DNA from: Bacillota bacterium
GTDB lineage: Bacteria > Bacillota > Sulfobacillia > JAUYEG01
Direction: 5' to 3'
Assembly (NCBI GenBank): GCA_030691505.1
Contig: JAUYEG010000121.1
Span: 1-57,571 of the forward strand
DNA length: 57,571 nucleotides
Under the pieces are notes generated by a model. The model had not been told where the DNA came from and made no database searches. It saw nothing but the letters and a program-made list of their open reading frames with translations. Position 1 is the stretch's first letter. Each line of letters starts with the position of its first letter. Both the position numbers and the translations under genes were made by a program. Below are positions 1 to 57,571 of this stretch, in pieces.

Positions 1-171
1 AAGGCCGTGTGCCCGACTCATCTCTACCCATTCCCGGACGCCGTTCGCCTGGGCGCCGCCACGCGGGTCCGGCAGGCGGGGCTGCGCCCGGCCATTGCGC
101 GACGCATCTGGCGCATCAGGACGCATTCCGCGTCCGGAAGCTATCATCCGGGCGGCCGGCCGGGACGGTGA
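1..171 (+). CDS. possible 3' end of an unrecognised gene
   Basis: Frame 1 is open from the window edge to a TGA at 169-171 and gives 56 residues rich in Arg, Ala and Gly. The third codon positions are strongly GC, as in the real genes here, but the 57-codon length is not decisive and I recognise no family. It may be the C-terminus of a gene lying mostly outside the window, or chance. Confidence 0.25.
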   Translation, partial: KAVCPTHLYPFPDAVRLGAATRVRQAGLRPAIARRIWRIRTHSASGSYHPGGRPGR

Positions 172-342
172 CCGGTGGCCCGTTCAGCTAGCCGCATGCA
201 CCGTGGTCCCCCGGGTCGGGCCCCCGGTGAAGACGGCCCGGCGCGACGGCTCCGTAACCACTTTGTTGTATACATAATACCGATTATGGGACATCAAATA
301 GGGGAACCGCGATCAAGCTTGGGTTCGGGCTGCCGAGAGGGC
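172..342. other. intergenic stretch, nothing firm
   Basis: No gene is supported between the possible edge gene and the end of the M23 peptidase. The only structure seen is a small AT-rich inverted repeat, CATAAT and ATTATG with a 4-nt centre, at 273-288. Its role is unknown. Confidence 0.3.
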
Positions 343-1203
343 CTAGGGGGTCGAGAGCACCTCGCGCAGCAGCGGCCACAGGACCGCCGACGGGATCCCG
401 CCAAACGCGGGGCGGTAGTCGATGTAGAGTTCGAGGTGCAGGTGCGCGTCGAGCGTGGACCCGCAGGCGCCCTCGTTGGTGCCGGAATTGCCCACGGCGC
501 CGAGTACATGCCCGGCCTCGACGCGGCTGCCGGCGGTGATGTCCGCCGCGACGCTGGACAGGTGCGAGTAGCGGCTGATGACGCCGCCCGCGTGAAGCAC
601 CCATACCTGCCGTCCGTGCAGCGGGTCCACCGCCCGGGGGGCACTGTCGCCCGCCGCCTTGGCGGCGTCGAGGGCCGCCGCGCGTTGTGCCGGCGTGAGC
701 TCAACGTAGCCGGTGTCGGCGCGGATGACCGTCCCGGCGGCGACCGCGAGCACGCGCGTGCCGACGCGGACGTCTACGCCGCAGCTGCCCGCGTAGTAAT
801 CGAGCCCCAGGTGCGTTCCCCCGCGGTAGGTCCGTGGAGCGCCCGGCAGGTGTCCGGCGAAGCCGCTGGGCGTCGACCCGGCGATCGGCGGGGTCAGCGC
901 CCCCAGACGGTCCCGGATCCAGTCCCGCGTGGCCGGTGCCGGAGGACCCGCCGCGCGTTGTGTGAGAAGATCCAATACCGCAGCCATCGCCGGCAGCGGC
1001 AGGGGGACATCCGGCGGCACCGCGGGCTCGCCGACCGGTCCGAGCGGCAGCGAGAAAATCGGGCCCGCAACAAGCAGCGACCCGGTCAGCACGGCCAGCG
1101 TGCCGGCGATCAGCAGCCAGGGCCGCCGCCCACGGGCCCGGGCATGGCGGCCGCCGCCGCGCCGCGATGGCCGCGCAGTTCCAAACGTACTGGGCATGGT
1201 CAT
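343..1203 (-). CDS. membrane-anchored M23 family metallopeptidase
   Basis: A probable cell-wall endopeptidase of the lysostaphin/LytM (M23) type, 286 residues. One membrane segment lies at about residues 29-48 after an Arg-rich N-terminus. The catalytic domain follows, with the zinc motif HLGLD (His131, Asp135), a YSHLS histidine and a terminal HLHLE (His254, His256), so all usual ligands are present. An insert rich in Ala, Asp and Lys sits between the first two motifs. I chose the ATG at 1203; a longer frame reaches 1290 but its first 29 residues look non-coding. It is the last gene in the direction away from lexA and is separated from the small proline-rich gene by a terminator-like hairpin. 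Confidence 0.85.
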   Translation of the reverse strand: MTMPSTFGTARPSRRGGGRHARARGRRPWLLIAGTLAVLTGSLLVAGPIFSLPLGPVGEPAVPPDVPLPLPAMAAVLDLLTQRAAGPPAPATRDWIRDRLGALTPPIAGSTPSGFAGHLPGAPRTYRGGTHLGLDYYAGSCGVDVRVGTRVLAVAAGTVIRADTGYVELTPAQRAAALDAAKAAGDSAPRAVDPLHGRQVWVLHAGGVISRYSHLSSVAADITAGSRVEAGHVLGAVGNSGTNEGACGSTLDAHLHLELYIDYRPAFGGIPSAVLWPLLREVLSTP

Positions 1204-1314
1204 TGTAGCTGCTCTTTCATTCTGCGGAGTCGTTGTTCCTGCGTGGTGCGAGTTATGAACGAAGCGCGTCTTATGCCGGAGCGCAGGCATGTGTGCTTTG
1301 GAGGATTCACAAGA

Positions 1315-1348
1315 GGCAGGGCAGGGGTCGCAGCTCCCCTGCCCTGCC
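1315..1348 (-). terminator. strong hairpin after the small proline-rich gene
   Basis: A perfect 13-bp stem (GGCAGGGCAGGGG against CCCCTGCCCTGCC) encloses an 8-nt loop, 25 nt beyond the stop of the gene ending at 1374. The minus-strand tail (TCTTGTGAA) is only weakly T-rich, so termination is likely but not textbook. Confidence 0.6.
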
Positions 1349-1373
1349 CCGGCAGCCGCCGGTGGCGTCTTTG

Positions 1374-1625
1374 CTAGCCCCGAAGTGGTCTGTGCGGCGG
1401 GGACTCCGGAGGCGGCGCCCGGGGGTCGACCACGGGATTATAGCCCTCCTCGTCCGGCACCCCTTCAGGGCCCGGAAAGATGTGTTCCGGCCAGTGGTCA
1501 ATGCTCTCATCAGGCTGAACGGGCTCCGAACTGAGCGGGTCGGACCAGGGCATCTCCGGCAATCGCGGAGGCCGGCCCTCGGGTACCTCAAGCTGGGGCA
1601 CGGGGCTGACCGGTTGTTGGCGCAT
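1374..1625 (-). CDS. small proline-rich acidic protein, unrecognised
   Basis: An 83-residue reading frame with a very good ribosome binding site, AGGAGG followed by 8 nt and ATG at 1625. The product is rich in Pro and Glu/Asp with many PEGxP-like steps, and has no membrane segment or known motif. It lies 125 nt downstream of the yneA-like gene on the same strand and is followed by a strong hairpin, so it may share the SOS-controlled transcript. The ribosome site and terminator make me treat it as real, but no function can be given. Confidence 0.5.
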   Translation of the reverse strand: MRQQPVSPVPQLEVPEGRPPRLPEMPWSDPLSSEPVQPDESIDHWPEHIFPGPEGVPDEEGYNPVVDPRAPPPESPPHRPLRG

Positions 1626-1750
1626 GCGGCAAACCTCCTCTCCGCTGCAAGTCAATTGCCTCAAGACCTGATAGACGTAGACAGAGGTAGTGTTTGCGGA
1701 GCACCGCGCGATATGTGCTCGGCCCGGTTGGACGGCCGGGCCCAGGGCCG

Positions 1751-2122
1751 TCAGTCGGGCCGCCAGCCCGGCGGGAGTTGGATCCGCTGCCCGACCCGCA
1801 GGTTGGCCGAGGCCAGCCCGTTGAGCTCGCGCAGCTGGTAGACCGCGTAGCGAAGATCCACGCCGCTGGGAGCGCGATCGGCCGCGATCTCCCACAGCGT
1901 GTCGCCCGGTGCCACGAAGACGTGCACACTGATGCTGTCAGAACCTGAAAACCGTGCCTGCGCCAGAGCTACCAGGACGCCGCCCGCCAGGAGCGACAGC
2001 ATCACAAGACAGGTCGCCACCGTCAGGACGCGCCACGCGTGACGGGCCGCGTCTGACCGAGCGCGATGTCCGGCTCTAACCATCCGGCGGCGCGGCTGTC
2101 CACGAAGCCATTGCCTGTCCAC
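1751..2122 (-). CDS. yneA: YneA-like LysM protein, probable SOS cell-division suppressor
   Basis: A 123-residue protein with one membrane segment (about residues 32-55) and a C-terminal LysM domain (about 66-121, core VAPGDTLWEIA and an LRVGQRIQLPP end). This is the layout of YneA, the SOS-induced inhibitor of cell division that acts outside the membrane after DNA damage. The gene faces away from lexA exactly as in Bacillus, and its promoter holds a LexA box between -35 and -10. The start is GTG at 2122 behind a G-rich stretch; an ATG at codon 14 is an alternative. Identity rests on context and architecture, since LysM domains are common. Confidence 0.75.
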   Translation of the reverse strand: MDRQWLRGQPRRRMVRAGHRARSDAARHAWRVLTVATCLVMLSLLAGGVLVALAQARFSGSDSISVHVFVAPGDTLWEIAADRAPSGVDLRYAVYQLRELNGLASANLRVGQRIQLPPGWRPD

Positions 2123-2154
2123 CGCGGCACCCCCCGATGATTGTCACTGAGTTG

Positions 2155-2184
2155 AGCTTAGCGCAAACATATGTTCGGGGTCAA
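2155..2184 (-). promoter_or_regulatory. yneA promoter with LexA operator
   Basis: On the minus strand, -35 TTGACC (2184-2179), an 18-nt spacer and -10 TAAGCT (2160-2155) fit a housekeeping promoter. The spacer contains a Bacillus-type LexA box at 2164-2177 (CGAACATATGTTTG on this strand), starting 1 nt after the -35. The -10 is weak. LexA binding here would block yneA transcription until SOS induction. Confidence 0.8.
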
Positions 2185-2192
2185 GGGGAAAT

Positions 2193-2233
2193 CGAACAAA
2201 TGTTTGCATGGCGGATTGGGCTGATGCTATAAT
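2193..2233 (+). promoter_or_regulatory. lexA promoter with LexA operator
   Basis: The box CGAACAAATGTTTG (2193-2206) overlaps -35 TTGCAT (2204-2209). After an 18-nt spacer comes a perfect -10 TATAAT (2228-2233). The box matches the Gram-positive consensus CGAACRNRYGTTYG, which fits autorepression. It sits 15 nt from the yneA box, so the two promoters share one control region. Confidence 0.85.
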
Positions 2234-2263
2234 GGCGCCAGCAAAGCACCGGGAGGACGGTAA

Positions 2264-2872
2264 ATGGGCACCAAGCTCACACCACGGCAGCGCGAGATAC
2301 TGGAGTACATCCGCAGGCAGATCAGGGACAACGGCTACCCGCCGTCCGTGCGGGAGATCGGTGAGGCCATAGGTCTTAGCTCCAGTTCGACCGTGCACGG
2401 GCACCTCGCCCGGCTGGAGGAAAAGGGCTACCTACGGCGCGACCCCGACAAGCCGAGAGCCATCGAGATCACCGGGGAGCGCCACCTTCGGCTGCAGCAT
2501 ATGGTGGCCGTGCCTTTGATCGGCCGTATCACGGCCGGCGAGCCGATCCTGGCCGTTGAGAACATCGAGGACACCTATGCCCTGCCCCACGACCTCGTTC
2601 AGAGCGACTCGGCTTTCATGCTCCGGGTCGAGGGCGAGAGCATGATCGGAGCCGGCATTGCCAACGGGGACATCGTGATCGTCCGCCCCCAGGATACCGC
2701 GCGCAACGGCGATATCGTCGTGGCCCTGCTGGGAGACGACGCTACGGTCAAGCGGTATTTCCGCGAAGGGGATCACGCTCGCCTTCAACCGGAAAACCCT
2801 GCCCTGCAGCCGATTCTCACCCGCGACGTCCGGATCCTCGGCATCGTGGTCGGTCTGTACAGACGCCTGTAA
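2264..2872 (+). CDS. lexA: LexA repressor
   Basis: SOS repressor and self-cleaving serine protease, 202 residues. The N-terminal winged helix (1-65) includes the [20 protein letters not shown] recognition region. The cleavage site is Ala91-Gly92, and the catalytic pair is Ser126 and Lys163, 37 residues apart as in known LexA proteins. The start ATG follows GGGAGGA. RecA filaments trigger its cleavage; recA itself is encoded about 28 kb away in this window. Two operators sit directly upstream. Confidence 0.97.
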
Positions 2873-2915
2873 CGTGATGTGGTGTCAGCGGCCCCGAAGC
2901 CTGCGGTCCGGCCCC

Positions 2916-3515
2916 TCACTGCATGCCTAGCCCAACCTGACCAGGGCAAACACCCGCACTCAAGGTGTGCACGGGACCGGGGCGGCCGAGATCTTCCATG
3001 TCGTCAATGTTCAGGCAGTCGATCCCCACGACAGCCGGCCCGGCGGCAGCGATGGCGCGGGCCCCGGAAGCAGTCACATGAGGGCCGCGCTGATCATGCC
3101 CCCGCCCCACCCCACAGTCGATCCCATCCAGTACGGACCAGCAGTGCTGAGCCCGCTAGGGCGATACCATCGAGTCCGGTCCATCAAGCGCAAGACGCCC
3201 GGCCCGGATGGAAGGTTCAACCACGATCCCCGGCAGGCTGACCAGCCCCGCAAGCGGCAGATCGGAAACATCCTTTCCGCCGGAGTAGCGATGGAGCGGC
3301 GAATCGATGTGCGTTCCCGTGTTCCCCACCAACTCGACCCGCGAAATGAGGAAGGACGTGCCGGGACCGTAGTGGGCCTCCGAATCGGTCCTCCCGAGGT
3401 GCTCAGCGACCACAGGGCCCGGAAGCCCTGGGAACATGGGCATTCCGGGCGGCCAGATCGGGTGGCTGAGATCAACTACCCTGTACTTGCCGTTGTCGGC
3501 GTAGTCGGTGTCCAC
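2916..3515 (-). pseudogene. decayed cyclase family (kynurenine formamidase-like) gene
   Basis: The frame starting at 3515 encodes the N-terminal half of a COG1878-type cyclase, with VDLSHPI at the start and the metal-site region NTGTHIDSPLH, then stops at 3156. A second frame ending at 2916 continues the same family with VVGIDCLNIDD followed by GRPGPVHTL. At least one frame change separates the two, and the final 40-50 residues of the family are missing. The gene lies 5 nt downstream of glnA and converges on lexA. Frameshift plus truncation makes a dead gene likely, though an assembly error could explain the shift. Confidence 0.7.
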
Positions 3516-3520
3516 GGCCC

Positions 3521-4855
3521 CTAAAAGACCGTCAGGTATTGCTCAATCTCCCAGTCGGAGACCTGTGTGCGGTAGATGTCCCATTCGATTTGCTTGGCCT
3601 CGACGAACCGGTGATAGATGTGCTCGCCGAGGGCCTCCCTAACGACTTCGTCCTGTGCCAGCGCATCGAGAGCCTCTCCGAGCGTCCCCGGAAGGCTGCC
3701 GATGCCCATCGCCTGGCGTTCGGCGGGCGTCATCTTGTAGATATTGCGGTTGACAGGCTGAGGGGCCTTGAGACCGCGCTTGATCCCGTCGAGTCCCGAC
3801 TTGAGGATCACGGCCATGGCAAGGTAGGGGTTGCATGACGGGTCGGGGCTCCGCAGCTCCAGCCGGGTCCCCACCCCACGGCGGGCGGGGATGCGGATGA
3901 GCGGGCTGCGGTTGACCTCGGACCAGGCGATGTACACGGGGGCCTCGTAGCCCGGCACCAGACGCTTGTACGAGTTGACAAGCGGGTTGGTGATCGCGGT
4001 GAAGCCACGCACGTGGGCCATGAGCCCGGCCATGAACTGCATCGCCGTCCTGCTCAGCTGATGGGGCGCGTCCGGATCAAAGAACGCGTTTTGCCCGCCG
4101 CGGAACAGCGAAACGTGCGTGTGCATGCCGGAGCCGTTGATCCCGAAGACCGGCTTGGGCATGAACGTCGCGTGGAGGCCGTGCTTCTTCGCCACAGTGC
4201 GCACGACCAGGCGGAATGTGAGGATGTTATCGGCGGTCTTGAGCGCGTCGGCGTAGCGGAAGGCAATCTCGTGTTGGCCGGGGGCAGCCTCATGCTGGGA
4301 TTTTTCGACTTCGAAGTCCAGTTGCTCGAGGGTGAGGACCATATCCCGGCGCGCGTCCTCGCCGCGGTCGATCGGGGAGTAATCGAAGTACGAACCCTGA
4401 TCGTGGGTCCGGGTCGTCGCCGCGCCCCCCTCGTCCACCTGAAAGAGGAAGAACTCTGCCTCCGGGCCCGCGAACATGGTCAACCCAAACTCCTCCGCCT
4501 CGGCGATCACCTGGCGCAGGCGGCCCCGGGGGTCACCGACGAACGGAGTCTCATCCGGGTTGAGCACGTCGCAGATCAGCCTGGCGGTTGAGCCGTCAGC
4601 GCTGCTCTGCCACGGCAGGATGCTGAATGTGGTCAGGTCGGGAAGGAGGAACATGTCCGACTCCTCAATGCGGACGAAGCCCTCGATGGACGACCCATCG
4701 AACATGACCTGTCCGCTGAGGGCCTTCTCCAGCTGTTGAACCGGAACAGCGGCGTTCTTGATGTTGCCCAAGATGTCCGTGAATTGAAGGTTGACGAATC
4801 TGACGTTGAGCTCCTTGACCTTGCGCAGTATCTCGTCTCTCGTCGGAACGGCCAT
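3521..4855 (-). CDS. glnA: glutamine synthetase type I
   Basis: Joins ammonia to glutamate with ATP to form glutamine, in the cytosol. The 444 residues match the short GSI-alpha class of Bacillota. Visible motifs are DGSSIEGF (53-60), the metal-site PEAEFF (131-136) and [10 protein letters not shown] (187-196), [12 protein letters not shown] (234-245) and [17 protein letters not shown] (290-306). The start ATG at 4855 follows GGGAGGT. It lies 71 nt downstream of the GlnR-like regulator gene, the same arrangement as Bacillus glnRA, so nitrogen-dependent control with feedback through GlnR is expected. Confidence 0.97.
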
Positions 4856-4926
4856 ATAGCCCTTACCTCCCTGACGGATTGTGCCCCGCTATGGGGGCCT
4901 ATTGGCTATTCTTTTTCTTGGGTGAC

Positions 4927-5457
4927 CTAAGATCGCCGCTCGTACGGTCCGCCTCGACCCGGTCGAGAACCGCCGGACGGGGGGCCACCGGCCTGGATCG
5001 GCCCGCGCTCCTCCTGCGAACCCCTTGATCGGGTCTCGGGTCGGCTGCCCTGGCCGCCCTGGCCACCCTGAGCGCTCTGGCCGGCCGGCCGTGACGGTCG
5101 CGACGGCCGCTGGGCCATGAACGCGCGCCGGGTTTCCACGTCCGGCTCGCGCTCAAGCCCGGACCGGCCGCTGTCAAAATGGGGAAGCCTCTGTCTTCCG
5201 GACGTGGGAACGGCCGTGTCCCGCTCCTCCTGCACCACAAGTGCGGCCCTGATCTCCGGTGTCCTCAGCCCTCGCTCCATGTCGGCCTTTATCCTGAGCA
5301 AGGCCTCGACGTCCAGGGGCGAAAAGAGCCGGCGCCTGCCGGCTGTCCTCGCCGGCTTGAGCAAACCGACCTGCTCATAGTAACGGATCTGCCGATCGGA
5401 CAACCCGGTCAACTTGCGGACCACGGCGATGGGGTAGACTGGAGTGCTCTGCGGCAT
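4927..5457 (-). CDS. glnR: GlnR-like MerR family regulator
   Basis: A 176-residue regulator with a MerR-type winged helix in the first 70 residues, containing GLSDRQIRYYEQVGLLKP. GlnR/TnrA proteins of this kind repress glnRA when nitrogen is plentiful, by contact with feedback-inhibited glutamine synthetase. Its partner glnA is next in the transcript and a GlnR operator lies upstream. I chose the ATG at 5457, preceded by AAGGTGA; the frame could extend to a GTG at 5475. The C-terminal half (about 100-176) is a low-complexity Gly/Gln/Arg/Ser tail, longer than the ordinary GlnR tail of about 135-residue proteins, so its sensing may differ. Confidence 0.88.
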   Translation of the reverse strand: MPQSTPVYPIAVVRKLTGLSDRQIRYYEQVGLLKPARTAGRRRLFSPLDVEALLRIKADMERGLRTPEIRAALVVQEERDTAVPTSGRQRLPHFDSGRSGLEREPDVETRRAFMAQRPSRPSRPAGQSAQGGQGGQGSRPETRSRGSQEERGPIQAGGPPSGGSRPGRGGPYERRS

Positions 5458-5485
5458 GTCGCTCACCTTGACCACCTCACAAATC

Positions 5486-5552
5486 AGTATAGGGGGCTGT
5501 CGTCCTGAACGTAAAGAGTTATGTAAGGAAACCTGACAAGTAACTTACTTGT
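5486..5552 (-). promoter_or_regulatory. glnR promoter with GlnR box
   Basis: The minus strand has -10 TATACT (5491-5486) and -35 TTTACG (5515-5510) with an 18-nt spacer. Just upstream is TGTAAGGAAACCTGACA at 5522-5538, a full match to the GlnR/TnrA consensus TGTNA-N7-TNACA. A perfect 8-bp inverted repeat with a 1-nt centre (ACAAGTAA and TTACTTGT, 5536-5552) overlaps its end and may be a second site. This fits autorepression of glnRA. Confidence 0.75.
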
Positions 5553-5784
5553 TGACAACCAAAGGGTCCTGAGGGGGACATTTCTTCACAAAATGTGGAT
5601 TTCCTATTGACAGGATTGGGCCAATGGAGGCTCCACTGCTCGCGTACCGGCAGATTCGGCGGAAACCCGTCGGCGCTTAACAATAGCCGTGGCCTAGTGT
5701 TATCCACCCGCCACATCATCACTGCACCCGACCATATGGATTGCCCCAGACCTGGCGCGGGCCGTTTGCCGCCCGGCAGGGCTC
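5553..5784. other. intergenic stretch between glnR control region and the YnbB-like gene
   Basis: I see no gene here. It is less GC-rich than its surroundings and contains a small palindrome, ATTGGGCCAAT at 5614-5624, with no assigned role. Confidence 0.4.
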
Positions 5785-7035
5785 CTAGCGCGGGCCCACC
5801 GCCGCCGCGGCAGCCTCAACGGCCGCCATTCCGTAGCCCAGCCCCAGGCCGCCCTGGAGGAAAACCCAATAGGGCTCGCGGTCGGGAGCATCGGCGCTGA
5901 GTTCGAGCGACGCGCCCTGCACGAAGGTGCCCGCGGCCATGATGACCTGGTGCTGATAGCCGGGCAACGCCGCAAACTCCGGTGTTGCACGCGAGTCGAC
6001 CGGCGACATCGACTGGATTGCGGCACAGAAAGACTCCACCCGGCGGCGCGACCCCAGGCGTATCGCCTGCACTATGTCGCCGCGCTCGTCCCCGGGCTGC
6101 GGCAGCACCTCGTAGCCCAGCCGGGCGAAAACCGACGCCGCGTATTCCGCGACCTTGAGCGCCGCGGCCACCGCCGCGGGCGCGAGGTAAAGACCCTGCA
6201 ACAAGAGCCGGATCGGCACGAGGCTTGGCCCGACCTCCCTGCCAAGTCCCGGGGCATATAGCCTGCCGGCCACAAGGTCGACGAGTTGCGCCCGGCCCGC
6301 GACGTAGCCGCCGGTGGGGGCGAGCCCGCCGCCGGGATTCTTGATCAGGGAGCCGCAGGATAGGTCGGCGCCCAGAGCCGCCGGCTCGCGATCCTCCACA
6401 AACTCGCTATAGCAGTTGTCGACCACCACCGCCGCCCGCGGCGCAGCGTCCCGTATCGCCTCCAACAGGGCCTCCAGCTTGGCTTGCAGCAACGCCGGCC
6501 GCACAGAGTATCCTCGAGACCGCTGAACCAGCACGACGCGCGGCGCGCCTGCCCTTGCCGCGGCAGCGAGGCCCGCCAGATCCAGCGTGCCGCCCGCCCA
6601 GGGATCAAACTCGCGATAGCGGACACCGAGCGCCTCCAGCGACAAAGGGCCCGGGCCTATGACCGGCTTGAGCGTGTCGTAGGGCGGACCGGTCGCGGAC
6701 AGGAGCACGTCGCCCGGCGCGAGCAGCGCGAACAGGGCCACGGACAGGGCTTGCGTGCCCGATACCAGGTGGGGGCGCACAAGCGCCGCCTCCGCGTCGA
6801 AAGCGAGGGCGAAAACTTCCTCAAGCGCGCGGCGGCCGCGGTCGCCGTACCCGTACCCGGTGGTTTCTCCAAGGTCGGCTTCTGTGACCCCCACGTGCCG
6901 GAAAGCCCCTGACAGCTTGCGCTGCAGGAATTCCGCCGTGCGGTCGTAGCCGGGACCGGCAGAGGCCAGCTCCAACGCCGACGCCGCGAATACCGGGGCC
7001 AGACCCGAAGGTGCCGCTATCTCCCGCGGGATCAT
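5785..7035 (-). CDS. YnbB family PLP-dependent enzyme (methionine gamma-lyase-like)
   Basis: A 416-residue fold-type I pyridoxal-phosphate enzyme of the family once called aluminium resistance protein. The cofactor lysine is probably Lys232 in SLIKNPGG, and Asp206 in VVVDNCYSE should contact the pyridine ring. The GYGYGDRGR stretch near residue 60 is typical of the family. The true substrate is unsettled for the family. Its start overlaps the hflX stop by 4 nt, so the two are translationally coupled, and the gene order hflX-ynbB-glnR-glnA is the Bacillus order. Confidence 0.88.
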   Translation of the reverse strand: MIPREIAAPSGLAPVFAASALELASAGPGYDRTAEFLQRKLSGAFRHVGVTEADLGETTGYGYGDRGRRALEEVFALAFDAEAALVRPHLVSGTQALSVALFALLAPGDVLLSATGPPYDTLKPVIGPGPLSLEALGVRYREFDPWAGGTLDLAGLAAAARAGAPRVVLVQRSRGYSVRPALLQAKLEALLEAIRDAAPRAAVVVDNCYSEFVEDREPAALGADLSCGSLIKNPGGGLAPTGGYVAGRAQLVDLVAGRLYAPGLGREVGPSLVPIRLLLQGLYLAPAAVAAALKVAEYAASVFARLGYEVLPQPGDERGDIVQAIRLGSRRRVESFCAAIQSMSPVDSRATPEFAALPGYQHQVIMAAGTFVQGASLELSADAPDREPYWVFLQGGLGLGYGMAAVEAAAAAVGPR

Positions 7036-8336
7036 GCGCGGCCGCCGCGTTCCAGCTCAGAACGGATCTTGGCTGCCAGCGGGCGATCGATTGTCGCACG
7101 GACGGTCACCCCGGCGGCTCCGTAGTCCTCCGACTCCACGCGGCCGTGGGCGTGCAGCATCGAGAGCAGATCGGCGCGGGCATAGGGGATCGTGGCCACG
7201 AAGTCCTCGCGGCGGCTGCGAAGCTCGTACTCGATTGCTGTCAGCAGATGATCGATCCCCTGCCCCGTCGCCCCGGAGACCGTCACCGCCCCGGGAAACG
7301 AGTGCGCCAGCCGCGGCAATTCCGCATCCGGGACCAGATCGGCCTTGCTGAGCACGGCGAGCGACGGCCTTGCGCCGGCACCGATGCTCTCCAGCACGCG
7401 CTGGACGACGGCAGCCTGCTCCAGGGCGCGCGGGTGCGACGCGTCGATCACGTGGCAGAGCAGGTCGGCTTCAGCGGCCTCCTCCAGTGTGGCGCGGAAG
7501 GCGGCGACCAGCATGTGTGGCAGCTTGTGGATGAAACCGACGGTGTCGGTCAACAGGGCCTGACCCCCGTTCGGCAGATCCACAGAACGAGTCGTCGGGT
7601 CCAGCGTGACGAAAAGGCGGTCTTCGGCGAGCACATCGGAACCGGTCAGCCGGTTGAGCAATGTCGACTTGCCCGCGTTGGTATATCCGACGAGGGCGAC
7701 GACCGCCAGGGCCGCGCGGCGCCGGCTGTCACGATGCAGCGCTCGATGCTGCCGGAGCTCACCGATCTCATCGTTCAGTTCGGAGATCCGGGTCCGGATC
7801 GTGCGGCGGTCCGTTTCCAGCTTGCTTTCGCCCGGGCCGCGCGTCCCGATACCACCGCCGAGCCTGGACATGGCAACCCCGCGGCCCGTCAGGCGCGGCA
7901 GACGGTAGAGCAATTGCGCCAGCTCTACCTGCAGCTTGCCCTCACGGCTGCGCGCGCGGCCCGCAAAGATGTGCAGGATCAGCTGGGAGCGGTCGAGCAC
8001 CTCAAGCTCCGTTGCTTCCTCGAGGTTGCGCAGCTGTGCGCCGGTGAGCTCGTCATCGCAGATCAGCAGGCCGCAACCCAGTTCACGTCCGAGCTCGCTG
8101 AGCTCGGCAGCCTTGCCGGAGCCGACGAAGTGCGCGGCGTGCGGCGCCGGACGCTGCTGGATAACCGTGCGCACCGGCACGAGGCCGGCGGTCTCGGCGA
8201 GACGCGCCAGCTCCGCCAGCGATTCCTCCGGGGTGAAAAGGTTGTCCTCGCCCCCGGCCTTCCCGCGGCGGACCGTGACGGCCGCGACGAGAATGGCCCG
8301 CTGGGCCTGTCCGGTTGCTTCGGACTCAAGATTCAA
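7032..8336 (-). CDS. hflX: GTPase HflX
   Basis: Ribosome-associated GTPase that splits or rescues stalled ribosomes under stress; 434 residues. The N-terminal HflX domain ends with the Gly-rich GGGIGTRGPGESKLETDRR (160-178). The G domain has GYTNAGKS (217-224), DTVGF (264-268) and a SKADL element. The start is TTG at 8336. It can be transcribed from an extended -10 promoter just upstream in addition to read-through from the spoVK-GTPase pair. Confidence 0.95.
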   Translation of the reverse strand: MNLESEATGQAQRAILVAAVTVRRGKAGGEDNLFTPEESLAELARLAETAGLVPVRTVIQQRPAPHAAHFVGSGKAAELSELGRELGCGLLICDDELTGAQLRNLEEATELEVLDRSQLILHIFAGRARSREGKLQVELAQLLYRLPRLTGRGVAMSRLGGGIGTRGPGESKLETDRRTIRTRISELNDEIGELRQHRALHRDSRRRAALAVVALVGYTNAGKSTLLNRLTGSDVLAEDRLFVTLDPTTRSVDLPNGGQALLTDTVGFIHKLPHMLVAAFRATLEEAAEADLLCHVIDASHPRALEQAAVVQRVLESIGAGARPSLAVLSKADLVPDAELPRLAHSFPGAVTVSGATGQGIDHLLTAIEYELRSRREDFVATIPYARADLLSMLHAHGRVESEDYGAAGVTVRATIDRPLAAKIRSELERGGRA

Positions 8337-8402
8337 TAAACCACCGCCGCTTGGGACGTTTTGGCCACGGCGCCCGCCCAGAGGCGCACGGGCAGCGTCG
8401 CT

Positions 8403-8411
8403 ATTATAACA
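8403..8411 (-). promoter_or_regulatory. extended -10 element upstream of hflX
   Basis: The minus strand reads TGTTATAAT here, an extended -10 with a perfect TATAAT core. No good -35 lies 17 nt upstream, which is usual for this promoter type. It sits between the GTPase stop (8418) and the hflX start (8336). Confidence 0.5.
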
Positions 8412-8417
8412 CGCCCG

Positions 8418-9092
8418 CTATCTGGTGCCCGTTCCCCCGCCCTGGCGCCCTCCGGCTTGGCGTGGAGGCGGGCATTCGAGCAGGAAGCGGCGGAGGCGGC
8501 GTCCGACAGCCTGCAGGCCGGTGCCCTGGAGGGCGGAGACGGCCAGGACCTCAACCCCGGGCAGGGCGCGCCGCAGCCGTCTTAGCCCGGCGCGGCCGGC
8601 GGGCAGGTCCGTCTTGTTGGCAAGGAGCATATAGCGGCCCGGCTTCTGGTCGGCGGCGTATGCTGCGAGTTGGCGGTCAAGCTCGCCGGGCGCGGTCACC
8701 CGCGATGCGTCCACCACGTGCACGACCATCTGCGCCCGGCGAAGCTGCCGCAAGACCTCGGCGGAGGCGGCGCGGAACTCGGGGTCGGCGGACACCGAGG
8801 ACGGCAGTCCTGCGGAATCGACGACGACCAACTCCTTGCGGCCGCGCCCGATGCCCAGCGGGACGGACAGTGTGGCCCACTGAAGGGAGCGGGTCGTGCG
8901 CGGCCCCTGGCCGACCAGCGCCGCTTTGGCTTCAGGGGTGCGCCACGTGCGGGTCACGACACGCCCGGCAGCGACCTCCTGGGAAAGCTCAAGCTGCGTC
9001 TGGCCGAGCCACTCGGCCAACGCCAGGGTAAACAGCGTCTTGCCGGCACCGGGCTCCCCGATCACCAGGCATTCGGGGTTTCGACCGCTCAT
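8418..9092 (-). CDS. small GTPase coupled to spoVK
   Basis: A 224-residue P-loop GTPase of the Era/translation-factor type. G1 is GEPGAGKT (12-19), G3 is DSAG (92-95), G4 is NKTD (159-162) and G5 is SAL (186-188). There is no membrane segment or RNA-binding domain. Its start overlaps the spoVK stop by 4 nt (9089-9092), so the two proteins are made together and may act together. The tail is Pro/Gly/Gln-rich. Its exact role is not known to me. Confidence 0.85.
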   Translation of the reverse strand: MSGRNPECLVIGEPGAGKTLFTLALAEWLGQTQLELSQEVAAGRVVTRTWRTPEAKAALVGQGPRTTRSLQWATLSVPLGIGRGRKELVVVDSAGLPSSVSADPEFRAASAEVLRQLRRAQMVVHVVDASRVTAPGELDRQLAAYAADQKPGRYMLLANKTDLPAGRAGLRRLRRALPGVEVLAVSALQGTGLQAVGRRLRRFLLECPPPRQAGGRQGGGTGTR

Positions 9093-10138
9093 ACTCCGTC
9101 CAGATCCTCCGCCTCGATGGTCATGAGTTCCTGGCGGCTGATTTCTGCGCGGTCGACCAGCCGTACGGCCTGGCGGCGCAGCGCGGCCTCGATGACGTTG
9201 CGGACCATCCGGGCGTTGCCGGCGTTGCGCATGCCCTCGCGTATCTTGCGGTCGAGCCCCTCGCGCAGGGCAGCTGCGGCACGGTCAGACAGCTGGTAGT
9301 CACGGTGCTCGAGCATCTTGGCGGCGATGGCCATCAGTTCGTCGAGCGCAAAGTCCGGGAACTCGATGTGGATCGGGAAGCGCGACCGGAGGCCGGGGTT
9401 GGCATCGAGGAAGCGGGCCATTTCGTGCTGGTAGCCGGCAAGGACGAGGACGAGGCGGTCTTTCAGGTCTTCCATCGCTTTGACCAGCGTGTCGATGGCC
9501 TCCTTGCCGAAATCCTTCTCGCCTCCACGGGCCAGGGCGTAGGCCTCGTCGATGAAGAGGATCCCACCCTCCGCCCGCTTCAACTGCTCCCTTGTCTTCT
9601 GCGCGGTGTGGCCGATGTACTCGCCAACGAGGTCGGCTCGCTCCACCTCGACCAGGTGCCCCTGGCTCAGCACTCCCATGGCCTGAAAAACGTGGCCGAG
9701 GATGCGCGCGACCGTTGTCTTGCCTGTCCCGGGGTTGCCGCGGAAGACCATGTGCAGCACAAGCGGCTCCGCTGCAAGACCCTCCAGGCGGCGGCGCTGC
9801 TGAATGGAGATAAACGCCTGTATCTCGCGGACCACAGTTTTCACACGCTCAAGCCCGATGAGCTCGTCGAGCTCGGCAAGTATCCGCCGTACATTCAGAT
9901 CATGGTCGGCGGGGCCGCGAATCTGTGTGGCGGCCTCGGCCGGACCCGGCTGGGGCTCACCCCGCATCCGCGCGATGGCCTCACTCGGCGCGATAAGGCC
10001 GCGCCGGACGAGGTCTTCAGGACGCGCATCCGGTGCACAAAGCGCCGGACTGAGTCCGCCCGGAATCCCGTCCGGTATCCTGCCTGGGGTCCGGACCGGC
10101 GAGCGCAGCCCGCCGCTGCGCGGAAACTCAATCAACAT
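9089..10138 (-). CDS. spoVK: SpoVK-like AAA+ ATPase
   Basis: CbxX/CfxQ-type AAA+ ATPase linked to spore maturation, 349 residues. Walker A is GNPGTGKT (134-141) and Walker B is ILFIDEAY (193-200), followed by the conserved ARGGEKDFGKEAIDTLVKAMED region and an arginine-containing LRSRFP element. Residues 1-75 are a Pro/Gly/Arg-rich extension longer than in the Bacillus protein. The start ATG follows GAGGT. Genes hfq, hflX and glnRA nearby match the Bacillus order. Confidence 0.9.
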   Translation of the reverse strand: MLIEFPRSGGLRSPVRTPGRIPDGIPGGLSPALCAPDARPEDLVRRGLIAPSEAIARMRGEPQPGPAEAATQIRGPADHDLNVRRILAELDELIGLERVKTVVREIQAFISIQQRRRLEGLAAEPLVLHMVFRGNPGTGKTTVARILGHVFQAMGVLSQGHLVEVERADLVGEYIGHTAQKTREQLKRAEGGILFIDEAYALARGGEKDFGKEAIDTLVKAMEDLKDRLVLVLAGYQHEMARFLDANPGLRSRFPIHIEFPDFALDELMAIAAKMLEHRDYQLSDRAAAALREGLDRKIREGMRNAGNARMVRNVIEAALRRQAVRLVDRAEISRQELMTIEAEDLDGV

Positions 10139-10740
10139 GGCATCTACCTCATCACCGACGGCTGCCCCTAAAGGGGTGCTTCATTATACGCTGGTGTCGT
10201 TCAGGGGGTTGGAGCACGAAAGTTATGTTCGGGTCTTGAAACTTTCCCGGGTGGTGTGCGTTAATATGAATGGCACGGTGGAATGGTCCACCGCCCCAAA
10301 TAGACAGAAGATTAACTGGTAGATGCGGAGTCAGCGGGCCCTCCCGCCGCTCCGATGACGACAACAGGAAGGCACCGGGGACAGCGACATACACACCATT
10401 CTTCACAGCAGCGGCGGCAGCACAGGACACGCAAACGACGCAGTCACAACAACAACGATCGCAGTCAGACGCCTTCAACCGGGGCCACGGGCAAAGGCAA
10501 ATGCAGGGTTCTTGACAGCGCACGCAGTTCATATCCAGCAACGGACGCAGACCGTCAAGCATTACGCAGCAAAATAGGCAGCACTACGCTCCAGCAGACG
10601 CGGATCGACCCGGTGCCTTCTTGTTCAATAGAACTACGACGCAGGCAGGAAGCATCAAGCGGCGCGCACCGCCCAACCGGCGGGCGCGCCGCTCCTGCAT
10701 TTCCGGCCGGCGCCCACCAAGGAGGCGGGCAGGCGGGCCG
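10139..10740. other. 600-bp stretch without a convincing gene
   Basis: Between the lipoprotein gene and spoVK the composition changes. From about 10370 to 10620 the plus strand is rich in A and C and poor in T, with five or more copies of a CGCAG-type word. A minus-strand frame (10152-10562) would encode a protein with a cysteine-crowded segment and ends 13 nt before spoVK, but codon use is unlike the neighbours and I do not call it. A short hairpin (GGTGGA and TCCACC) lies at 10277-10292. Confidence 0.5.
10658..10693 (-). terminator. GC-rich hairpin downstream of the lipoprotein gene
   Basis: Outer stem AGCGGCGCGC against GCGCGCCGCT (10 bp), a one-base bulge and an inner stem CCGCC/GGCGG with a 5-nt loop. 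It begins 47 nt after the lipoprotein stop. The downstream minus-strand tail (TTGATGCTT) is only modestly T-rich. Confidence 0.5.
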
Positions 10741-11748
10741 TTATGGTCCCGTCCGGCTTACTGTTCCAGTGCCCATGTCAAGTTGCCATGCACCCTCGCG
10801 GGCCGCGGCACCGCCCTCGGCCGCGCGGACGATGAACGTGAGCCGCCCGGGTTGCTGCCAACGCGGATCCGACAAGGAATATTGCTCCGGAGGGAACAGT
10901 TCTCTCAGCCCGAGGGCCAGCCGTTCCGGAGGGAACACGGAGTACAGCATCAGCGCCTGATTGCCGGTCGGCTCGTCGACAACCGCGACGAGCCGCTGGC
11001 CGTCGGGCGCCCACTCGACGTCCACTGTCACGCCCTCGAAGTGCAGATCGATGCCGCGGGGCTCGCCCTGCGGCATCGCGGCTGCGCCAAGGAACCCGTG
11101 CGTTCCCCAGGTCACGAAGGCCAGACGGTCCCCCGCCGGGGAAAACGACAGCAGCACGTAGCCCTCCTTGCCGACGCCGAACGCGAGATCATCCGGCGCC
11201 CCCTGCGGGGAGAACTCGTCGGGAAGGTCGCCGAATCCGAATGCGAATTCCTCTCCCTGGGCCGAGCGCACGCGGACCATCAGGTCCTCTCCGACCGAGG
11301 CCTCCCTGCCGGACGCGAGCGCGGCCCCGTCCACACGGTACTCCCCACCCTGCCACAGCACCTGAATGGTTTCATCCCAATAGGCGGCGTGAGGCGCTTC
11401 ACGGGCAACGCGGTGAACACGGAAGACAAAGAGATACCTTCCCACGCCCGGCGATGAAGCGCTCTGGAAATAGAACCTGACCTCGTCATCCAGCCCCTCC
11501 AGGTCGAGTGCCGGCCCGCTCTGGGCGTCGAAGGCGGCCCGGGCGGCCGGGGTCAGGCGGGCCTGCGCGTTTTGAACGCGGCCCTCAGCCCTGTCCTGCA
11601 TGAACTGGTCGACCATCGCCTTGGCGGCGTCCATTGTCGGACGCTGGCGGGGAGCGCAGGCAGTGCCGGCCAGAGCCAGCAGGACCGCCAAGAGGAGAAC
11701 GGGAACCCAGCGACGTTGGCAACCATGGCGGGCTATCACCCGCACCAC
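10741..11748 (-). CDS. lipoprotein with beta-propeller-like C-terminus
   Basis: A 335-residue secreted protein. The N-terminus has basic residues, a hydrophobic stretch (17-28) and a lipobox-like LAGTAC with Cys31, so it should be lipid-anchored on the outer face of the membrane. The C-terminal half has FSPAGDRLAFVTW and VEWAPDGQRLVAVVD, which resemble TolB/WD-type propeller blades. No enzyme motif is visible. It lies 23 nt downstream of hfq on the same strand. Function unknown. Confidence 0.75.
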   Translation of the reverse strand: MVRVIARHGCQRRWVPVLLLAVLLALAGTACAPRQRPTMDAAKAMVDQFMQDRAEGRVQNAQARLTPAARAAFDAQSGPALDLEGLDDEVRFYFQSASSPGVGRYLFVFRVHRVAREAPHAAYWDETIQVLWQGGEYRVDGAALASGREASVGEDLMVRVRSAQGEEFAFGFGDLPDEFSPQGAPDDLAFGVGKEGYVLLSFSPAGDRLAFVTWGTHGFLGAAAMPQGEPRGIDLHFEGVTVDVEWAPDGQRLVAVVDEPTGNQALMLYSVFPPERLALGLRELFPPEQYSLSDPRWQQPGRLTFIVRAAEGGAAAREGAWQLDMGTGTVSRTGP

Positions 11749-11771
11749 CCCCTGTCTGCCGCAGCCCCGGC

Positions 11772-12038
11772 CTAGCGTGATATGCCCAGCTCGGAATCCC
11801 GGGCTGGGCGGTCGACCACCGGCAGTTCCACCGGGCGGGCCGGCGAAACGGTCGACATGGCGTGCTTGTAGACCATCAGCTGCTTGCCGTCGTTCTCAAG
11901 CACGACCGTGAAACTGTCAAAACCCCTGACATAGCCTTTTAGCTGCACACCGTTCACAAGGTAGACGGTGACCGGCAGATTCTCCCGCCGGATTTGGTTG
12001 AGCAGCGCATCCTGCAGATTGGCCTGGCTTTTGGACAT
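11772..12038 (-). CDS. hfq: RNA chaperone Hfq
   Basis: Sm-like RNA chaperone, 88 residues, forming hexameric rings that bind small RNAs and mRNAs. Sm1 covers about residues 8-45 and the Sm2 signature YKHAMSTV has KHA at 58-60. The start ATG follows GGAGGAGAAA. It is next to miaA as in many bacteria. The C-terminal tail of about 20 residues is slightly longer than in Bacillus. Confidence 0.96.
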
Positions 12039-12080
12039 CGGTCTTTCTCCTCCCGCCCCGCATCACGTTGCTTCTGTGCA

Positions 12081-13028
12081 TTATCCCCACCTGGCGGCCA
12101 TACAGGCTGCCACCTGATCTGCCAGCTCCTGAGGCCCGTGAGCTGCGGCATCCAGCCAGACCACGCCCGGCTCCCGGCGAAACCATGTCATCTGGCGCTT
12201 GGCGTAGCGCCGGGTGGCCCGCTTAATCTCCCCGGCGGCCTCCTTAAGGCTCATCCGTCCTTCCAGGTGGGCCACGATTTCCTTATACCCCAAGGCCTGT
12301 CCGGATATCACCGCGGTGCTGTAGCCCTCGCGGACCAGCCCCCGGACCTCCTCCACCAGACCCGCAAGCAGCATCGCCTCAACGCGTCTATCGATGCGCG
12401 CGTACAACTCAGCCCGTTCAAGGCGCAAGCCGACCAGCAGCGCATCATAGATGAAACCGGCGTCCCGCCATCCGGCTGAGATCGGCCGTCCCGTGGCCTG
12501 CCAGACCTCCAGGGCCCGGACAATGCGCCTGGTATCCCGGGGGTTGACCTTTTCCGCGGCAACGGGGTCAACGCGCGCAAGCTCGGCGTGAAGGGCCTCG
12601 GGGCCCTCGGTGCCCGCCCGGCGTAGCAGCGCGTACCGGACCTGGGAGTCGGCGCCCGGCGCGGAGAAATCATAGTCGTGCAGCAGGGCCCGGACGTAGA
12701 GCCCCGTGCCCCCGACTACCACGGGCAGGAGTCCGCGTCTCGAAATACATTCGACGGCTTGGGCGGCTAGACGCCGGTAGACCGCGACGTTGAAATCCTC
12801 CCGGGGATCGGCCACATCGATCAGGTGGTGCCGCACGGAGGCCCGCTCGGCGGGCGAGGGTTTGGCGGTCCCGATATCAAGACCCCGATAGACCTGCATC
12901 GAGTCGGCGGACACGATCTCGCCCCCGTGCCGCAGGGCGACTTCGAGGCCAAGGGCGCTCTTTCCGGCGGCGGTCGGACCGACGATCGCCAGCACACGCA
13001 CGGAAGGCTGGGTCGGATGGCCGTTCAC
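12081..13028 (-). CDS. miaA: tRNA dimethylallyltransferase MiaA
   Basis: Adds a dimethylallyl group to A37 of tRNAs that read codons starting with U; 315 residues. The P-loop GPTAAGKS is at 17-24, followed by DSMQVYRGLDIGTAKP and the DPREDFNVAVYRR segment. MiaB, which methylthiolates the same base, is encoded in the same gene run. The start is GTG at 13028, overlapping the mutL stop by 4 nt. Confidence 0.96.
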   Translation of the reverse strand: MNGHPTQPSVRVLAIVGPTAAGKSALGLEVALRHGGEIVSADSMQVYRGLDIGTAKPSPAERASVRHHLIDVADPREDFNVAVYRRLAAQAVECISRRGLLPVVVGGTGLYVRALLHDYDFSAPGADSQVRYALLRRAGTEGPEALHAELARVDPVAAEKVNPRDTRRIVRALEVWQATGRPISAGWRDAGFIYDALLVGLRLERAELYARIDRRVEAMLLAGLVEEVRGLVREGYSTAVISGQALGYKEIVAHLEGRMSLKEAAGEIKRATRRYAKRQMTWFRREPGVVWLDAAAHGPQELADQVAACMAARWG

Positions 13029-14830
13029 TGCCTGCCGAACCTCCGCGCCAGCTCATCGTGAGTTATCAGGATCACGGTCGGCCGGCCGTGCGGGCAACGC
13101 CAGGGCTCGCGGCAGGATGCCAACTGGGAGAGCAGGCTCGAGAGTTCGGGCCCGGCCAGCGGCTGGTGCGCCTTGACGGCTGCCGCGCAGCTGGCTACGG
13201 CCCGCCTGGCGGCAAGGCGCGGCCCGAGAGGCGCCGCCGCCCGCGCCTCGTCCTCGAGGGCCGCAAGAATGTCAACCAGCAGCGGTTCCGGTGACCAGCG
13301 GGCGCCCGCAAGGTCCGCCGGGATCTCGCGGATCAGCACGCCCGTGCCGCCGAAGTGTTCGGTCACAAAACCGCTTTCCGCCAGTACCTCCTCGGCCGCC
13401 GTCCAACGCGCGAAGTCGCCCGGCGAAAGCTCAACCGCCGCCGGGATCGCCAGCACCTGACTGCCCGGACTGGTCGTTCCCGCACCGAGGTGTTCGAAGA
13501 TCACCCGTTCATGCGCCGCATGCTGGTCAACGACAACCAGGCCGCCTGGACCGTCGCAGGCCAGCCAGCTCGCGCCGACCTGGCCCAAAGGGCGCAGGGC
13601 CGACAGGTCCGTCGCCCACAGGTCCCACGCTGCCGGAGCCTCGCCCACCGCGAGCATATGCCCGGCCCGGCCGGCCGGCTGCGGCCACGACCGCGTGCCG
13701 GCGCCCGGCTCGCCAGCCGGCCCCTCCCCGTATCGGACGCGGCGCTGCATGCCGGGCGGCGCCGCGGGCCCGGCGATATCCGCGGCCCCGGCAATATCCC
13801 CGGCCCTGAGCCCGGCCCCCGCAATGTCCGCGGCCCCAGCCAGAACTCGCGCCGCGGCCGCATCGCGCACGGCGGCGGCCGCCAGGGCGAACGCCGGAGT
13901 GCCGTCCGCAAGCCGCACCTCGGCCTTTGCGGGGTGAACGTTGACGTCCACGTCTTCCGGCGGCAGGCTCATCAGCAGGTAGAGGAGCGGGTGACGCCGC
14001 CCAGGCAGCACGCCCCACGGGTATGCCGCTTCGGCGGCCTCAACGAGGCCCCGCACGCTGACCGGCCGGCTGTTAATCCAGGCTCCCTGCCGCCTGCGGT
14101 CTGCCCGGCAGGTGGCGGGGCTTCCGACCAGGGCGACCGCCCGTGCGCCGACCACGGCCGCGCTGCCCAGGCAGACTTCCCTGGCGGTCTCAAGCCCGGC
14201 CAGCGCCAGCAGTGTCTCCAGATAGTCCCCGCCGCCCGGCGTGTGCAGGACCAGCCGCCCCCCCGACTCGCAGCGAAACGCCACATCCGGACGGGCAAGC
14301 GCCAGCTTCTCCACCATTCCCACCGCCCTGGCGAGCTCCGCCCGTGCCGACCGCAGAAAACGGGCCCGCACCGGGGTGTTGAAAAACAGCCTGCGCACGT
14401 GCACGGTGGTGCCCGGCGCCGAGGGCGCCTCGCCAGTGGCGATGACGTTGCCGGCGCTGACCACGATCCGATTCCCGGTGTCCGAACCGCCCGGACGCGT
14501 CCGGATCTCGAGCTCGCTGACGGCTGCGATGCTCGGAAGCGCTTCACCGCGGAAACCGTAGCTGGAGATGAGCGCAAGATCATCCGCCGTGCGTATCTTG
14601 CTGGTCGCGTGGCGATGAATGCACAGGCTGAGGTCCTCGGGTGACATGCCGCAGCCGTCGTCGGTGACGGTGATCGCATCTCCCGCCCCGTCGAGCCGGA
14701 CCTCGATCCGCTTGGCGTCCGCGTCGAGAGCGTTCTCGACAAGCTCTTTGACGACCGAGGCCGGCCGCTCGACGACCTCGCCCGCCGCGATCTTGTCCCG
14801 CGTGTGCTCGTCCAGGATGACGATGCTCAC
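13025..14830 (-). CDS. mutL: DNA mismatch repair protein MutL
   Basis: Mismatch-repair ATPase and endonuclease, 601 residues. The N-terminal GHKL ATPase shows ENALDAD, DDGCGM and GFRGEAL. The C-terminal half carries the endonuclease metal motif DQHAAHERVIFE (435-446) and CPHGRPT (579-585), so it should nick DNA, as expected where MutH is absent. The linker has tandem ADIAG repeats. I chose the GTG at 14830, which overlaps the mutS stop by 4 nt and directly precedes the conserved SIVILDEHTRDKIAAGEV; a longer frame to 14872 runs inside mutS. Confidence 0.95.
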   Translation of the reverse strand: MSIVILDEHTRDKIAAGEVVERPASVVKELVENALDADAKRIEVRLDGAGDAITVTDDGCGMSPEDLSLCIHRHATSKIRTADDLALISSYGFRGEALPSIAAVSELEIRTRPGGSDTGNRIVVSAGNVIATGEAPSAPGTTVHVRRLFFNTPVRARFLRSARAELARAVGMVEKLALARPDVAFRCESGGRLVLHTPGGGDYLETLLALAGLETAREVCLGSAAVVGARAVALVGSPATCRADRRRQGAWINSRPVSVRGLVEAAEAAYPWGVLPGRRHPLLYLLMSLPPEDVDVNVHPAKAEVRLADGTPAFALAAAAVRDAAAARVLAGAADIAGAGLRAGDIAGAADIAGPAAPPGMQRRVRYGEGPAGEPGAGTRSWPQPAGRAGHMLAVGEAPAAWDLWATDLSALRPLGQVGASWLACDGPGGLVVVDQHAAHERVIFEHLGAGTTSPGSQVLAIPAAVELSPGDFARWTAAEEVLAESGFVTEHFGGTGVLIREIPADLAGARWSPEPLLVDILAALEDEARAAAPLGPRLAARRAVASCAAAVKAHQPLAGPELSSLLSQLASCREPWRCPHGRPTVILITHDELARRFGRQ

Positions 14831-17595
14831 CGCCCGCGCCGCTCCTTGGAGCCGGCCAGGCGAAGCTGCCACTCAGCCAGCAAGTTCATGGCGTCGATGG
14901 GTGTAAGCCGGTACAGGTCGAGCGCGCGCAGGGCGTCGATGATCGGGTCCGGCGGAGGCTCGAGGAAACTGATCTGCCGGGGCGCCGCCGCCGGTGCTGG
15001 GGGCGCTTTCGGGGCCGGCGAAGGCCGGGGTGCGACGGAAAAAGGGCCGGGCGAAGGGCCCGACGAAGGGCCGGACGATGCGGCAACGTCCGCGGGCCCG
15101 GGGCTCACCCACATCTGGGTTGCCGCAACCTCCAACCGCATGCTCTCGATCTCGGCCAGCAGCGCTCTTGCCCGCCCAAGCACGCCGGGCGGCAAACCGG
15201 CGAGCCTGGCGACCTCGATACCGTAGCTGCGGTCGGCGCCTCCGCGCCGGATCTTGTGGGCAAAGACGATCTCGCCCTGCCGGTCCAGGACCGCGGTGCA
15301 GTAGTTGGCGACCCCCGGCAGTGCCGGTTCGAGTCCCGTCAGCTCGTGGTAGTGGGTAGCAAAGAGGGTGCGCGGCCCCATGCGCACCAGTTCCTCGACC
15401 ACCGCGCGCGCGAGACTGATGCCGTCGAAGGTGCTCGTTCCCCGGCCGACCTCGTCGAGTATGACGAGGCTCCGGCGGGTGGCGTGGCGCAGTATCTGGG
15501 CGACTTCCTGCATCTCCACCATGAAGGTGCTCTGCCCGGCGGCCAGATCGTCCTGAGCGCCGATGCGGGTGAAGATGCGGTCGGCGGGCCCGATGACCGC
15601 CCGCTTGGCGGGAACGAAGCTCCCGATCTGGGCCATCAGCGCGATAAGCGCCGACTGGCGGAGGTAGGTGCTTTTGCCTGCCATGTTGGGCCCTGTGATG
15701 ATCAGGAGCCGCGGCCCGTCGGCGCCCAACACCAGATCATTGGGCACGAAACCCCCATCCATGAGCCGCTCGAGCACCGGGTGTCTTGCGCCGGCGATCT
15801 CGATCCGGTCGTCGTCCGTCAGCTCCGGGCGCACATAGCCGTGAGTTGCCGCAACCTCGGCCAGGCCGGCGAGGCAGTCCAGCTCGGCAAGCGCGGCGGC
15901 GGTGGCCTGCAGGCGCGCGCTGACGGCGGCGACCTCGGCGCGCACAGCAAGAAACAACTCATACTCCAGGCTGAAAAGCCGCTCCTCCGCGCCCAGGATC
16001 TCGCTCTCGCGTTCCTTGAGCTCGGGCGTCACGAACCGCTCCGCGTTGGCCAGTGTCTGGCGGCGCACATAGTCATCCGGCACCGCCTGGAGATTGGCCC
16101 GCGTGATTTCGAGGTAGTAGCCGAAAACCCGGTTAAAGCCCGTGCGCAGCGAGCGAATGCCTGTGCGCTCCCGTTCCTTAGCCTCAAGCGCCGCTATCCA
16201 TCCCTTGCCCCCGCTGCGCAGACCGCGAAGCCGGTCCACCTCCTCGCTGTAACCGGGGCGGATCAGCCCGCCCTCCTGCAGCGTTCCCGGAGGCTGTTCG
16301 GCAATGGCGCGCTCCAGCAGCGCCACGGTGTCCGGCAGAGGATCCAGCCGGTCCCGGACGTCACCCAGCACCGGCTCCGATGCCCCGCCCAGCAGGGCTT
16401 TCACCCTGGGCACGCCCTGCATCGTGGCAGCTATGGCGGCTAGGTCTCTGGCGTTGGCCAACCCGGTGCCGGCGCGGGCGATGAGCCGCTCCAGATCCTG
16501 GCACTGTCCCAGCAACCCGCGTAGCTCGGCACGCAGAAAAGCGTCGGAGACAAGCGCCGCGACCGCAGCCTGCCGGGCGCGAAGCTGCCCGATTTCGGTC
16601 AGCGGCTGGAGCACCCAGGCGCGCAGCATCCGGCCGCCCATCGGGGTCAGCGTCGCATCAAGCGCCCAGAGCAGCGAGCCGTGCTTCTTGCCGTCCCGGA
16701 GCGCCGCCACGAGCTCGAGATTGCGGCGGGTCTGGTGGTCCAGGCACATGAAATCGCCGCGGCTGTACCAGCGAAGCGAGGTCAGATGGGCGGCCTCGCG
16801 CTGGGTCGCGCGCACGAACGACCAGAGCCCGCAGGCGGCCACTGTCGCGGCGGGCCGGTCGGCCAGCCCCCATGCCTCGAGCGACACGGTTCCGAGCCGG
16901 GATGCAAGCTCGCGCCGCGCCGATGCCGGGTCGAGCACCCATCCGGCCTCCGGACGCGGATCCGGAAGCCCCCCGGCGCGGCAGCCCTGTAACAGTTCGC
17001 CGTCCGCCGCAAGGGAGGGGTCGAGGAGGATCTCGCGGGGAACCAGACGGAGCAACTCGTCGAGCAGTTCACGGCCCGCCGAGGGTGCGGCGAACTCGGT
17101 CGCCTTCCACTCACCGGTCGAGAACTCGCATACGGCCAGGCCGATTGTACCTGACGGAATCCGCGCGACGGCGGCGAGGTAGTTTGGCGCACGGTCGGAC
17201 AGAGACCGCGCGTCGACGGTCGTGCCGGGCGTGATCACCCGCGTGACCTCGCGGCGAACAAGCCCCTTGGCCTGGGCCGGGTCCTCGACCTGGTCGCACA
17301 GCGCAACGCGGTGGCCACGGTCGAGGAGGCGGGCGATGTGCCCTTCGGCGGCATGGTGGGGTATGCCCGCCATCGGAACGCGCCTGCCCTTGCCCGCCTC
17401 GCGGGACGTCAGCGTGATCTCAAGTTCACGGGCCAAAAGCGCCGCATCTTCAAAAAACGTCTCGTAGAAATCGCCCAGGCGGAAGAGGACGATGGCATCC
17501 GGATGCCGGTCCTTGACCCGCCGATACTGGGCCATCATCGGAGTCAGCCCGCCGCCGGCGCAGGGCACAGGCCCAGGTCTCCCGGCCAGGGTCAT
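14827..17595 (-). CDS. mutS: DNA mismatch repair protein MutS
   Basis: Mismatch recognition ATPase, 922 residues. The base-probing motif GDFYE (Phe43, Glu45) lies in domain I. Walker A is GPNMAGKST (635-643) and Walker B DEVGRG follows at about 714. A Pro/Ala/Ser-rich linker (about 831-873) ends in QISFLE (874-879), a probable beta-clamp-binding motif, before a C-terminal helical tail. Length is a little above the usual 850-870 because of the linker. It overlaps the miaB stop by 4 nt and leads into mutL. Confidence 0.97.
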   Translation of the reverse strand: MTLAGRPGPVPCAGGGLTPMMAQYRRVKDRHPDAIVLFRLGDFYETFFEDAALLARELEITLTSREAGKGRRVPMAGIPHHAAEGHIARLLDRGHRVALCDQVEDPAQAKGLVRREVTRVITPGTTVDARSLSDRAPNYLAAVARIPSGTIGLAVCEFSTGEWKATEFAAPSAGRELLDELLRLVPREILLDPSLAADGELLQGCRAGGLPDPRPEAGWVLDPASARRELASRLGTVSLEAWGLADRPAATVAACGLWSFVRATQREAAHLTSLRWYSRGDFMCLDHQTRRNLELVAALRDGKKHGSLLWALDATLTPMGGRMLRAWVLQPLTEIGQLRARQAAVAALVSDAFLRAELRGLLGQCQDLERLIARAGTGLANARDLAAIAATMQGVPRVKALLGGASEPVLGDVRDRLDPLPDTVALLERAIAEQPPGTLQEGGLIRPGYSEEVDRLRGLRSGGKGWIAALEAKERERTGIRSLRTGFNRVFGYYLEITRANLQAVPDDYVRRQTLANAERFVTPELKERESEILGAEERLFSLEYELFLAVRAEVAAVSARLQATAAALAELDCLAGLAEVAATHGYVRPELTDDDRIEIAGARHPVLERLMDGGFVPNDLVLGADGPRLLIITGPNMAGKSTYLRQSALIALMAQIGSFVPAKRAVIGPADRIFTRIGAQDDLAAGQSTFMVEMQEVAQILRHATRRSLVILDEVGRGTSTFDGISLARAVVEELVRMGPRTLFATHYHELTGLEPALPGVANYCTAVLDRQGEIVFAHKIRRGGADRSYGIEVARLAGLPPGVLGRARALLAEIESMRLEVAATQMWVSPGPADVAASSGPSSGPSPGPFSVAPRPSPAPKAPPAPAAAPRQISFLEPPPDPIIDALRALDLYRLTPIDAMNLLAEWQLRLAGSKERRGR

Positions 17596-19028
17596 CGTGA
17601 GGCCCCCTCGCCCGTGGCCGGGACTAGCTCACCGCTGAGCGTCCAGGTCCGTGCGGCCCTGATGCGCACCATGGCCAGCCGGCCGCGCAGTTCAGCGGGC
17701 GCGGGCGTGAGCACGTAATGGAAGGCGCGCGTCCTGCCGGCCATCACATTCGGATCCTTCTCGCTGGGCCCGAGGAACAGCACTTCCTGCCCGGTGTCGA
17801 CCAGCCGGGCGAGGCTCTCGCGGCTGACCTCTTCCTGCAGGCGGTTGAGCCGCGCCAGCCGCTCCCGCCGAACTGGCAGCGGGACCTGCTCCGCCATCTC
17901 CGCCGCGGGCGTGCCGCGCCGGCGCGAGTATGCAAACGTGAACGCCGAATCGAAACAGGCCAGCCGGACGAGTTCAAGCGTTTGCTCGAAGTCCTCCTCG
18001 GTCTCGCCCGGAAAGCCGACTATGATGTCCGTCGTCAGCCCGACCCCGGGCACGGCACGGCGCAGGCGCTCCACCAGCGCGAGATAGTGGCCGCGGGTAT
18101 ACCCGCGGTTCATGGCCTTGAGCACGCGGTCGGACCCAGCCTGAACGGGCAGGTGTATGTGCTCACAGACCGCCGGCAGCGTCGCCATCGCCTCGATGAG
18201 GCGATGGCTGAGATCCCGCGGATGCGAGGTCACAAAGCGTATCCTGACCAGGCCGAACGGGGAGGCGGCCATGTCCACCGCGGCCAGAAGGCCGGGGAAA
18301 TCGGCGCCGCCCGCCAGGTCGCGGCCGTAGCTGTTGACGTTCTGGCCGAGCAGGGTGACCTCGCGCACCCCCTGCCGCGCCAGCCCGACAACCTCGTCCA
18401 CGACAGCCTGCACCGGGCGGCTGCGCTCGCGGCCGCGGACGTACGGGACAATGCAGTAGCTGCAGTAGTTGTCGCATCCGAAGCTGACGTTGACCAATGC
18501 CTCGACCCGCCGTGCGGCCAGCCTGGGCTGATCGACTGCCGCGTCGTCGGGGCTGTCGTCGATCTCGATGACCGGCCCGTACGGGCCCGAGCCGGTTTCG
18601 GCGCGCAGCCCGGCTCGCATCCGGGCCGTCGCGACGAGCACCGGCACCCGGGACGAGTTGTGCGTGCCAAAGATGAAATCGAGCCAGGGCGCCTGGCCGG
18701 CAATCCGCTCCGCTGCCCCCGGCTGCTGCGGAAAGCACCCGCCCACCCCCACCAGAAGCTCCGGGCGGCGTTCCTTTTCCAGCCGGTATTCCAGCACCCG
18801 GCCCATGATCTTGCGCTCGGCGTTCTCACGTACGCAGCAGGTATTGAAGACGACAAGATCCTCGGGCTCGCCGGCGGCCGCCGGCCGGTAGCCCAGGTCC
18901 TCCAGCATGGCGGCCAGGGCGTCGCTATCGCGCTCATTCATCTGGCAACCGTAGGTGATAATGCGATACCGCAAGAAGGGCTCTCCCCTCGCCGCCGCCG
19001 GGCAGGCTCGTCTGAACTCAGCCCTCAT
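17592..19028 (-). CDS. miaB: tRNA-2-methylthio-N6-dimethylallyladenosine synthase MiaB
   Basis: Radical-SAM methylthiotransferase that modifies ms2i6A37 in tRNA; 478 residues. Cys28, Cys64 and Cys98 form the auxiliary cluster and Cys185, Cys189, Cys192 the SAM cluster (CDNYCSYC). A TRAM domain closes the protein. I chose the ATG at 19028; the frame extends to 19151 but the added part looks non-coding and enters the control region of the divergent SASP gene. It heads the miaB-mutS-mutL-miaA-hfq run, all coupled by short overlaps. Confidence 0.94.
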   Translation of the reverse strand: MRAEFRRACPAAARGEPFLRYRIITYGCQMNERDSDALAAMLEDLGYRPAAAGEPEDLVVFNTCCVRENAERKIMGRVLEYRLEKERRPELLVGVGGCFPQQPGAAERIAGQAPWLDFIFGTHNSSRVPVLVATARMRAGLRAETGSGPYGPVIEIDDSPDDAAVDQPRLAARRVEALVNVSFGCDNYCSYCIVPYVRGRERSRPVQAVVDEVVGLARQGVREVTLLGQNVNSYGRDLAGGADFPGLLAAVDMAASPFGLVRIRFVTSHPRDLSHRLIEAMATLPAVCEHIHLPVQAGSDRVLKAMNRGYTRGHYLALVERLRRAVPGVGLTTDIIVGFPGETEEDFEQTLELVRLACFDSAFTFAYSRRRGTPAAEMAEQVPLPVRRERLARLNRLQEEVSRESLARLVDTGQEVLFLGPSEKDPNVMAGRTRAFHYVLTPAPAELRGRLAMVRIRAARTWTLSGELVPATGEGASR

Positions 19029-19153
19029 TGTACCACCCGTGCGGCGGGGCCCAAAACCCGGCCTGCTCGGGCTCCCCCCGTGCAAACCGAACGCAAAACA
19101 TGCCAGCATCGCCGCGCGCAAAACGGAGACGATAAGACGAGGAGGTGGCATTC

Positions 19154-19513
19154 TTGACGAACGACAATGGCAACGGCAACCGTAACCGCATCCTCGTTCC
19201 CCAGGCGCAGGACGCGCTGGAGCAGTTTAAGTATGAGATCGCGACCGAGCTAGGCATTCCAGCCCGCGCATCCGGCAGCGGCGGGGCGGCCCAGGGCGGG
19301 CAAGGCCAGCAGGGCTATGAGGCCATGCTCGATTCGTGGAAATACGAGGTTGCGCAGGAACTCGGAATACTCCCCGACATCCAGCAGCGCGGCTGGGGCA
19401 ACATGACTTCGAAGCAGTGTGGCGCGGTCGGCGGCCGGATGGGTGGCAAGATCGGCGGCCAAATGGTGAAACGGCTGATCCAGGTCGCAGAGCAGAGTAT
19501 GGTTGGTCGCTAA
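19154..19513 (+). CDS. alpha/beta-type small acid-soluble spore protein with a duplicated module
   Basis: Spore DNA-coating protein, 119 residues. The start is TTG at 19154, 8 nt after AGGAGG. The C-terminal part (about 57-115) is a normal alpha/beta SASP, with KYEVAQELGI followed by NMTSKQCGAVGGRMGGKIGG and MVKRLIQVAEQ. Ahead of it lies a second copy of the first helix, ALEQFKYEIATELGIP (21-36), joined by a Gly/Gln-rich linker. Both copies carry the E-(I/V)-A-x-E-L motif where the germination protease GPR cuts, so this protein may have two cleavage sites. Expression from a forespore promoter is expected, but I could not place one. Confidence 0.9.
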   Translation: MTNDNGNGNRNRILVPQAQDALEQFKYEIATELGIPARASGSGGAAQGGQGQQGYEAMLDSWKYEVAQELGILPDIQQRGWGNMTSKQCGAVGGRMGGKIGGQMVKRLIQVAEQSMVGR

Positions 19514-19524
19514 ACCAATCAAGC

Positions 19525-19552
19525 AGGCGGGGGAGCGCTAGCTCCCCCGCCT
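19525..19552. terminator. bidirectional hairpin between SASP and DUF692 genes
   Basis: A perfect 12-bp stem (AGGCGGGGGAGC against GCTCCCCCGCCT) with a GCTA loop lies between two convergent genes. Neither side has a long T run; the minus-strand side (TGCTTGATTGGTTT) is the better one. Confidence 0.65.
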
Positions 19553-19553
19553 C

Positions 19554-20409
19554 TCACACCATCGAACGTCCGCATTCCGGCAGTGCACCAAGCCGATGCG
19601 CTTCCAAAATGCTTTTTATCCGTTGGAGTTGCCGCAATAGCGCCTCAGGATCGTTGCGCTCCGCAAACAGCGGGCCGACGCCCCCGTACTCCAGGGTGAC
19701 AGTCTCGACCGGACCCCTATGGATTACCTCCTCAAGCAGGGTAAATCCTTCGTCGCTGACTTCCTTGTGCCGGTCACGCAACTCTCCGTTGACCATCTCG
19801 GGTCCGGCAATATGAACCTCCGTCACGAGTTCCAGCGGTAGCTGGCCCAGATAGTCCGCTGCCGGCTCACCGAGTTGCCAGGCGGCGATCATGGCGTGTG
19901 CGAGGTCGAGCAGCAGACGGGACCGGGTGCGGTCGAGAGCCTCACGGATGAAGTCCGGCGCGCACAGACGTGGCGGCTGGAATGCCTGCCCCGGGCGTGG
20001 ACGGTAGAAATGGATGTTCTCAAGGTGCACGGGGAGACCGCTCAGTTCGCGCAGGTATTCGATGTCTTGGGTCAGTGCCGTCAGGAAGGCCCGCTCGTCA
20101 AACGGCTCGCCGGCCCCGGCGGAGTACTCAAGGTGTACCGACAGATACGGGCTGCGCCTTGCGCAGGCACCGGGGCGAAAAAAGGGACCGAAAACCCGGA
20201 TGGCCTGGAGCGACCCTGCCCAGCGGCTTGGGACGGTCCAGGTTGTGTCCCAGGCCATGCAACAGCAAGGGGCACTCATCCCGGAGACGCCGGTAGTCCT
20301 CGACGTACTCGGCGCGATCGAACTCCGAGACCTTGACCACATCGCATAGCCCCGGATGCAACCGCCTGGTTACCAGCAATTGCGGCGAGAAGTTGGCCGC
20401 AACCTGAAT
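19554..20409 (-). pseudogene. DUF692 (MNIO-type) enzyme gene, frameshifted
   Basis: Two overlapping frames together encode one DUF692 protein of about 285 residues. The N-terminal part (20409 to about 20217) reads VAANFSPQLL to GLGHNLDRPKPLG; the frame ending at 19554 continues with PYLSVHLEYSAG, LPVHLENIHFY, LLLDLAHA, VTEVHIAGPE and VTLEYGG. The His/Glu/Asp set matches the multi-iron oxidases of this TIM-barrel family, which often modify cysteines in peptides. Deleting one G in the AGGGTC at about 20212-20217 restores the frame. The homologous first residue falls on ATT at 20409; a GTG at 20478 is the only canonical start and overlaps pxpBC. It could be a pseudogene or a single sequence error. 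Confidence 0.7.
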
Positions 20410-20447
20410 CGCCGCCGGGCGGCGCCGGCCCCGTCCGGCTACGGCCC

Positions 20448-22256
20448 TTACCGGCGCATGTCCACGGTCACCTGCCAAATACGTCCCTCCATGCCGAGCC
20501 GCATTTGGACCAGATCTCCGGCGGCCCTGGCGATCAACTGCTCGAACGATACGTGCAGCTTGCTGGCCTCAGCCACTTCCACGGGCGCGAACGCCAGCTC
20601 ATCGCCCGGCCGCAGCTGAGCTGCCGGCGGCAGGTCGGCGGTGACGACCACACCCGCCTTGGCGTAGCCGCCGGTCGTCTGGTGATCGGCCATCAGCAGC
20701 ACCGGCTGACCGTTGCCGGGAACCTGAATGGCCCCCGCTACGGCACCGTCGCTGACGATATCGGCTCCGCCGGTCGGCCGGACCTCAGGGCCGGCCAGCC
20801 TGTACCCCATGCGGTTTGACTCGTTGCCCACCCGGAATACCGGCCCGTACAGGGCATCACGCGCCTCCGGGCCAAAACGGCCGTCCTGCGGCCCCGGCAC
20901 AACCCTCAGGGTGGGCGGGCCGACGCCCATCCTGAGGTACACCTCGCGAACCACTTCCGGATCCGCGACACGCGTGGACATGGTCCGGGCCTCCGGGCCC
21001 ATTGGGGAAGCAGGCAGCATATCGCCCGTTTGCAGTTTCCGTCCGTAATGTCCGCCAAAGCCCGCCCCCAGGTTGGTGCTGCGGCTGCCAAGCACCGGAC
21101 GTACGGCAACTCCGCCGCCAATGCAGAGGTAGCCCCGGAAGCCGTGTCTGAGAATGCCAACCACCAGTCTCTGTCCCGGCCGGAAGGCAAACACGGTCCA
21201 GCCGGGTACCTGCTTTTCGTCGAGCCGGAGGTCCCCGGTCCCACCGGTCCACACCGCGGCCCCGGACGACAGAAAAGCGAATTCCGCGCCGCCGGCCGTA
21301 ACCTCGACAGCGGCGGCCCCCTCCGGGTTGCCGAGCAGCCGGTTACCCACGCGCAGCGCAAAGCGATCCATAGCGCCGCCGGGGCCGCAGCCGTACCGCT
21401 CGTACCCGCTGCGGCCGAGGTCCTGCACCGTTGCCAGCGGACCGGGGCGCTCGACGCCAAGAACGGGCTGCACGCTGGACCTGCCCGCATCACCGGCGCC
21501 GGCTCGCGGCGTGACGCGGGCCTCCGGGGGAACCCAGCCGGATTGCTCCATGGCCCGGTGCTCGTCGGGGCCGATCGCGTAGAAAGAAACCCTGTCGCCG
21601 GCACGCAGCAATGAGGGCGGATCCCAGTCGAGATCCCACATACGCACGGGCGTGTTTCCGATTACGCGCCATCCGCCGGGACTGGGCAGGCTGTAGACGC
21701 CGGTGAGCTCTTCAGCTATCGCGACGGCGCCGCACGGCGTCTTCAGGCGCGGCCGTGCAAGCCTCGGCAGCCGCAGCTGCGGTACTAGCGATGCCATGTA
21801 GGGATAGCCGATCTGAAAGCCCATCATGTGCACCAGGTACTCGGTCCCTGTGTGCAGACGGACGACTTCCCGATTGGATAGGCCGGTCATGGCGGCGACT
21901 TCCTGAAGGTCGGGCGCGTACTCGCCCTCGTAGCACACCGGCAGCGACAGGTGGCGGGAACAAGGCTTGTGCCCGCCTCCAGCGCCCTCCACGCCCTCGA
22001 CGGCGCCAGCCAGCGCCTGGCGGACCATGCCCTCAAGCCGCCCGCGCGGCAGCAGCCCCGGGTCAAACCTCAGGAGCAGCGAGCGATAGGTTGGGACGCT
22101 GCCATCCAAGCCGCGGGCGCGCGGGTCGCTCAGCCAGCGCCGCACGTGTGCATCGAGGAAATGCACGGCCTCGTTGGCGGCCTCCTCGACCCGGTCGGAG
22201 AACTCGACCACGAGCCCCGTCTCGCCTGCGGCCAGAAAACGCGGTTGGGCGTACAC
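20448..22256 (-). CDS. 5-oxoprolinase subunits B and C fused (PxpB-PxpC)
   Basis: A 602-residue fusion of the two biotin-carboxylase-like subunits (KipI- and KipA-related) of the prokaryotic ATP-dependent 5-oxoprolinase. Residues 1 to about 245 are PxpB, with HTGTEYLVHMMGFQIGYPYM and GWRVIGNTPVRMWD. A short Ala/Gly linker follows, and from about 266 comes PxpC, with GPLATVQDLGRSGYERYG and GGAMDRFALRVGNRLLGNP. With PxpA it opens 5-oxoproline to glutamate. The GTG at 22256 lies 19 nt after the pxpA stop, behind GGGGAC; the open frame reaches 22484 but that part lies inside pxpA. Confidence 0.9.
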   Translation of the reverse strand: MYAQPRFLAAGETGLVVEFSDRVEEAANEAVHFLDAHVRRWLSDPRARGLDGSVPTYRSLLLRFDPGLLPRGRLEGMVRQALAGAVEGVEGAGGGHKPCSRHLSLPVCYEGEYAPDLQEVAAMTGLSNREVVRLHTGTEYLVHMMGFQIGYPYMASLVPQLRLPRLARPRLKTPCGAVAIAEELTGVYSLPSPGGWRVIGNTPVRMWDLDWDPPSLLRAGDRVSFYAIGPDEHRAMEQSGWVPPEARVTPRAGAGDAGRSSVQPVLGVERPGPLATVQDLGRSGYERYGCGPGGAMDRFALRVGNRLLGNPEGAAAVEVTAGGAEFAFLSSGAAVWTGGTGDLRLDEKQVPGWTVFAFRPGQRLVVGILRHGFRGYLCIGGGVAVRPVLGSRSTNLGAGFGGHYGRKLQTGDMLPASPMGPEARTMSTRVADPEVVREVYLRMGVGPPTLRVVPGPQDGRFGPEARDALYGPVFRVGNESNRMGYRLAGPEVRPTGGADIVSDGAVAGAIQVPGNGQPVLLMADHQTTGGYAKAGVVVTADLPPAAQLRPGDELAFAPVEVAEASKLHVSFEQLIARAAGDLVQMRLGMEGRIWQVTVDMRR

Positions 22257-22275
22257 CGGACGTCCCCGCGCCCGT

Positions 22276-23043
22276 CTAGCCCCGTCCGCGGCCCATGGGA
22301 CGGACCTCGACGCCGGCCGCCTCAAGGGCGCGCCGGATGCCCTCAGCCAGACGGGCGGCGCCGGGGGTATCCCCGTGCACGCAAACGGTATCGGCCTGCA
22401 CCGGAATGGTCTCGCCGGTGACCGTTGCGACCGTGCCGCGGGTGGCCATCTGCACCACCCGGCGCACGACCAGCTCGGGGTCATGGATCACCGACCCGGC
22501 GATGCGCCGCGAGACGAGGGTGCCCTCCGGGGTGTAGGCCCTGTCCGCAAAGACCTCGCTCGCCGTTCTGAGGCCGAGCTCGGCCGCCGCCCGCAGCAGG
22601 GCCGAGCCCGCCAGGCCGACATAGGTCAGGCCGGGATCCACGCGGGCCACCCCCTCGGCCATCGCCCGCGCCAGGCGGTCGTCCGTCGCCGCCATGTTGT
22701 AGACGGCGCCATGCCCTTTAACGTGCTGCAGCCGCAGGCCGTACGCGGCGGCGAACGCGGCAAGCGCGCCGACCTGATACGTCACGTAGTCCCGCACCTC
22801 GTCGGGGGTCGCGTTGAGCTCACGGCGCCCGAAGCCCAGAATGTCGGGAAACGACGGATGGGCGCCGACGGCCACACCGCAGCGCTTGGCCAGGGCCACC
22901 GTGCGGTCCATGACCGAAGGATCGCCGGCGTGGAAACCGCATGCCACGTTGGCCGACGTGATATAGGCCACTATTTCGTCATCGGCGCCGTAGCGGTAGT
23001 TGCCGAAGCTCTCGCCCATGTCGCAGTTGATGTCTAGCGCCAA
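22276..23043 (-). CDS. pxpA: 5-oxoprolinase subunit A (LamB/YcsF family)
   Basis: A 255-residue LamB/YcsF TIM-barrel subunit of 5-oxoprolinase. Visible family motifs are DINCDMGESFG at the start, ANVACGFHAGDP, VGAHPSFPD and QHVKGHGAVYN. It follows the TldE-like gene by 35 nt and precedes the pxpB-pxpC fusion, so the three subunits are made from one message. The enzyme salvages pyroglutamate that forms from glutamine or from peptide N-termini. Confidence 0.95.
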   Translation of the reverse strand: MALDINCDMGESFGNYRYGADDEIVAYITSANVACGFHAGDPSVMDRTVALAKRCGVAVGAHPSFPDILGFGRRELNATPDEVRDYVTYQVGALAAFAAAYGLRLQHVKGHGAVYNMAATDDRLARAMAEGVARVDPGLTYVGLAGSALLRAAAELGLRTASEVFADRAYTPEGTLVSRRIAGSVIHDPELVVRRVVQMATRGTVATVTGETIPVQADTVCVHGDTPGAARLAEGIRRALEAAGVEVRPMGRGRG

Positions 23044-23078
23044 CGCGAGGACCTCCTTCCGTATCCAGAGACCGGCGG

Positions 23079-24437
23079 CTAGAACTCCGTCGCGCCGGTG
23101 AACGCGAAACGCCGTATCTTGATAGCCGGCACGAGTATCCCGCCGATGAAGCCCCCCTGCAGTTTGCGCTCGCGGCTGAGAGCGGCGACCTCCGACAGCG
23201 CCCGCGGCACGCTGTCGGTAAACCGCAGGTTGCGCGCCGGCCGCGCGACTTTGCCGTCCTCGATCAGGTAAGTGCCGTCGCGGGTCATCCCGGTGACAAC
23301 CACCCGCGCCGGGTGGACCGGGTTTGTGTAGTGAAAGCGGGTGACGAGAATGCCCCGCTCTGTCGACGAAATCATCTCATCCAGGGTGCTGTCCCCCCCG
23401 GCCATGAACAGGTTGACCGGCATGGGTCCGTATGTGTTAGGGGCAGGCAGGGCATGGCCGGTGCTGAGACGGCCCTCCTGCGCGGCGGTAGCCGAGTCGT
23501 GCACGAAACCCGCCGCCACGCCGCGGTCGATGAGAACGACTTTTTCCTTTGGCACGCCCTCGAAGTCAAACGGCATGGGCAGCCCGGCCCCGTCCAGCCC
23601 ATCGTCCCAAATGGTGATATTCTCGCCCATCACGGGCGACCCGAGGCGGCCGCACATGAAGCTGCGCCCCTCTTGCGCCGCCTGCGCGCTGAAACCGAGA
23701 AACGCGAGGAACATAAGCAGGTCCGCGACCGCCGCGGGCTCAAGGATGACCGTATACTCCGCCGGCTCAAGCGAAACCGGGTCTTGAGCGAGGATCGCCT
23801 TTCCCACGGCGGTCTCCGAGACCTCAAGCGGCTTGATCGAGCCCACCGCGGCGGATGTCTGATCGGCGTAGCCTGATCCGGAAACGCCGGAGATCACCGC
23901 CGTCATGCCGGCCGTCGTGCCCGCCGCGTACGCCGCAATCCCGAGCGAGTTGACCACCGCGAGCTCGCGCACGCCCGTGGCAAAGCTCCCCGCCGCCGAA
24001 AGCCCAGCCCCGCGGGCCAGGTCAACCAGAACGGCAACGGCCCCTGCCCTCTCCGCCGCGGAATAGGCAGCGGTTTGCTCGTCGAACATGCCCGGGACGC
24101 TCTCCATCACGGGACGCGAGCCCGGGCCGGGCAGCGAGCGGAACCGCGGATTGGGCGGCTGCAGGCGGGCGATGTCAAGAGCCCGGGCTGCCGCCCCCTG
24201 AATGTCATCGAGGCCCAGAGCACTGGTCGCTGCGCTCCCGGTCCTGTCCCCGGCCACGGCCCGCACGGCAAGGCGCATGGTGCGCTCGCCCACGTTCTGA
24301 TGGATATAGTTGGTAGCAAACCTGGTAAGATACTGGTCCTGGGCGATCAGCACCACTTCCGTCTGGTCCGCAGAGCTGGCCCGCAGCGCCTCGAGGCACA
24401 GCTCCAACGCCCGATCCCGACCTAACACGGCCGTCAC
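23079..24437 (-). CDS. TldE/PmbA-like protein
   Basis: A 452-residue member of the TldD/PmbA superfamily. It lacks the zinc HExxxH motif of TldD, so it corresponds to the non-catalytic TldE/PmbA partner. The family degrades unfolded or modified peptides and trims peptide antibiotics. No tldD gene is next to it in this window, so a partner must be encoded elsewhere or the protein acts otherwise. Its GTG start overlaps the PHP gene stop by 4 nt. Neighbouring dipeptidase and oxoprolinase genes suggest a role in peptide breakdown. Confidence 0.85.
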   Translation of the reverse strand: MTAVLGRDRALELCLEALRASSADQTEVVLIAQDQYLTRFATNYIHQNVGERTMRLAVRAVAGDRTGSAATSALGLDDIQGAAARALDIARLQPPNPRFRSLPGPGSRPVMESVPGMFDEQTAAYSAAERAGAVAVLVDLARGAGLSAAGSFATGVRELAVVNSLGIAAYAAGTTAGMTAVISGVSGSGYADQTSAAVGSIKPLEVSETAVGKAILAQDPVSLEPAEYTVILEPAAVADLLMFLAFLGFSAQAAQEGRSFMCGRLGSPVMGENITIWDDGLDGAGLPMPFDFEGVPKEKVVLIDRGVAAGFVHDSATAAQEGRLSTGHALPAPNTYGPMPVNLFMAGGDSTLDEMISSTERGILVTRFHYTNPVHPARVVVTGMTRDGTYLIEDGKVARPARNLRFTDSVPRALSEVAALSRERKLQGGFIGGILVPAIKIRRFAFTGATEF

Positions 24438-25339
24438 CTACCCCCGCTGGACTGAACTACTCCGCCCTGCGCCCCGGAACTCCGCATGGACCCGGACGCG
24501 CCCGGCCGGGGCCGGGGCAGCCGGGCCAGCAACTCCTGTACGGCGGCCACCGGCACCGAAACCTCGCCCAGGACGGCGCCCTCGGTCACGCCCGGACCGT
24601 GAAAATCGGAGCCGCCGGTGACAACCAGATGCTTTTTCCTGGCCAGCGCCTCGTATCGCTGGCGCGCCGCCGGCGCGTGCGCCGGGTGGTGCGCCTCCAG
24701 GCCGACCAGCCCGCAAGGCATCAGCTCATCGATCAGCCCATCGCACCCCACGAGGCCTGGATGGGCCAGGACGGCGGCGCCGCCGGCCCGCACTATCTCC
24801 GCCACGGCCGCGTGGGGGGTCAGCTTGCGGCGCGGCACGTACCCCGGCCGCCCGCGCCCCAGCCATTTGTCCATGGCCTCCTGAAGTCCGGTGACGTAGC
24901 CGCGCTCGATCAGGGCGGCGGCGACGTGCGGGCGGCCGATTGGGCCCCCGGCAGCCAGCTCCAGTACCCGCGACCAGGTGATACGCAGGCCCAGCGTGCC
25001 CAGCAGGTCCACCATGCGCCGGGCGCGTTCGAGGCGGGACTCGACCTGCGTGGCCAGAAAACTGCGAAAAGCCTGGTCCGCGAGGTCAGGGAAATAGCAC
25101 AGGACGTGCGCCTCCGTCGAGCCATGGTCGGTGTTGATCTCGACCGCCGGTATCACCCGGGGTCCCTTGAGTCTTTCGGCCTCGCGGCATGCTTCGTCCA
25201 CCCCGGCAAGCGTGTCGTGATCGGCCACGGCAACGGCGGCCAGGCCGATCCGCGCGGCCTCACGGACCACCTCCGCAGGGCTCCACAGCCCGTCCGAGGC
25301 CCGCGTATGCACGTGCAGATCTGCTCTTTGCCCGTCCAT
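24434..25339 (-). CDS. PHP domain phosphoesterase
   Basis: A 301-residue PHP-domain protein. The metal-binding DLHVHTRASDG (His9, His11, Asp16) is followed by VADHDTL, VEINTDH, a central VLAHPGL and a C-terminal GSDFHG. This resembles the YciV/TrpH-RnaA group, which acts on 3',5'-nucleoside bisphosphates or on short RNA ends, but the substrate cannot be read from the sequence. I chose the ATG at 25339; the open frame begins at 25456, inside the dipeptidase gene. Confidence 0.88.
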   Translation of the reverse strand: MDGQRADLHVHTRASDGLWSPAEVVREAARIGLAAVAVADHDTLAGVDEACREAERLKGPRVIPAVEINTDHGSTEAHVLCYFPDLADQAFRSFLATQVESRLERARRMVDLLGTLGLRITWSRVLELAAGGPIGRPHVAAALIERGYVTGLQEAMDKWLGRGRPGYVPRRKLTPHAAVAEIVRAGGAAVLAHPGLVGCDGLIDELMPCGLVGLEAHHPAHAPAARQRYEALARKKHLVVTGGSDFHGPGVTEGAVLGEVSVPVAAVQELLARLPRPRPGASGSMRSSGAQGGVVQSSGGR

Positions 25340-25391
25340 CAGGCCCGGCGGCGGTCCAATGCTTGGCCAGCCGCGACGGGTCCCAGCGCGC

Positions 25392-26399
25392 TCACCCGCG
25401 CCAGACCTCCTTGAGCACCCGCAGGTGGTTTTCACCGAGAAACTTGCGGATATCATCGTCGCTGTATCCGCGGTCGACCAAAGCCTGGGTCAGGCGCGGG
25501 AACGCGGTTGCGTCCTCAAGGCCCTTGGGCGTGGCGCCGATGCCGTCAAAGTCGGAGCCCAGGCCGACGTGGTCCGGGCCCACGAGGGAGACGATGTGGT
25601 CAAGGTGGTCAAGCAGGTCGGCGAGCGTGGCATCCTTTGGCGCGACGAACGCGGGCGCGAAGTTGAGCCCCATCGCTCCGCCGGCCGCGGCCAGGGCCTT
25701 GATCTGGTCGTCCATCAGGTTGCGCGGATGGTCGCAGACTGCGCGCGCATTGGAGTGGCTAGCCATAAACGGCCCCTTGCACGTCTCCGCCACGTGCCAG
25801 AAGCCCGGATCGGTCAGATGGGAGACGTCAACGACAATCCCGAGCTCATTGCACTGCTGGACAACTTCCACGCCGAAAGTGGTGAGCCCGCCGCCGGTGC
25901 GCCGTTCGGCGATGCCGTCGGCGATCAGATTGCGCTGGTTCCACACCAACCCGAGCGAACGCAATCCCAGGCGGTATAGCACACGCAGGTTGGCGAGGCT
26001 GCCGCCGATGCCCTCTCCGCCCTCGATGGCCAGCACCGCGGCGACCCTGCCGCTCGACTGGATCCGGCGGATGTCCGCAACGCTCAGGGCGAGCTCGGTC
26101 TGGTCGGGAAAGGCTTCCAGTTCGCGCAGCAGGACGTCGATAACCTCCAGCGCCCGCTGCAATCCCCGGTCCGGTTTGAACTGGGGCTCGATGTACACGG
26201 CAAAGAACTGCGCCGCCACCCCGCCCTCACGCAGGCGGGGCAGGTCGAGATGCCCCTTGTCCGATCGTTCCCCCAACCTACGCTCGCCGCGCATCATGGA
26301 GAGGATCGTGTCGCAGTGCGTGTCCACCACTGTCGACGCGTTATGTAAAGCCCGGGCCCTCTCGTCCATGGTCTCGCCGGGGATCGCTTCCAAGTCCAT
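25392..26399 (-). CDS. membrane dipeptidase (M19 family)
   Basis: A 335-residue zinc dipeptidase of the renal dipeptidase family. VDTHCDT (His28, Asp30) gives the first ligands; AIEGGEG, DVSHLTDPGFW, ASHSNARAVCDHPRN and VGLGSDFDGIG match the remaining active-site elements. No signal peptide or membrane segment is visible, so it should be cytosolic despite the family name. It begins the dipeptidase-PHP-TldE-Pxp run after the spoVS terminator. Confidence 0.93.
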   Translation of the reverse strand: MDLEAIPGETMDERARALHNASTVVDTHCDTILSMMRGERRLGERSDKGHLDLPRLREGGVAAQFFAVYIEPQFKPDRGLQRALEVIDVLLRELEAFPDQTELALSVADIRRIQSSGRVAAVLAIEGGEGIGGSLANLRVLYRLGLRSLGLVWNQRNLIADGIAERRTGGGLTTFGVEVVQQCNELGIVVDVSHLTDPGFWHVAETCKGPFMASHSNARAVCDHPRNLMDDQIKALAAAGGAMGLNFAPAFVAPKDATLADLLDHLDHIVSLVGPDHVGLGSDFDGIGATPKGLEDATAFPRLTQALVDRGYSDDDIRKFLGENHLRVLKEVWRG

Positions 26400-26483
26400 C
26401 CCTCCGCCTCTGGCCCCCCGGACGGGGGCGTGTGTAAGGGCTACTTCTGTCCAGGCGGGGGCGTTTCCTTGGGTATCGCGTAG

Positions 26484-26514
26484 AAAGCAAAACTCGCCGG
26501 GAAAGACCGGCGAG
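26484..26514 (-). terminator. intrinsic terminator of spoVS
   Basis: An 8-bp stem (CTCGCCGG and CCGGCGAG, 26493-26514) with a 6-nt loop is followed on the minus strand by TTTTGCTTTCT. This is a good rho-independent terminator 34 nt after the spoVS stop. Confidence 0.85.
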
Positions 26515-26547
26515 CCCTGCTTGGTGCCTGAGACTATGCCTAGTGCA

Positions 26548-26808
26548 CTAACGGGGCTCGACTATGAACTTGATCGCGGTCCGTTCCTCACCGTCAATCA
26601 TGATGTCGGTGAAGGCCGGAACGCAGATCAAGTCCATCCCGCCCGGGGCGACGAACCCCCTGGCGATGGCGATGGCCTTGATCGTCTGGTTGACCGCCCC
26701 TGCGCCGATCGCCTGTAACTCGGCGGTGCCGCGCTCGCGCAGAACCGCGGCAAGCGCTCCAGCAACTGCGTTGGGGCTGCTTTTGGAAGAAACCTTAAGT
26801 ACTTCGAT
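26548..26808 (-). CDS. spoVS: stage V sporulation protein S, apparent ATC start
   Basis: SpoVS, an Alba-like small protein needed for spore coat and cortex completion. The product starting at 26808 is 86 residues, exactly the Bacillus length, and matches the family from residue 2 (EVLKVSSKSSPNAVAGALA) to the end. The codon at the Met position is ATC, 9 nt after GAGGAGG. The only canonical in-frame start is an ATG at 26895, which lies upstream of the sigma-H promoter and adds 29 unlike residues. An ATC start, or a sequence error in the first codon, is therefore likely. Confidence 0.9.
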   Translation of the reverse strand: MEVLKVSSKSSPNAVAGALAAVLRERGTAELQAIGAGAVNQTIKAIAIARGFVAPGGMDLICVPAFTDIMIDGEERTAIKFIVEPR

Positions 26809-26853
26809 CGCCGCTCGCCTCCTCGTTGGCCACGGGGTTGAGGTTCTCTGTAG

Positions 26854-26879
26854 ATTCTGCGACGCAGGCCTATGGTCCT
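26854..26879 (-). promoter_or_regulatory. sigma-H-type promoter of spoVS
   Basis: On the minus strand AGGACCA (26879-26873), 14 nt, then AGAAT (26858-26854) fits the sigma-H pattern AGGAWWT-N12-14-RGAAT with one or two deviations. Bacillus spoVS is known to use sigma-H. The predicted transcript starts near 26847, downstream of the ATG at 26895. Confidence 0.65.
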
Positions 26880-26942
26880 GCCAGGCCTGGTCCATTTGTG
26901 AGGTCCGATTGTGCGAGGACTGGGCCAGAGATGCCTGCGGGC

Positions 26943-27740
26943 CTACTGGGCAGGCGGCGACCCGCGCAGCAGGAAACGCTCAATGGCAAGCGCGCGGCCG
27001 TCCTCGTCGGCGATTTCGATGAAGACGCCGGCAGCCTGCGCCGGCCCGGGCGCGGGGGCAAAGCGGACCGGAAGTTGAGAAAGAAACCGCTGCAGGGCCA
27101 ACTCAACCTGTACGCCGATCACGGAATCAAATGGACCGGTCATGCCGAGGTCGGTGATATAGGCTGTGCCGCCGGGAAGCACCCGCTCGTCGGCCGTCTG
27201 GACGTGGGTGTGGGTTCCGACGACGGCACTCACCTTGCCATCGAGGTGCCAGCCCAGCGCTGCCTTCTCGGAGGTCGCCTCGGCATGAAAGTCGACTATC
27301 ACGGCTTTGACGGTCTGGCGCAGGCGCCCGGCCTCCGCCAGGCCCGTGCGGAATGGATCGTCCGGGTCGCTCGGGAAGAAGACGCGCCCGTGCAAGGAGA
27401 TCAGGCCCAGGGCCAGGCCGCTGTCGCTATGCAGGATCACAGAGCCGACCCCCGGGGGCTCACCCGGCAGGTTGAATGGACGAAGGACCCTGTGCTCGTG
27501 CTCAAGGTACCCGAGAATCTCACGCTTGGCGAACGTGTGGTTGCCCAGGGTCATCCCGTGCAATCCAAGGTCAAAGAGCTCCTCGGCGACCTCGGGAACC
27601 AGACCCATGCCGCCGGCGGCGTTCTCGGCGTTGGCAAGCAGGAAATCGGGCGCGTATCGCGCCCGCAATTGGGGAATCCAAGCAGCCAGGGCCTGCCGGC
27701 CCGGGCGGCCGACAACGTCCCCGAAGAATAGGACTCTCAC
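26943..27740 (-). CDS. ymdB: YmdB family phosphodiesterase
   Basis: A 265-residue metallophosphoesterase that cleaves 2',3'- and 3',5'-cyclic nucleotides and affects biofilm formation and late adaptive responses in Bacillus. Metal-binding elements are FFGDVVG (Asp8), ANAENAAGG, LGNHTF, VDFHAEATSEK and GTHTHVQTAD. The length matches the 264-residue Bacillus protein. Its start overlaps the stop of the upstream unknown gene by 4 nt. The order rny-(unknown)-ymdB-spoVS resembles Bacillus with one gene inserted. Confidence 0.95.
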   Translation of the reverse strand: MRVLFFGDVVGRPGRQALAAWIPQLRARYAPDFLLANAENAAGGMGLVPEVAEELFDLGLHGMTLGNHTFAKREILGYLEHEHRVLRPFNLPGEPPGVGSVILHSDSGLALGLISLHGRVFFPSDPDDPFRTGLAEAGRLRQTVKAVIVDFHAEATSEKAALGWHLDGKVSAVVGTHTHVQTADERVLPGGTAYITDLGMTGPFDSVIGVQVELALQRFLSQLPVRFAPAPGPAQAAGVFIEIADEDGRALAIERFLLRGSPPAQ

Positions 27741-28258
27741 TTGTTAAATACGAGGACCCTACCGCCCTCGCGGTAGGCTATCAGGTTATGTTGCTGCTGC
27801 GTTTCGCGCAGGTCATCCAACGCCTCGTCGATGAGCTGCTCCTGCACGATCAGATCCTCCTCCATCAGTCCGGAGTCGGATTCTACAACCAGGACGTCGC
27901 CGAAATTCGAGCGCATCAAACCGATGAGAAGCGAGATCTCCTCACGCGTGAGGGTTTCCGCATCGCGGCTGATCTCGATCGCCGTCAGCCCCTGAAGCGA
28001 GGTCCGGGTGACGTCAACGAGACGCGGCTCGATGCCCTGCAGAAACGAGAATGCCTCGACGCTCTCCAGCACCAGATTCTGAAGCGTGCGGAAACTGCCC
28101 AGAGCCATCCGCTGTCTGAGCAGTAGGGTGAAACACAGGGCATGGCTCTGCGGGTCGAACGTTACGGAGCCGACCTCCGGGAAGCGAAGCAGTATGGATA
28201 CGAGCAGGCCCGCGCCTCCGGAACCGCCTCTGTCCTGGATGTTCTTGGCTGTGGTCAA
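27737..28258 (-). CDS. conserved-looking protein of unknown function between rny and ymdB
   Basis: A 173-residue cytosolic protein that I do not recognise. The start is TTG at 28258, 6 nt after AGGAGG, and the stop overlaps ymdB by 4 nt. It has no membrane segment and no Cys cluster. The middle is hydrophobic-acidic with LTREEISLLIGLMRSNFGDV, and the C-terminal third (LMEEDLIVQEQLIDEALDD) looks like a long helix, perhaps a coiled coil. Coupling to RNase Y and YmdB suggests a link to RNA turnover or cyclic nucleotide signalling, by context only. Confidence 0.8.
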   Translation of the reverse strand: MTTAKNIQDRGGSGGAGLLVSILLRFPEVGSVTFDPQSHALCFTLLLRQRMALGSFRTLQNLVLESVEAFSFLQGIEPRLVDVTRTSLQGLTAIEISRDAETLTREEISLLIGLMRSNFGDVLVVESDSGLMEEDLIVQEQLIDEALDDLRETQQQHNLIAYREGGRVLVFNK

Positions 28259-28324
28259 GGCTTGCCTCCTGGGGGTCCGCGCCGCGTCCCTGACGGGCCG
28301 CGTCCCGCATGGATTATACCCCGG

Positions 28325-29875
28325 CTACTTCGCGTATTCCACGGCCCTCGTTTCGCGGATCACGGTCACCTTGATCTGTCCCGGGTAGTCCAGCTCGCTC
28401 TCAATTTTCTTGACAATATCGCGCGCGAGGCGTACGGATGACAAATCGTCGACGCGGTCAGGCTTGACGATGATCCTCACCTCGCGGCCGGCCTGGATGG
28501 CGTATGCCTTGTCTACTCCCTCGAACGTGTCGGCGATGGCCTCGAGCTTCTCAAGTCGCTTGATATATGATTCGAGCGTTTCGCGCCTGGCTCCGGGCCG
28601 AGACGCCGATATGGCGTCAGCGGCCGCAACGAGTACCGCCTCCACCGAACCGAATTCCGCGTCACCGTGATGAGCGGCCACGGCCTCGATAACCTCGGGA
28701 CCCTCCCTGAACTTGCGGGCGAGGTCCACGCCGATGGCTACATGGGTACCCTCGACCTCGTGGTCGACCGCCTTGCCGATGTCGTGGATCAACCCCGCCC
28801 GGCGGGCGATCTGCACGTTGGCCCCCAGTTCGGACGCCATCACCGCCGCCAGATGCGCCACTTCGAGCGAGTGCTTGAGCACGTTCTGCCCGTAGCTCGA
28901 ACGGAACTTGAGCCGGCCGAGGAGCTTGATAAGCTCAGGATGCAGGTTGTGAACCCCGGCGTCGAACGTCGCCTGCTCGCCCTCGGCCTGGATTCTTGCC
29001 TCGACTTCTTTCTGCGCCTTCTCCACGGTCTCCTCGATACGCGCGGGATGAATGCGTCCGTCCGCTATCAGCCGCTCGAGCGATATGCGCGCGACCTCGC
29101 GCCGGATCGGGTCGAACCCCGACAGGATCACGGCTTCCGGCGTGTCGTCGATGATAAGGTCAATTCCGGTCAGAGTCTCCAGAGTGCGGATGTTGCGGCC
29201 CTCGCGGCCGATGATCCTGCCCTTCATCTCGTCGTTGGGCAGAGCGACCACGGAAACCGTCGCCTCGGCGGCATGATCGGCGGCGCTGCGCTGGATCGCC
29301 AGGGCGATCACCTCACGCGCTTTGCGGTCGGCGTTTTCGCGGGCGGCCTGTTCTATGTCCCGCGCCAACTGGGCCGCTTCAACGCGGATCTCCTGCTCCA
29401 CGTTACAAAGCAGCAATTCCTTGGCGTCGGCGCTGGTCAAGCCGGATACCCGCTCCAGCTCAGCGACTTGTTGCGTATGCAGATCGGCGGCGGCCTTTTC
29501 CAGCTGAACAAGGTCTTGGTCCCGACGCCGAAGGCCCTCCTCCCGCTTCTCAAGGGATTCGCTCTTGCGGTCAAGGCTCTCTTCCTTCTGCGTGAGCCTG
29601 CGCTCTGTGCGCAGCAGTTCGTTCCTGCGTTCCTTGGCCTCCCGCTCGACCTCGTTGCGCATCCGCAACGTTTCTTCCTTGATAGCGACAAGGGACTCTC
29701 GTTTGCGTGCCTCGCCGTCGCGGTTGGCCTCCCCAATGATTCGCGCCGCCTGCGCTTCAGCCGACCCGACTCGGGCTTCCGCGGCAAGCTTGCGCCACTG
29801 GAAGCCGACCCCGATACCGACCACCAGCGCCACTGCCGCCGCCGCTGCTGAAACCAGCCAGTTCAAATGGGACAC
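28325..29875 (-). CDS. rny: ribonuclease Y
   Basis: Membrane-bound endoribonuclease that starts mRNA decay; 516 residues against 520 in Bacillus. The N-terminal membrane segment is at 4-22, a long charged coiled coil covers about 30-200, the KH domain has [15 protein letters not shown], and the HD domain has [12 protein letters not shown] with the metal His-Asp pair. The start is GTG at 29875 behind GGGGGT. Upstream lies a 300-bp region with its own promoter and terminator, so leader-based control is possible. Confidence 0.96.
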
Positions 29876-29950
29876 CCCCTATCTCAAGGCGGTGCCCAGG
29901 TGGGATAGAGTTCAGACGATCAAGCCCCGTCGTCTGCCCACAACGCAAAA
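29876..29950 (-). other. leader immediately upstream of rny
   Basis: Between the terminator hairpin and the rny start. It contains an inverted repeat (CAGACGA and TCGTCTG, 29913-29936, 10-nt loop). I see no strong promoter of its own, so rny may depend on read-through of the terminator at 29951-29974. Confidence 0.35.
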
Positions 29951-30121
29951 AGCCGCGTCACGAGACGCGGCTTCGAAGGCTGTAGACCCGGAAAGCGCAA
30001 CAAAACAAACGCGCCCAAACACCGACGCGAGCCGACCCCAACCCGGGACACCACACTGGAACGGTATATAGAAAGTCAATTTGCTAGCACCTTTGGTGAG
30101 CGCTGGTCGAGCCAGCTTCTC
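29943..30121 (-). ncRNA. candidate small RNA or rny leader RNA
   Basis: A strong promoter (-10 at 30128-30133) would start a transcript near 30121. An intrinsic terminator at 29974-29951 would end it near 29943, giving about 180 nt with no good reading frame. The 5' part can form small hairpins (GCTGG/CCAGC and CACC/GGTG); the middle is rich in G and T on this strand. It could be a stand-alone small RNA or an attenuated 5' leader of rny. I recognise no known RNA family. Confidence 0.45.
29948..29974 (-). terminator. intrinsic terminator between recX and rny
   Basis: A 10-bp stem AAGCCGCGTC/GACGCGGCTT with a 4-nt loop is followed on the minus strand by TTTTTGCGTT. It may end the recA-recX transcript, the small RNA, or act as an attenuator before rny. 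Confidence 0.85.
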
Positions 30122-30127
30122 GCAGTC

Positions 30128-30157
30128 ATTCTATTGAAGGGTTGACCGGCCTGTCAA
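30128..30157 (-). promoter_or_regulatory. strong promoter downstream of recX
   Basis: On the minus strand a perfect -35 TTGACA (30157-30152), 18 nt, then -10 TAGAAT (30133-30128). It lies just after the recX stop (30194) and 250 nt before rny. It is among the closest matches to the housekeeping consensus in the window. Confidence 0.75.
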
Positions 30158-30193
30158 GAAATCCAAGCTTGGAGGCGTACGACCGGTCCCTGG

Positions 30194-30760
30194 TCAATTT
30201 TCGGGCCTGCCCGGACCGCCGCTGCATGCCGCGGCCCGTGCCACCTCGTGTTCGAAACCGCGCCCGACGAGGTAGGCGTAACACTTCCGTTGCCGCGCGT
30301 CCGCGGACAGCCCGGCATACCGGGCGTTGGCCCTGGCAGCCAGCGCCTGTGCCGCGGCCAACTCCGCCCCCTGGTCGTAGATCGCCAGCGCCGTCTCGAT
30401 GTGTTCAGGCGCTATTCCCTTACGTACCAGCTCAGACGCCAGAGCTCGCCGGCCGATGGGACGGAGCCTGCTCCGCTCCTCCACCCACTGGTGTGCGAAT
30501 GCCGCGTCGTCCACGTAGCGCAGCTCTCGCAGGCGCACCAGTACGCCCTCGATTGTGCCGGTCCCGAAGCCCGCGCGCGAGAGTTTGTCCGTAAGTTCGC
30601 GTTCGGTCTGAGGGCGCGCCGACAGGAGGCGAAGAGCCCGCGTCATCGCCTCGCGCGAAGCTTGGGCCGGGTCCAGCGGATTCGGGCCCAGGTCGGCCCC
30701 GTCGGGGGGCTCCAGGTTTTCGCGCTCCCCGGTGCCCGATCTAGACCTCCTCGCCGGCAT
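30194..30760 (-). CDS. recX: RecA regulator RecX
   Basis: Modulator of RecA filaments, 188 residues. It is built of short three-helix repeats; [21 protein letters not shown] opens the first and [29 protein letters not shown] the second. The start taken is the ATG at 30760, 20 nt inside the end of recA; the strong AGGAGG lies just after that ATG, so a start slightly downstream cannot be excluded. The open frame extends to 30871 inside recA and that part is not credible. Confidence 0.88.
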
Positions 30761-31778
30761 CCTGAGCACTCGCCGCACGGATAGCGCCAAGATTGAGGGC
30801 GCCGCGGATCTTGGCTTCCATCTCTGCGGCCGTTTCCGGGTTTTGCCGCAAAAACTCACGCACGTTTTCACGTCCCTGTCCGATGCGCACGTCTCCGTAG
30901 GAGTACCAGGAGCCGGTCTTGGTGACTATGCCAAGATCGGTGGCAACATCCACCAGCGCGGTCTCGCGCGAGATGCCCACGCCGTACACGAGGTCAAACT
31001 CGGCCTGCCGGAACGGAGGGGCCACCTTGTTCTTGACCACCTTGGCCCGGACGCGCATGCCGACGACGTCCGTACCCTGCTTGATGCTCTCGATCCTCCG
31101 GACCTCGATACGTATGGAGGCGTAGAACTTGAGCGCCCGGCCGCCCGGGGTAACCTCGGGGTTGCCGAAGATAACCCCCACCTTCTCACGCAACTGATTG
31201 AGGAAAACGACCATCGAATGCGACTTGCTTATCGCGCCTGTCAGCTTGCGCAGGGCCTGCGACATCAGCCTGGCCTGCAAACCGACATGGGAGTCGCCCA
31301 TCTCCCCCTCGATCTCCGCCCGCGGCACGAGGGCCGCGACCGAGTCAATGACCACGACATCCACGGCGCCGCTGCGGACGAGGGCCTCCGCGATCTCGAG
31401 GGCCTGCTCGCCGGTGTCGGGCTGCGAAATCAGCAGGTTGTCGATGTCGACCCCGAGGTTTCGGGCGTACTGGGCATCCAGTGCGTGCTCCGCGTCGATG
31501 AAGGCCGCGACTCCTCCCGCCTTCTGGGCCTCAGCGACCACGTGCAGCGCGACGGTCGTCTTGCCCGAGGCCTCGGGCCCGTAGATCTCGACGGCGCGGC
31601 CGCGCGGCAGGCCGCCGACCCCAAGGGCGATGTCCAGCGGCAGACAGCCGGTTGAGATAACGTCCACCTGCATCCTGCCGGACACCTCGCCTAGCTTCAT
31701 GATCGAACCCTTGCCAAACTGACGCTCGATTTGCGCCAGCGCGGTGTCCAGTGCCTTTTGACGGTCCACGCGGGTCAC
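30741..31778 (-). CDS. recA: recombinase RecA
   Basis: Homologous recombination and SOS co-protease, 345 residues. The P-loop GPEASGKT is at 67-74, and [30 protein letters not shown] and the [19 protein letters not shown] loop are all intact. The start is GTG at 31778 after GGGAGCAG. It is followed by recX with a 20-nt overlap and preceded by thpR and cinA. Unlike lexA and yneA, its promoter shows no clear LexA box. Confidence 0.98.
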
Positions 31779-31802
31779 CTGCTCCCATTATTTTCCTAGA
31801 CG

Positions 31803-31831
31803 AGTATAGCATCAGCCATGCGAACGGGCAA
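31803..31831 (-). promoter_or_regulatory. recA promoter
   Basis: The minus strand has -35 TTGCCC (31831-31826), 17 nt, then -10 TATACT (31808-31803), about 25 nt before the GTG. The spacer contains a lone GTTCG half site, not a full LexA operator. Confidence 0.7.
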
Positions 31832-31858
31832 TGCGCAAAAGGGCGTGTCCGGTTGTTC

Positions 31859-32461
31859 CTATGCCCCGGGCCCTGCGTGCGGCCCGGGGCCCAAGGGAAT
31901 CTCCGCCAGACGTTCGTATACCGGTCCGCCGGGACGAAGCTCGCTGCGCATGAACGCCAGACTGGAAAGCCGGAAACGGTCAAGATCGAGCTCCGGGAGG
32001 CCGGTGGGGCGAAGATGCGCTCCCCCGGCGCCCCCGCTCATCTCCCGCGGCCACCGGGCCACGGTAAGGTGGGGGCTTGGCGGTCTGGTTTCAGCCGGAA
32101 TCCCCCGTTTGGCCAGTTGCCTGTCGACGTCGCGCGCCAGGCGCTCGAGCTCCGCAAGCCCCGAGTCAACGCCGAGCCAGAGGACGCGCGGCGCCCCGCG
32201 CGGCGGAAAGATCCCCCATCCGCGCAGCCGGATCTCGAACGGCGGGTGGGATTGACAGGCGCGCCCGGTCGCCCTCACCATTTCGGAAACGCGATCCACC
32301 TCGACGTTGCCGAGGAACTTCATTGTCAGGTGCAGGTTTGCCTCGGCAACCCACCGCAGCCCCGGATGAAGCCTCCGGTACCCGGCGAGATGGACGGCGA
32401 GAGCGAACCTCAGGGGTTGGGGCAACTCCGCCGCTACAAAAGCCCGGATAGCCTCAGGCAT
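31859..32461 (-). CDS. thpR: RNA 2',3'-cyclic phosphodiesterase ThpR
   Basis: A 200-residue 2H phosphoesterase (LigT family). The two catalytic motifs are HLTMKF (His44, Thr46) and HLTVARW (His131, Thr133). It opens 2',3'-cyclic phosphates at RNA ends. The ATG overlaps the end of cinA by 8 nt, and the gene order cinA-thpR-recA is common in GC-rich clostridia and relatives. Confidence 0.94.
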   Translation of the reverse strand: MPEAIRAFVAAELPQPLRFALAVHLAGYRRLHPGLRWVAEANLHLTMKFLGNVEVDRVSEMVRATGRACQSHPPFEIRLRGWGIFPPRGAPRVLWLGVDSGLAELERLARDVDRQLAKRGIPAETRPPSPHLTVARWPREMSGGAGGAHLRPTGLPELDLDRFRLSSLAFMRSELRPGGPVYERLAEIPLGPGPHAGPGA

Positions 32462-33722
32462 CCCGCGCGGACCCCTCCGCGGCAGCCATCAATTCGCCGC
32501 GCAGGGCCACCAGCGCCTGCTGAGCGGCGCGCCGCTTGACCATCCAGCGGTTACCGGTGAAGCGGTGGCTCCGCACGGGCCTTTCGCCGTCGGTGCCGCA
32601 CAGCCCGATATGGACCAGACCGACCGGCGTGGCCGGAGTCCCTCCACCCGGGCCGGCCAGCCCGGTGATGGCGACGCCCAGGTCGGCACTGGCCCGCTCA
32701 AGCACGCCGCGCGCCATAGCCGCGCACACGGGTGCGCTCACCGCTCCGTGGCGGGCGATGAGTGCTTCAGGCACCCCAAGCAAATCGCGCTTAGCTTCGT
32801 TGCTGTAGCTCACCACGGCCAGACGCAGATGCGCGGAAACCCCGGGGACCTCCGTGAGCAGGTGGCTGAGCAGTCCGCCCGTGCACGATTCAGCAACGGC
32901 CAGACTGAATCCCCGGCGGGCCAGCAGCCCGACAACCGCGCCCGCAAGCGTATCGCTGTCGATGCCATAGATGTACTGCCCAACTCGCGCCCTGACCTCG
33001 GCCTCTAGCGGCGCGATCATCTCCATGGCCTGGGCGCGGCCGGCGGCCTTGGCGGTCAGTCGCAACGAGACCTCGCCCAGGGAGGCGAGCGGCGCAACCG
33101 TGGTCAGGGACTGCGCGGCAATCAGGTCGGCCAGACGGGTTTCGAGCTCAGATTCGCCGATGTCGCAGAAGCGGAGCACCCGGGACACGATCACGCGGCC
33201 CTGGGGCTGCCGGGAGGCCAGCGAAGGAAGCACGTCCTCGCGCACCATCGGCTCCATCTCAAACGGCGGGCCAGGCAGGAGAAAGATCAGCTTGCCCTCA
33301 TGCTCCACGGCAACGCCGGGCGCGGTTCCGAGCCGGTTGGCGATCGCGCGCCCGCCCGCGGGAATCATCGCCTGTTTTGCGTTGTTGCTGGTCATGACCC
33401 GCCCGCGCTGGGCGAAGAAGCTGCGGATATGCTCCAGGGAAGGCTGGTCGACGACGAGCTCGCGGCAAAGGACCTGGGCGAGCGCCTCGCGCGTCATGTC
33501 GTCCGTCGTGGGCCCGAGGCCGCCCGAGGCGATAATCACGTCCGCTCTGGTAAGGGCCAGCCGGAAGCATTCCTCGATGCGCCCGGAGTTGTCTCCGACG
33601 ACGGTCTGATGGTAGACGTCAACGCCCACCTCAGCCAACCGAAGGGACAGGAATTGGGCGTTGGTGTTGAGTATCTGCCCGAGGAGCAGCTCGGTTCCTG
33701 CGAAGATCAACTCTGCGATCAT
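32454..33722 (-). CDS. cinA: CinA family protein
   Basis: A 422-residue protein with an N-terminal MoaB/MPT-binding-like domain (starting IAELIFAGTELLLGQILNTN, with GGLGPTTDDMTRE) and a C-terminal CinA domain (SLAVAESCTGGLLSHLLTEVPG) related to nicotinamide-nucleotide amidase PncC. It may recycle NMN or repair ADP-ribose pyrophosphate, and in competent bacteria it partners RecA. I took the ATG at 33722, preceded by AGGGGTGAGG; a GTG lies at 33731. Confidence 0.95.
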   Translation of the reverse strand: MIAELIFAGTELLLGQILNTNAQFLSLRLAEVGVDVYHQTVVGDNSGRIEECFRLALTRADVIIASGGLGPTTDDMTREALAQVLCRELVVDQPSLEHIRSFFAQRGRVMTSNNAKQAMIPAGGRAIANRLGTAPGVAVEHEGKLIFLLPGPPFEMEPMVREDVLPSLASRQPQGRVIVSRVLRFCDIGESELETRLADLIAAQSLTTVAPLASLGEVSLRLTAKAAGRAQAMEMIAPLEAEVRARVGQYIYGIDSDTLAGAVVGLLARRGFSLAVAESCTGGLLSHLLTEVPGVSAHLRLAVVSYSNEAKRDLLGVPEALIARHGAVSAPVCAAMARGVLERASADLGVAITGLAGPGGGTPATPVGLVHIGLCGTDGERPVRSHRFTGNRWMVKRRAAQQALVALRGELMAAAEGSARDA

Positions 33723-33799
33723 TGCCCTCACCCCTGGGGCCGCATCACCTTGCCGGCCCTAGAGTGATTCTCCCCGACAAGGCCAATACCTGGCTGGGC

Positions 33800-35341
33800 C
33801 TAGACGTCCACCGCCGGGCCCGCCGCGGCATCGTCCCGGTCCGGCCGGCCTTCCAGCACCGCTCCGCCGCACGGGAAGTCCATAAGCAGCCGGCGCAGTT
33901 CATCGCCGCTCAACGTTTCCCGCTCGAGGAGCAGGTCACGCAGCCTGACCAGCGCGCCGCGCCCGGATTCAAGGGTCTCGCGCACACGCCGTTCGCGCCC
34001 GGCAAGCACGTCGCGGATAGCTCTGTGCATCAGACCGGCCGGAACAGTATCGGCGAGCACGACGCCGAGGCCGGTCATCCCGGCCAGCACCATATTGCGC
34101 GCCCCCTCCGCGGCCACTTTGAAGTCCTGCGCCGCTCCCGTGCTGCGCGAGCCGCAGAGCATCTTCTCCGCGAGCGGACCGCTGAGAGCTATGTCGATGT
34201 TCTCTTCCAGTTGCTCCTGCGTCTGCAGCAGCTGGTCGGTGCGCGGGATCTGACGGACGTAGCCCAAGGCCATGCCGCGCGAGGCGACGGTCACCGACGC
34301 CACCGTGCCAGGGCAGATGGCCTCGGCGACCAGGGCATGACCGCCCTCGTGGGAAGCGATGCGGCGCAGCTCTTCATCGCTCGGCCTGCGGCCGAGGCGC
34401 TCGCCCATGATGACCTTGTCTGTGGCCTCGGAGAAATGCCGGCTCGTGATGCTGCCGCATCCCTCGCGCAACGCCAGAATGGCGGCCTCGTTGGCGACGC
34501 TCTCAAGGTGCGCGCCGGAGAATCCAAAGGTTGCCCTGGCCACCTCGTCGAGCTCCACGTCATCTGCCAATGGCTTGTTCTGCACATGGAGACTCAGGAT
34601 CTGCAGCCGGTCCTCCCGGTCGGGCATTCCGACCTGCACGATGCGGTCAAACCGCCCCGGGCGCAACAGCGCCGGGTCGAGCAGGTCGTAGCGGTTCGTG
34701 GCCGCGATGATCAGCAGCTGGATGTCGTCCTCGGTCTTAAGGCCGTCCATTTCAACGAGCAGCTGGTTGAGGGTTTGGTCGTATTCGAGATGCCCGCGGT
34801 GGGTCCCTCGCTCAGGCGCCAGGACCTCGATTTCATCGATGAAAATGACCGCTGTGCGCCTCTTTTCCCTCTTCGCCGTTGCGCGGGCATCGGCGAACAA
34901 CTGGCGTACCCTCTGGGCTCCGACTCCGGCGTACACCTCAATGAACTCGCTGCCCGAGGTGGCGAGGAAGACCGAATCGGTATGACTGGCGGCGGCTTTG
35001 GCCAGCATGGTTTTGCCAGTGCCCGGCGGACCGGAAAGAAGCACACCGCGGAGTGGCCTGATGCCCAGCGCCGAGGCCTCGTCCCGCAGGTTGACGAAAT
35101 CGAGCGCCTCGACCAGTTCCTGTTTGGCCGCCACATGGCCGCCGATCTCCCCGAATGAGACGAGGAAGCGGGACTGCGGGCGCACGGTTATCTTGCGGCC
35201 GCCCAGCCGTCCGGCCATCGGAGCCTGCAGCAACAGCAGCGCGAGGCCGATCAGGAAGAGGACAGGCACGACGTTGTAGCCCTGGGTGCCCAGGAAGACC
35301 AGCAGGCCGAGACCGGCACCGATGCCATGTTCGATTTTCAT
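33800..35341 (-). CDS. FtsH-like AAA+ membrane metalloprotease
   Basis: A 513-residue membrane AAA+ zinc protease. Two closely spaced hydrophobic segments cover about 7-40, with no sizeable periplasmic domain between them, unlike standard FtsH. Walker A is GPPGTGKT (104-111), Walker B VIFIDEIE (165-172), the arginine finger region is LLRPGRFDR, the zinc motif is HEGGH (331-335) and Asp406 in STGAAQDF is the third ligand. This looks like a second, shortened FtsH paralogue. Its ATG overlaps by 4 nt the stop of a small membrane protein gene that may be its adaptor. Confidence 0.88.
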   Translation of the reverse strand: MKIEHGIGAGLGLLVFLGTQGYNVVPVLFLIGLALLLLQAPMAGRLGGRKITVRPQSRFLVSFGEIGGHVAAKQELVEALDFVNLRDEASALGIRPLRGVLLSGPPGTGKTMLAKAAASHTDSVFLATSGSEFIEVYAGVGAQRVRQLFADARATAKREKRRTAVIFIDEIEVLAPERGTHRGHLEYDQTLNQLLVEMDGLKTEDDIQLLIIAATNRYDLLDPALLRPGRFDRIVQVGMPDREDRLQILSLHVQNKPLADDVELDEVARATFGFSGAHLESVANEAAILALREGCGSITSRHFSEATDKVIMGERLGRRPSDEELRRIASHEGGHALVAEAICPGTVASVTVASRGMALGYVRQIPRTDQLLQTQEQLEENIDIALSGPLAEKMLCGSRSTGAAQDFKVAAEGARNMVLAGMTGLGVVLADTVPAGLMHRAIRDVLAGRERRVRETLESGRGALVRLRDLLLERETLSGDELRRLLMDFPCGGAVLEGRPDRDDAAAGPAVDV

Positions 35342-35868
35342 TGCCGGCTCGTCCCCCCGTTCCCCAGCCGGCTGACTACCTCATACAGCGCCCCTTGCTC
35401 GGAGCTCGCCTGCACGAACAGGTGCTCCGAACTGATGCCCACCCGCAGTTGTATCCCCTGCTGGGCGGCCAGCCCGCTGAGCTGCGCCTGCATGGAAACG
35501 AAATTACCGTTCTGAGCGGCCTCCTGCAGCGCAAACTGCGCCTGGGAATAGAAGGCGGTAAGGTCCGGCGTGCGCTTGTCGGTGATCACCAGATTGTGGC
35601 GGCCAAGCACCTGCTGAAGCCCGGACGACAGCTCTTCGTAGGTCCCGCGGAGATCCGCCACGTCGCGCAGCTGCACCTCAACCGTGGGCGGCGCGCCGCG
35701 CGGGCGTGACAGCGAATAGCCGGCAACCTCGGCGTGCCGTCCGAGCAGGAGCCCCAGCGGACGCTGGACCGTGGCGTACTGGTACGCCGCGCTGCCCCCG
35801 ACGAGCAAGACCAGGGTGATGCAAAGCGCGACGACGACATGGCGGTATGAAAGGTCCTTGAGGTTCAG
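35338..35868 (-). CDS. single-pass membrane protein coupled to the FtsH-like protease, apparent CTG start
   Basis: From a CTG at 35868, 8 nt after GGGAGGT, the product is 176 residues with one membrane segment (about 10-27) and an extracytoplasmic domain of about 145 residues with no known motif. The first canonical start is a TTG at 35808, which cuts off most of the membrane segment and has no ribosome site. The stop overlaps the protease ATG by 4 nt. Since the protease lacks a normal outer domain, this protein may supply it; that is inference. Family not recognised. Confidence 0.65.
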   Translation of the reverse strand: MNLKDLSYRHVVVALCITLVLLVGGSAAYQYATVQRPLGLLLGRHAEVAGYSLSRPRGAPPTVEVQLRDVADLRGTYEELSSGLQQVLGRHNLVITDKRTPDLTAFYSQAQFALQEAAQNGNFVSMQAQLSGLAAQQGIQLRVGISSEHLFVQASSEQGALYEVVSRLGNGGTSRQ

Positions 35869-35961
35869 CCTCGCGCACCTCCCGTATTCCGGTACCTGCG
35901 GAGGCGGGTGCCGGCACGTAGCCTGCGGTTTCGTTGAGCGGCTGATAACATTGATGACATA

Positions 35962-35991
35962 AATATATCATCGCCCTGCTATCTTCGCTAA
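35962..35991 (-). promoter_or_regulatory. possible promoter of the membrane protein-FtsH-like pair
   Basis: In the AT-rich gap after rimO the minus strand has TTAGCG (35991-35986), 18 nt, then TATATT (35967-35962). The -10 is good, the -35 poor. No gene is supported between 35869 and 36084. Confidence 0.35.
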
Positions 35992-36084
35992 TGGTATTCG
36001 TTATGTAATGACTTCCTCAGTTGTCGGCGGGCAGCGTAGGCAGGCGGATCGCGGAGTAAAACAGATGGATGCCTGGTGAGATGG

Positions 36085-37497
36085 CTACAGGCCGGGAAAC
36101 CTGGCTGGGGCGCCCCGAGCTTCGTCCTGTTCGTCGACCTCCTCGCAGTAGAGGTCATACGGGCCCGCAGCCACGACGCGCGCCTGCACGAAGCTCCCCG
36201 GGGACGGCAGGGGCGCACGTGGCCCGTCCATGCGGAAAACGTGGACCTGGCCGTCCACATCCGGTGCCTCACGGTGCGACCGGCCGCTGACGACGGTGAC
36301 CTCGCCGCCGTCGGGGAGGGCCAGCCTGTGCGGACCGCTTTCGATGAGCGTCTCGAGCTGCCGGCCAACCCACAGCTCGTTTTGAGCAGCAGAAAGCCGC
36401 CGCTGCAGCGCGAGGGCCCGCGCGCGCCGCCTGACCTTGACGTGGCCGGGAACCTGGCCCGGCAGCAGCGCCGCCGGCGTCCCCGGCTGCCGCGAATAGG
36501 CGAAGACGCCCGCGTAGTCAGCCCGGATTTCGCGCATGAACGTGAGCAGGCGGCCGTAGGCCGCTTCGGTTTCGCCAGGAAAACCCACGATCAGCGAGGT
36601 CCGCAGGGACACCCCCGGCAGGGCCGCGCGGGCGTCCGCCACGAGGGCAACAAGCTCCTCACGGGTCGTGCCGCGGTTCATGCCGGCCAGCACGCGGTCG
36701 TCCCCGTGCTGCATGGGCACGTCAAGGTAGCGGCAGATGCGGGGCTCGGCGGCCATCGCCGCGAGCAACTCCCGGGTCAGCCGCGCCGGGTGCAGGTAGT
36801 GGAGCCTGATCCAACGCAGATTGTCCACGCCCGCGAGCAAGGGGATAAGATCGCCGAGCCCCGGCTTGTCGGGCAGGTCCAGGCCGTACCGGGTGAGATC
36901 CTGCCCGACGAGGGTCAGCTCGCGCACGCCGGCGGCCGCCAGCAGCCGGGCCTCGGCCGCGACCATCGCGGGCTCGCGGCTGCGGGCGGGCCCGCGAAGA
37001 CCGGGAATCAGGCAGTACGCGCAGCGGTTGCTGCAGCCCTCGGTGACCTTGATGTAGGCGCGCCAAGGCGGCGTGCTCGCAAGGCGTACAGGCGCCTCTT
37101 GGGGCAGGAAACCGGGCGGGGTGCTCGCCAGCGAAACGCGCTCGCCCTGCTCCATGCGAGCCAGAGCGGCCGCCGCATCGCCCACGGCGCCCGTGCCGAG
37201 CACGCCGTCGACTTCGGGGATATCCTCGAGCAGCGTATGGCCCCTACGCTGGGCCAGACAGCCCGCGACGACAAGCAGCCGCAGCCCGCCGCCGCGGCGC
37301 CTGGCGGCGATCTCCCGGATTACCTGCATCGATTCCTGCTGCGCTGCCTGGATGAAAGCGCATGTATTGACCACGACGGCCTCGGCCAACTCCGGCTCCG
37401 CGGCGATCTCGTGGCCGGCCATGGCCAACTGGCCGAGAAGCGTCTCACCGTCAACCAGGTTCTTGGGGCAACCGAGCGAGATGAGGCAGACCCTCAA
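36085..37497 (-). CDS. rimO: ribosomal protein S12 methylthiotransferase RimO
   Basis: Radical-SAM enzyme that methylthiolates an Asp of ribosomal protein S12; 470 residues. The N-terminus has SLGCPKNLVDGE (the RimO signature) and VVNTCAFI, with CSNRCAYC as the SAM cluster and a TRAM domain at the end. It is a paralogue of MiaB encoded at 17.6 kb. I chose the TTG at 37497, whose last bases form TTGA with the stop of the DUF483 gene; the longer frame to 37821 lies inside that gene. Confidence 0.95.
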   Translation of the reverse strand: MRVCLISLGCPKNLVDGETLLGQLAMAGHEIAAEPELAEAVVVNTCAFIQAAQQESMQVIREIAARRRGGGLRLLVVAGCLAQRRGHTLLEDIPEVDGVLGTGAVGDAAAALARMEQGERVSLASTPPGFLPQEAPVRLASTPPWRAYIKVTEGCSNRCAYCLIPGLRGPARSREPAMVAAEARLLAAAGVRELTLVGQDLTRYGLDLPDKPGLGDLIPLLAGVDNLRWIRLHYLHPARLTRELLAAMAAEPRICRYLDVPMQHGDDRVLAGMNRGTTREELVALVADARAALPGVSLRTSLIVGFPGETEAAYGRLLTFMREIRADYAGVFAYSRQPGTPAALLPGQVPGHVKVRRRARALALQRRLSAAQNELWVGRQLETLIESGPHRLALPDGGEVTVVSGRSHREAPDVDGQVHVFRMDGPRAPLPSPGSFVQARVVAAGPYDLYCEEVDEQDEARGAPARFPGL

Positions 37498-38465
37498 CGG
37501 GGTTGCGGCCCCTGCGACAGCCGTTGCCGGTGCTGCAGGATCAGCCGGGGGTAGTTCTGCACCAGCTCGAACGCCTGATACAGGGCTCCGGTGTAGACTT
37601 CGTGGATCTCCTCGCCCAGCGCGGCGTAGGCGGTCGCGTATCGCCCGCCAAGGGCGACAGCCTGCGGGCAGTCGGGCACGCAGGGGAAGAAATCCTTCAC
37701 GAAGTATGCGTGGACGTCTACCGATTTGCCTTGTTCGTGCATCTCGCGCACCTGTTCCCAGGCCCGCTGCTCGACGTTCTGGCCGCGCAGCCGGTCCGCC
37801 GTGTAGCGCTCCACGCAGCACTCGGGGTACCCGAGCAGGCGGCCCAGCCCATGAAGGTACTCGCGGTCAAACTCGTCCGCGTAAACGTACTCCATGACCG
37901 CCTGATCGGGGTCTTGCTGTTTGCCCGTGGTCTGCCGGTTGCGCGCGGCGGCACCGACGTTTTCCAGGTCCAGCAGCTTCTGGCGGATCGAGCGGTCGTC
38001 GTAGATGAACATCTCCCGGAGGGTGGGACGCCGCTTGAGCTGCACCTGGTTAAGCCCGAACCGTTCCAGCCAGGCAAGGTGGGCCAGATAGGCGGGACTG
38101 GTGGCCACAATGGCGTCGTAAGCTTCGTTTAGCACTTTGCGCTTGGCGGCCAGCTCAGCCTCGCGTTCCTGCAGCGCGGGGTCGCCGCCCCGCCTGCCGC
38201 GCAGGCGTGCGAACACCCCTCCCCCGCCGGATGCCTGCGGCGTGTAGTTGTCCGCGAAATGCCTGTCGATCGCCTCGCCGAGCCGTCCCCCGCCCGGCAA
38301 CTCGGCCGGCAGGTAGGTCAGCGACAGCGGCCTCAGGCCCAGCGCGACGGGAAGGTAATTGCAGACCTTGCCGCCGTCGCTGAGCCCTCGCTCGGCGGTA
38401 AACTCGGGCATCAGCGGGCGCAGATGCTCGATGGCAGCCTGGGTGGCCGGTGAGATCTCGGGCAC
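37494..38465 (-). CDS. DUF483 family protein
   Basis: A 323-residue protein of unknown function. The C-terminal domain has LLGYPECCVERYTADR and a later FFPCVPDCPQAVALGGRY, giving two Cys pairs (CC and CxxxC) that could bind a metal or cluster. The N-terminal part has a conserved-looking YLPVALGLRPLSL. The start is GTG at 38465, 7 nt after AAGGAGGCG, so bshA and this gene are close neighbours. The longer frame to 38651 runs inside bshA. Placement between bshA and rimO suggests a thiol or Fe-S context. Confidence 0.85.
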   Translation of the reverse strand: MPEISPATQAAIEHLRPLMPEFTAERGLSDGGKVCNYLPVALGLRPLSLTYLPAELPGGGRLGEAIDRHFADNYTPQASGGGGVFARLRGRRGGDPALQEREAELAAKRKVLNEAYDAIVATSPAYLAHLAWLERFGLNQVQLKRRPTLREMFIYDDRSIRQKLLDLENVGAAARNRQTTGKQQDPDQAVMEYVYADEFDREYLHGLGRLLGYPECCVERYTADRLRGQNVEQRAWEQVREMHEQGKSVDVHAYFVKDFFPCVPDCPQAVALGGRYATAYAALGEEIHEVYTGALYQAFELVQNYPRLILQHRQRLSQGPQPR

Positions 38466-38469
38466 GGGG

Positions 38470-39609
38470 CTACGCCTCCTTACCCTGGTCCCCTTGCAGG
38501 ACCCGGGCGTAGTATGCCTCATACATCGACACGATGCGGGACGCACCGAACAGCCTGCGAGCGCGGTCCGCCCCGGCCGCCCCGACCTCTCCCCACAGCG
38601 AGGGGCAGGAAAGAAGCTCGATCCCGCGGGCGACCAGACCATCGAGGTCATTGTCCGGCAGGAGGAATCCCCCCTGCCCGTCCTCGATCACCTCGGGAAG
38701 CCCCCCGATGCGGTAGGCAAGCACGGGCGTACCGCAGGCTATTGACTCCAGGGCGGCCAGACCGAAGCTCTCCTGGGCCGACGGCAGCAAGAAGAGGTCC
38801 GCCGAGGAGAGAATCTCCGCGACACACTCCTGATGACCCATGAAGCTTATCCTGTCGAGGACCCCAAGCTCGGCGGCGGCGGCGCGCACGCGGGGCATCT
38901 CGGGGCCCTCGCCGACCAGCGCCAGCCGGCACGGAAGCCGCCCGTTGATCGCGGCGAAGCCCCGCACGACATCGACGGGCCGTTTGACACCCCTGAAATT
39001 GGAGACATGGACGACGAGCGCCTCCCCAGCGGGAGCCAATGCGGCGCGCAGGGCAGGCGACGGGCGGCGCGCATACACGGCGGGGTCAACGAAGTTGTGG
39101 ATGACCTCGATATCGCGCGTCACGGGCAACTTGACCCGCGTGTCCTCGGCCAGCGCGGCCGACACGGCGGTGACCCCGTCGCTTGCGTTGATCGACCATG
39201 CCACGAGGTCGTAAAACCCGGGGTCGGTGCCAAGAAGGCTCACATCGGTACCGTGGAGCGTCGTCACGACCTTGACGCTGCGTTCCCGCAGGACGCTGCG
39301 GGCCAGCACGGCGCTGGTGGCATGGGGAATCGCGTAGTGCACGTGCAGAAGGTCGAGCCGGCAGAAACGGCTGACCTCAATCATCTTGTTCGTCAGGGCA
39401 AGAAGATACGGCGGGTAGCGGAACAGGGGGTAGTTGGGCACCTCGACCTCATGGAAGGTCACGCCCTGCTGGTGCTGGTGGAGACGGAAAGGCGTGTCAT
39501 ATGTGATGAAATGGACTTGGTGGCCGCGTTCGGCCAGTTGCTTGCCGAGTTCGGTGGCCACCACCCCGCTTCCTCCGATGGAGGGGTAGCAGGTGATCCC
39601 AATCCGCAT
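38470..39609 (-). CDS. bshA: N-acetyl-alpha-D-glucosaminyl L-malate synthase BshA
   Basis: First step of bacillithiol synthesis: joins UDP-GlcNAc and L-malate. The 379 residues form a GT4 glycosyltransferase, close to the 377 of Bacillus. GITCYPSIGGSGVVATELG is the diagnostic start; HVHYAIPH, TTLHGTDV, VIHNFVDP and LLPSAQESFGLAALEA-like segments follow. I took the ATG at 39609; the frame can begin at 39624. The deacetylase gene bshB1 lies 28 nt upstream on the same strand. No bshC gene is in this window. Confidence 0.95.
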   Translation of the reverse strand: MRIGITCYPSIGGSGVVATELGKQLAERGHQVHFITYDTPFRLHQHQQGVTFHEVEVPNYPLFRYPPYLLALTNKMIEVSRFCRLDLLHVHYAIPHATSAVLARSVLRERSVKVVTTLHGTDVSLLGTDPGFYDLVAWSINASDGVTAVSAALAEDTRVKLPVTRDIEVIHNFVDPAVYARRPSPALRAALAPAGEALVVHVSNFRGVKRPVDVVRGFAAINGRLPCRLALVGEGPEMPRVRAAAAELGVLDRISFMGHQECVAEILSSADLFLLPSAQESFGLAALESIACGTPVLAYRIGGLPEVIEDGQGGFLLPDNDLDGLVARGIELLSCPSLWGEVGAAGADRARRLFGASRIVSMYEAYYARVLQGDQGKEA

Positions 39610-39637
39610 GCGCCGATCCCTCACTCTGTGCGGCCGC

Positions 39638-40405
39638 TTACCGGCACGAAATCACATCAAGCAGGCTCTCGAGGCAGGGGTACCGCTCCGCGACGAATCC
39701 CTCGGCAAATGAAACCCCCGCGTGCCGGCCAAAGGCCGCGTCCCGTCCCTCGACGCCGGGCAAGTACACGCCGTCGTTGAGCGCGGTCTCCGCGGTGCGC
39801 GCGCCGGCCGCCGCCGGGCCGAACTGGCTCACGAAAGCTCCGAGCGCCCGCCGTTTGGCTTCGTAGTGCCCGCTGACATCAACCAGCACGTCCGGGCGCG
39901 CCGGGCTGTTGATCAGGTAGTAGAAAAGGCGCGGCGCGCGGTACGGCCGCGACTCCGCCGCGCCGCCAAGTGACGGAACCGGAGGCGGGTCGAACCTGGC
40001 CAGGCCGGCCAGGAAAACCGCCCGCCGCGTCAATTCGAGGCAGGCGCGGTGATCGGGGTGGCGGTCGCCCTCACCCCATGGCGCCAGAAGCAGACCCGGA
40101 CGGAGCCTGCGCACGACCGCCGCGACCATCGCGGCATGTCCGCCGTCAAGGCCCAGCGCGGTGTCCGGAAGACCCAGGCACAGCCGCATCTCGACACCGA
40201 GCCGGCGCGCCGCCTCGGCCGCTTCGGCCGCCCGCAGCCCGGGATCGCCGTTGGTCCCCATCTCACCCGCGGTCAGGTCGCAGATCACGACACGCTTGCC
40301 GCTCGCACAGGCCTTGGCCAACGTGGCCGCCGCGCCGATCTCGACGTCGTCGGGGTGCGGTCCGATGGCCAGTATGTCAACAGGCCCGTGCGCATCGTTG
40401 TCCAC
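39638..40405 (-). CDS. bshB1: bacillithiol biosynthesis deacetylase BshB1
   Basis: PIG-L family zinc deacetylase that converts GlcNAc-malate to GlcN-malate; 255 residues. GPHPDDVEIG (HPDD at 17-20), TAGEMGTNGD, GLPDT and DRHPDH carry the metal and catalytic residues. I chose the GTG at 40405, 9 nt after GGAGGA. An ATG at 40414 abuts that ribosome site and an open frame reaches 40618. It precedes bshA and DUF483, and is divergent from mrfA. Confidence 0.93.
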   Translation of the reverse strand: MDNDAHGPVDILAIGPHPDDVEIGAAATLAKACASGKRVVICDLTAGEMGTNGDPGLRAAEAAEAARRLGVEMRLCLGLPDTALGLDGGHAAMVAAVVRRLRPGLLLAPWGEGDRHPDHRACLELTRRAVFLAGLARFDPPPVPSLGGAAESRPYRAPRLFYYLINSPARPDVLVDVSGHYEAKRRALGAFVSQFGPAAAGARTAETALNDGVYLPGVEGRDAAFGRHAGVSFAEGFVAERYPCLESLLDVISCR

Positions 40406-40548
40406 GAAAACCATTCCTCCACGCGCCATGCTGCACATCAGCCCGTAACCGTAACCGCCGCGGCGGCCGGCACGGCATCTTTGTACAAGGGTGCAAGATT
40501 TCGAGCCTGAGCGCGGCATTCCCTCTGCCGCCCCGGAGATGGGGCGCG

Positions 40549-40578
40549 TTGACCCAAAACGTATGTTCGTGATACCAT
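40549..40578 (+). promoter_or_regulatory. mrfA promoter with probable LexA operator
   Basis: -35 TTGACC (40549-40554), 18 nt, then -10-like TACCAT (40573-40578). One nt after the -35 lies AAAACGTATGTTCG (40556-40569), which matches 12 of 14 positions of CGAACRNRYGTTYG including the whole right half. The yneA promoter has the same -35, the same 1-nt gap, a 14-nt box and the same 3-nt gap to the -10. Confidence 0.7.
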
Positions 40579-40608
40579 GTCGCTGAACCTGTGGGAAGGG
40601 GTGCCGTC

Positions 40609-42885
40609 TTGTCGGCATTAGCCCAGGTACTTGACGAGTTGCGCACCAAGTCGGCCGACCGGATCACCGCCTGGCAGACCCTCGAGGCGCGCCCCGCGCG
40701 GTTCCTTCCGTTCCCCGAGTGGCTGCCGGACCGGTTGCGCGACGCGCTCGCGAGCCGCGGCATCGCCGAGCTCTACAGCCACCAGCGTCTGACCGCGGAC
40801 CTGGTCGCGGCCGGGCGGCATGTCGCCGTGGTCACCCCCACCGCCAGCGGCAAAACCCTGTGCTACAACTTGCCCGTGCTGGCCGGTATGCTGGCCCGGC
40901 CGGAATCGCGGGCGCTGTACCTTTTCCCCACCAAGGCGCTCTCGCAGGACCAGCTTGCGGAGCTGCACGGACTCGTCGGGGCAGCGGGCGCGGACATCAA
41001 GACCCACACCTACGACGGCGACACGCCTGCCTCCGCGCGGCGGGCGATCCGCAACGCCGGTCACATCGTGGTCACCAATCCCGACATGCTTCACACGGGC
41101 ATCCTCCCTCACCACACCAAATGGGTCAGGCTGTTCGAGAACCTGCGGTACGTGGTAATCGATGAGATGCACCAGTATCGCGGCGTCTTCGGCTCGCACG
41201 TGGCCAACGTGCTCCGCCGGCTCAAACGGGTGGCCGCGTTCTACGGTTCCAGGCCGCAGTTCATCCTGTCCTCGGCGACGATCGCCAACCCCGGTGAGCT
41301 GGCCGGCAGCCTCACGGGCGAGGAAGTCGACGTCGTTGCTGAAAATGGCGCGCCCTCCGGTACCAAGCACTTTCTTCTCTACAACCCCCCGGTCGTCAAC
41401 GCCGGCCTGGGCATCCGGCGCAGCTACCTTCTCGAGGCCCGGGCGCTGGCGGCGGCGTTCCTTGCGCGCAACATACCGACCATCGTTTTCGCCCGGTCCC
41501 GCCTTGCCACCGAGGTGCTGCTCAGCTACATGCGCGAGGTCCGGCCGGCCGAGCCCGGCAAACGCAGCCGCATCAGCGGCTACCGGGGCGGCTATCTTCC
41601 GCACGAGCGACGCGAGATCGAGCGCGGCCTGCGCACCGGAGAGATCCTCGGCGTCGTCGCAACCAACGCGCTGGAGCTTGGTGTGGACATCGGGCAACTC
41701 GACGCGTGCGTGATCGCCGGCTACCCCGGGAGCATCGCCTCGAGCTGGCAGCAGGCGGGGCGTGCCGGCCGGCGGAGCGGGGAGTCGATCGCGGTGCTGG
41801 TTGCGGACTCAAGCCCGCTCAACCAGTTCATGGTCAACCACCCGGAGTATTTTTTCGGCCGCTCGCCGGAGCATGCCCTGGTCAACCCGCAAAACCCGCT
41901 CATTGCCGTCAACCACCTCAAGTGCGCGGCCTTCGAGCTGCCGTTTGCGGAGGGCGAGGGGTTCGGCGCGGCGGCCGCGGAGACCGCAGCGCACCTTGAC
42001 TACCTGGCCGAGCAGCGGATCCTGCACAAATCGGGCAACCGGTGGTACTGGATGGCCGATGCCTTTCCCGCGGAGGCAGTCAGCCTGCGGTCGGCGGCAA
42101 CGGACAACTTCGTGATCGTCGACACGTCGGAGCCCAAGGCAAGGGTCATAGGCGAGCTGGACCGCTTTGCGGTGCCGACGCTGCTGCACGAGGACGCGAT
42201 CTACCTACACGGCGCGACCCAGTACCACGTAGACCGCCTTGACTGGGAAGAGCAAAAGGCCCACGTCAAACGGGTGGATGTCGACTACTACACCGACGCG
42301 GAGCTTGCGGTTAAGCTGACGGTGCTGGACGAGCTGGCTGCCGAGCCCTCGGTGGCCGGGTCGTGTGCGACGGCCGGCCTCGGCGAGGTCGAGGTCCGGT
42401 CGATGGCGACGATCTTCAAGAAGATCAAGTTTCACACCCATGAGAATATCGGCTGGGGGCAGATCCATCTGCCCGAGCAGGAGATGCACACCTCGGCGTG
42501 GTGGCTTACGTTCCCGCAAGACCAGGGCGGCTTGCGTGAATCCGATCTGCAGGGCGGTCTGGTCGGGTTTGCGTCCATCATCCACCATGTGGCCGCTCTG
42601 CATCTGCTAAGCGACGTGCGTGACCTTCATACGGCGGTACAGGTCAAGTCGCCGCACACCGGCAGGCCCACCGTGTTCGTCTATGATAGCTATCCAGGGG
42701 GCATCGGGCTGGCCGAGAAGGCATTCGAGATCCGCCGCGACATCCTCAAGGCCGGGCTGGCCATGGTCAGCGGCTGTCCCTGCGGCGCCGGATGCCCGTC
42801 CTGCGTCGGACCACAGGCGGAGGTCGGCGCGGGGGGCAAGGCAGCGACCGTCCGTCTGCTTAAAGAGGCCCTGCGTGCCGGATGA
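40609..42885 (+). CDS. mrfA: DEAD/DEAH-box repair helicase MrfA (YprA)
   Basis: Superfamily 2 helicase, 758 residues (about 749 in Bacillus), which with MrfB removes mitomycin C adducts in a UvrABC-independent pathway. Walker A is TPTASGKT (76-83), the DEMH box is at 185-188, SSATIANP is motif III, and QQAGRAGRR is motif VI. The C-terminal DUF1998-type domain ends in four cysteines, CPCGAGCPSC (723-732), a likely metal site. The start is TTG at 40609 after GGAAGGGG. A LexA-box promoter lies upstream. Confidence 0.93.
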   Translation: MSALAQVLDELRTKSADRITAWQTLEARPARFLPFPEWLPDRLRDALASRGIAELYSHQRLTADLVAAGRHVAVVTPTASGKTLCYNLPVLAGMLARPESRALYLFPTKALSQDQLAELHGLVGAAGADIKTHTYDGDTPASARRAIRNAGHIVVTNPDMLHTGILPHHTKWVRLFENLRYVVIDEMHQYRGVFGSHVANVLRRLKRVAAFYGSRPQFILSSATIANPGELAGSLTGEEVDVVAENGAPSGTKHFLLYNPPVVNAGLGIRRSYLLEARALAAAFLARNIPTIVFARSRLATEVLLSYMREVRPAEPGKRSRISGYRGGYLPHERREIERGLRTGEILGVVATNALELGVDIGQLDACVIAGYPGSIASSWQQAGRAGRRSGESIAVLVADSSPLNQFMVNHPEYFFGRSPEHALVNPQNPLIAVNHLKCAAFELPFAEGEGFGAAAAETAAHLDYLAEQRILHKSGNRWYWMADAFPAEAVSLRSAATDNFVIVDTSEPKARVIGELDRFAVPTLLHEDAIYLHGATQYHVDRLDWEEQKAHVKRVDVDYYTDAELAVKLTVLDELAAEPSVAGSCATAGLGEVEVRSMATIFKKIKFHTHENIGWGQIHLPEQEMHTSAWWLTFPQDQGGLRESDLQGGLVGFASIIHHVAALHLLSDVRDLHTAVQVKSPHTGRPTVFVYDSYPGGIGLAEKAFEIRRDILKAGLAMVSGCPCGAGCPSCVGPQAEVGAGGKAATVRLLKEALRAG

Positions 42886-44227
42886 CGCGGATGGCGTGGA
42901 TGGCGTGGATGACGTGGATGACGTGGATGGCGTGGCCGACGCACTGGCGGCCAAGCTTGCGCAGCTCAGGCGGCTAGTTGAGGCGGCCGAGAAGCGTGCC
43001 GGGCGCCCGCCCGTCCCCCAGCCGCCGCCGCCGCAACAGCAGGCTGAGAGCTGGCCCATCGAAAGCGCGGTCCACGGCACCGTGCTGGATACCGCCCGGG
43101 GAAGCTGCTTTCTGAGCGACAGCGTGCTGCCATCCTCCCACCGGCATGGTCGCTGGCCTCTCGCGCTCGCCCTTGAGCTTCGCGGCGATGAGCTCGACTG
43201 GCTGTCTTTCCCGACCGGCGCGGGCTGCGCATGCCTCGACCGGGCGGTGTTCGTGGACGTGGAGACGACGGGGCTGGCCGGAGGGACCGGGACGATTCCG
43301 TTCCTGATCGGGCTGGGCTTTTTCGAGGGGCCGGCATTCGTGATCCACCAGTACCTGATGCGCGGCCCGCACGAGGAGGCGGCTGTTCTCGCTGAGGTTT
43401 CGGCAAGGGCCTCCGAACGCGAAACCGTGGTGAGCTTCAACGGCAAGGCCTTTGACCTGCCGCTGCTTGAGACACGTTACACGCTGGCCCGGCAGCGGTT
43501 CCCGTTTCCCACCGGGCACGTTGACCTGCTCTTCGGCGCCCGTCGGGTGTGGAGGCCGCGGCTCGAATCATGCCGCCTGGCCAACCTCGAATACCGGGTG
43601 CTCGGCGTGAGCCGCCACGATGACATCCCCGGTTCCCTCGTGCCCCAGGTGTACCAGGACTACCTGCGTACCGGCGACGGACGGTACCTGGCGCCCGTCT
43701 TTGAACATAACCTGCTCGACGTCCTATCGCTGGTCACGCTGGCCGGGCGGCTCGGGCAATTGCGCCGCCGGCCCCTCAGCGCCCTGGAGGACGACCCCGC
43801 CGATCTGGTGGCCCTCGGGCGCTCCCTGGAGCGCGCGGCCAGGGCCGCGGGCTGCGCGGACCGGCCCGAAGCCCAGAACGAAAGCATGCAGTGTTACCGT
43901 GAGGCGTTGGCAGCCGGCCTGGCTGCCGACGACGCCGCGCGGGCCCTGCTGGCCCTATCCCTGCTCCACAAGCGGCGCGGAGAACGGGACGAGGCGCTGC
44001 GGTGCTGGGAACAACTCGCCCGCGGGCCGGGCCGCGCCGGCCCCGCATGCGCCCGCCCGGCGCTCATCGAGCTAGCCAAACACCACGAGCACGTCACCCG
44101 CGACTACGCCCTCGCGCTCGGGTACTCGGAAGCGGCGGCAAGGCTGCCCGGTGGACCGGCCGAGAAAGACGCGCTTTCCCACCGCATCCGGCGGCTATCC
44201 TCCCGATTGCGCGGCCCTGCCGCATGA
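42875..44227 (+). CDS. mrfB: repair exonuclease MrfB (YprB)
   Basis: RNase H-fold 3'-5' exonuclease partner of MrfA, 450 residues. The DEDD site is visible as VFVDVETTGL (Asp128, Glu130), FNGKAFDLP and HNLLDVLSL. The region after it (about 300-440) is helical and TPR-like. The start is GTG at 42875 after AGAGG, overlapping the mrfA end by 11 nt. The first 20 residues are DGV/DDV repeats encoded by a tandem 9-nt repeat. Confidence 0.9.
   Translation: MPDDADGVDGVDDVDDVDGVADALAAKLAQLRRLVEAAEKRAGRPPVPQPPPPQQQAESWPIESAVHGTVLDTARGSCFLSDSVLPSSHRHGRWPLALALELRGDELDWLSFPTGAGCACLDRAVFVDVETTGLAGGTGTIPFLIGLGFFEGPAFVIHQYLMRGPHEEAAVLAEVSARASERETVVSFNGKAFDLPLLETRYTLARQRFPFPTGHVDLLFGARRVWRPRLESCRLANLEYRVLGVSRHDDIPGSLVPQVYQDYLRTGDGRYLAPVFEHNLLDVLSLVTLAGRLGQLRRRPLSALEDDPADLVALGRSLERAARAAGCADRPEAQNESMQCYREALAAGLAADDAARALLALSLLHKRRGERDEALRCWEQLARGPGRAGPACARPALIELAKHHEHVTRDYALALGYSEAAARLPGGPAEKDALSHRIRRLSSRLRGPAA
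42881..42934 (+). repeat. 9-nt tandem repeat at the start of mrfB
   Basis: Six consecutive units of GATGRCGYG encode Asp-Gly/Asp/Ala-Val steps. The repeat stays in frame whatever its copy number, so it can vary in length without breaking mrfB. Confidence 0.8.
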
Positions 44228-44251
44228 ACGCCTCCAGCGGAGCATAGGGAA

Positions 44252-44267
44252 TCCGGGGTACCCCGGA
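44252..44267. repeat. 16-bp perfect palindrome between mrfB and the deacetylase gene
   Basis: TCCGGGGTACCCCGGA reads the same on both strands and could form a 6-bp stem with a GTAC loop. It lies 25 nt after mrfB. No T run follows, so a terminator role is uncertain. Confidence 0.4.
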
Positions 44268-44316
44268 CGTCCGGACACGCCACAATGCTCCCCGGGGGGT
44301 CATACGCCTGGTCATC

Positions 44317-45045
44317 GTGCTCAAGGCGCGCGCCCGCAGGGCTCTGGCCGTGCTCCTTTGCTGCTGCGGCCTGGCCGTGCTCGGCCTTGCGGTGGTTTCC
44401 AACTGGCAGGCCCGGGATGCGTCCGCTAAGCTGGAGCCCCTCCGCGGGGTGGCAACCAGCCGGCCGGAGGTCGCGGTCACGTTTGACATCAGTTGGGGCG
44501 AGGTCATGCCGCCCAAGGTGGCCGATATCCTCAAGGCCCAATGCGTGCCCTGCACGATCTTCCTTTCGGGCCCTTATGCCTCCAAACACACGGATTTCGT
44601 CCGCCGTCTGGCAGAGGACGGGCATGAGCTGGCAAGCCACGGCTACCTGCACAAGGACATGAGCGCGTACAGCCGCGAGGAGATACGGGATTCGATCCAG
44701 CGCACCCACGACATCATCCGCGACCTGACCGGACAGGAGCCGCGGTTTATCAGGCCGCCCAACGGGGACTACGATGACCTCGTCCTCCAGACGGCCGCCG
44801 AGCTCAACTACACCGTCGTCGAATGGTCCCTCGACTCGCTCGACTGGCTTAACCCCGGCGTTCAGAAGATCATCGACCGGGTTGTAACCAGGGTCAAACC
44901 CGGGGACGTAATCCTGTTGCACGCCTCGGACACCTGTAAGCAGACGGACCAGGCCTTGCCGGAGATTATCCAGGCATTGCGCGGAAAGGGCCTTACCCTG
45001 GTCACCCTGCGGACCCTACTCGAGGGCGCCGGCCGCCCCCAATGA
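44317..45045 (+). CDS. PdaB-like polysaccharide deacetylase
   Basis: A 242-residue NodB-fold protein with an N-terminal membrane segment (about 9-28). VTFDISWG (Asp57), ASHGYLHKD (His108, His112), RPPNGDYDD and ILLHASDT match PdaB/YbaN, which is needed for a stable spore cortex. The TFDISWG form, in place of TFDDG, is typical of PdaB. The GTG at 44317 is poorly spaced from a GGGGGG at 44294-44299; a CTG at 44308 is 8 nt from it. The 3' end overlaps the convergent kinase gene by 30 nt. Confidence 0.88.
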   Translation: MLKARARRALAVLLCCCGLAVLGLAVVSNWQARDASAKLEPLRGVATSRPEVAVTFDISWGEVMPPKVADILKAQCVPCTIFLSGPYASKHTDFVRRLAEDGHELASHGYLHKDMSAYSREEIRDSIQRTHDIIRDLTGQEPRFIRPPNGDYDDLVLQTAAELNYTVVEWSLDSLDWLNPGVQKIIDRVVTRVKPGDVILLHASDTCKQTDQALPEIIQALRGKGLTLVTLRTLLEGAGRPQ

Positions 45046-47910
45046 AGACAGGGCCCGGAGGGCGTCCAGAACAGCGCGTTCGAGCTCCGGCGGGTCACTG
45101 ATCCCGCCCTCCAGCGCTTCGCCCGCCGCGAAAAGAAGCCGCACGGCCCCGGCAGCCTTGTCAGCCTCGGCAGTTATGGCCGCATCCCGCTGCGGGGCGC
45201 CACCGGATGCGGACGCCGCCGGCTGCGTCAGGAGCCATAGCAAGAGCGCCGACTGGCGCGGGCTGAGGTCCGCCGGGCGCAGGCGATTGGCCAGCACCTC
45301 GCCCAATACCCAGCGGGCGGCGTTTTCGGCGCGCGGCAGTTCGTCCGGCCCGAAGATGCGGCCCAGAGCGGCCTGGGCGCGGGGGGCCAGCGCCGGGCGG
45401 CCACCCTTTCCCGCGGCCAGGCCGATGGCCACGGGCAGAGCCCGGTGATGCTGGTACGACCGTGTGAGGCGGCCCGCCTCGATCTCGATCGCCCTGCGCC
45501 ACAGGTGCCGCGCCAGCTCGGCCTCGCCGGCGGGCACGAGCGCCGCGGCGGCACGCAGGGCCTGACGCGTTTCCGGCGACAGGCGGCTGAAATCGCCGAC
45601 GGCCTCAGCAAGCCGCGAAGCGGCCTCCCCGGTCGTGAAACGGGCCTCCGCCCGCCCCCCGTGCGCGTCGTTGCCGAGTAGCAGCTCCCCACCCTGTTCG
45701 GCGAGAATGCGGCGGGCAGAGAGCAGCCCAAGGTGAGGCCGCGACAGCCCGCTCTGTGAAAAACCGGCGTCCTGCCCCGCGAGGATTTCGGGCGGAAACC
45801 CCGGGCCGCGGTCGCCGAAGCTAACTGCCACGCGTGCCGCCTGCGGGAGATGCACGACGCTCACGCTCAGCATTTCGCCCTCCGGCGTCACCTCAACGGC
45901 GTTGCGGGCCAGGTTGCGCACCACCGAAGCCGCCAGCAGCGGCTGGGCGGGCACCTTTGGCAGGTTTTCGCCCACTCCCAGTTCCAGCCGCACCCGCTTG
46001 CGGCTCATACCGGCGGCAAGGCCGCGGAGCACCCTGCGGACGATTTCGCCCAGGTCGACGTACGGCTGCGCCGCGCCGTCCTCGCGGCTGAGCATCACGC
46101 CGGCCTCGTCCAGCCAGAACCGGATGTCGGTCAGGTTTTCCAGGCACCGCTGGCGAACGGTCTCCCAGTCGTAAAGCTCGCTCTCGTGCAGCCAGCTGCC
46201 GACAAACGCGAGGCTGTTCTTGAGTTCATGCAGTATTACCGCGAGCTCTCCGCCCCAGGCCACGACCTCCCGTTCGCGGCCGGCGGCGACCGCCTGGAGC
46301 ATACTGCGCGCCGCCGCGCGTGCGGCACCCTCGTCGTCCAGCCTTGCCGGCAGGTCGGGATGGATCTCTTCCAGCACACCAGCAGCCAGAAGGCCCGTGG
46401 GGACCCCCTCTGCGCAGAGCGTGGGGGGCCCGGCCGCCGCCGCGAACTGGAGCTTGACTTCGCAGCTGGCGCCGCCCTCCCCGCTCCGCACCGTGTACGT
46501 GCCTCCGGCACGTGCGGCTATGTCAGGCACCGTGCTGGCGGAGATGAGCTCGCGAAGCCGGGCGGCGATGTCCAGAACGGCACCGGCGGCCGGACTGACG
46601 GCCAGCGTGAAAGTGAAGACGGCGCCGGCGCTCGCCGCGACGCTCGCGCCGGCATCGCCCCCGGCCGGCGAAGTGGCAGCGGCGTAGAGCACCGCCTGCA
46701 TCCGGGGCGCCTCCGGGCCGGCAGGCCGGGTGAAACCGGTCTCAGCGGCAACCCGGGCAAGGCGCAGGACAACCTGGCGCAACGCCCCCTTGACGAGCGC
46801 GGGGTCAAGCCAAACCCCGGCCGGCGGAGGCGCGGGGCCGCCCTCTGGCCCGTTCCCGGCGGCACGCAGACCGAGCCCCGATGCGGCAGCCTCCTCGCGG
46901 CACGCCAGGACCACCTGCAGTAGGGCCTGCCGCAGATCGAGCGCCTCCGGACGCAGGGGCTGGTAGGCCACCAGCTCGCTGAGCAACTCGGCGACCCGCT
47001 GCGCGGCGCGGCCGGCAAGGTGCGACAGCCGGGGGTCGATCTCGATCGCCGCCGCCGTCCCGTACTCGAGCTCCGCGGCGAGTCCCGATGCCGCGCCGCT
47101 CAGGGACTGCAACTCCCCCGCGAAGTAACCCTGGCGGGCCCGCCGGGCAGCCTGGAGCCGGGCCCGAGCGGCCTTCCATGATCCGTCCAGCAGCTGCGCT
47201 ACCGCGGCACCCTCCTGCACCGCGAGCAGCGACAGCGCCGATGCAAGCCTTTCTTCTCCGGCAACGCCGGGCGGCCATTCGAGCAGCAGCTCGGCAAGCC
47301 GGGACTCTGCGGCGCCGGTACGGCCGAGCCGTGCCAGCACCGAAACGGCAACCATGGCGGCCCCCCGGTCGCCCGCGGCTCCGGCGGCCGCGAAGAGCTG
47401 CTCGGCGCCCATCACGGCCCATTCCTCGGGCAGGGCGCCTCCGCCGGCCAGCGATTGCCCCAGGAGTTCCACGGCCTTTGGCGCGGACTGCGTCCGGTGG
47501 TGCATGATTCCCAGAAGCATCTGCGCGGCGGCCCGCTGCGAGCTTGCCTGTGGCAGCTTGTCCATGGCCCGTGACGTCAGCTCAAGCAGGCCGGGCGGAG
47601 GCGGAAGCGAGGCGGTATCCTGCCATTCCCGAAGTCCGGCGAGCAACCGTGACCGGGGAAGCCCAAGCAGGAGAGGTTCCAGAAGGGCGCGGGCGGCAGG
47701 AGAGGCGGATGCGTAGGCGGAAACCGCGCGCCCGGGTTGGGACGCCAGCAGATCGCGCACTTTGTCGCGCATGCCGGGCCGGGCAATGAGGCCCTGCAGT
47801 ATGTCGCTTGCCGCGCGGCCCCTCGACAGCAGCGCGAAAAGCGCCTCGGCGGCCGGCCGGGGCGAGCCCAATTCCAGATTGGTAATGAGGTCGCTGAGCC
47901 GGTCCTTGAT
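45016..47910 (-). CDS. large soluble histidine kinase with two kinase-like modules, apparent ATC start
   Basis: About 964 residues, with no membrane segment. The N-terminal 200 residues are helical and repeat-like. A first module (about 250-480) looks like a dimerisation helix plus a degenerate ATPase domain without clear N or G boxes. A second module has HELKNSLAFVGSWLHE (H box), NLARNAVEVTPEGE (N box) and DRGPGF plus GLLSARRIL (G boxes), so it should be active. A further 200-residue helical tail follows. The start is read as ATC at 47910, 7 nt after GGGGGGG; the first canonical start (TTG, 47871) has no ribosome site. It lies 28 nt after the response regulator gene. Confidence 0.8.
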   Translation of the reverse strand: MKDRLSDLITNLELGSPRPAAEALFALLSRGRAASDILQGLIARPGMRDKVRDLLASQPGRAVSAYASASPAARALLEPLLLGLPRSRLLAGLREWQDTASLPPPPGLLELTSRAMDKLPQASSQRAAAQMLLGIMHHRTQSAPKAVELLGQSLAGGGALPEEWAVMGAEQLFAAAGAAGDRGAAMVAVSVLARLGRTGAAESRLAELLLEWPPGVAGEERLASALSLLAVQEGAAVAQLLDGSWKAARARLQAARRARQGYFAGELQSLSGAASGLAAELEYGTAAAIEIDPRLSHLAGRAAQRVAELLSELVAYQPLRPEALDLRQALLQVVLACREEAAASGLGLRAAGNGPEGGPAPPPAGVWLDPALVKGALRQVVLRLARVAAETGFTRPAGPEAPRMQAVLYAAATSPAGGDAGASVAASAGAVFTFTLAVSPAAGAVLDIAARLRELISASTVPDIAARAGGTYTVRSGEGGASCEVKLQFAAAAGPPTLCAEGVPTGLLAAGVLEEIHPDLPARLDDEGAARAAARSMLQAVAAGREREVVAWGGELAVILHELKNSLAFVGSWLHESELYDWETVRQRCLENLTDIRFWLDEAGVMLSREDGAAQPYVDLGEIVRRVLRGLAAGMSRKRVRLELGVGENLPKVPAQPLLAASVVRNLARNAVEVTPEGEMLSVSVVHLPQAARVAVSFGDRGPGFPPEILAGQDAGFSQSGLSRPHLGLLSARRILAEQGGELLLGNDAHGGRAEARFTTGEAASRLAEAVGDFSRLSPETRQALRAAAALVPAGEAELARHLWRRAIEIEAGRLTRSYQHHRALPVAIGLAAGKGGRPALAPRAQAALGRIFGPDELPRAENAARWVLGEVLANRLRPADLSPRQSALLLWLLTQPAASASGGAPQRDAAITAEADKAAGAVRLLFAAGEALEGGISDPPELERAVLDALRALSSLGAAGALE

Positions 47911-47938
47911 TGCGATTCCCCCCCGCCGCCCCGCGCGA

Positions 47939-49186
47939 TCAGGACGGCCCGAGAGCGGTCCCCTCGCAAGAACCGTGCCGTGGCCGCCCGAGCGCCAGTT
48001 CCCGCGGCAGATCGCGGACGGCGACCTCGGCCGTCTCGGACATGATGCAGGCGTTCTTGAGCACCGACTTGAGCTCCCGCACGTTGCCCGGCCAGTCGTA
48101 TCGCATCAGGACAGCCAGGGCGTCGGGCGAAAGACGCCTGCCCGCGTAGCTGTCGCCGAACTCCTCAAAAAGCGCGGCGACGAGCTCAGGGATGTCCTCG
48201 CGGCGGTCCCGCAACGGCGGAAGCAGCAGAACAACATCCCGAAGCCGGTAGTAGAGGTCCTCGCGGAACTGCCCGTTGGCTATCATGTCCTCGAGGTCCT
48301 TGTTGGTGGCGGCCGCTATCCGGACGTCGACCTTGATGGTGCGGGTTCCGCCGACGCGCTCGAACTCCCTCTGCTCCAAAACGCGCAGCACCTTGGCCTG
48401 AGTCGCCAGGCTCATGTCGCCGACCTCGTCGAGGAAGATCGTGCCCCCGTCGGCCAGCTCGAAGCGCCCCTCGCGTCTCGCGTGGGCGCCGGTGAAAGCC
48501 CCCTTTTCGTGGCCAAATAGCTCGTCCTCAAGCAGCGACTCGGGCAGCGCCGCGCAGTTGACCCGGATCAACGGACGGTCCCGCCGGGGACTGAGGTAGT
48601 GCACCGCGCCGGCGACCAGTTCCTTGCCGGTGCCGGTCTCGCCCCGGACTAGCACCGTGGCATCGGTCGGCGCGACGCGCCGGAGCAGCCGGAGCAGGCC
48701 GCGCATCGGCTCGCTGCCGGCCACCAGGCGGCAGCCGGCGAACTCCAGCGCCTGGCTCTCGCGGTACATCCGGTTCTCTTCCTCAAGCAGCCTGGCGCGG
48801 CGCTCAACCTGATGCAGGCGCAGCGCATTGGCCACGGTAACAGGCAGTTCCTCGGCGGCGGCGGATTTGTCGATGAAATCGTACGCCCCCGCCCGCACGG
48901 AGTCCACGGCCCGCCGGACGTCGGCCTTGTTGGAAACCACCACAACGGGCACGGACGCGTCGATGTCGCGCAGGCGGCGCAGGGTTTCGAGACCGCCCCA
49001 GATACCGGGCGGCATCTTGAGATCGAGGATCACCAGGTCCGGCGGAGCCGACTCGAACTCGCGCAGGCAGGATGCGCCATCGGCCACCGCCCGCACTCTG
49101 TGGCCCTGGGCCTGGAGAAGCATGCCAAATAGCTCCCGCGCATCGGGATCGTCGTCCGCAAGCAGGATGTCCTGAGCACCCACCAC
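47939..49186 (-). CDS. NtrC-type sigma-54 response regulator without DNA-binding domain
   Basis: A 415-residue response regulator. The receiver has acidic residues at 11-13, the phosphorylated Asp55 and Lys107. The AAA+ domain has Walker A GETGTGKE (182-189), the sigma-54 contact loop GAFTGA (229-234) and Walker B FLDEVGD (251-257), plus [11 protein letters not shown]. The protein ends about 45 residues after that, with no Fis-type helix-turn-helix. Such activators must work from solution or on all sigma-54 promoters. I chose the GTG at 49186, 7 nt after GGAGGG. The kinase gene follows at once. Confidence 0.92.
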
Positions 49187-49220
49187 GTCCCATCCCTCCG
49201 CGGTCCGAGTTCTTCCCGGC

Positions 49221-50450
49221 CTAGCGCATACCCTGCCCGAGATATAGCCGCGCGAGGCGAGCGAACCAACCCAGGAGACGCGCGACATCCAGCCCGCGGG
49301 GTACCGGTGCCGGAGAGATCAGGCTGCTAACGGCGGCGGGCCTGCCATCGGCGAAGGCCGTGACGGTGCCGACGATCTGGCCGGCGGCCAGCGGCAGAAG
49401 CACGGGGCTCTTGTCTGTGGAAAACGCAAGCTCCACTTGTGGCGACTGGTCCGCCGGGCGGTTGAACGCAAGCGCCTCGCGCAGCGTGAGCAACAGCGGC
49501 ACCTCGCGCGGCGGCTGGCCGAGGAAGACCTCGGGCGAGAGCGGGTCCCTGGCCCCAACCGTGCGTGCCGCTTCGCCCGCCAGACCCAATAAGCATAGCC
49601 CGCTGCTATCAAATCCATAGTCAAGCAGGCGCGCGGTGTCGCCAAAACGGTCGGACGCGCGCATGACGACGGCGATCAGCCGGCGCCCGCCGCGCGTCGC
49701 GCTGGCCACCAGGCACTTCCCCGCCAGATCGGTGGTGCCGGTCTTGATCCCCTCGGCACCTTCGTACACCCAGAGCAGCCGGTTGGTGCTGCTGATGATC
49801 CTGGTCCAAGCCGGGTCCAGGCTGCCGATCTCGCGCTCACGGCTGGAAACGAGCCTGCGAAAGACCGGGTTGTCCATTGCCGTCCGGGCAATGAGGGCCA
49901 AATCGTAGGCCGTGGTGACGTGCCCGGGCGCGGTGAGCCCGTGCGGATTGCGGTACGTCGTCGCAAGAGCGCCGATTTCCCGCGCGCGCCGGTTCATCAT
50001 CTCCGCGAAGTCCTCTACGCTGCCGGCGACGTGTTCGGCCAGGGCCACGGCGGCATCGTTGCCGGATTTGAGCATCAGCCCGAAGAGCAAGTCTTCGACC
50101 AGGATACGCTGGCCGGCCCGCAGACCGACGTGCGCCCCTCCGGTGCCGGCGGCGCCCGGGCTGACCTCGACCACCTCGCTGAGCCGGCAGTGCTCCAGCA
50201 CCAGCAGGCAGGTCATGATTTTCGTGGTGCTTGCCGGGGCCATCGTCCGGAAGGCATTGATGCCGTACAGCAGCCCGCCCGTGACGGGGTCCAGCAGCGC
50301 AGCGGCCCCGACGTTGATCCGGGGAGGGGGGCCGAGACTATCGGAAGCGGCGCTCGCGCATGACGGCGCCGTCAGCGCAGCGCAGAAGAGTAACAGCGGC
50401 AGGACAGTACAGATGGCTTTGGCGACAAGCCCGCCCCAGTGAAACCTCAA
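49221..50450 (-). CDS. D-alanyl-D-alanine carboxypeptidase (S11)
   Basis: A 409-residue penicillin-binding DD-carboxypeptidase of the DacB/DacF type. A signal peptide covers about 1-35. The active-site motifs are STTK (Ser74, Lys77), SGN (129-131) and KTGT (236-239), followed by a beta-rich C-terminal domain and an amphipathic end that may hold it at the membrane. It trims the terminal D-Ala of peptidoglycan, in spores perhaps in the cortex. The start is TTG at 50450. It follows rodZ by 62 nt. Confidence 0.93.
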   Translation of the reverse strand: MRFHWGGLVAKAICTVLPLLLFCAALTAPSCASAASDSLGPPPRINVGAAALLDPVTGGLLYGINAFRTMAPASTTKIMTCLLVLEHCRLSEVVEVSPGAAGTGGAHVGLRAGQRILVEDLLFGLMLKSGNDAAVALAEHVAGSVEDFAEMMNRRAREIGALATTYRNPHGLTAPGHVTTAYDLALIARTAMDNPVFRRLVSSREREIGSLDPAWTRIISSTNRLLWVYEGAEGIKTGTTDLAGKCLVASATRGGRRLIAVVMRASDRFGDTARLLDYGFDSSGLCLLGLAGEAARTVGARDPLSPEVFLGQPPREVPLLLTLREALAFNRPADQSPQVELAFSTDKSPVLLPLAAGQIVGTVTAFADGRPAAVSSLISPAPVPRGLDVARLLGWFARLARLYLGQGMR

Positions 50451-50512
50451 CCGGCATCCCCCGGCTTAGGGTGGCGGGGGCTGGCCCGGGCTATACGCGC
50501 ACGGCTACCGCG

Positions 50513-51484
50513 TCACCTCTGCCGCACGAATACAACCGTGCGGGCGTCGTCTTGAGGGCCGGCGGGGCCAAGGTCCACGCCAAAGACGCTGCAACTGGTC
50601 TTGCTGGCCCGGCCGGTGCGCAGCAATAACTGATTCGCCGCGGCGAATACCAACTCGACGCCGGGTTGCCTGATGTCGGCCACGAGTTCCTCGCCGTCTG
50701 CCAGGACACGGATCCATACCCGATCAGCCAGCCTGACGGTCACCTGGAGAGAATCGGCGGCGACCTCGAAGCGTATTTCCTGGGGCGTTTCGCTCAGCAC
50801 CTTGATGCTGTCTTTCCCGAAGGGCGGAGGAACCTGCGGGTCGTCTCCAGGCGGCGTCACCGGTGGGGTATCCCCGGCCGGCGGATCGGTGCCCGCCTGT
50901 CCGTCCTGGGGACCGGGCGCGCGTGCGACCGTGTAGCCCAACGCCACAACCGCGGCCACCAACAAGAGGACCACGACCAGCCGCAGCGCGCCGCGGCTCG
51001 CGGATCGGCCGCCCGCGGCGGGCCGGCGGCGGCGCTGAACGACCCGCCCGGTGGGCGGTGCCACCGGGTCGGCCCGGAGTTCCTGGCCAAGGGCAACCGC
51101 CGGCTGGACCTTGATCGGAGCCGGGGACGGTTTAAGGACAGGTCGCGCTGCCTCAGGCGTCTTGACGGGCCCCGGCCTTACGTCCCCATCGCCCAACGCC
51201 TGCGGCGGCGCGGGCTGCATGGCCGCCCGGCACCGTACTACCAGTTGCTCGCCGGGAAGCCCAAGGAAATCCCCGTAAGCTCGCAGGAAGCCCAGCTGAT
51301 ACACGAGACCGGGGAATGTGCCGGCATCTCCGGCCTCGAGAGCGGCAAGGTAACGATGGTGGATCTTTAGCGCGGCCTCGGCGTCGGCAAGGGTGCGTCC
51401 GGTTTCCACGCGCCGCGCCTGCAACTCCCGGCCGAGGTCACGTAGGGCCGCGGTAATCTGCTCGTGTCCGTCTACGCCCCGCAT
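50513..51484 (-). CDS. rodZ: RodZ-like membrane protein
   Basis: A 323-residue protein with an N-terminal Xre-type helix-turn-helix (about 8-85, with LADAEAALKIHHRYLAALEAGD and FLRAYGDFLGL), a Pro-rich stretch, one membrane segment (about 166-185), a Pro/Asp-rich linker and a DUF4115-like extracytoplasmic domain. RodZ links MreB to the cell-wall machinery; in Bacillus the homologue YmfM lies near pgsA-cinA-recA. The ATG at 51484 follows GGTGAGGTGA. Confidence 0.9.
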   Translation of the reverse strand: MRGVDGHEQITAALRDLGRELQARRVETGRTLADAEAALKIHHRYLAALEAGDAGTFPGLVYQLGFLRAYGDFLGLPGEQLVVRCRAAMQPAPPQALGDGDVRPGPVKTPEAARPVLKPSPAPIKVQPAVALGQELRADPVAPPTGRVVQRRRRPAAGGRSASRGALRLVVVLLLVAAVVALGYTVARAPGPQDGQAGTDPPAGDTPPVTPPGDDPQVPPPFGKDSIKVLSETPQEIRFEVAADSLQVTVRLADRVWIRVLADGEELVADIRQPGVELVFAAANQLLLRTGRASKTSCSVFGVDLGPAGPQDDARTVVFVRQR

Positions 51485-51663
51485 CGCCGCTCACCTCACC
51501 ACCAGGCAGCGCGGCCGCCCGAGGGGCCCGCCGCCGATTATCTGCCCAGGTAAACCGGGTGGACAGGTTCATCGTACCATACTTGCCAGCCAACGTAACC
51601 GGGCCGGATACCAGGAAACGGCCGCCGCCGCTCTCTAGTTATCGAGTAGCTCACCCCGGCCGC

Positions 51664-52974
51664 TCAAGGGTAGATGCGGTTGAGAAGGCGCGGAAACGGT
51701 ATGGCCTCGCGAACATGCGCCAGCCCGCAGAGCCAGGACACCACGCGCTCGATGCCCATTCCAAAACCGGAATGGGGCACCGTACCGTAGCGCCTCAGGT
51801 CCATATACCAACGGTATGCTTCCGTGGGCAATCCAATTTCCCTGACCTTGCGTTCCATCAGCTCGGGGTCGTGAATGCGTTGACTGCCGCCGATGATCTC
51901 GCCGTAACCTTCCGGAGCCAACAGATCCGCGCACAGCACAACCTCGGGGCGGGCAGGATCCGGCTGCATGTAAAAGGCCTTGCAGGCTGCCGGGTAATGG
52001 GTGACAAAAACCGGGCGGCCAAACTCCTCCGCTAGGACCACCTCGTGCGGCGCCCCCAGGTCCTCGCCCCAGGGAAGGGCGAGATCCTTGCCTTGCAGGA
52101 TCTCGAGCGCGCTGTCGTAGGTTATCCGCGGGAACGGAGGCTTGACCCGGAGCAGTGGCTCGACGTCCCGCTCGAGCAGTTCAAGTTCGCCGCGCTGGCG
52201 TTCAAGCACTCTTTCGACGATGGCGGTGATCAGCCGCTCCTGGACCTGCATGTTCTCTTCCTGCTCGACGAAAGCCATCTCGGGCTCGAGCATCCAGAAC
52301 TCGATAAGATGGCGCCGCGTCTTGGATTTCTCCGCCCTGAAGGCCGGACCGAAGCAGTAGACCCTGCCCAGGGCCATCGCGGCGGCCTCATTGTATAGCT
52401 GGCCGCTTTGGGTCAGGAACGCCTGTTGTCCGAAATAGTCGGTGCCAAAGAGCGTCGTCGTGCCCTCGCAGGCGGCCGGAGTCAGGACGGGAGCGTCCAT
52501 CAGCAGGAACCCCTCGCTGTCGAGGTGGTCGCGGCAGGCCCGGACGACCTCGGCCCGTACCCTCATGACCGCCGCCTGGCGCGGGCTGCGCAGCCACAGG
52601 TGCCGGTTGTCCATCAAAAACTCCGGTCCGTGCTCCTTGAGCGCCAGAGGATAGTCCGGCTGCGCCGCCTGGATCACCGAAAGGTCCTCCAGCGCCAGCT
52701 CGTAGCCGCCCGGGGCGCGGGCGTCCCGGCGGACTGTGCCGCATACCCAGAGGGATGACTCCTGCGGCAGCGACCCGAGCGCGTCCCAGGCCTCCGCCGG
52801 CATGTCCTTGGCCGATCCCACACACTGCAAGAGACCCGAGCCGTCGCGGAGGATCAAGAACACCACCTTGCCGCCGGAGCGGCGGTTGTAAACCCAGCCC
52901 CCTATGCGCACGGGTGCGCCAACATGCTCGCCGGCATCTCTGATCCTGATCGTCGGCCGAGTATCTTGCGCCAT
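51664..52974 (-). CDS. asnS: asparaginyl-tRNA synthetase
   Basis: Class IIb synthetase charging tRNA-Asn, 436 residues. The N-terminal OB-fold anticodon domain has GGWVYNRRSGGKVVFLILRD. Motif 2 is FRAEKSKTRRHLIEFWMLEPE and motif 3 GFGMGIERVVSWL, with the terminal IPFPRLLNRIYP typical of AsnRS. I chose the ATG at 52974, 9 nt after AAGGAGG; a longer frame to 53091 is not convincing. I found no T-box in its leader. Confidence 0.95.
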   Translation of the reverse strand: MAQDTRPTIRIRDAGEHVGAPVRIGGWVYNRRSGGKVVFLILRDGSGLLQCVGSAKDMPAEAWDALGSLPQESSLWVCGTVRRDARAPGGYELALEDLSVIQAAQPDYPLALKEHGPEFLMDNRHLWLRSPRQAAVMRVRAEVVRACRDHLDSEGFLLMDAPVLTPAACEGTTTLFGTDYFGQQAFLTQSGQLYNEAAAMALGRVYCFGPAFRAEKSKTRRHLIEFWMLEPEMAFVEQEENMQVQERLITAIVERVLERQRGELELLERDVEPLLRVKPPFPRITYDSALEILQGKDLALPWGEDLGAPHEVVLAEEFGRPVFVTHYPAACKAFYMQPDPARPEVVLCADLLAPEGYGEIIGGSQRIHDPELMERKVREIGLPTEAYRWYMDLRRYGTVPHSGFGMGIERVVSWLCGLAHVREAIPFPRLLNRIYP

Positions 52975-53064
52975 CAACGCAACCTCCTTGCCGGACATCC
53001 GTTGGCGGGTCCGTCGTCTACACCTTTCGTAGGGCAACCTGAGTTTTGTCCGTACATGGACTTT

Positions 53065-53100
53065 GCCCCTCCCATGGCGCTGGGCAGCCACAGGAGGGGC
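53065..53100. repeat. long imperfect hairpin between UPF0182 and asnS genes
   Basis: GCCCCTCC pairs with GGAGGGGC, and inside it TGGC pairs with GCCA across symmetric 2-nt gaps. It lies after the UPF0182 stop and in the leader of asnS. No T run follows on either strand, so a terminator is doubtful. Confidence 0.45.
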
Positions 53101-53139
53101 ACGGTTTCAGCATCGGGATCCGATCCGGCCAGCCCCGGC

Positions 53140-55839
53140 CTACTGCTGCCCGGTCCGGTCCAACAGCTGCTCGATTACCCGGCTCAGTTCGCCTTGAAGC
53201 CGTCCGTACTCAGCCCAGTCGCCGCGGCGCACGGCCTCCTCGGCGGCCGTGAACAGGCGGCGGGCCTCGGCCGCAAGCTGGGCAACCGTCTGCTCCTCCC
53301 CTGGAGGAGGCTGAGTTCCGCCGCCCTGGCCAAAGATCCGCTGCAGGGCGGCATCAAGCGTTTCGGCCATAACGACCTTCTCGCGGTACACAACGACCAC
53401 GCGCTTGAGCTCGGGTACGCTTGTAGCCTCAGCCTGCAGGTAGAGGGGCTCGACGTACAGGATCGAGCCGTCGATCGGGATGACCAGCAGGTTGCCGCGA
53501 ATGACCTCTGAGCCGCGCTGGCCCCAGAGCGTCAGGTCGCGGGAGATTTCCGTGTCCTGGTCTATGAACGCCTCGATCTGGGCGGGTCCAAAGATCACTT
53601 CCTTCTTGGGGAAGAGGAACATGGCTCGTTTACCGTAATTGTCGCCATCCGAGCGGGCTGCCAGCCAGCCGACCATGTTGCTCTTCCCACGCGGGACGAA
53701 TGGCAGGAGCAGCACGAACTCGGGCTCCGCCTCGCCCGGCAGGCGCATGATCATGTAGTAGGGTTCGACCGGCTGCGTTTGCCCTTTGTACCGCTCCACC
53801 GGGACCGTCCAGACGTCCTCCTTGTTGTAGAACGGGACCGGGTCCCGCATGTGGTAGGTCAGAAGCAGCTCAGCCTGCCAGGTGTAGTAGTCGAGGGGAT
53901 AGCGGACGTGCGCCCGGATCGCTGCCGGCATCTGCTCCGCCGGCGTGAACAGCTTCGGGAAAATCGAGGCATAGGTCGCGGCCAGCGGGTCGCCGGGATC
54001 GAACAGGTAGAAGGTTATATCCCCGTGAAAGGCGTCCACGACCACCTTGACCGAGTTGCGCACGTAGTTGGCCCCGAGACGGGGCAGCGGCTCGGAATAG
54101 GGATAGGCCCCCGTCATCGTGTACGCGTCGATAATCCAGTACGGGTGCCCGTCCGCCACCACCAGATACGGGTCGCGGTCATAGTTGAGGAAAGGCGCGA
54201 TCCTCCTGGCCCGCTGTGTGATGTTGCGGTACATCAGAAGGCGCGACTCGGGCGTGATCACATTGGCCAGGAAGATCTGATAGTCCCGGAACCGCAGCGA
54301 GAAGGCCAGCTTAACGAGCGGCGAGGAAAGCCTCACGCCGCCCCGCCCGTCGTAGTGGTTGGTCGCGTTGACGTCCCCTGCCGGGTAGTCGAACTCGGGC
54401 TGCCGCGTGTTGGCGATCGCGTAGGTGTTGGTCAGCTCGCCAAAGTAGATGCGCGGCTGGGCGATCTCAAGCCCCGCGGTCCGTGCGGCCCCGCTCAGCA
54501 CCGGAGGGATGTCGCGGATCCAGAGCTCCGGACGTCCCTCGGCGGTCGCACTGTTGACCGGGCTCATCACGACCCCGAAGCCGTGGGTGTAGATCAGGTA
54601 CTGGTTCATCCAGGTCCGTTCGGGCAAACGTGTAACGTCCAGCTCCCGCGCTGACAAGGAAACCTGCCGGTAGTCGCCGGCGAAGTCGTAGCGGTCTATG
54701 TCCACGTCGTTGAACCTGTAGTAGAGCCGGAGCTCCTGAAGCTGCGCGTAGGTCGTCTGTAGGGGCCGGTAGTCCCAAAGCCTGATATTGGTCACGGTCC
54801 CCTGGTTGCGCTGCAGGTCGGCGGCCGTCAGTTGCCCGCTGATCTGGTAGTCCGCCTCGGCGATGCTCTCCAGGTTCCACGCCCGCCGGGTAAACTCGAT
54901 GTTGTGCGCGATGTACGGGCTTTCCTTGTTGAGCTCGTCCGGCTCGACGGTGAACTGCTGGACGAACGTCGGGTAGAGGGTGCCGAGCACGAAGGACACC
55001 ACGATCAGCAGGCCGACGCCGGCAATGATTAGATTGGTGCGCCGCACACGCACATTGGCCAGCAAGACCGCGGCCAGGCCGAGAGCTATCCAAAAGAGCA
55101 TGCGCAGGGCGACGGCCTCGGCGTTGACATCGGTGTAGGCGGCGCCGAAGACCTGGCCGCGCGGCGAGTACAGCAGCCGGTAGAGGGTGATCCGGTATCC
55201 GAGAGCCTTGGCGGCGAATATCCCGGCCACCAGCAGCGAAACGTGCGCGCGCGCCCGCGAGGTCAGCCGCACGCGCCGCACGTCAAAGTTGAGGTCACCG
55301 GTCAAGACGTAGATCATGAGCACGCCGATGCCCGCCAGCACCAGGCCTGCCATCACGTACTGGAACAGCAGGGACGTGACCGGCAGGCTGAAGACGTAAA
55401 ACCCGACGTTTCGGCCGAAGATCGGGTCGGCGTCGGCAAAAGGAGTCTGGCGCAGGTACTGCAGTATTCCCAGCCAGTTGGCCGACATGTTGAGGCCGAT
55501 GAACGCGCCGACGAGAATGCTCCCGATAAGGAGATAACGGCGGATGCGGCGCGGCGCGACCAGCGGGCCGATGGGCAGCTCGATGATCCCCGGCAGCGTG
55601 CTGATCCGCCCGGCCAGCGCAACCGACAGGTTGATCCACAGGAACAGGGTCAGCGCAAGGCCGGTGACCAGCCCGACGACTATGCGGGATACGATGCCGA
55701 GTCCGAAAACCGAGTCAAATCCGAGGTGGCTGAACCATAGCCAATCGGTATAGAACGTCGACCCGAACAGGGCCAGAAGCCCCAGCGCGCCGATGGCGAT
55801 CAGGGCTATGGTGAAGAAGGATACTCCTCGTGGCCGCAA
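53140..55839 (-). CDS. UPF0182 family membrane protein
   Basis: An 899-residue protein of unknown function. The N-terminal 320 residues hold seven or so membrane segments; the remaining part is a large extracytoplasmic domain with the family's YIAHNIEFTRRAWNL, IRLWDYRPLQTTYAQLQELRLYYRF and NPVAATYASIFP-like elements. The C-terminus has a Gln/Glu-rich coiled tail. The length fits the family. The start is TTG at 55839, 7 nt after GGGGGGAATG. No function can be assigned from context. Confidence 0.93.
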   Translation of the reverse strand: MRPRGVSFFTIALIAIGALGLLALFGSTFYTDWLWFSHLGFDSVFGLGIVSRIVVGLVTGLALTLFLWINLSVALAGRISTLPGIIELPIGPLVAPRRIRRYLLIGSILVGAFIGLNMSANWLGILQYLRQTPFADADPIFGRNVGFYVFSLPVTSLLFQYVMAGLVLAGIGVLMIYVLTGDLNFDVRRVRLTSRARAHVSLLVAGIFAAKALGYRITLYRLLYSPRGQVFGAAYTDVNAEAVALRMLFWIALGLAAVLLANVRVRRTNLIIAGVGLLIVVSFVLGTLYPTFVQQFTVEPDELNKESPYIAHNIEFTRRAWNLESIAEADYQISGQLTAADLQRNQGTVTNIRLWDYRPLQTTYAQLQELRLYYRFNDVDIDRYDFAGDYRQVSLSARELDVTRLPERTWMNQYLIYTHGFGVVMSPVNSATAEGRPELWIRDIPPVLSGAARTAGLEIAQPRIYFGELTNTYAIANTRQPEFDYPAGDVNATNHYDGRGGVRLSSPLVKLAFSLRFRDYQIFLANVITPESRLLMYRNITQRARRIAPFLNYDRDPYLVVADGHPYWIIDAYTMTGAYPYSEPLPRLGANYVRNSVKVVVDAFHGDITFYLFDPGDPLAATYASIFPKLFTPAEQMPAAIRAHVRYPLDYYTWQAELLLTYHMRDPVPFYNKEDVWTVPVERYKGQTQPVEPYYMIMRLPGEAEPEFVLLLPFVPRGKSNMVGWLAARSDGDNYGKRAMFLFPKKEVIFGPAQIEAFIDQDTEISRDLTLWGQRGSEVIRGNLLVIPIDGSILYVEPLYLQAEATSVPELKRVVVVYREKVVMAETLDAALQRIFGQGGGTQPPPGEEQTVAQLAAEARRLFTAAEEAVRRGDWAEYGRLQGELSRVIEQLLDRTGQQ

Positions 55840-55910
55840 GAGGCCATTCCCCCCCTCCGTTGACGGACACGAAGGTCCGCCCTTTGGATTATTTCCTGGC
55901 CGGGGCGCGG

Positions 55911-57571
55911 TTACCGCGGCCCCTGCCGATCCCCGTCGAGGGGACCGAAGCGTTCGACATATTGCGCCATAGTCATTAGTACGTCGCGGGGTTTCACTCC
56001 GTCGGACTTGCCCACCACGCCCATCTCCTCCATCATGTCCACCATCCGCGCGGCGCGCGTATAGCCGACTCGCAGCCGCCGCTGGAGCATGGACGTGGAA
56101 GCCTGGCCCGAGTCGAAAACGACCCGCAGGGCGTCGGCGAATCGAGTATCGAGTTCCCGGCCGTCCTGGCCCGAATCGCCCTCCGGTACCGGGAAGCTGT
56201 CCATATAGCTCGGGTCGGCCTGCCGCTTTACGTGGCGCACCAGATCCTCTACCTCGCGGTCCGTGATCAGCGCGCCCTGGGCCCGGAGCGGCTTGCCCGC
56301 CCCGACGGGGTAAAAGAGCATGTCGCCGCGCCCGAGCAGCTTCTCCGCCCCGCCCATGTCCAGGATCACGCGCGAATCAACCTGCGAAGCGACCGCGAAG
56401 GCGATGCGCGACTGGATGTTGGCCTTGATCACTCCGGTGATTACGTTGACGGACGGGCGTTGTGTCGCCACCACAAGATGAATACCCGCCGCCCTGGCCA
56501 TCTGCGCCAGGCGCCAGATCGAGGTCTCGACCTCCACCGGGGCCACCATCATCAAATCCGCGAGTTCGTCAATGACGATGACGATGTGCGGCAGGCGCAT
56601 GCCAGCCTCCGGCGCGCCGCCCCATCCGTCGCCGGTCCCCGGTTCTGATCCCGCCCTGCGGTCTTCGGGCTCAGCCAGCAGGTCCGCGAGCGTCTCCGCG
56701 CGGTTGGCTGAAAGCAACCGGTTATAGTCCACGATGTTGCGCGCCCCGACCTCCGAGAAACGGTAGTAGCGGTCCTCCATCTCCTTTACCGCCCACCGCA
56801 GCACGAGCGATGCCTTCTTGGGGTCGGTGATCACCGGCGCGAGCAGATGGGGTATTCCGTCAAAGACCTGCAGCTCAACCACCTTGGGGTCAATAAGCAG
56901 CAGCTTGACCTCAGAGGGAGTGGCCTTGAAAAGGAGGCTGGCAATCAGCGAGTTGAGGCACACGCTCTTGCCGGAGCCCGTGGCGCCGGCGATAAGCATG
57001 TGTACCATTCGCTGCAAATCGGCCACGATGACTTGCCCGGCGATATCCTTGCCGATAGCTACTGACAGCCGGGATTCGGACCTGGCGAACTCGGCGGATT
57101 CGAGGACCTCGCGGAGAAGCACCGTCGAAACCTCGCTGTTGGGCACCTCGACGCCGACCAGACCTTTGCCGGGGATCGGCGCAATCCGGACGTCGGCCGC
57201 GGCAAGGCTCAGCGCCACGTCGTCGGCAAGAGCCTCGATCCGCGACACCTTGACCCCCGGAGCGGGGCGGACCTCAAACCGGGTCACCGTGGGCCCGGGG
57301 TTGATCTCCATCACCTTTACGCCGACCCCGAACGAGGCGAAAGTATCCTCCAGCAGCTGTGCGCGGCTTTCCGCATCCTGAGTCGCCCGCCCCGGACGCT
57401 GCCGCGGCGGACGCCGCAGAAGTCCGAGAGGCGGCAACTCGTAAGGAAAGGTGCGCTCAACCGCCGCTCCCATCGGCAGGCCGGTGATATTATCCCGGCC
57501 GCCTACCCGCCCGCCAGGCGAAGCCGCCGCCGCCGGGGCCATACGGCCCGGGGCGACTGCGGTCCCGGCCG
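55911..57571 (-). CDS. ftsK: DNA translocase FtsK/SpoIIIE, 5' end outside window
   Basis: The C-terminal 552 codons or so of an FtsK/SpoIIIE translocase; the frame is open through the window edge, so the membrane domain is missing only because the window ends. The alpha/beta motor has GATGSGKS (Walker A), [20 protein letters not shown] and [11 protein letters not shown] (Walker B), then [14 protein letters not shown] winged-helix gamma domain (about the last 70 residues, [21 protein letters not shown]) reads orienting DNA sequences. An insert rich in Gly and Glu breaks the motor before the Walker B. In a spore former it may pump DNA into the forespore. Confidence 0.95.

Follow-up and report, generated by a model that had tools for sequence, protein, structure and literature searches.

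A leader RNA with a conserved terminator and a predicted antiterminator precedes the RNase Y gene rny in Bacillota

The rny locus and its leader

The window, that is, the whole stretch of 57,571 nucleotides analysed here (contig JAUYEG010000121.1 of a Bacillota bacterium of the class Sulfobacillia), carries on its minus strand recA, recX, a promoter, a leader of about 150 nt, a hairpin with a short T run and rny, in that order. The initial annotation had described a TTGACA-N18-TAGAAT promoter, a leader of this length and a 10-bp hairpin before rny, and the minus-strand sequence is as it stated. The features are as follows.

30194..30871, minus strand: recX, the upstream gene, with three RecX HTH domains; it is preceded by recA and lies outside the switch
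30128..30157, minus strand: promoter, TTGACA (30157-30152), an 18-nt spacer and TAGAAT (30133-30128), with 11/12 consensus matches
29942..30121, minus strand: leader RNA, about 180 nt if terminated, with a start near 30121 as predicted from the promoter
30107..30121, minus strand: antiterminator 5' strand, nt 1-15, GAGAAGCTGGCTCGA, predicted to pair with the terminator 5' arm
30065..30083, minus strand: most AU-rich stretch (19-mer) of the leader, nt 39-57, CAAATTGACTTTCTATATA
30077/30076, minus strand: candidate RNase Y cleavage site, UUG↓AC
29962..29976, minus strand: antiterminator 3' strand by predicted pairing, TCGAAGCCGCGTCTC, overlapping the terminator 5' arm and loop
29950..29973, minus strand: terminator hairpin of 10 bp, AAGCCGCGTC-TCGT-GACGCGGCTT, score 32
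29942..29949, minus strand: short, imperfect U tract read from the sequence, TTTGCGTT
28325..29875, minus strand: rny (RNase Y), the regulated gene (RNase_Y_N 1.4e-58, HD 4.9e-17, KH 6.5e-06)

The promoter is the single promoter-like site both in 28500-31500 (0.3 expected) and in 29860-30200 (0.0 expected). The hairpin starts 148 nt downstream of the putative start at about 30121, its score is reached by about 0.1% of shuffles of the class sequences, and the tract behind it gives five consecutive T when the last two of the stem are counted. A generic terminator scan of the window does not list it, because the T run after the extended stem is short. Taken from the predicted start through the U tract and slightly beyond (29936-30121), the RNA has a better fold than each of 200 shuffles (z -3.3). 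Translation of rny more likely begins at TTG 29866, which stands behind the ribosome site AGGGGGTG, than at GTG 29875.

A second, weaker terminator-like hairpin lies within the leader (30010-30029, minus strand; CGCGTCGGTGTTTGGGCGCG then TTTGTTTTGT), at about chance level (0.5 expected). Downstream, between rny and ymdB, is an ORF of 173 aa (27737-28258, minus strand) that has no Pfam match. The window also encodes Hfq, as had been noted (11829-12017, minus strand; PF17209, E 2.9e-31), which in itself says nothing about the leader RNA.

Conservation of the promoter and terminator in relatives

The leader has diverged too far for its DNA to find homologues directly; these were therefore reached via the rny protein, and the DNA upstream was then read. 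A DNA search with the leader in 40 relatives gave, beyond its own genome, one weak 32-bp match only, and no second copy away from rny was found in this way in the 41 genomes (its own and the 40 relatives).

In nearly every relative one strong promoter (TTGACA-N17-TANAAT) is present about 80-400 nt upstream of rny. Within the class of the window, a strong terminator is present in the 260 nt immediately upstream of rny in 73% of 85 genomes, compared with 2.4% of dinucleotide shuffles. These terminators are often identical in sequence (GCCGAGTC...GACTCGGC) and often end 20-50 nt ahead of the rny ribosome site, so close that no further promoter would fit in between. In most relatives the hairpin has a T-rich tail (e.g. 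TTTTTTTA). As an independent set we used 70 genomes of the phylum from outside the class: the promoter was identified in 70/70 and the terminator in 60/70 (34 families), all downstream of a strong promoter. Conservation in relatives, on which the initial annotation had let its proposal depend, is borne out for the promoter and hairpin, the architecture being kept and the unit being more than chance. The leader is also present where recX is not adjacent, being absent or far (L037-L040, L046, L047, L055 and L056); it therefore belongs to rny.

Predicted pairing of the 5' end with the terminator

Across 28 families of the class, the terminator 5' arm is complementary to transcript nt 1-30, with a family-mean z of 1.59 +- 0.35. 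Windows that begin at nt 30-60, and those beyond nt 90, score close to 0; between them, at nt 70-80, z rises slightly. The terminator 3' arm has no such complementarity to the leader (z 0.09), which argues against a composition artefact. The match is particular to each family: own 5' ends compared with those of other families gave z 1.53 +- 0.34, so that swapping abolishes it, and the same swap scored by duplex energy gave -1.83 +- 0.32 (27 families). The set outside the class behaves alike, with z 1.91 +- 0.36 at the 5' end and about 0 beyond nt 40, and z -1.81 +- 0.27 in the swap by duplex energy. The complementarity in relatives peaks at exactly the register that a start near 30121 would give, which supports that placement of the start. 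An unconstrained duplex-energy test of long-range pairing proved too permissive (family-mean z -0.53), and the stricter tests above were used instead. A wider set from named genomes was mixed, the 5'-end signal being clear in Desulfotomaculum relatives and absent in some others.

When unfinished class leaders, ending at the terminator loop, were folded, the arm formed 7.5 bp with nt 1-30 compared with 3.3 for shuffled 5' ends, and its pairing exceeded that with shuffled 5' ends in 26/28 families. For the leader of the window the predicted folds change as the RNA grows: at 161-164 nt, approximately nt 1-16 hold the terminator 5' arm (12.8 expected pairs), and from 170 nt on the 10 bp terminator replaces the antiterminator. 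Pairings of this kind are predicted for L056 (GGTCCGCCACTTTGTGCGAGCCAT with ATGGCGAGCACGGAGTACGGACC), L060 (GGCTTTTGTACTTGGTCTTCC with GGAAGAGCGTACAAAAGCC) and L146 (GATTCGCGTCGGCATGTGATC with GATCCATGCCGAACCGGATC), whose terminator sequences differ and whose 5' ends vary along with them.

In leaders outside the class, the terminator segment CCGAGUUUC has its pairing partner, GAAACUAGG, near the 5' end. These leaders can be aligned by eye; their 5' side contains, in this order, GGGAGAAACUAGG, UUAGRA, ACUACCA and CGGGUUU with AUAGAU, and their 3' side UGGUAG, UUCUAA and CCGAGUUUC-UACUCGG-U(n). In an alignment of them made without structure, the antiterminator pairs hold in 86.9% of cells compared with at most 60.5% when slid. 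The initial annotation had also asked for covariation, and on this one alignment the outcome differs between the two helices. The terminator covaries clearly, its pairs holding in 98.7% of cells, partly by construction as hairpins had been selected. The column-by-column covariation of the antiterminator is modest (13 to 43 of 500 shuffles reach it, depending on the measure), because the sequence itself is conserved. RNAalifold on whole-leader alignments of distant families, which were too ragged, recovered the terminator only.

Known RNA families and leader peptides

The window has no match to Rfam 15 at the gathering score. A search of 29800-30250 with E up to 10 gave no meaningful match, 6S RNA (RF00013) included, and neither the loci of 20 relatives nor 20 further leader regions gave any at or above the gathering score. 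The identity of the leader as 6S RNA was rejected on these grounds, since no covariance model matches at the locus and 6S RNA sits on another contig. The 6S RNA of this genome is found at G000:C54:40465-40671 (L027; RF00013, E 1e-17), and 6S RNA was identified in 39/41 genomes searched, in 38/41 above the family cut-off.

Several short minus-strand ORFs cross the leader in the window. A leader-peptide attenuator was rejected, as a ribosome site with an ORF is not enriched (38% vs 48% in shuffled sequences; 22% vs 28%). This agrees with the earlier observation that the unit holds no good reading frame: the leaders of relatives are not enriched for a ribosome site with a short ORF.

A probable transcription attenuator and its likely input

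A promoter lies upstream of a terminator that precedes the gene, and an alternative helix uses the terminator 5' arm. The reading of the unit as an attenuating 5' leader of rny is well supported by what was computed, namely the promoter, the terminator, the mutually exclusive pairings and their coevolution. It is one of two readings offered by the initial annotation, and the conserved order of elements and the coevolving antiterminator speak for it; nothing in our results favours the other, an independent small RNA. Taken together, the leader is probably a transcription attenuator of rny with RNase Y itself as the most likely input.

Transcription would start near 30121, and roughly the first 15 nucleotides transcribed would pair with the emerging 5' half of the terminator. 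This pairing would block folding of the terminator, and the polymerase would continue into rny. Where the pairing is lost or too slow, the terminator would form and transcription would end about 180 nt from the start. In vivo, termination would thus be regulated. In the predicted fold of the full-length leader the terminator state is the more stable, so antitermination must be kinetic or assisted.

As for the signal, the preferred cleavage step of RNase Y is G↓A within AU-rich RNA, U occupying positions -2 and -3 (PMC11780869). Among hexamers in nt 1-110 of the class leaders, AUAGAU is the most enriched (10/28 families vs 0.67 expected), and by its sequence this motif fits the G↓A preference. 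It is absent from the leader of the window, where the AU-rich stretch at nt 39-57 stands in its place. In our preferred model the signal would be cleavage by RNase Y of its own leader: the enzyme would cut where the leader is AU-rich, at AUAG↓AU in many relatives and at UUG↓AC in the window; the cut would detach the 5' strand of the antiterminator, and termination would follow. High RNase Y would then mean more termination and lower RNase Y synthesis. When nt 1-45 were removed in silico, pairing of the terminator arm fell from 0.70 to 0.52 in the class; in the window the arm was not freed (0.77 paired vs 0.76), because it found other partners. We put forward only tentatively the full form of the model, a phylum-wide RNA switch in which the nascent 5' end of rny is the antiterminator and is removed by the enzyme's own cut. 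A protein or ligand, instead of RNase Y, may be the sensor.

Alternative explanations

The closest alternative keeps the attenuator and replaces what switches it: RNase J and RppH could attack the 5' end, or the switch could be operated by an RNA-binding protein or, as in a riboswitch, by a small ligand. We regard this as a real possibility that falls short of being probable. In leaders outside the class, the switch helix encloses an extensive conserved architecture (ACUACCA/UGGUAGU, CGGGU/ACCCG) that resembles an aptamer, and a switch that requires an intact 5' end could be acted on by 5'-end decay. Against this alternative, the inner leader sequences differ greatly from family to family, as those of most ligand aptamers do not, and the one recurrent motif, AUAGAU, is the one that matches the preference of RNase Y. 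Rather unlikely is a role of the hairpin as a 5' stabiliser of a processed rny mRNA, for which RNase Y would cut the leader and RNase J would halt at the hairpin. The hairpin does stand directly ahead of the ribosome site, and in B. subtilis RNase J1 trims the rny mRNA to about position -15 (PMC10303841); a stabiliser, however, would not account for the T-rich tails behind the hairpin in most relatives and would leave the antiterminator complementarity without a role.

A free-standing small RNA, perhaps bound by Hfq, that happens to precede rny, with rny transcribed by leakage or from elsewhere, is improbable. The promoter, the terminator, the unit length of about 180 nt and the presence of hfq in the window would suit it, and a small RNA could possibly arise as a by-product of termination. 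However, many relatives have no space for a further promoter between the terminator and the rny ribosome site, the unit remains next to rny even where a different gene lies upstream, terminator and antiterminator coevolve, and the DNA search of 41 genomes returned no second copy. That the hairpin merely ends the recA-recX transcript, the rny promoter lying ahead of it by accident, seems very unlikely: although the recX stop codon lies about 220 nt upstream of the hairpin, a promoter lies upstream of the hairpin wherever both are recognised, and the leader persists with recX absent or distant. The length and long hairpin fold of the leader recall 6S RNA, yet the Rfam searches and the proper 6S RNA elsewhere in the genome leave practically no probability to 6S RNA or another known family. 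Among these readings, attenuation of rny with RNase Y as the input is the one we prefer.

Comparison with known systems

In B. subtilis the 164-nt rny leader is cleaved by RNase Y, chiefly within its first 50 nt, and the enzyme represses its own synthesis, lowering its own mRNA (PMC10303841). The 5' UTR of B. subtilis rny (Korobeinikova et al. 2023, PMC10303841) shares with the window the gene, a long leader transcribed from its own promoter ahead of rny, and an AU-rich cleavage region near the 5' end, which in the window is a candidate. It differs in that no terminator is described for it and expression is controlled through mRNA decay and trimming by RNase J1 (PMC10303841). The leader of the window contains a terminator and a predicted antiterminator, so that the first decision would be whether rny is transcribed at all. 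In E. coli, as summarised in PMC10303841, a stem-loop of the rne leader recruits RNase E and speeds decay. This too is feedback on the main decay endonuclease through its own long structured leader, though the summary describes it without a terminator switch, and enzyme and sequence are unrelated.

The organisation as a whole recalls a further group of systems. In riboswitch and T-box attenuators the terminator 5' arm can enter either of two mutually exclusive helices, and folding during transcription decides between them. Exclusive helices sharing this arm are also predicted for the leader of the window, which differs in that the antiterminator strand is the extreme 5' end, no Rfam aptamer is present and the regulated gene encodes an RNase.

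An attenuator of rny was not found in our literature searches or in two candidate-RNA surveys, the 2017 survey of 224 RNAs lying outside their scope. Attenuators are known and so is autoregulation of RNase Y; within the literature searched, both their combination and this conserved leader RNA appear to be new. RNase Y starts the decay of most mRNAs in many Gram-positive bacteria, and control of its level has been worked out, within that literature, for B. subtilis only, where mRNA decay is the means. With a conserved attenuator this control would gain a second layer, and it would be clear why a strong promoter and long leader have been retained ahead of rny throughout the phylum. If the model holds, a nuclease sets its own level by cutting the RNA that decides transcription of its gene, and the leader represents a regulatory RNA class that is not in Rfam, a new conserved leader RNA for annotation. 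It raises the question of whether cleavage of the nascent leader decides termination.

Variation among rny leaders

RNase Y is not detected at E 1e-100 in 46/136 class genomes, including all listed members of f46 and f7, and entire families such as these may have lost or replaced it. The class families f37 and f8 have no terminator. Their members L186, L187, L189 and L193 have short rny leaders, some of which retain ATAGAT or ATAGAA, as if attenuation had been lost and decay control kept. Short rny leaders were also observed in Lachnospiraceae relatives (L119, L121, L124, L126, L129-L131 and L140), where the ribosome site is surrounded by a nearly invariant block, ACAATGAAAAnTnAATAAGGAGGTGCTCCTGT. 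The clostridial rny leaders L104, L109 and L112 contain AUAGA-type motifs; ATAGATCGGAG is found in L104, and in L109 and L112 it adjoins the ribosome site as a further copy.
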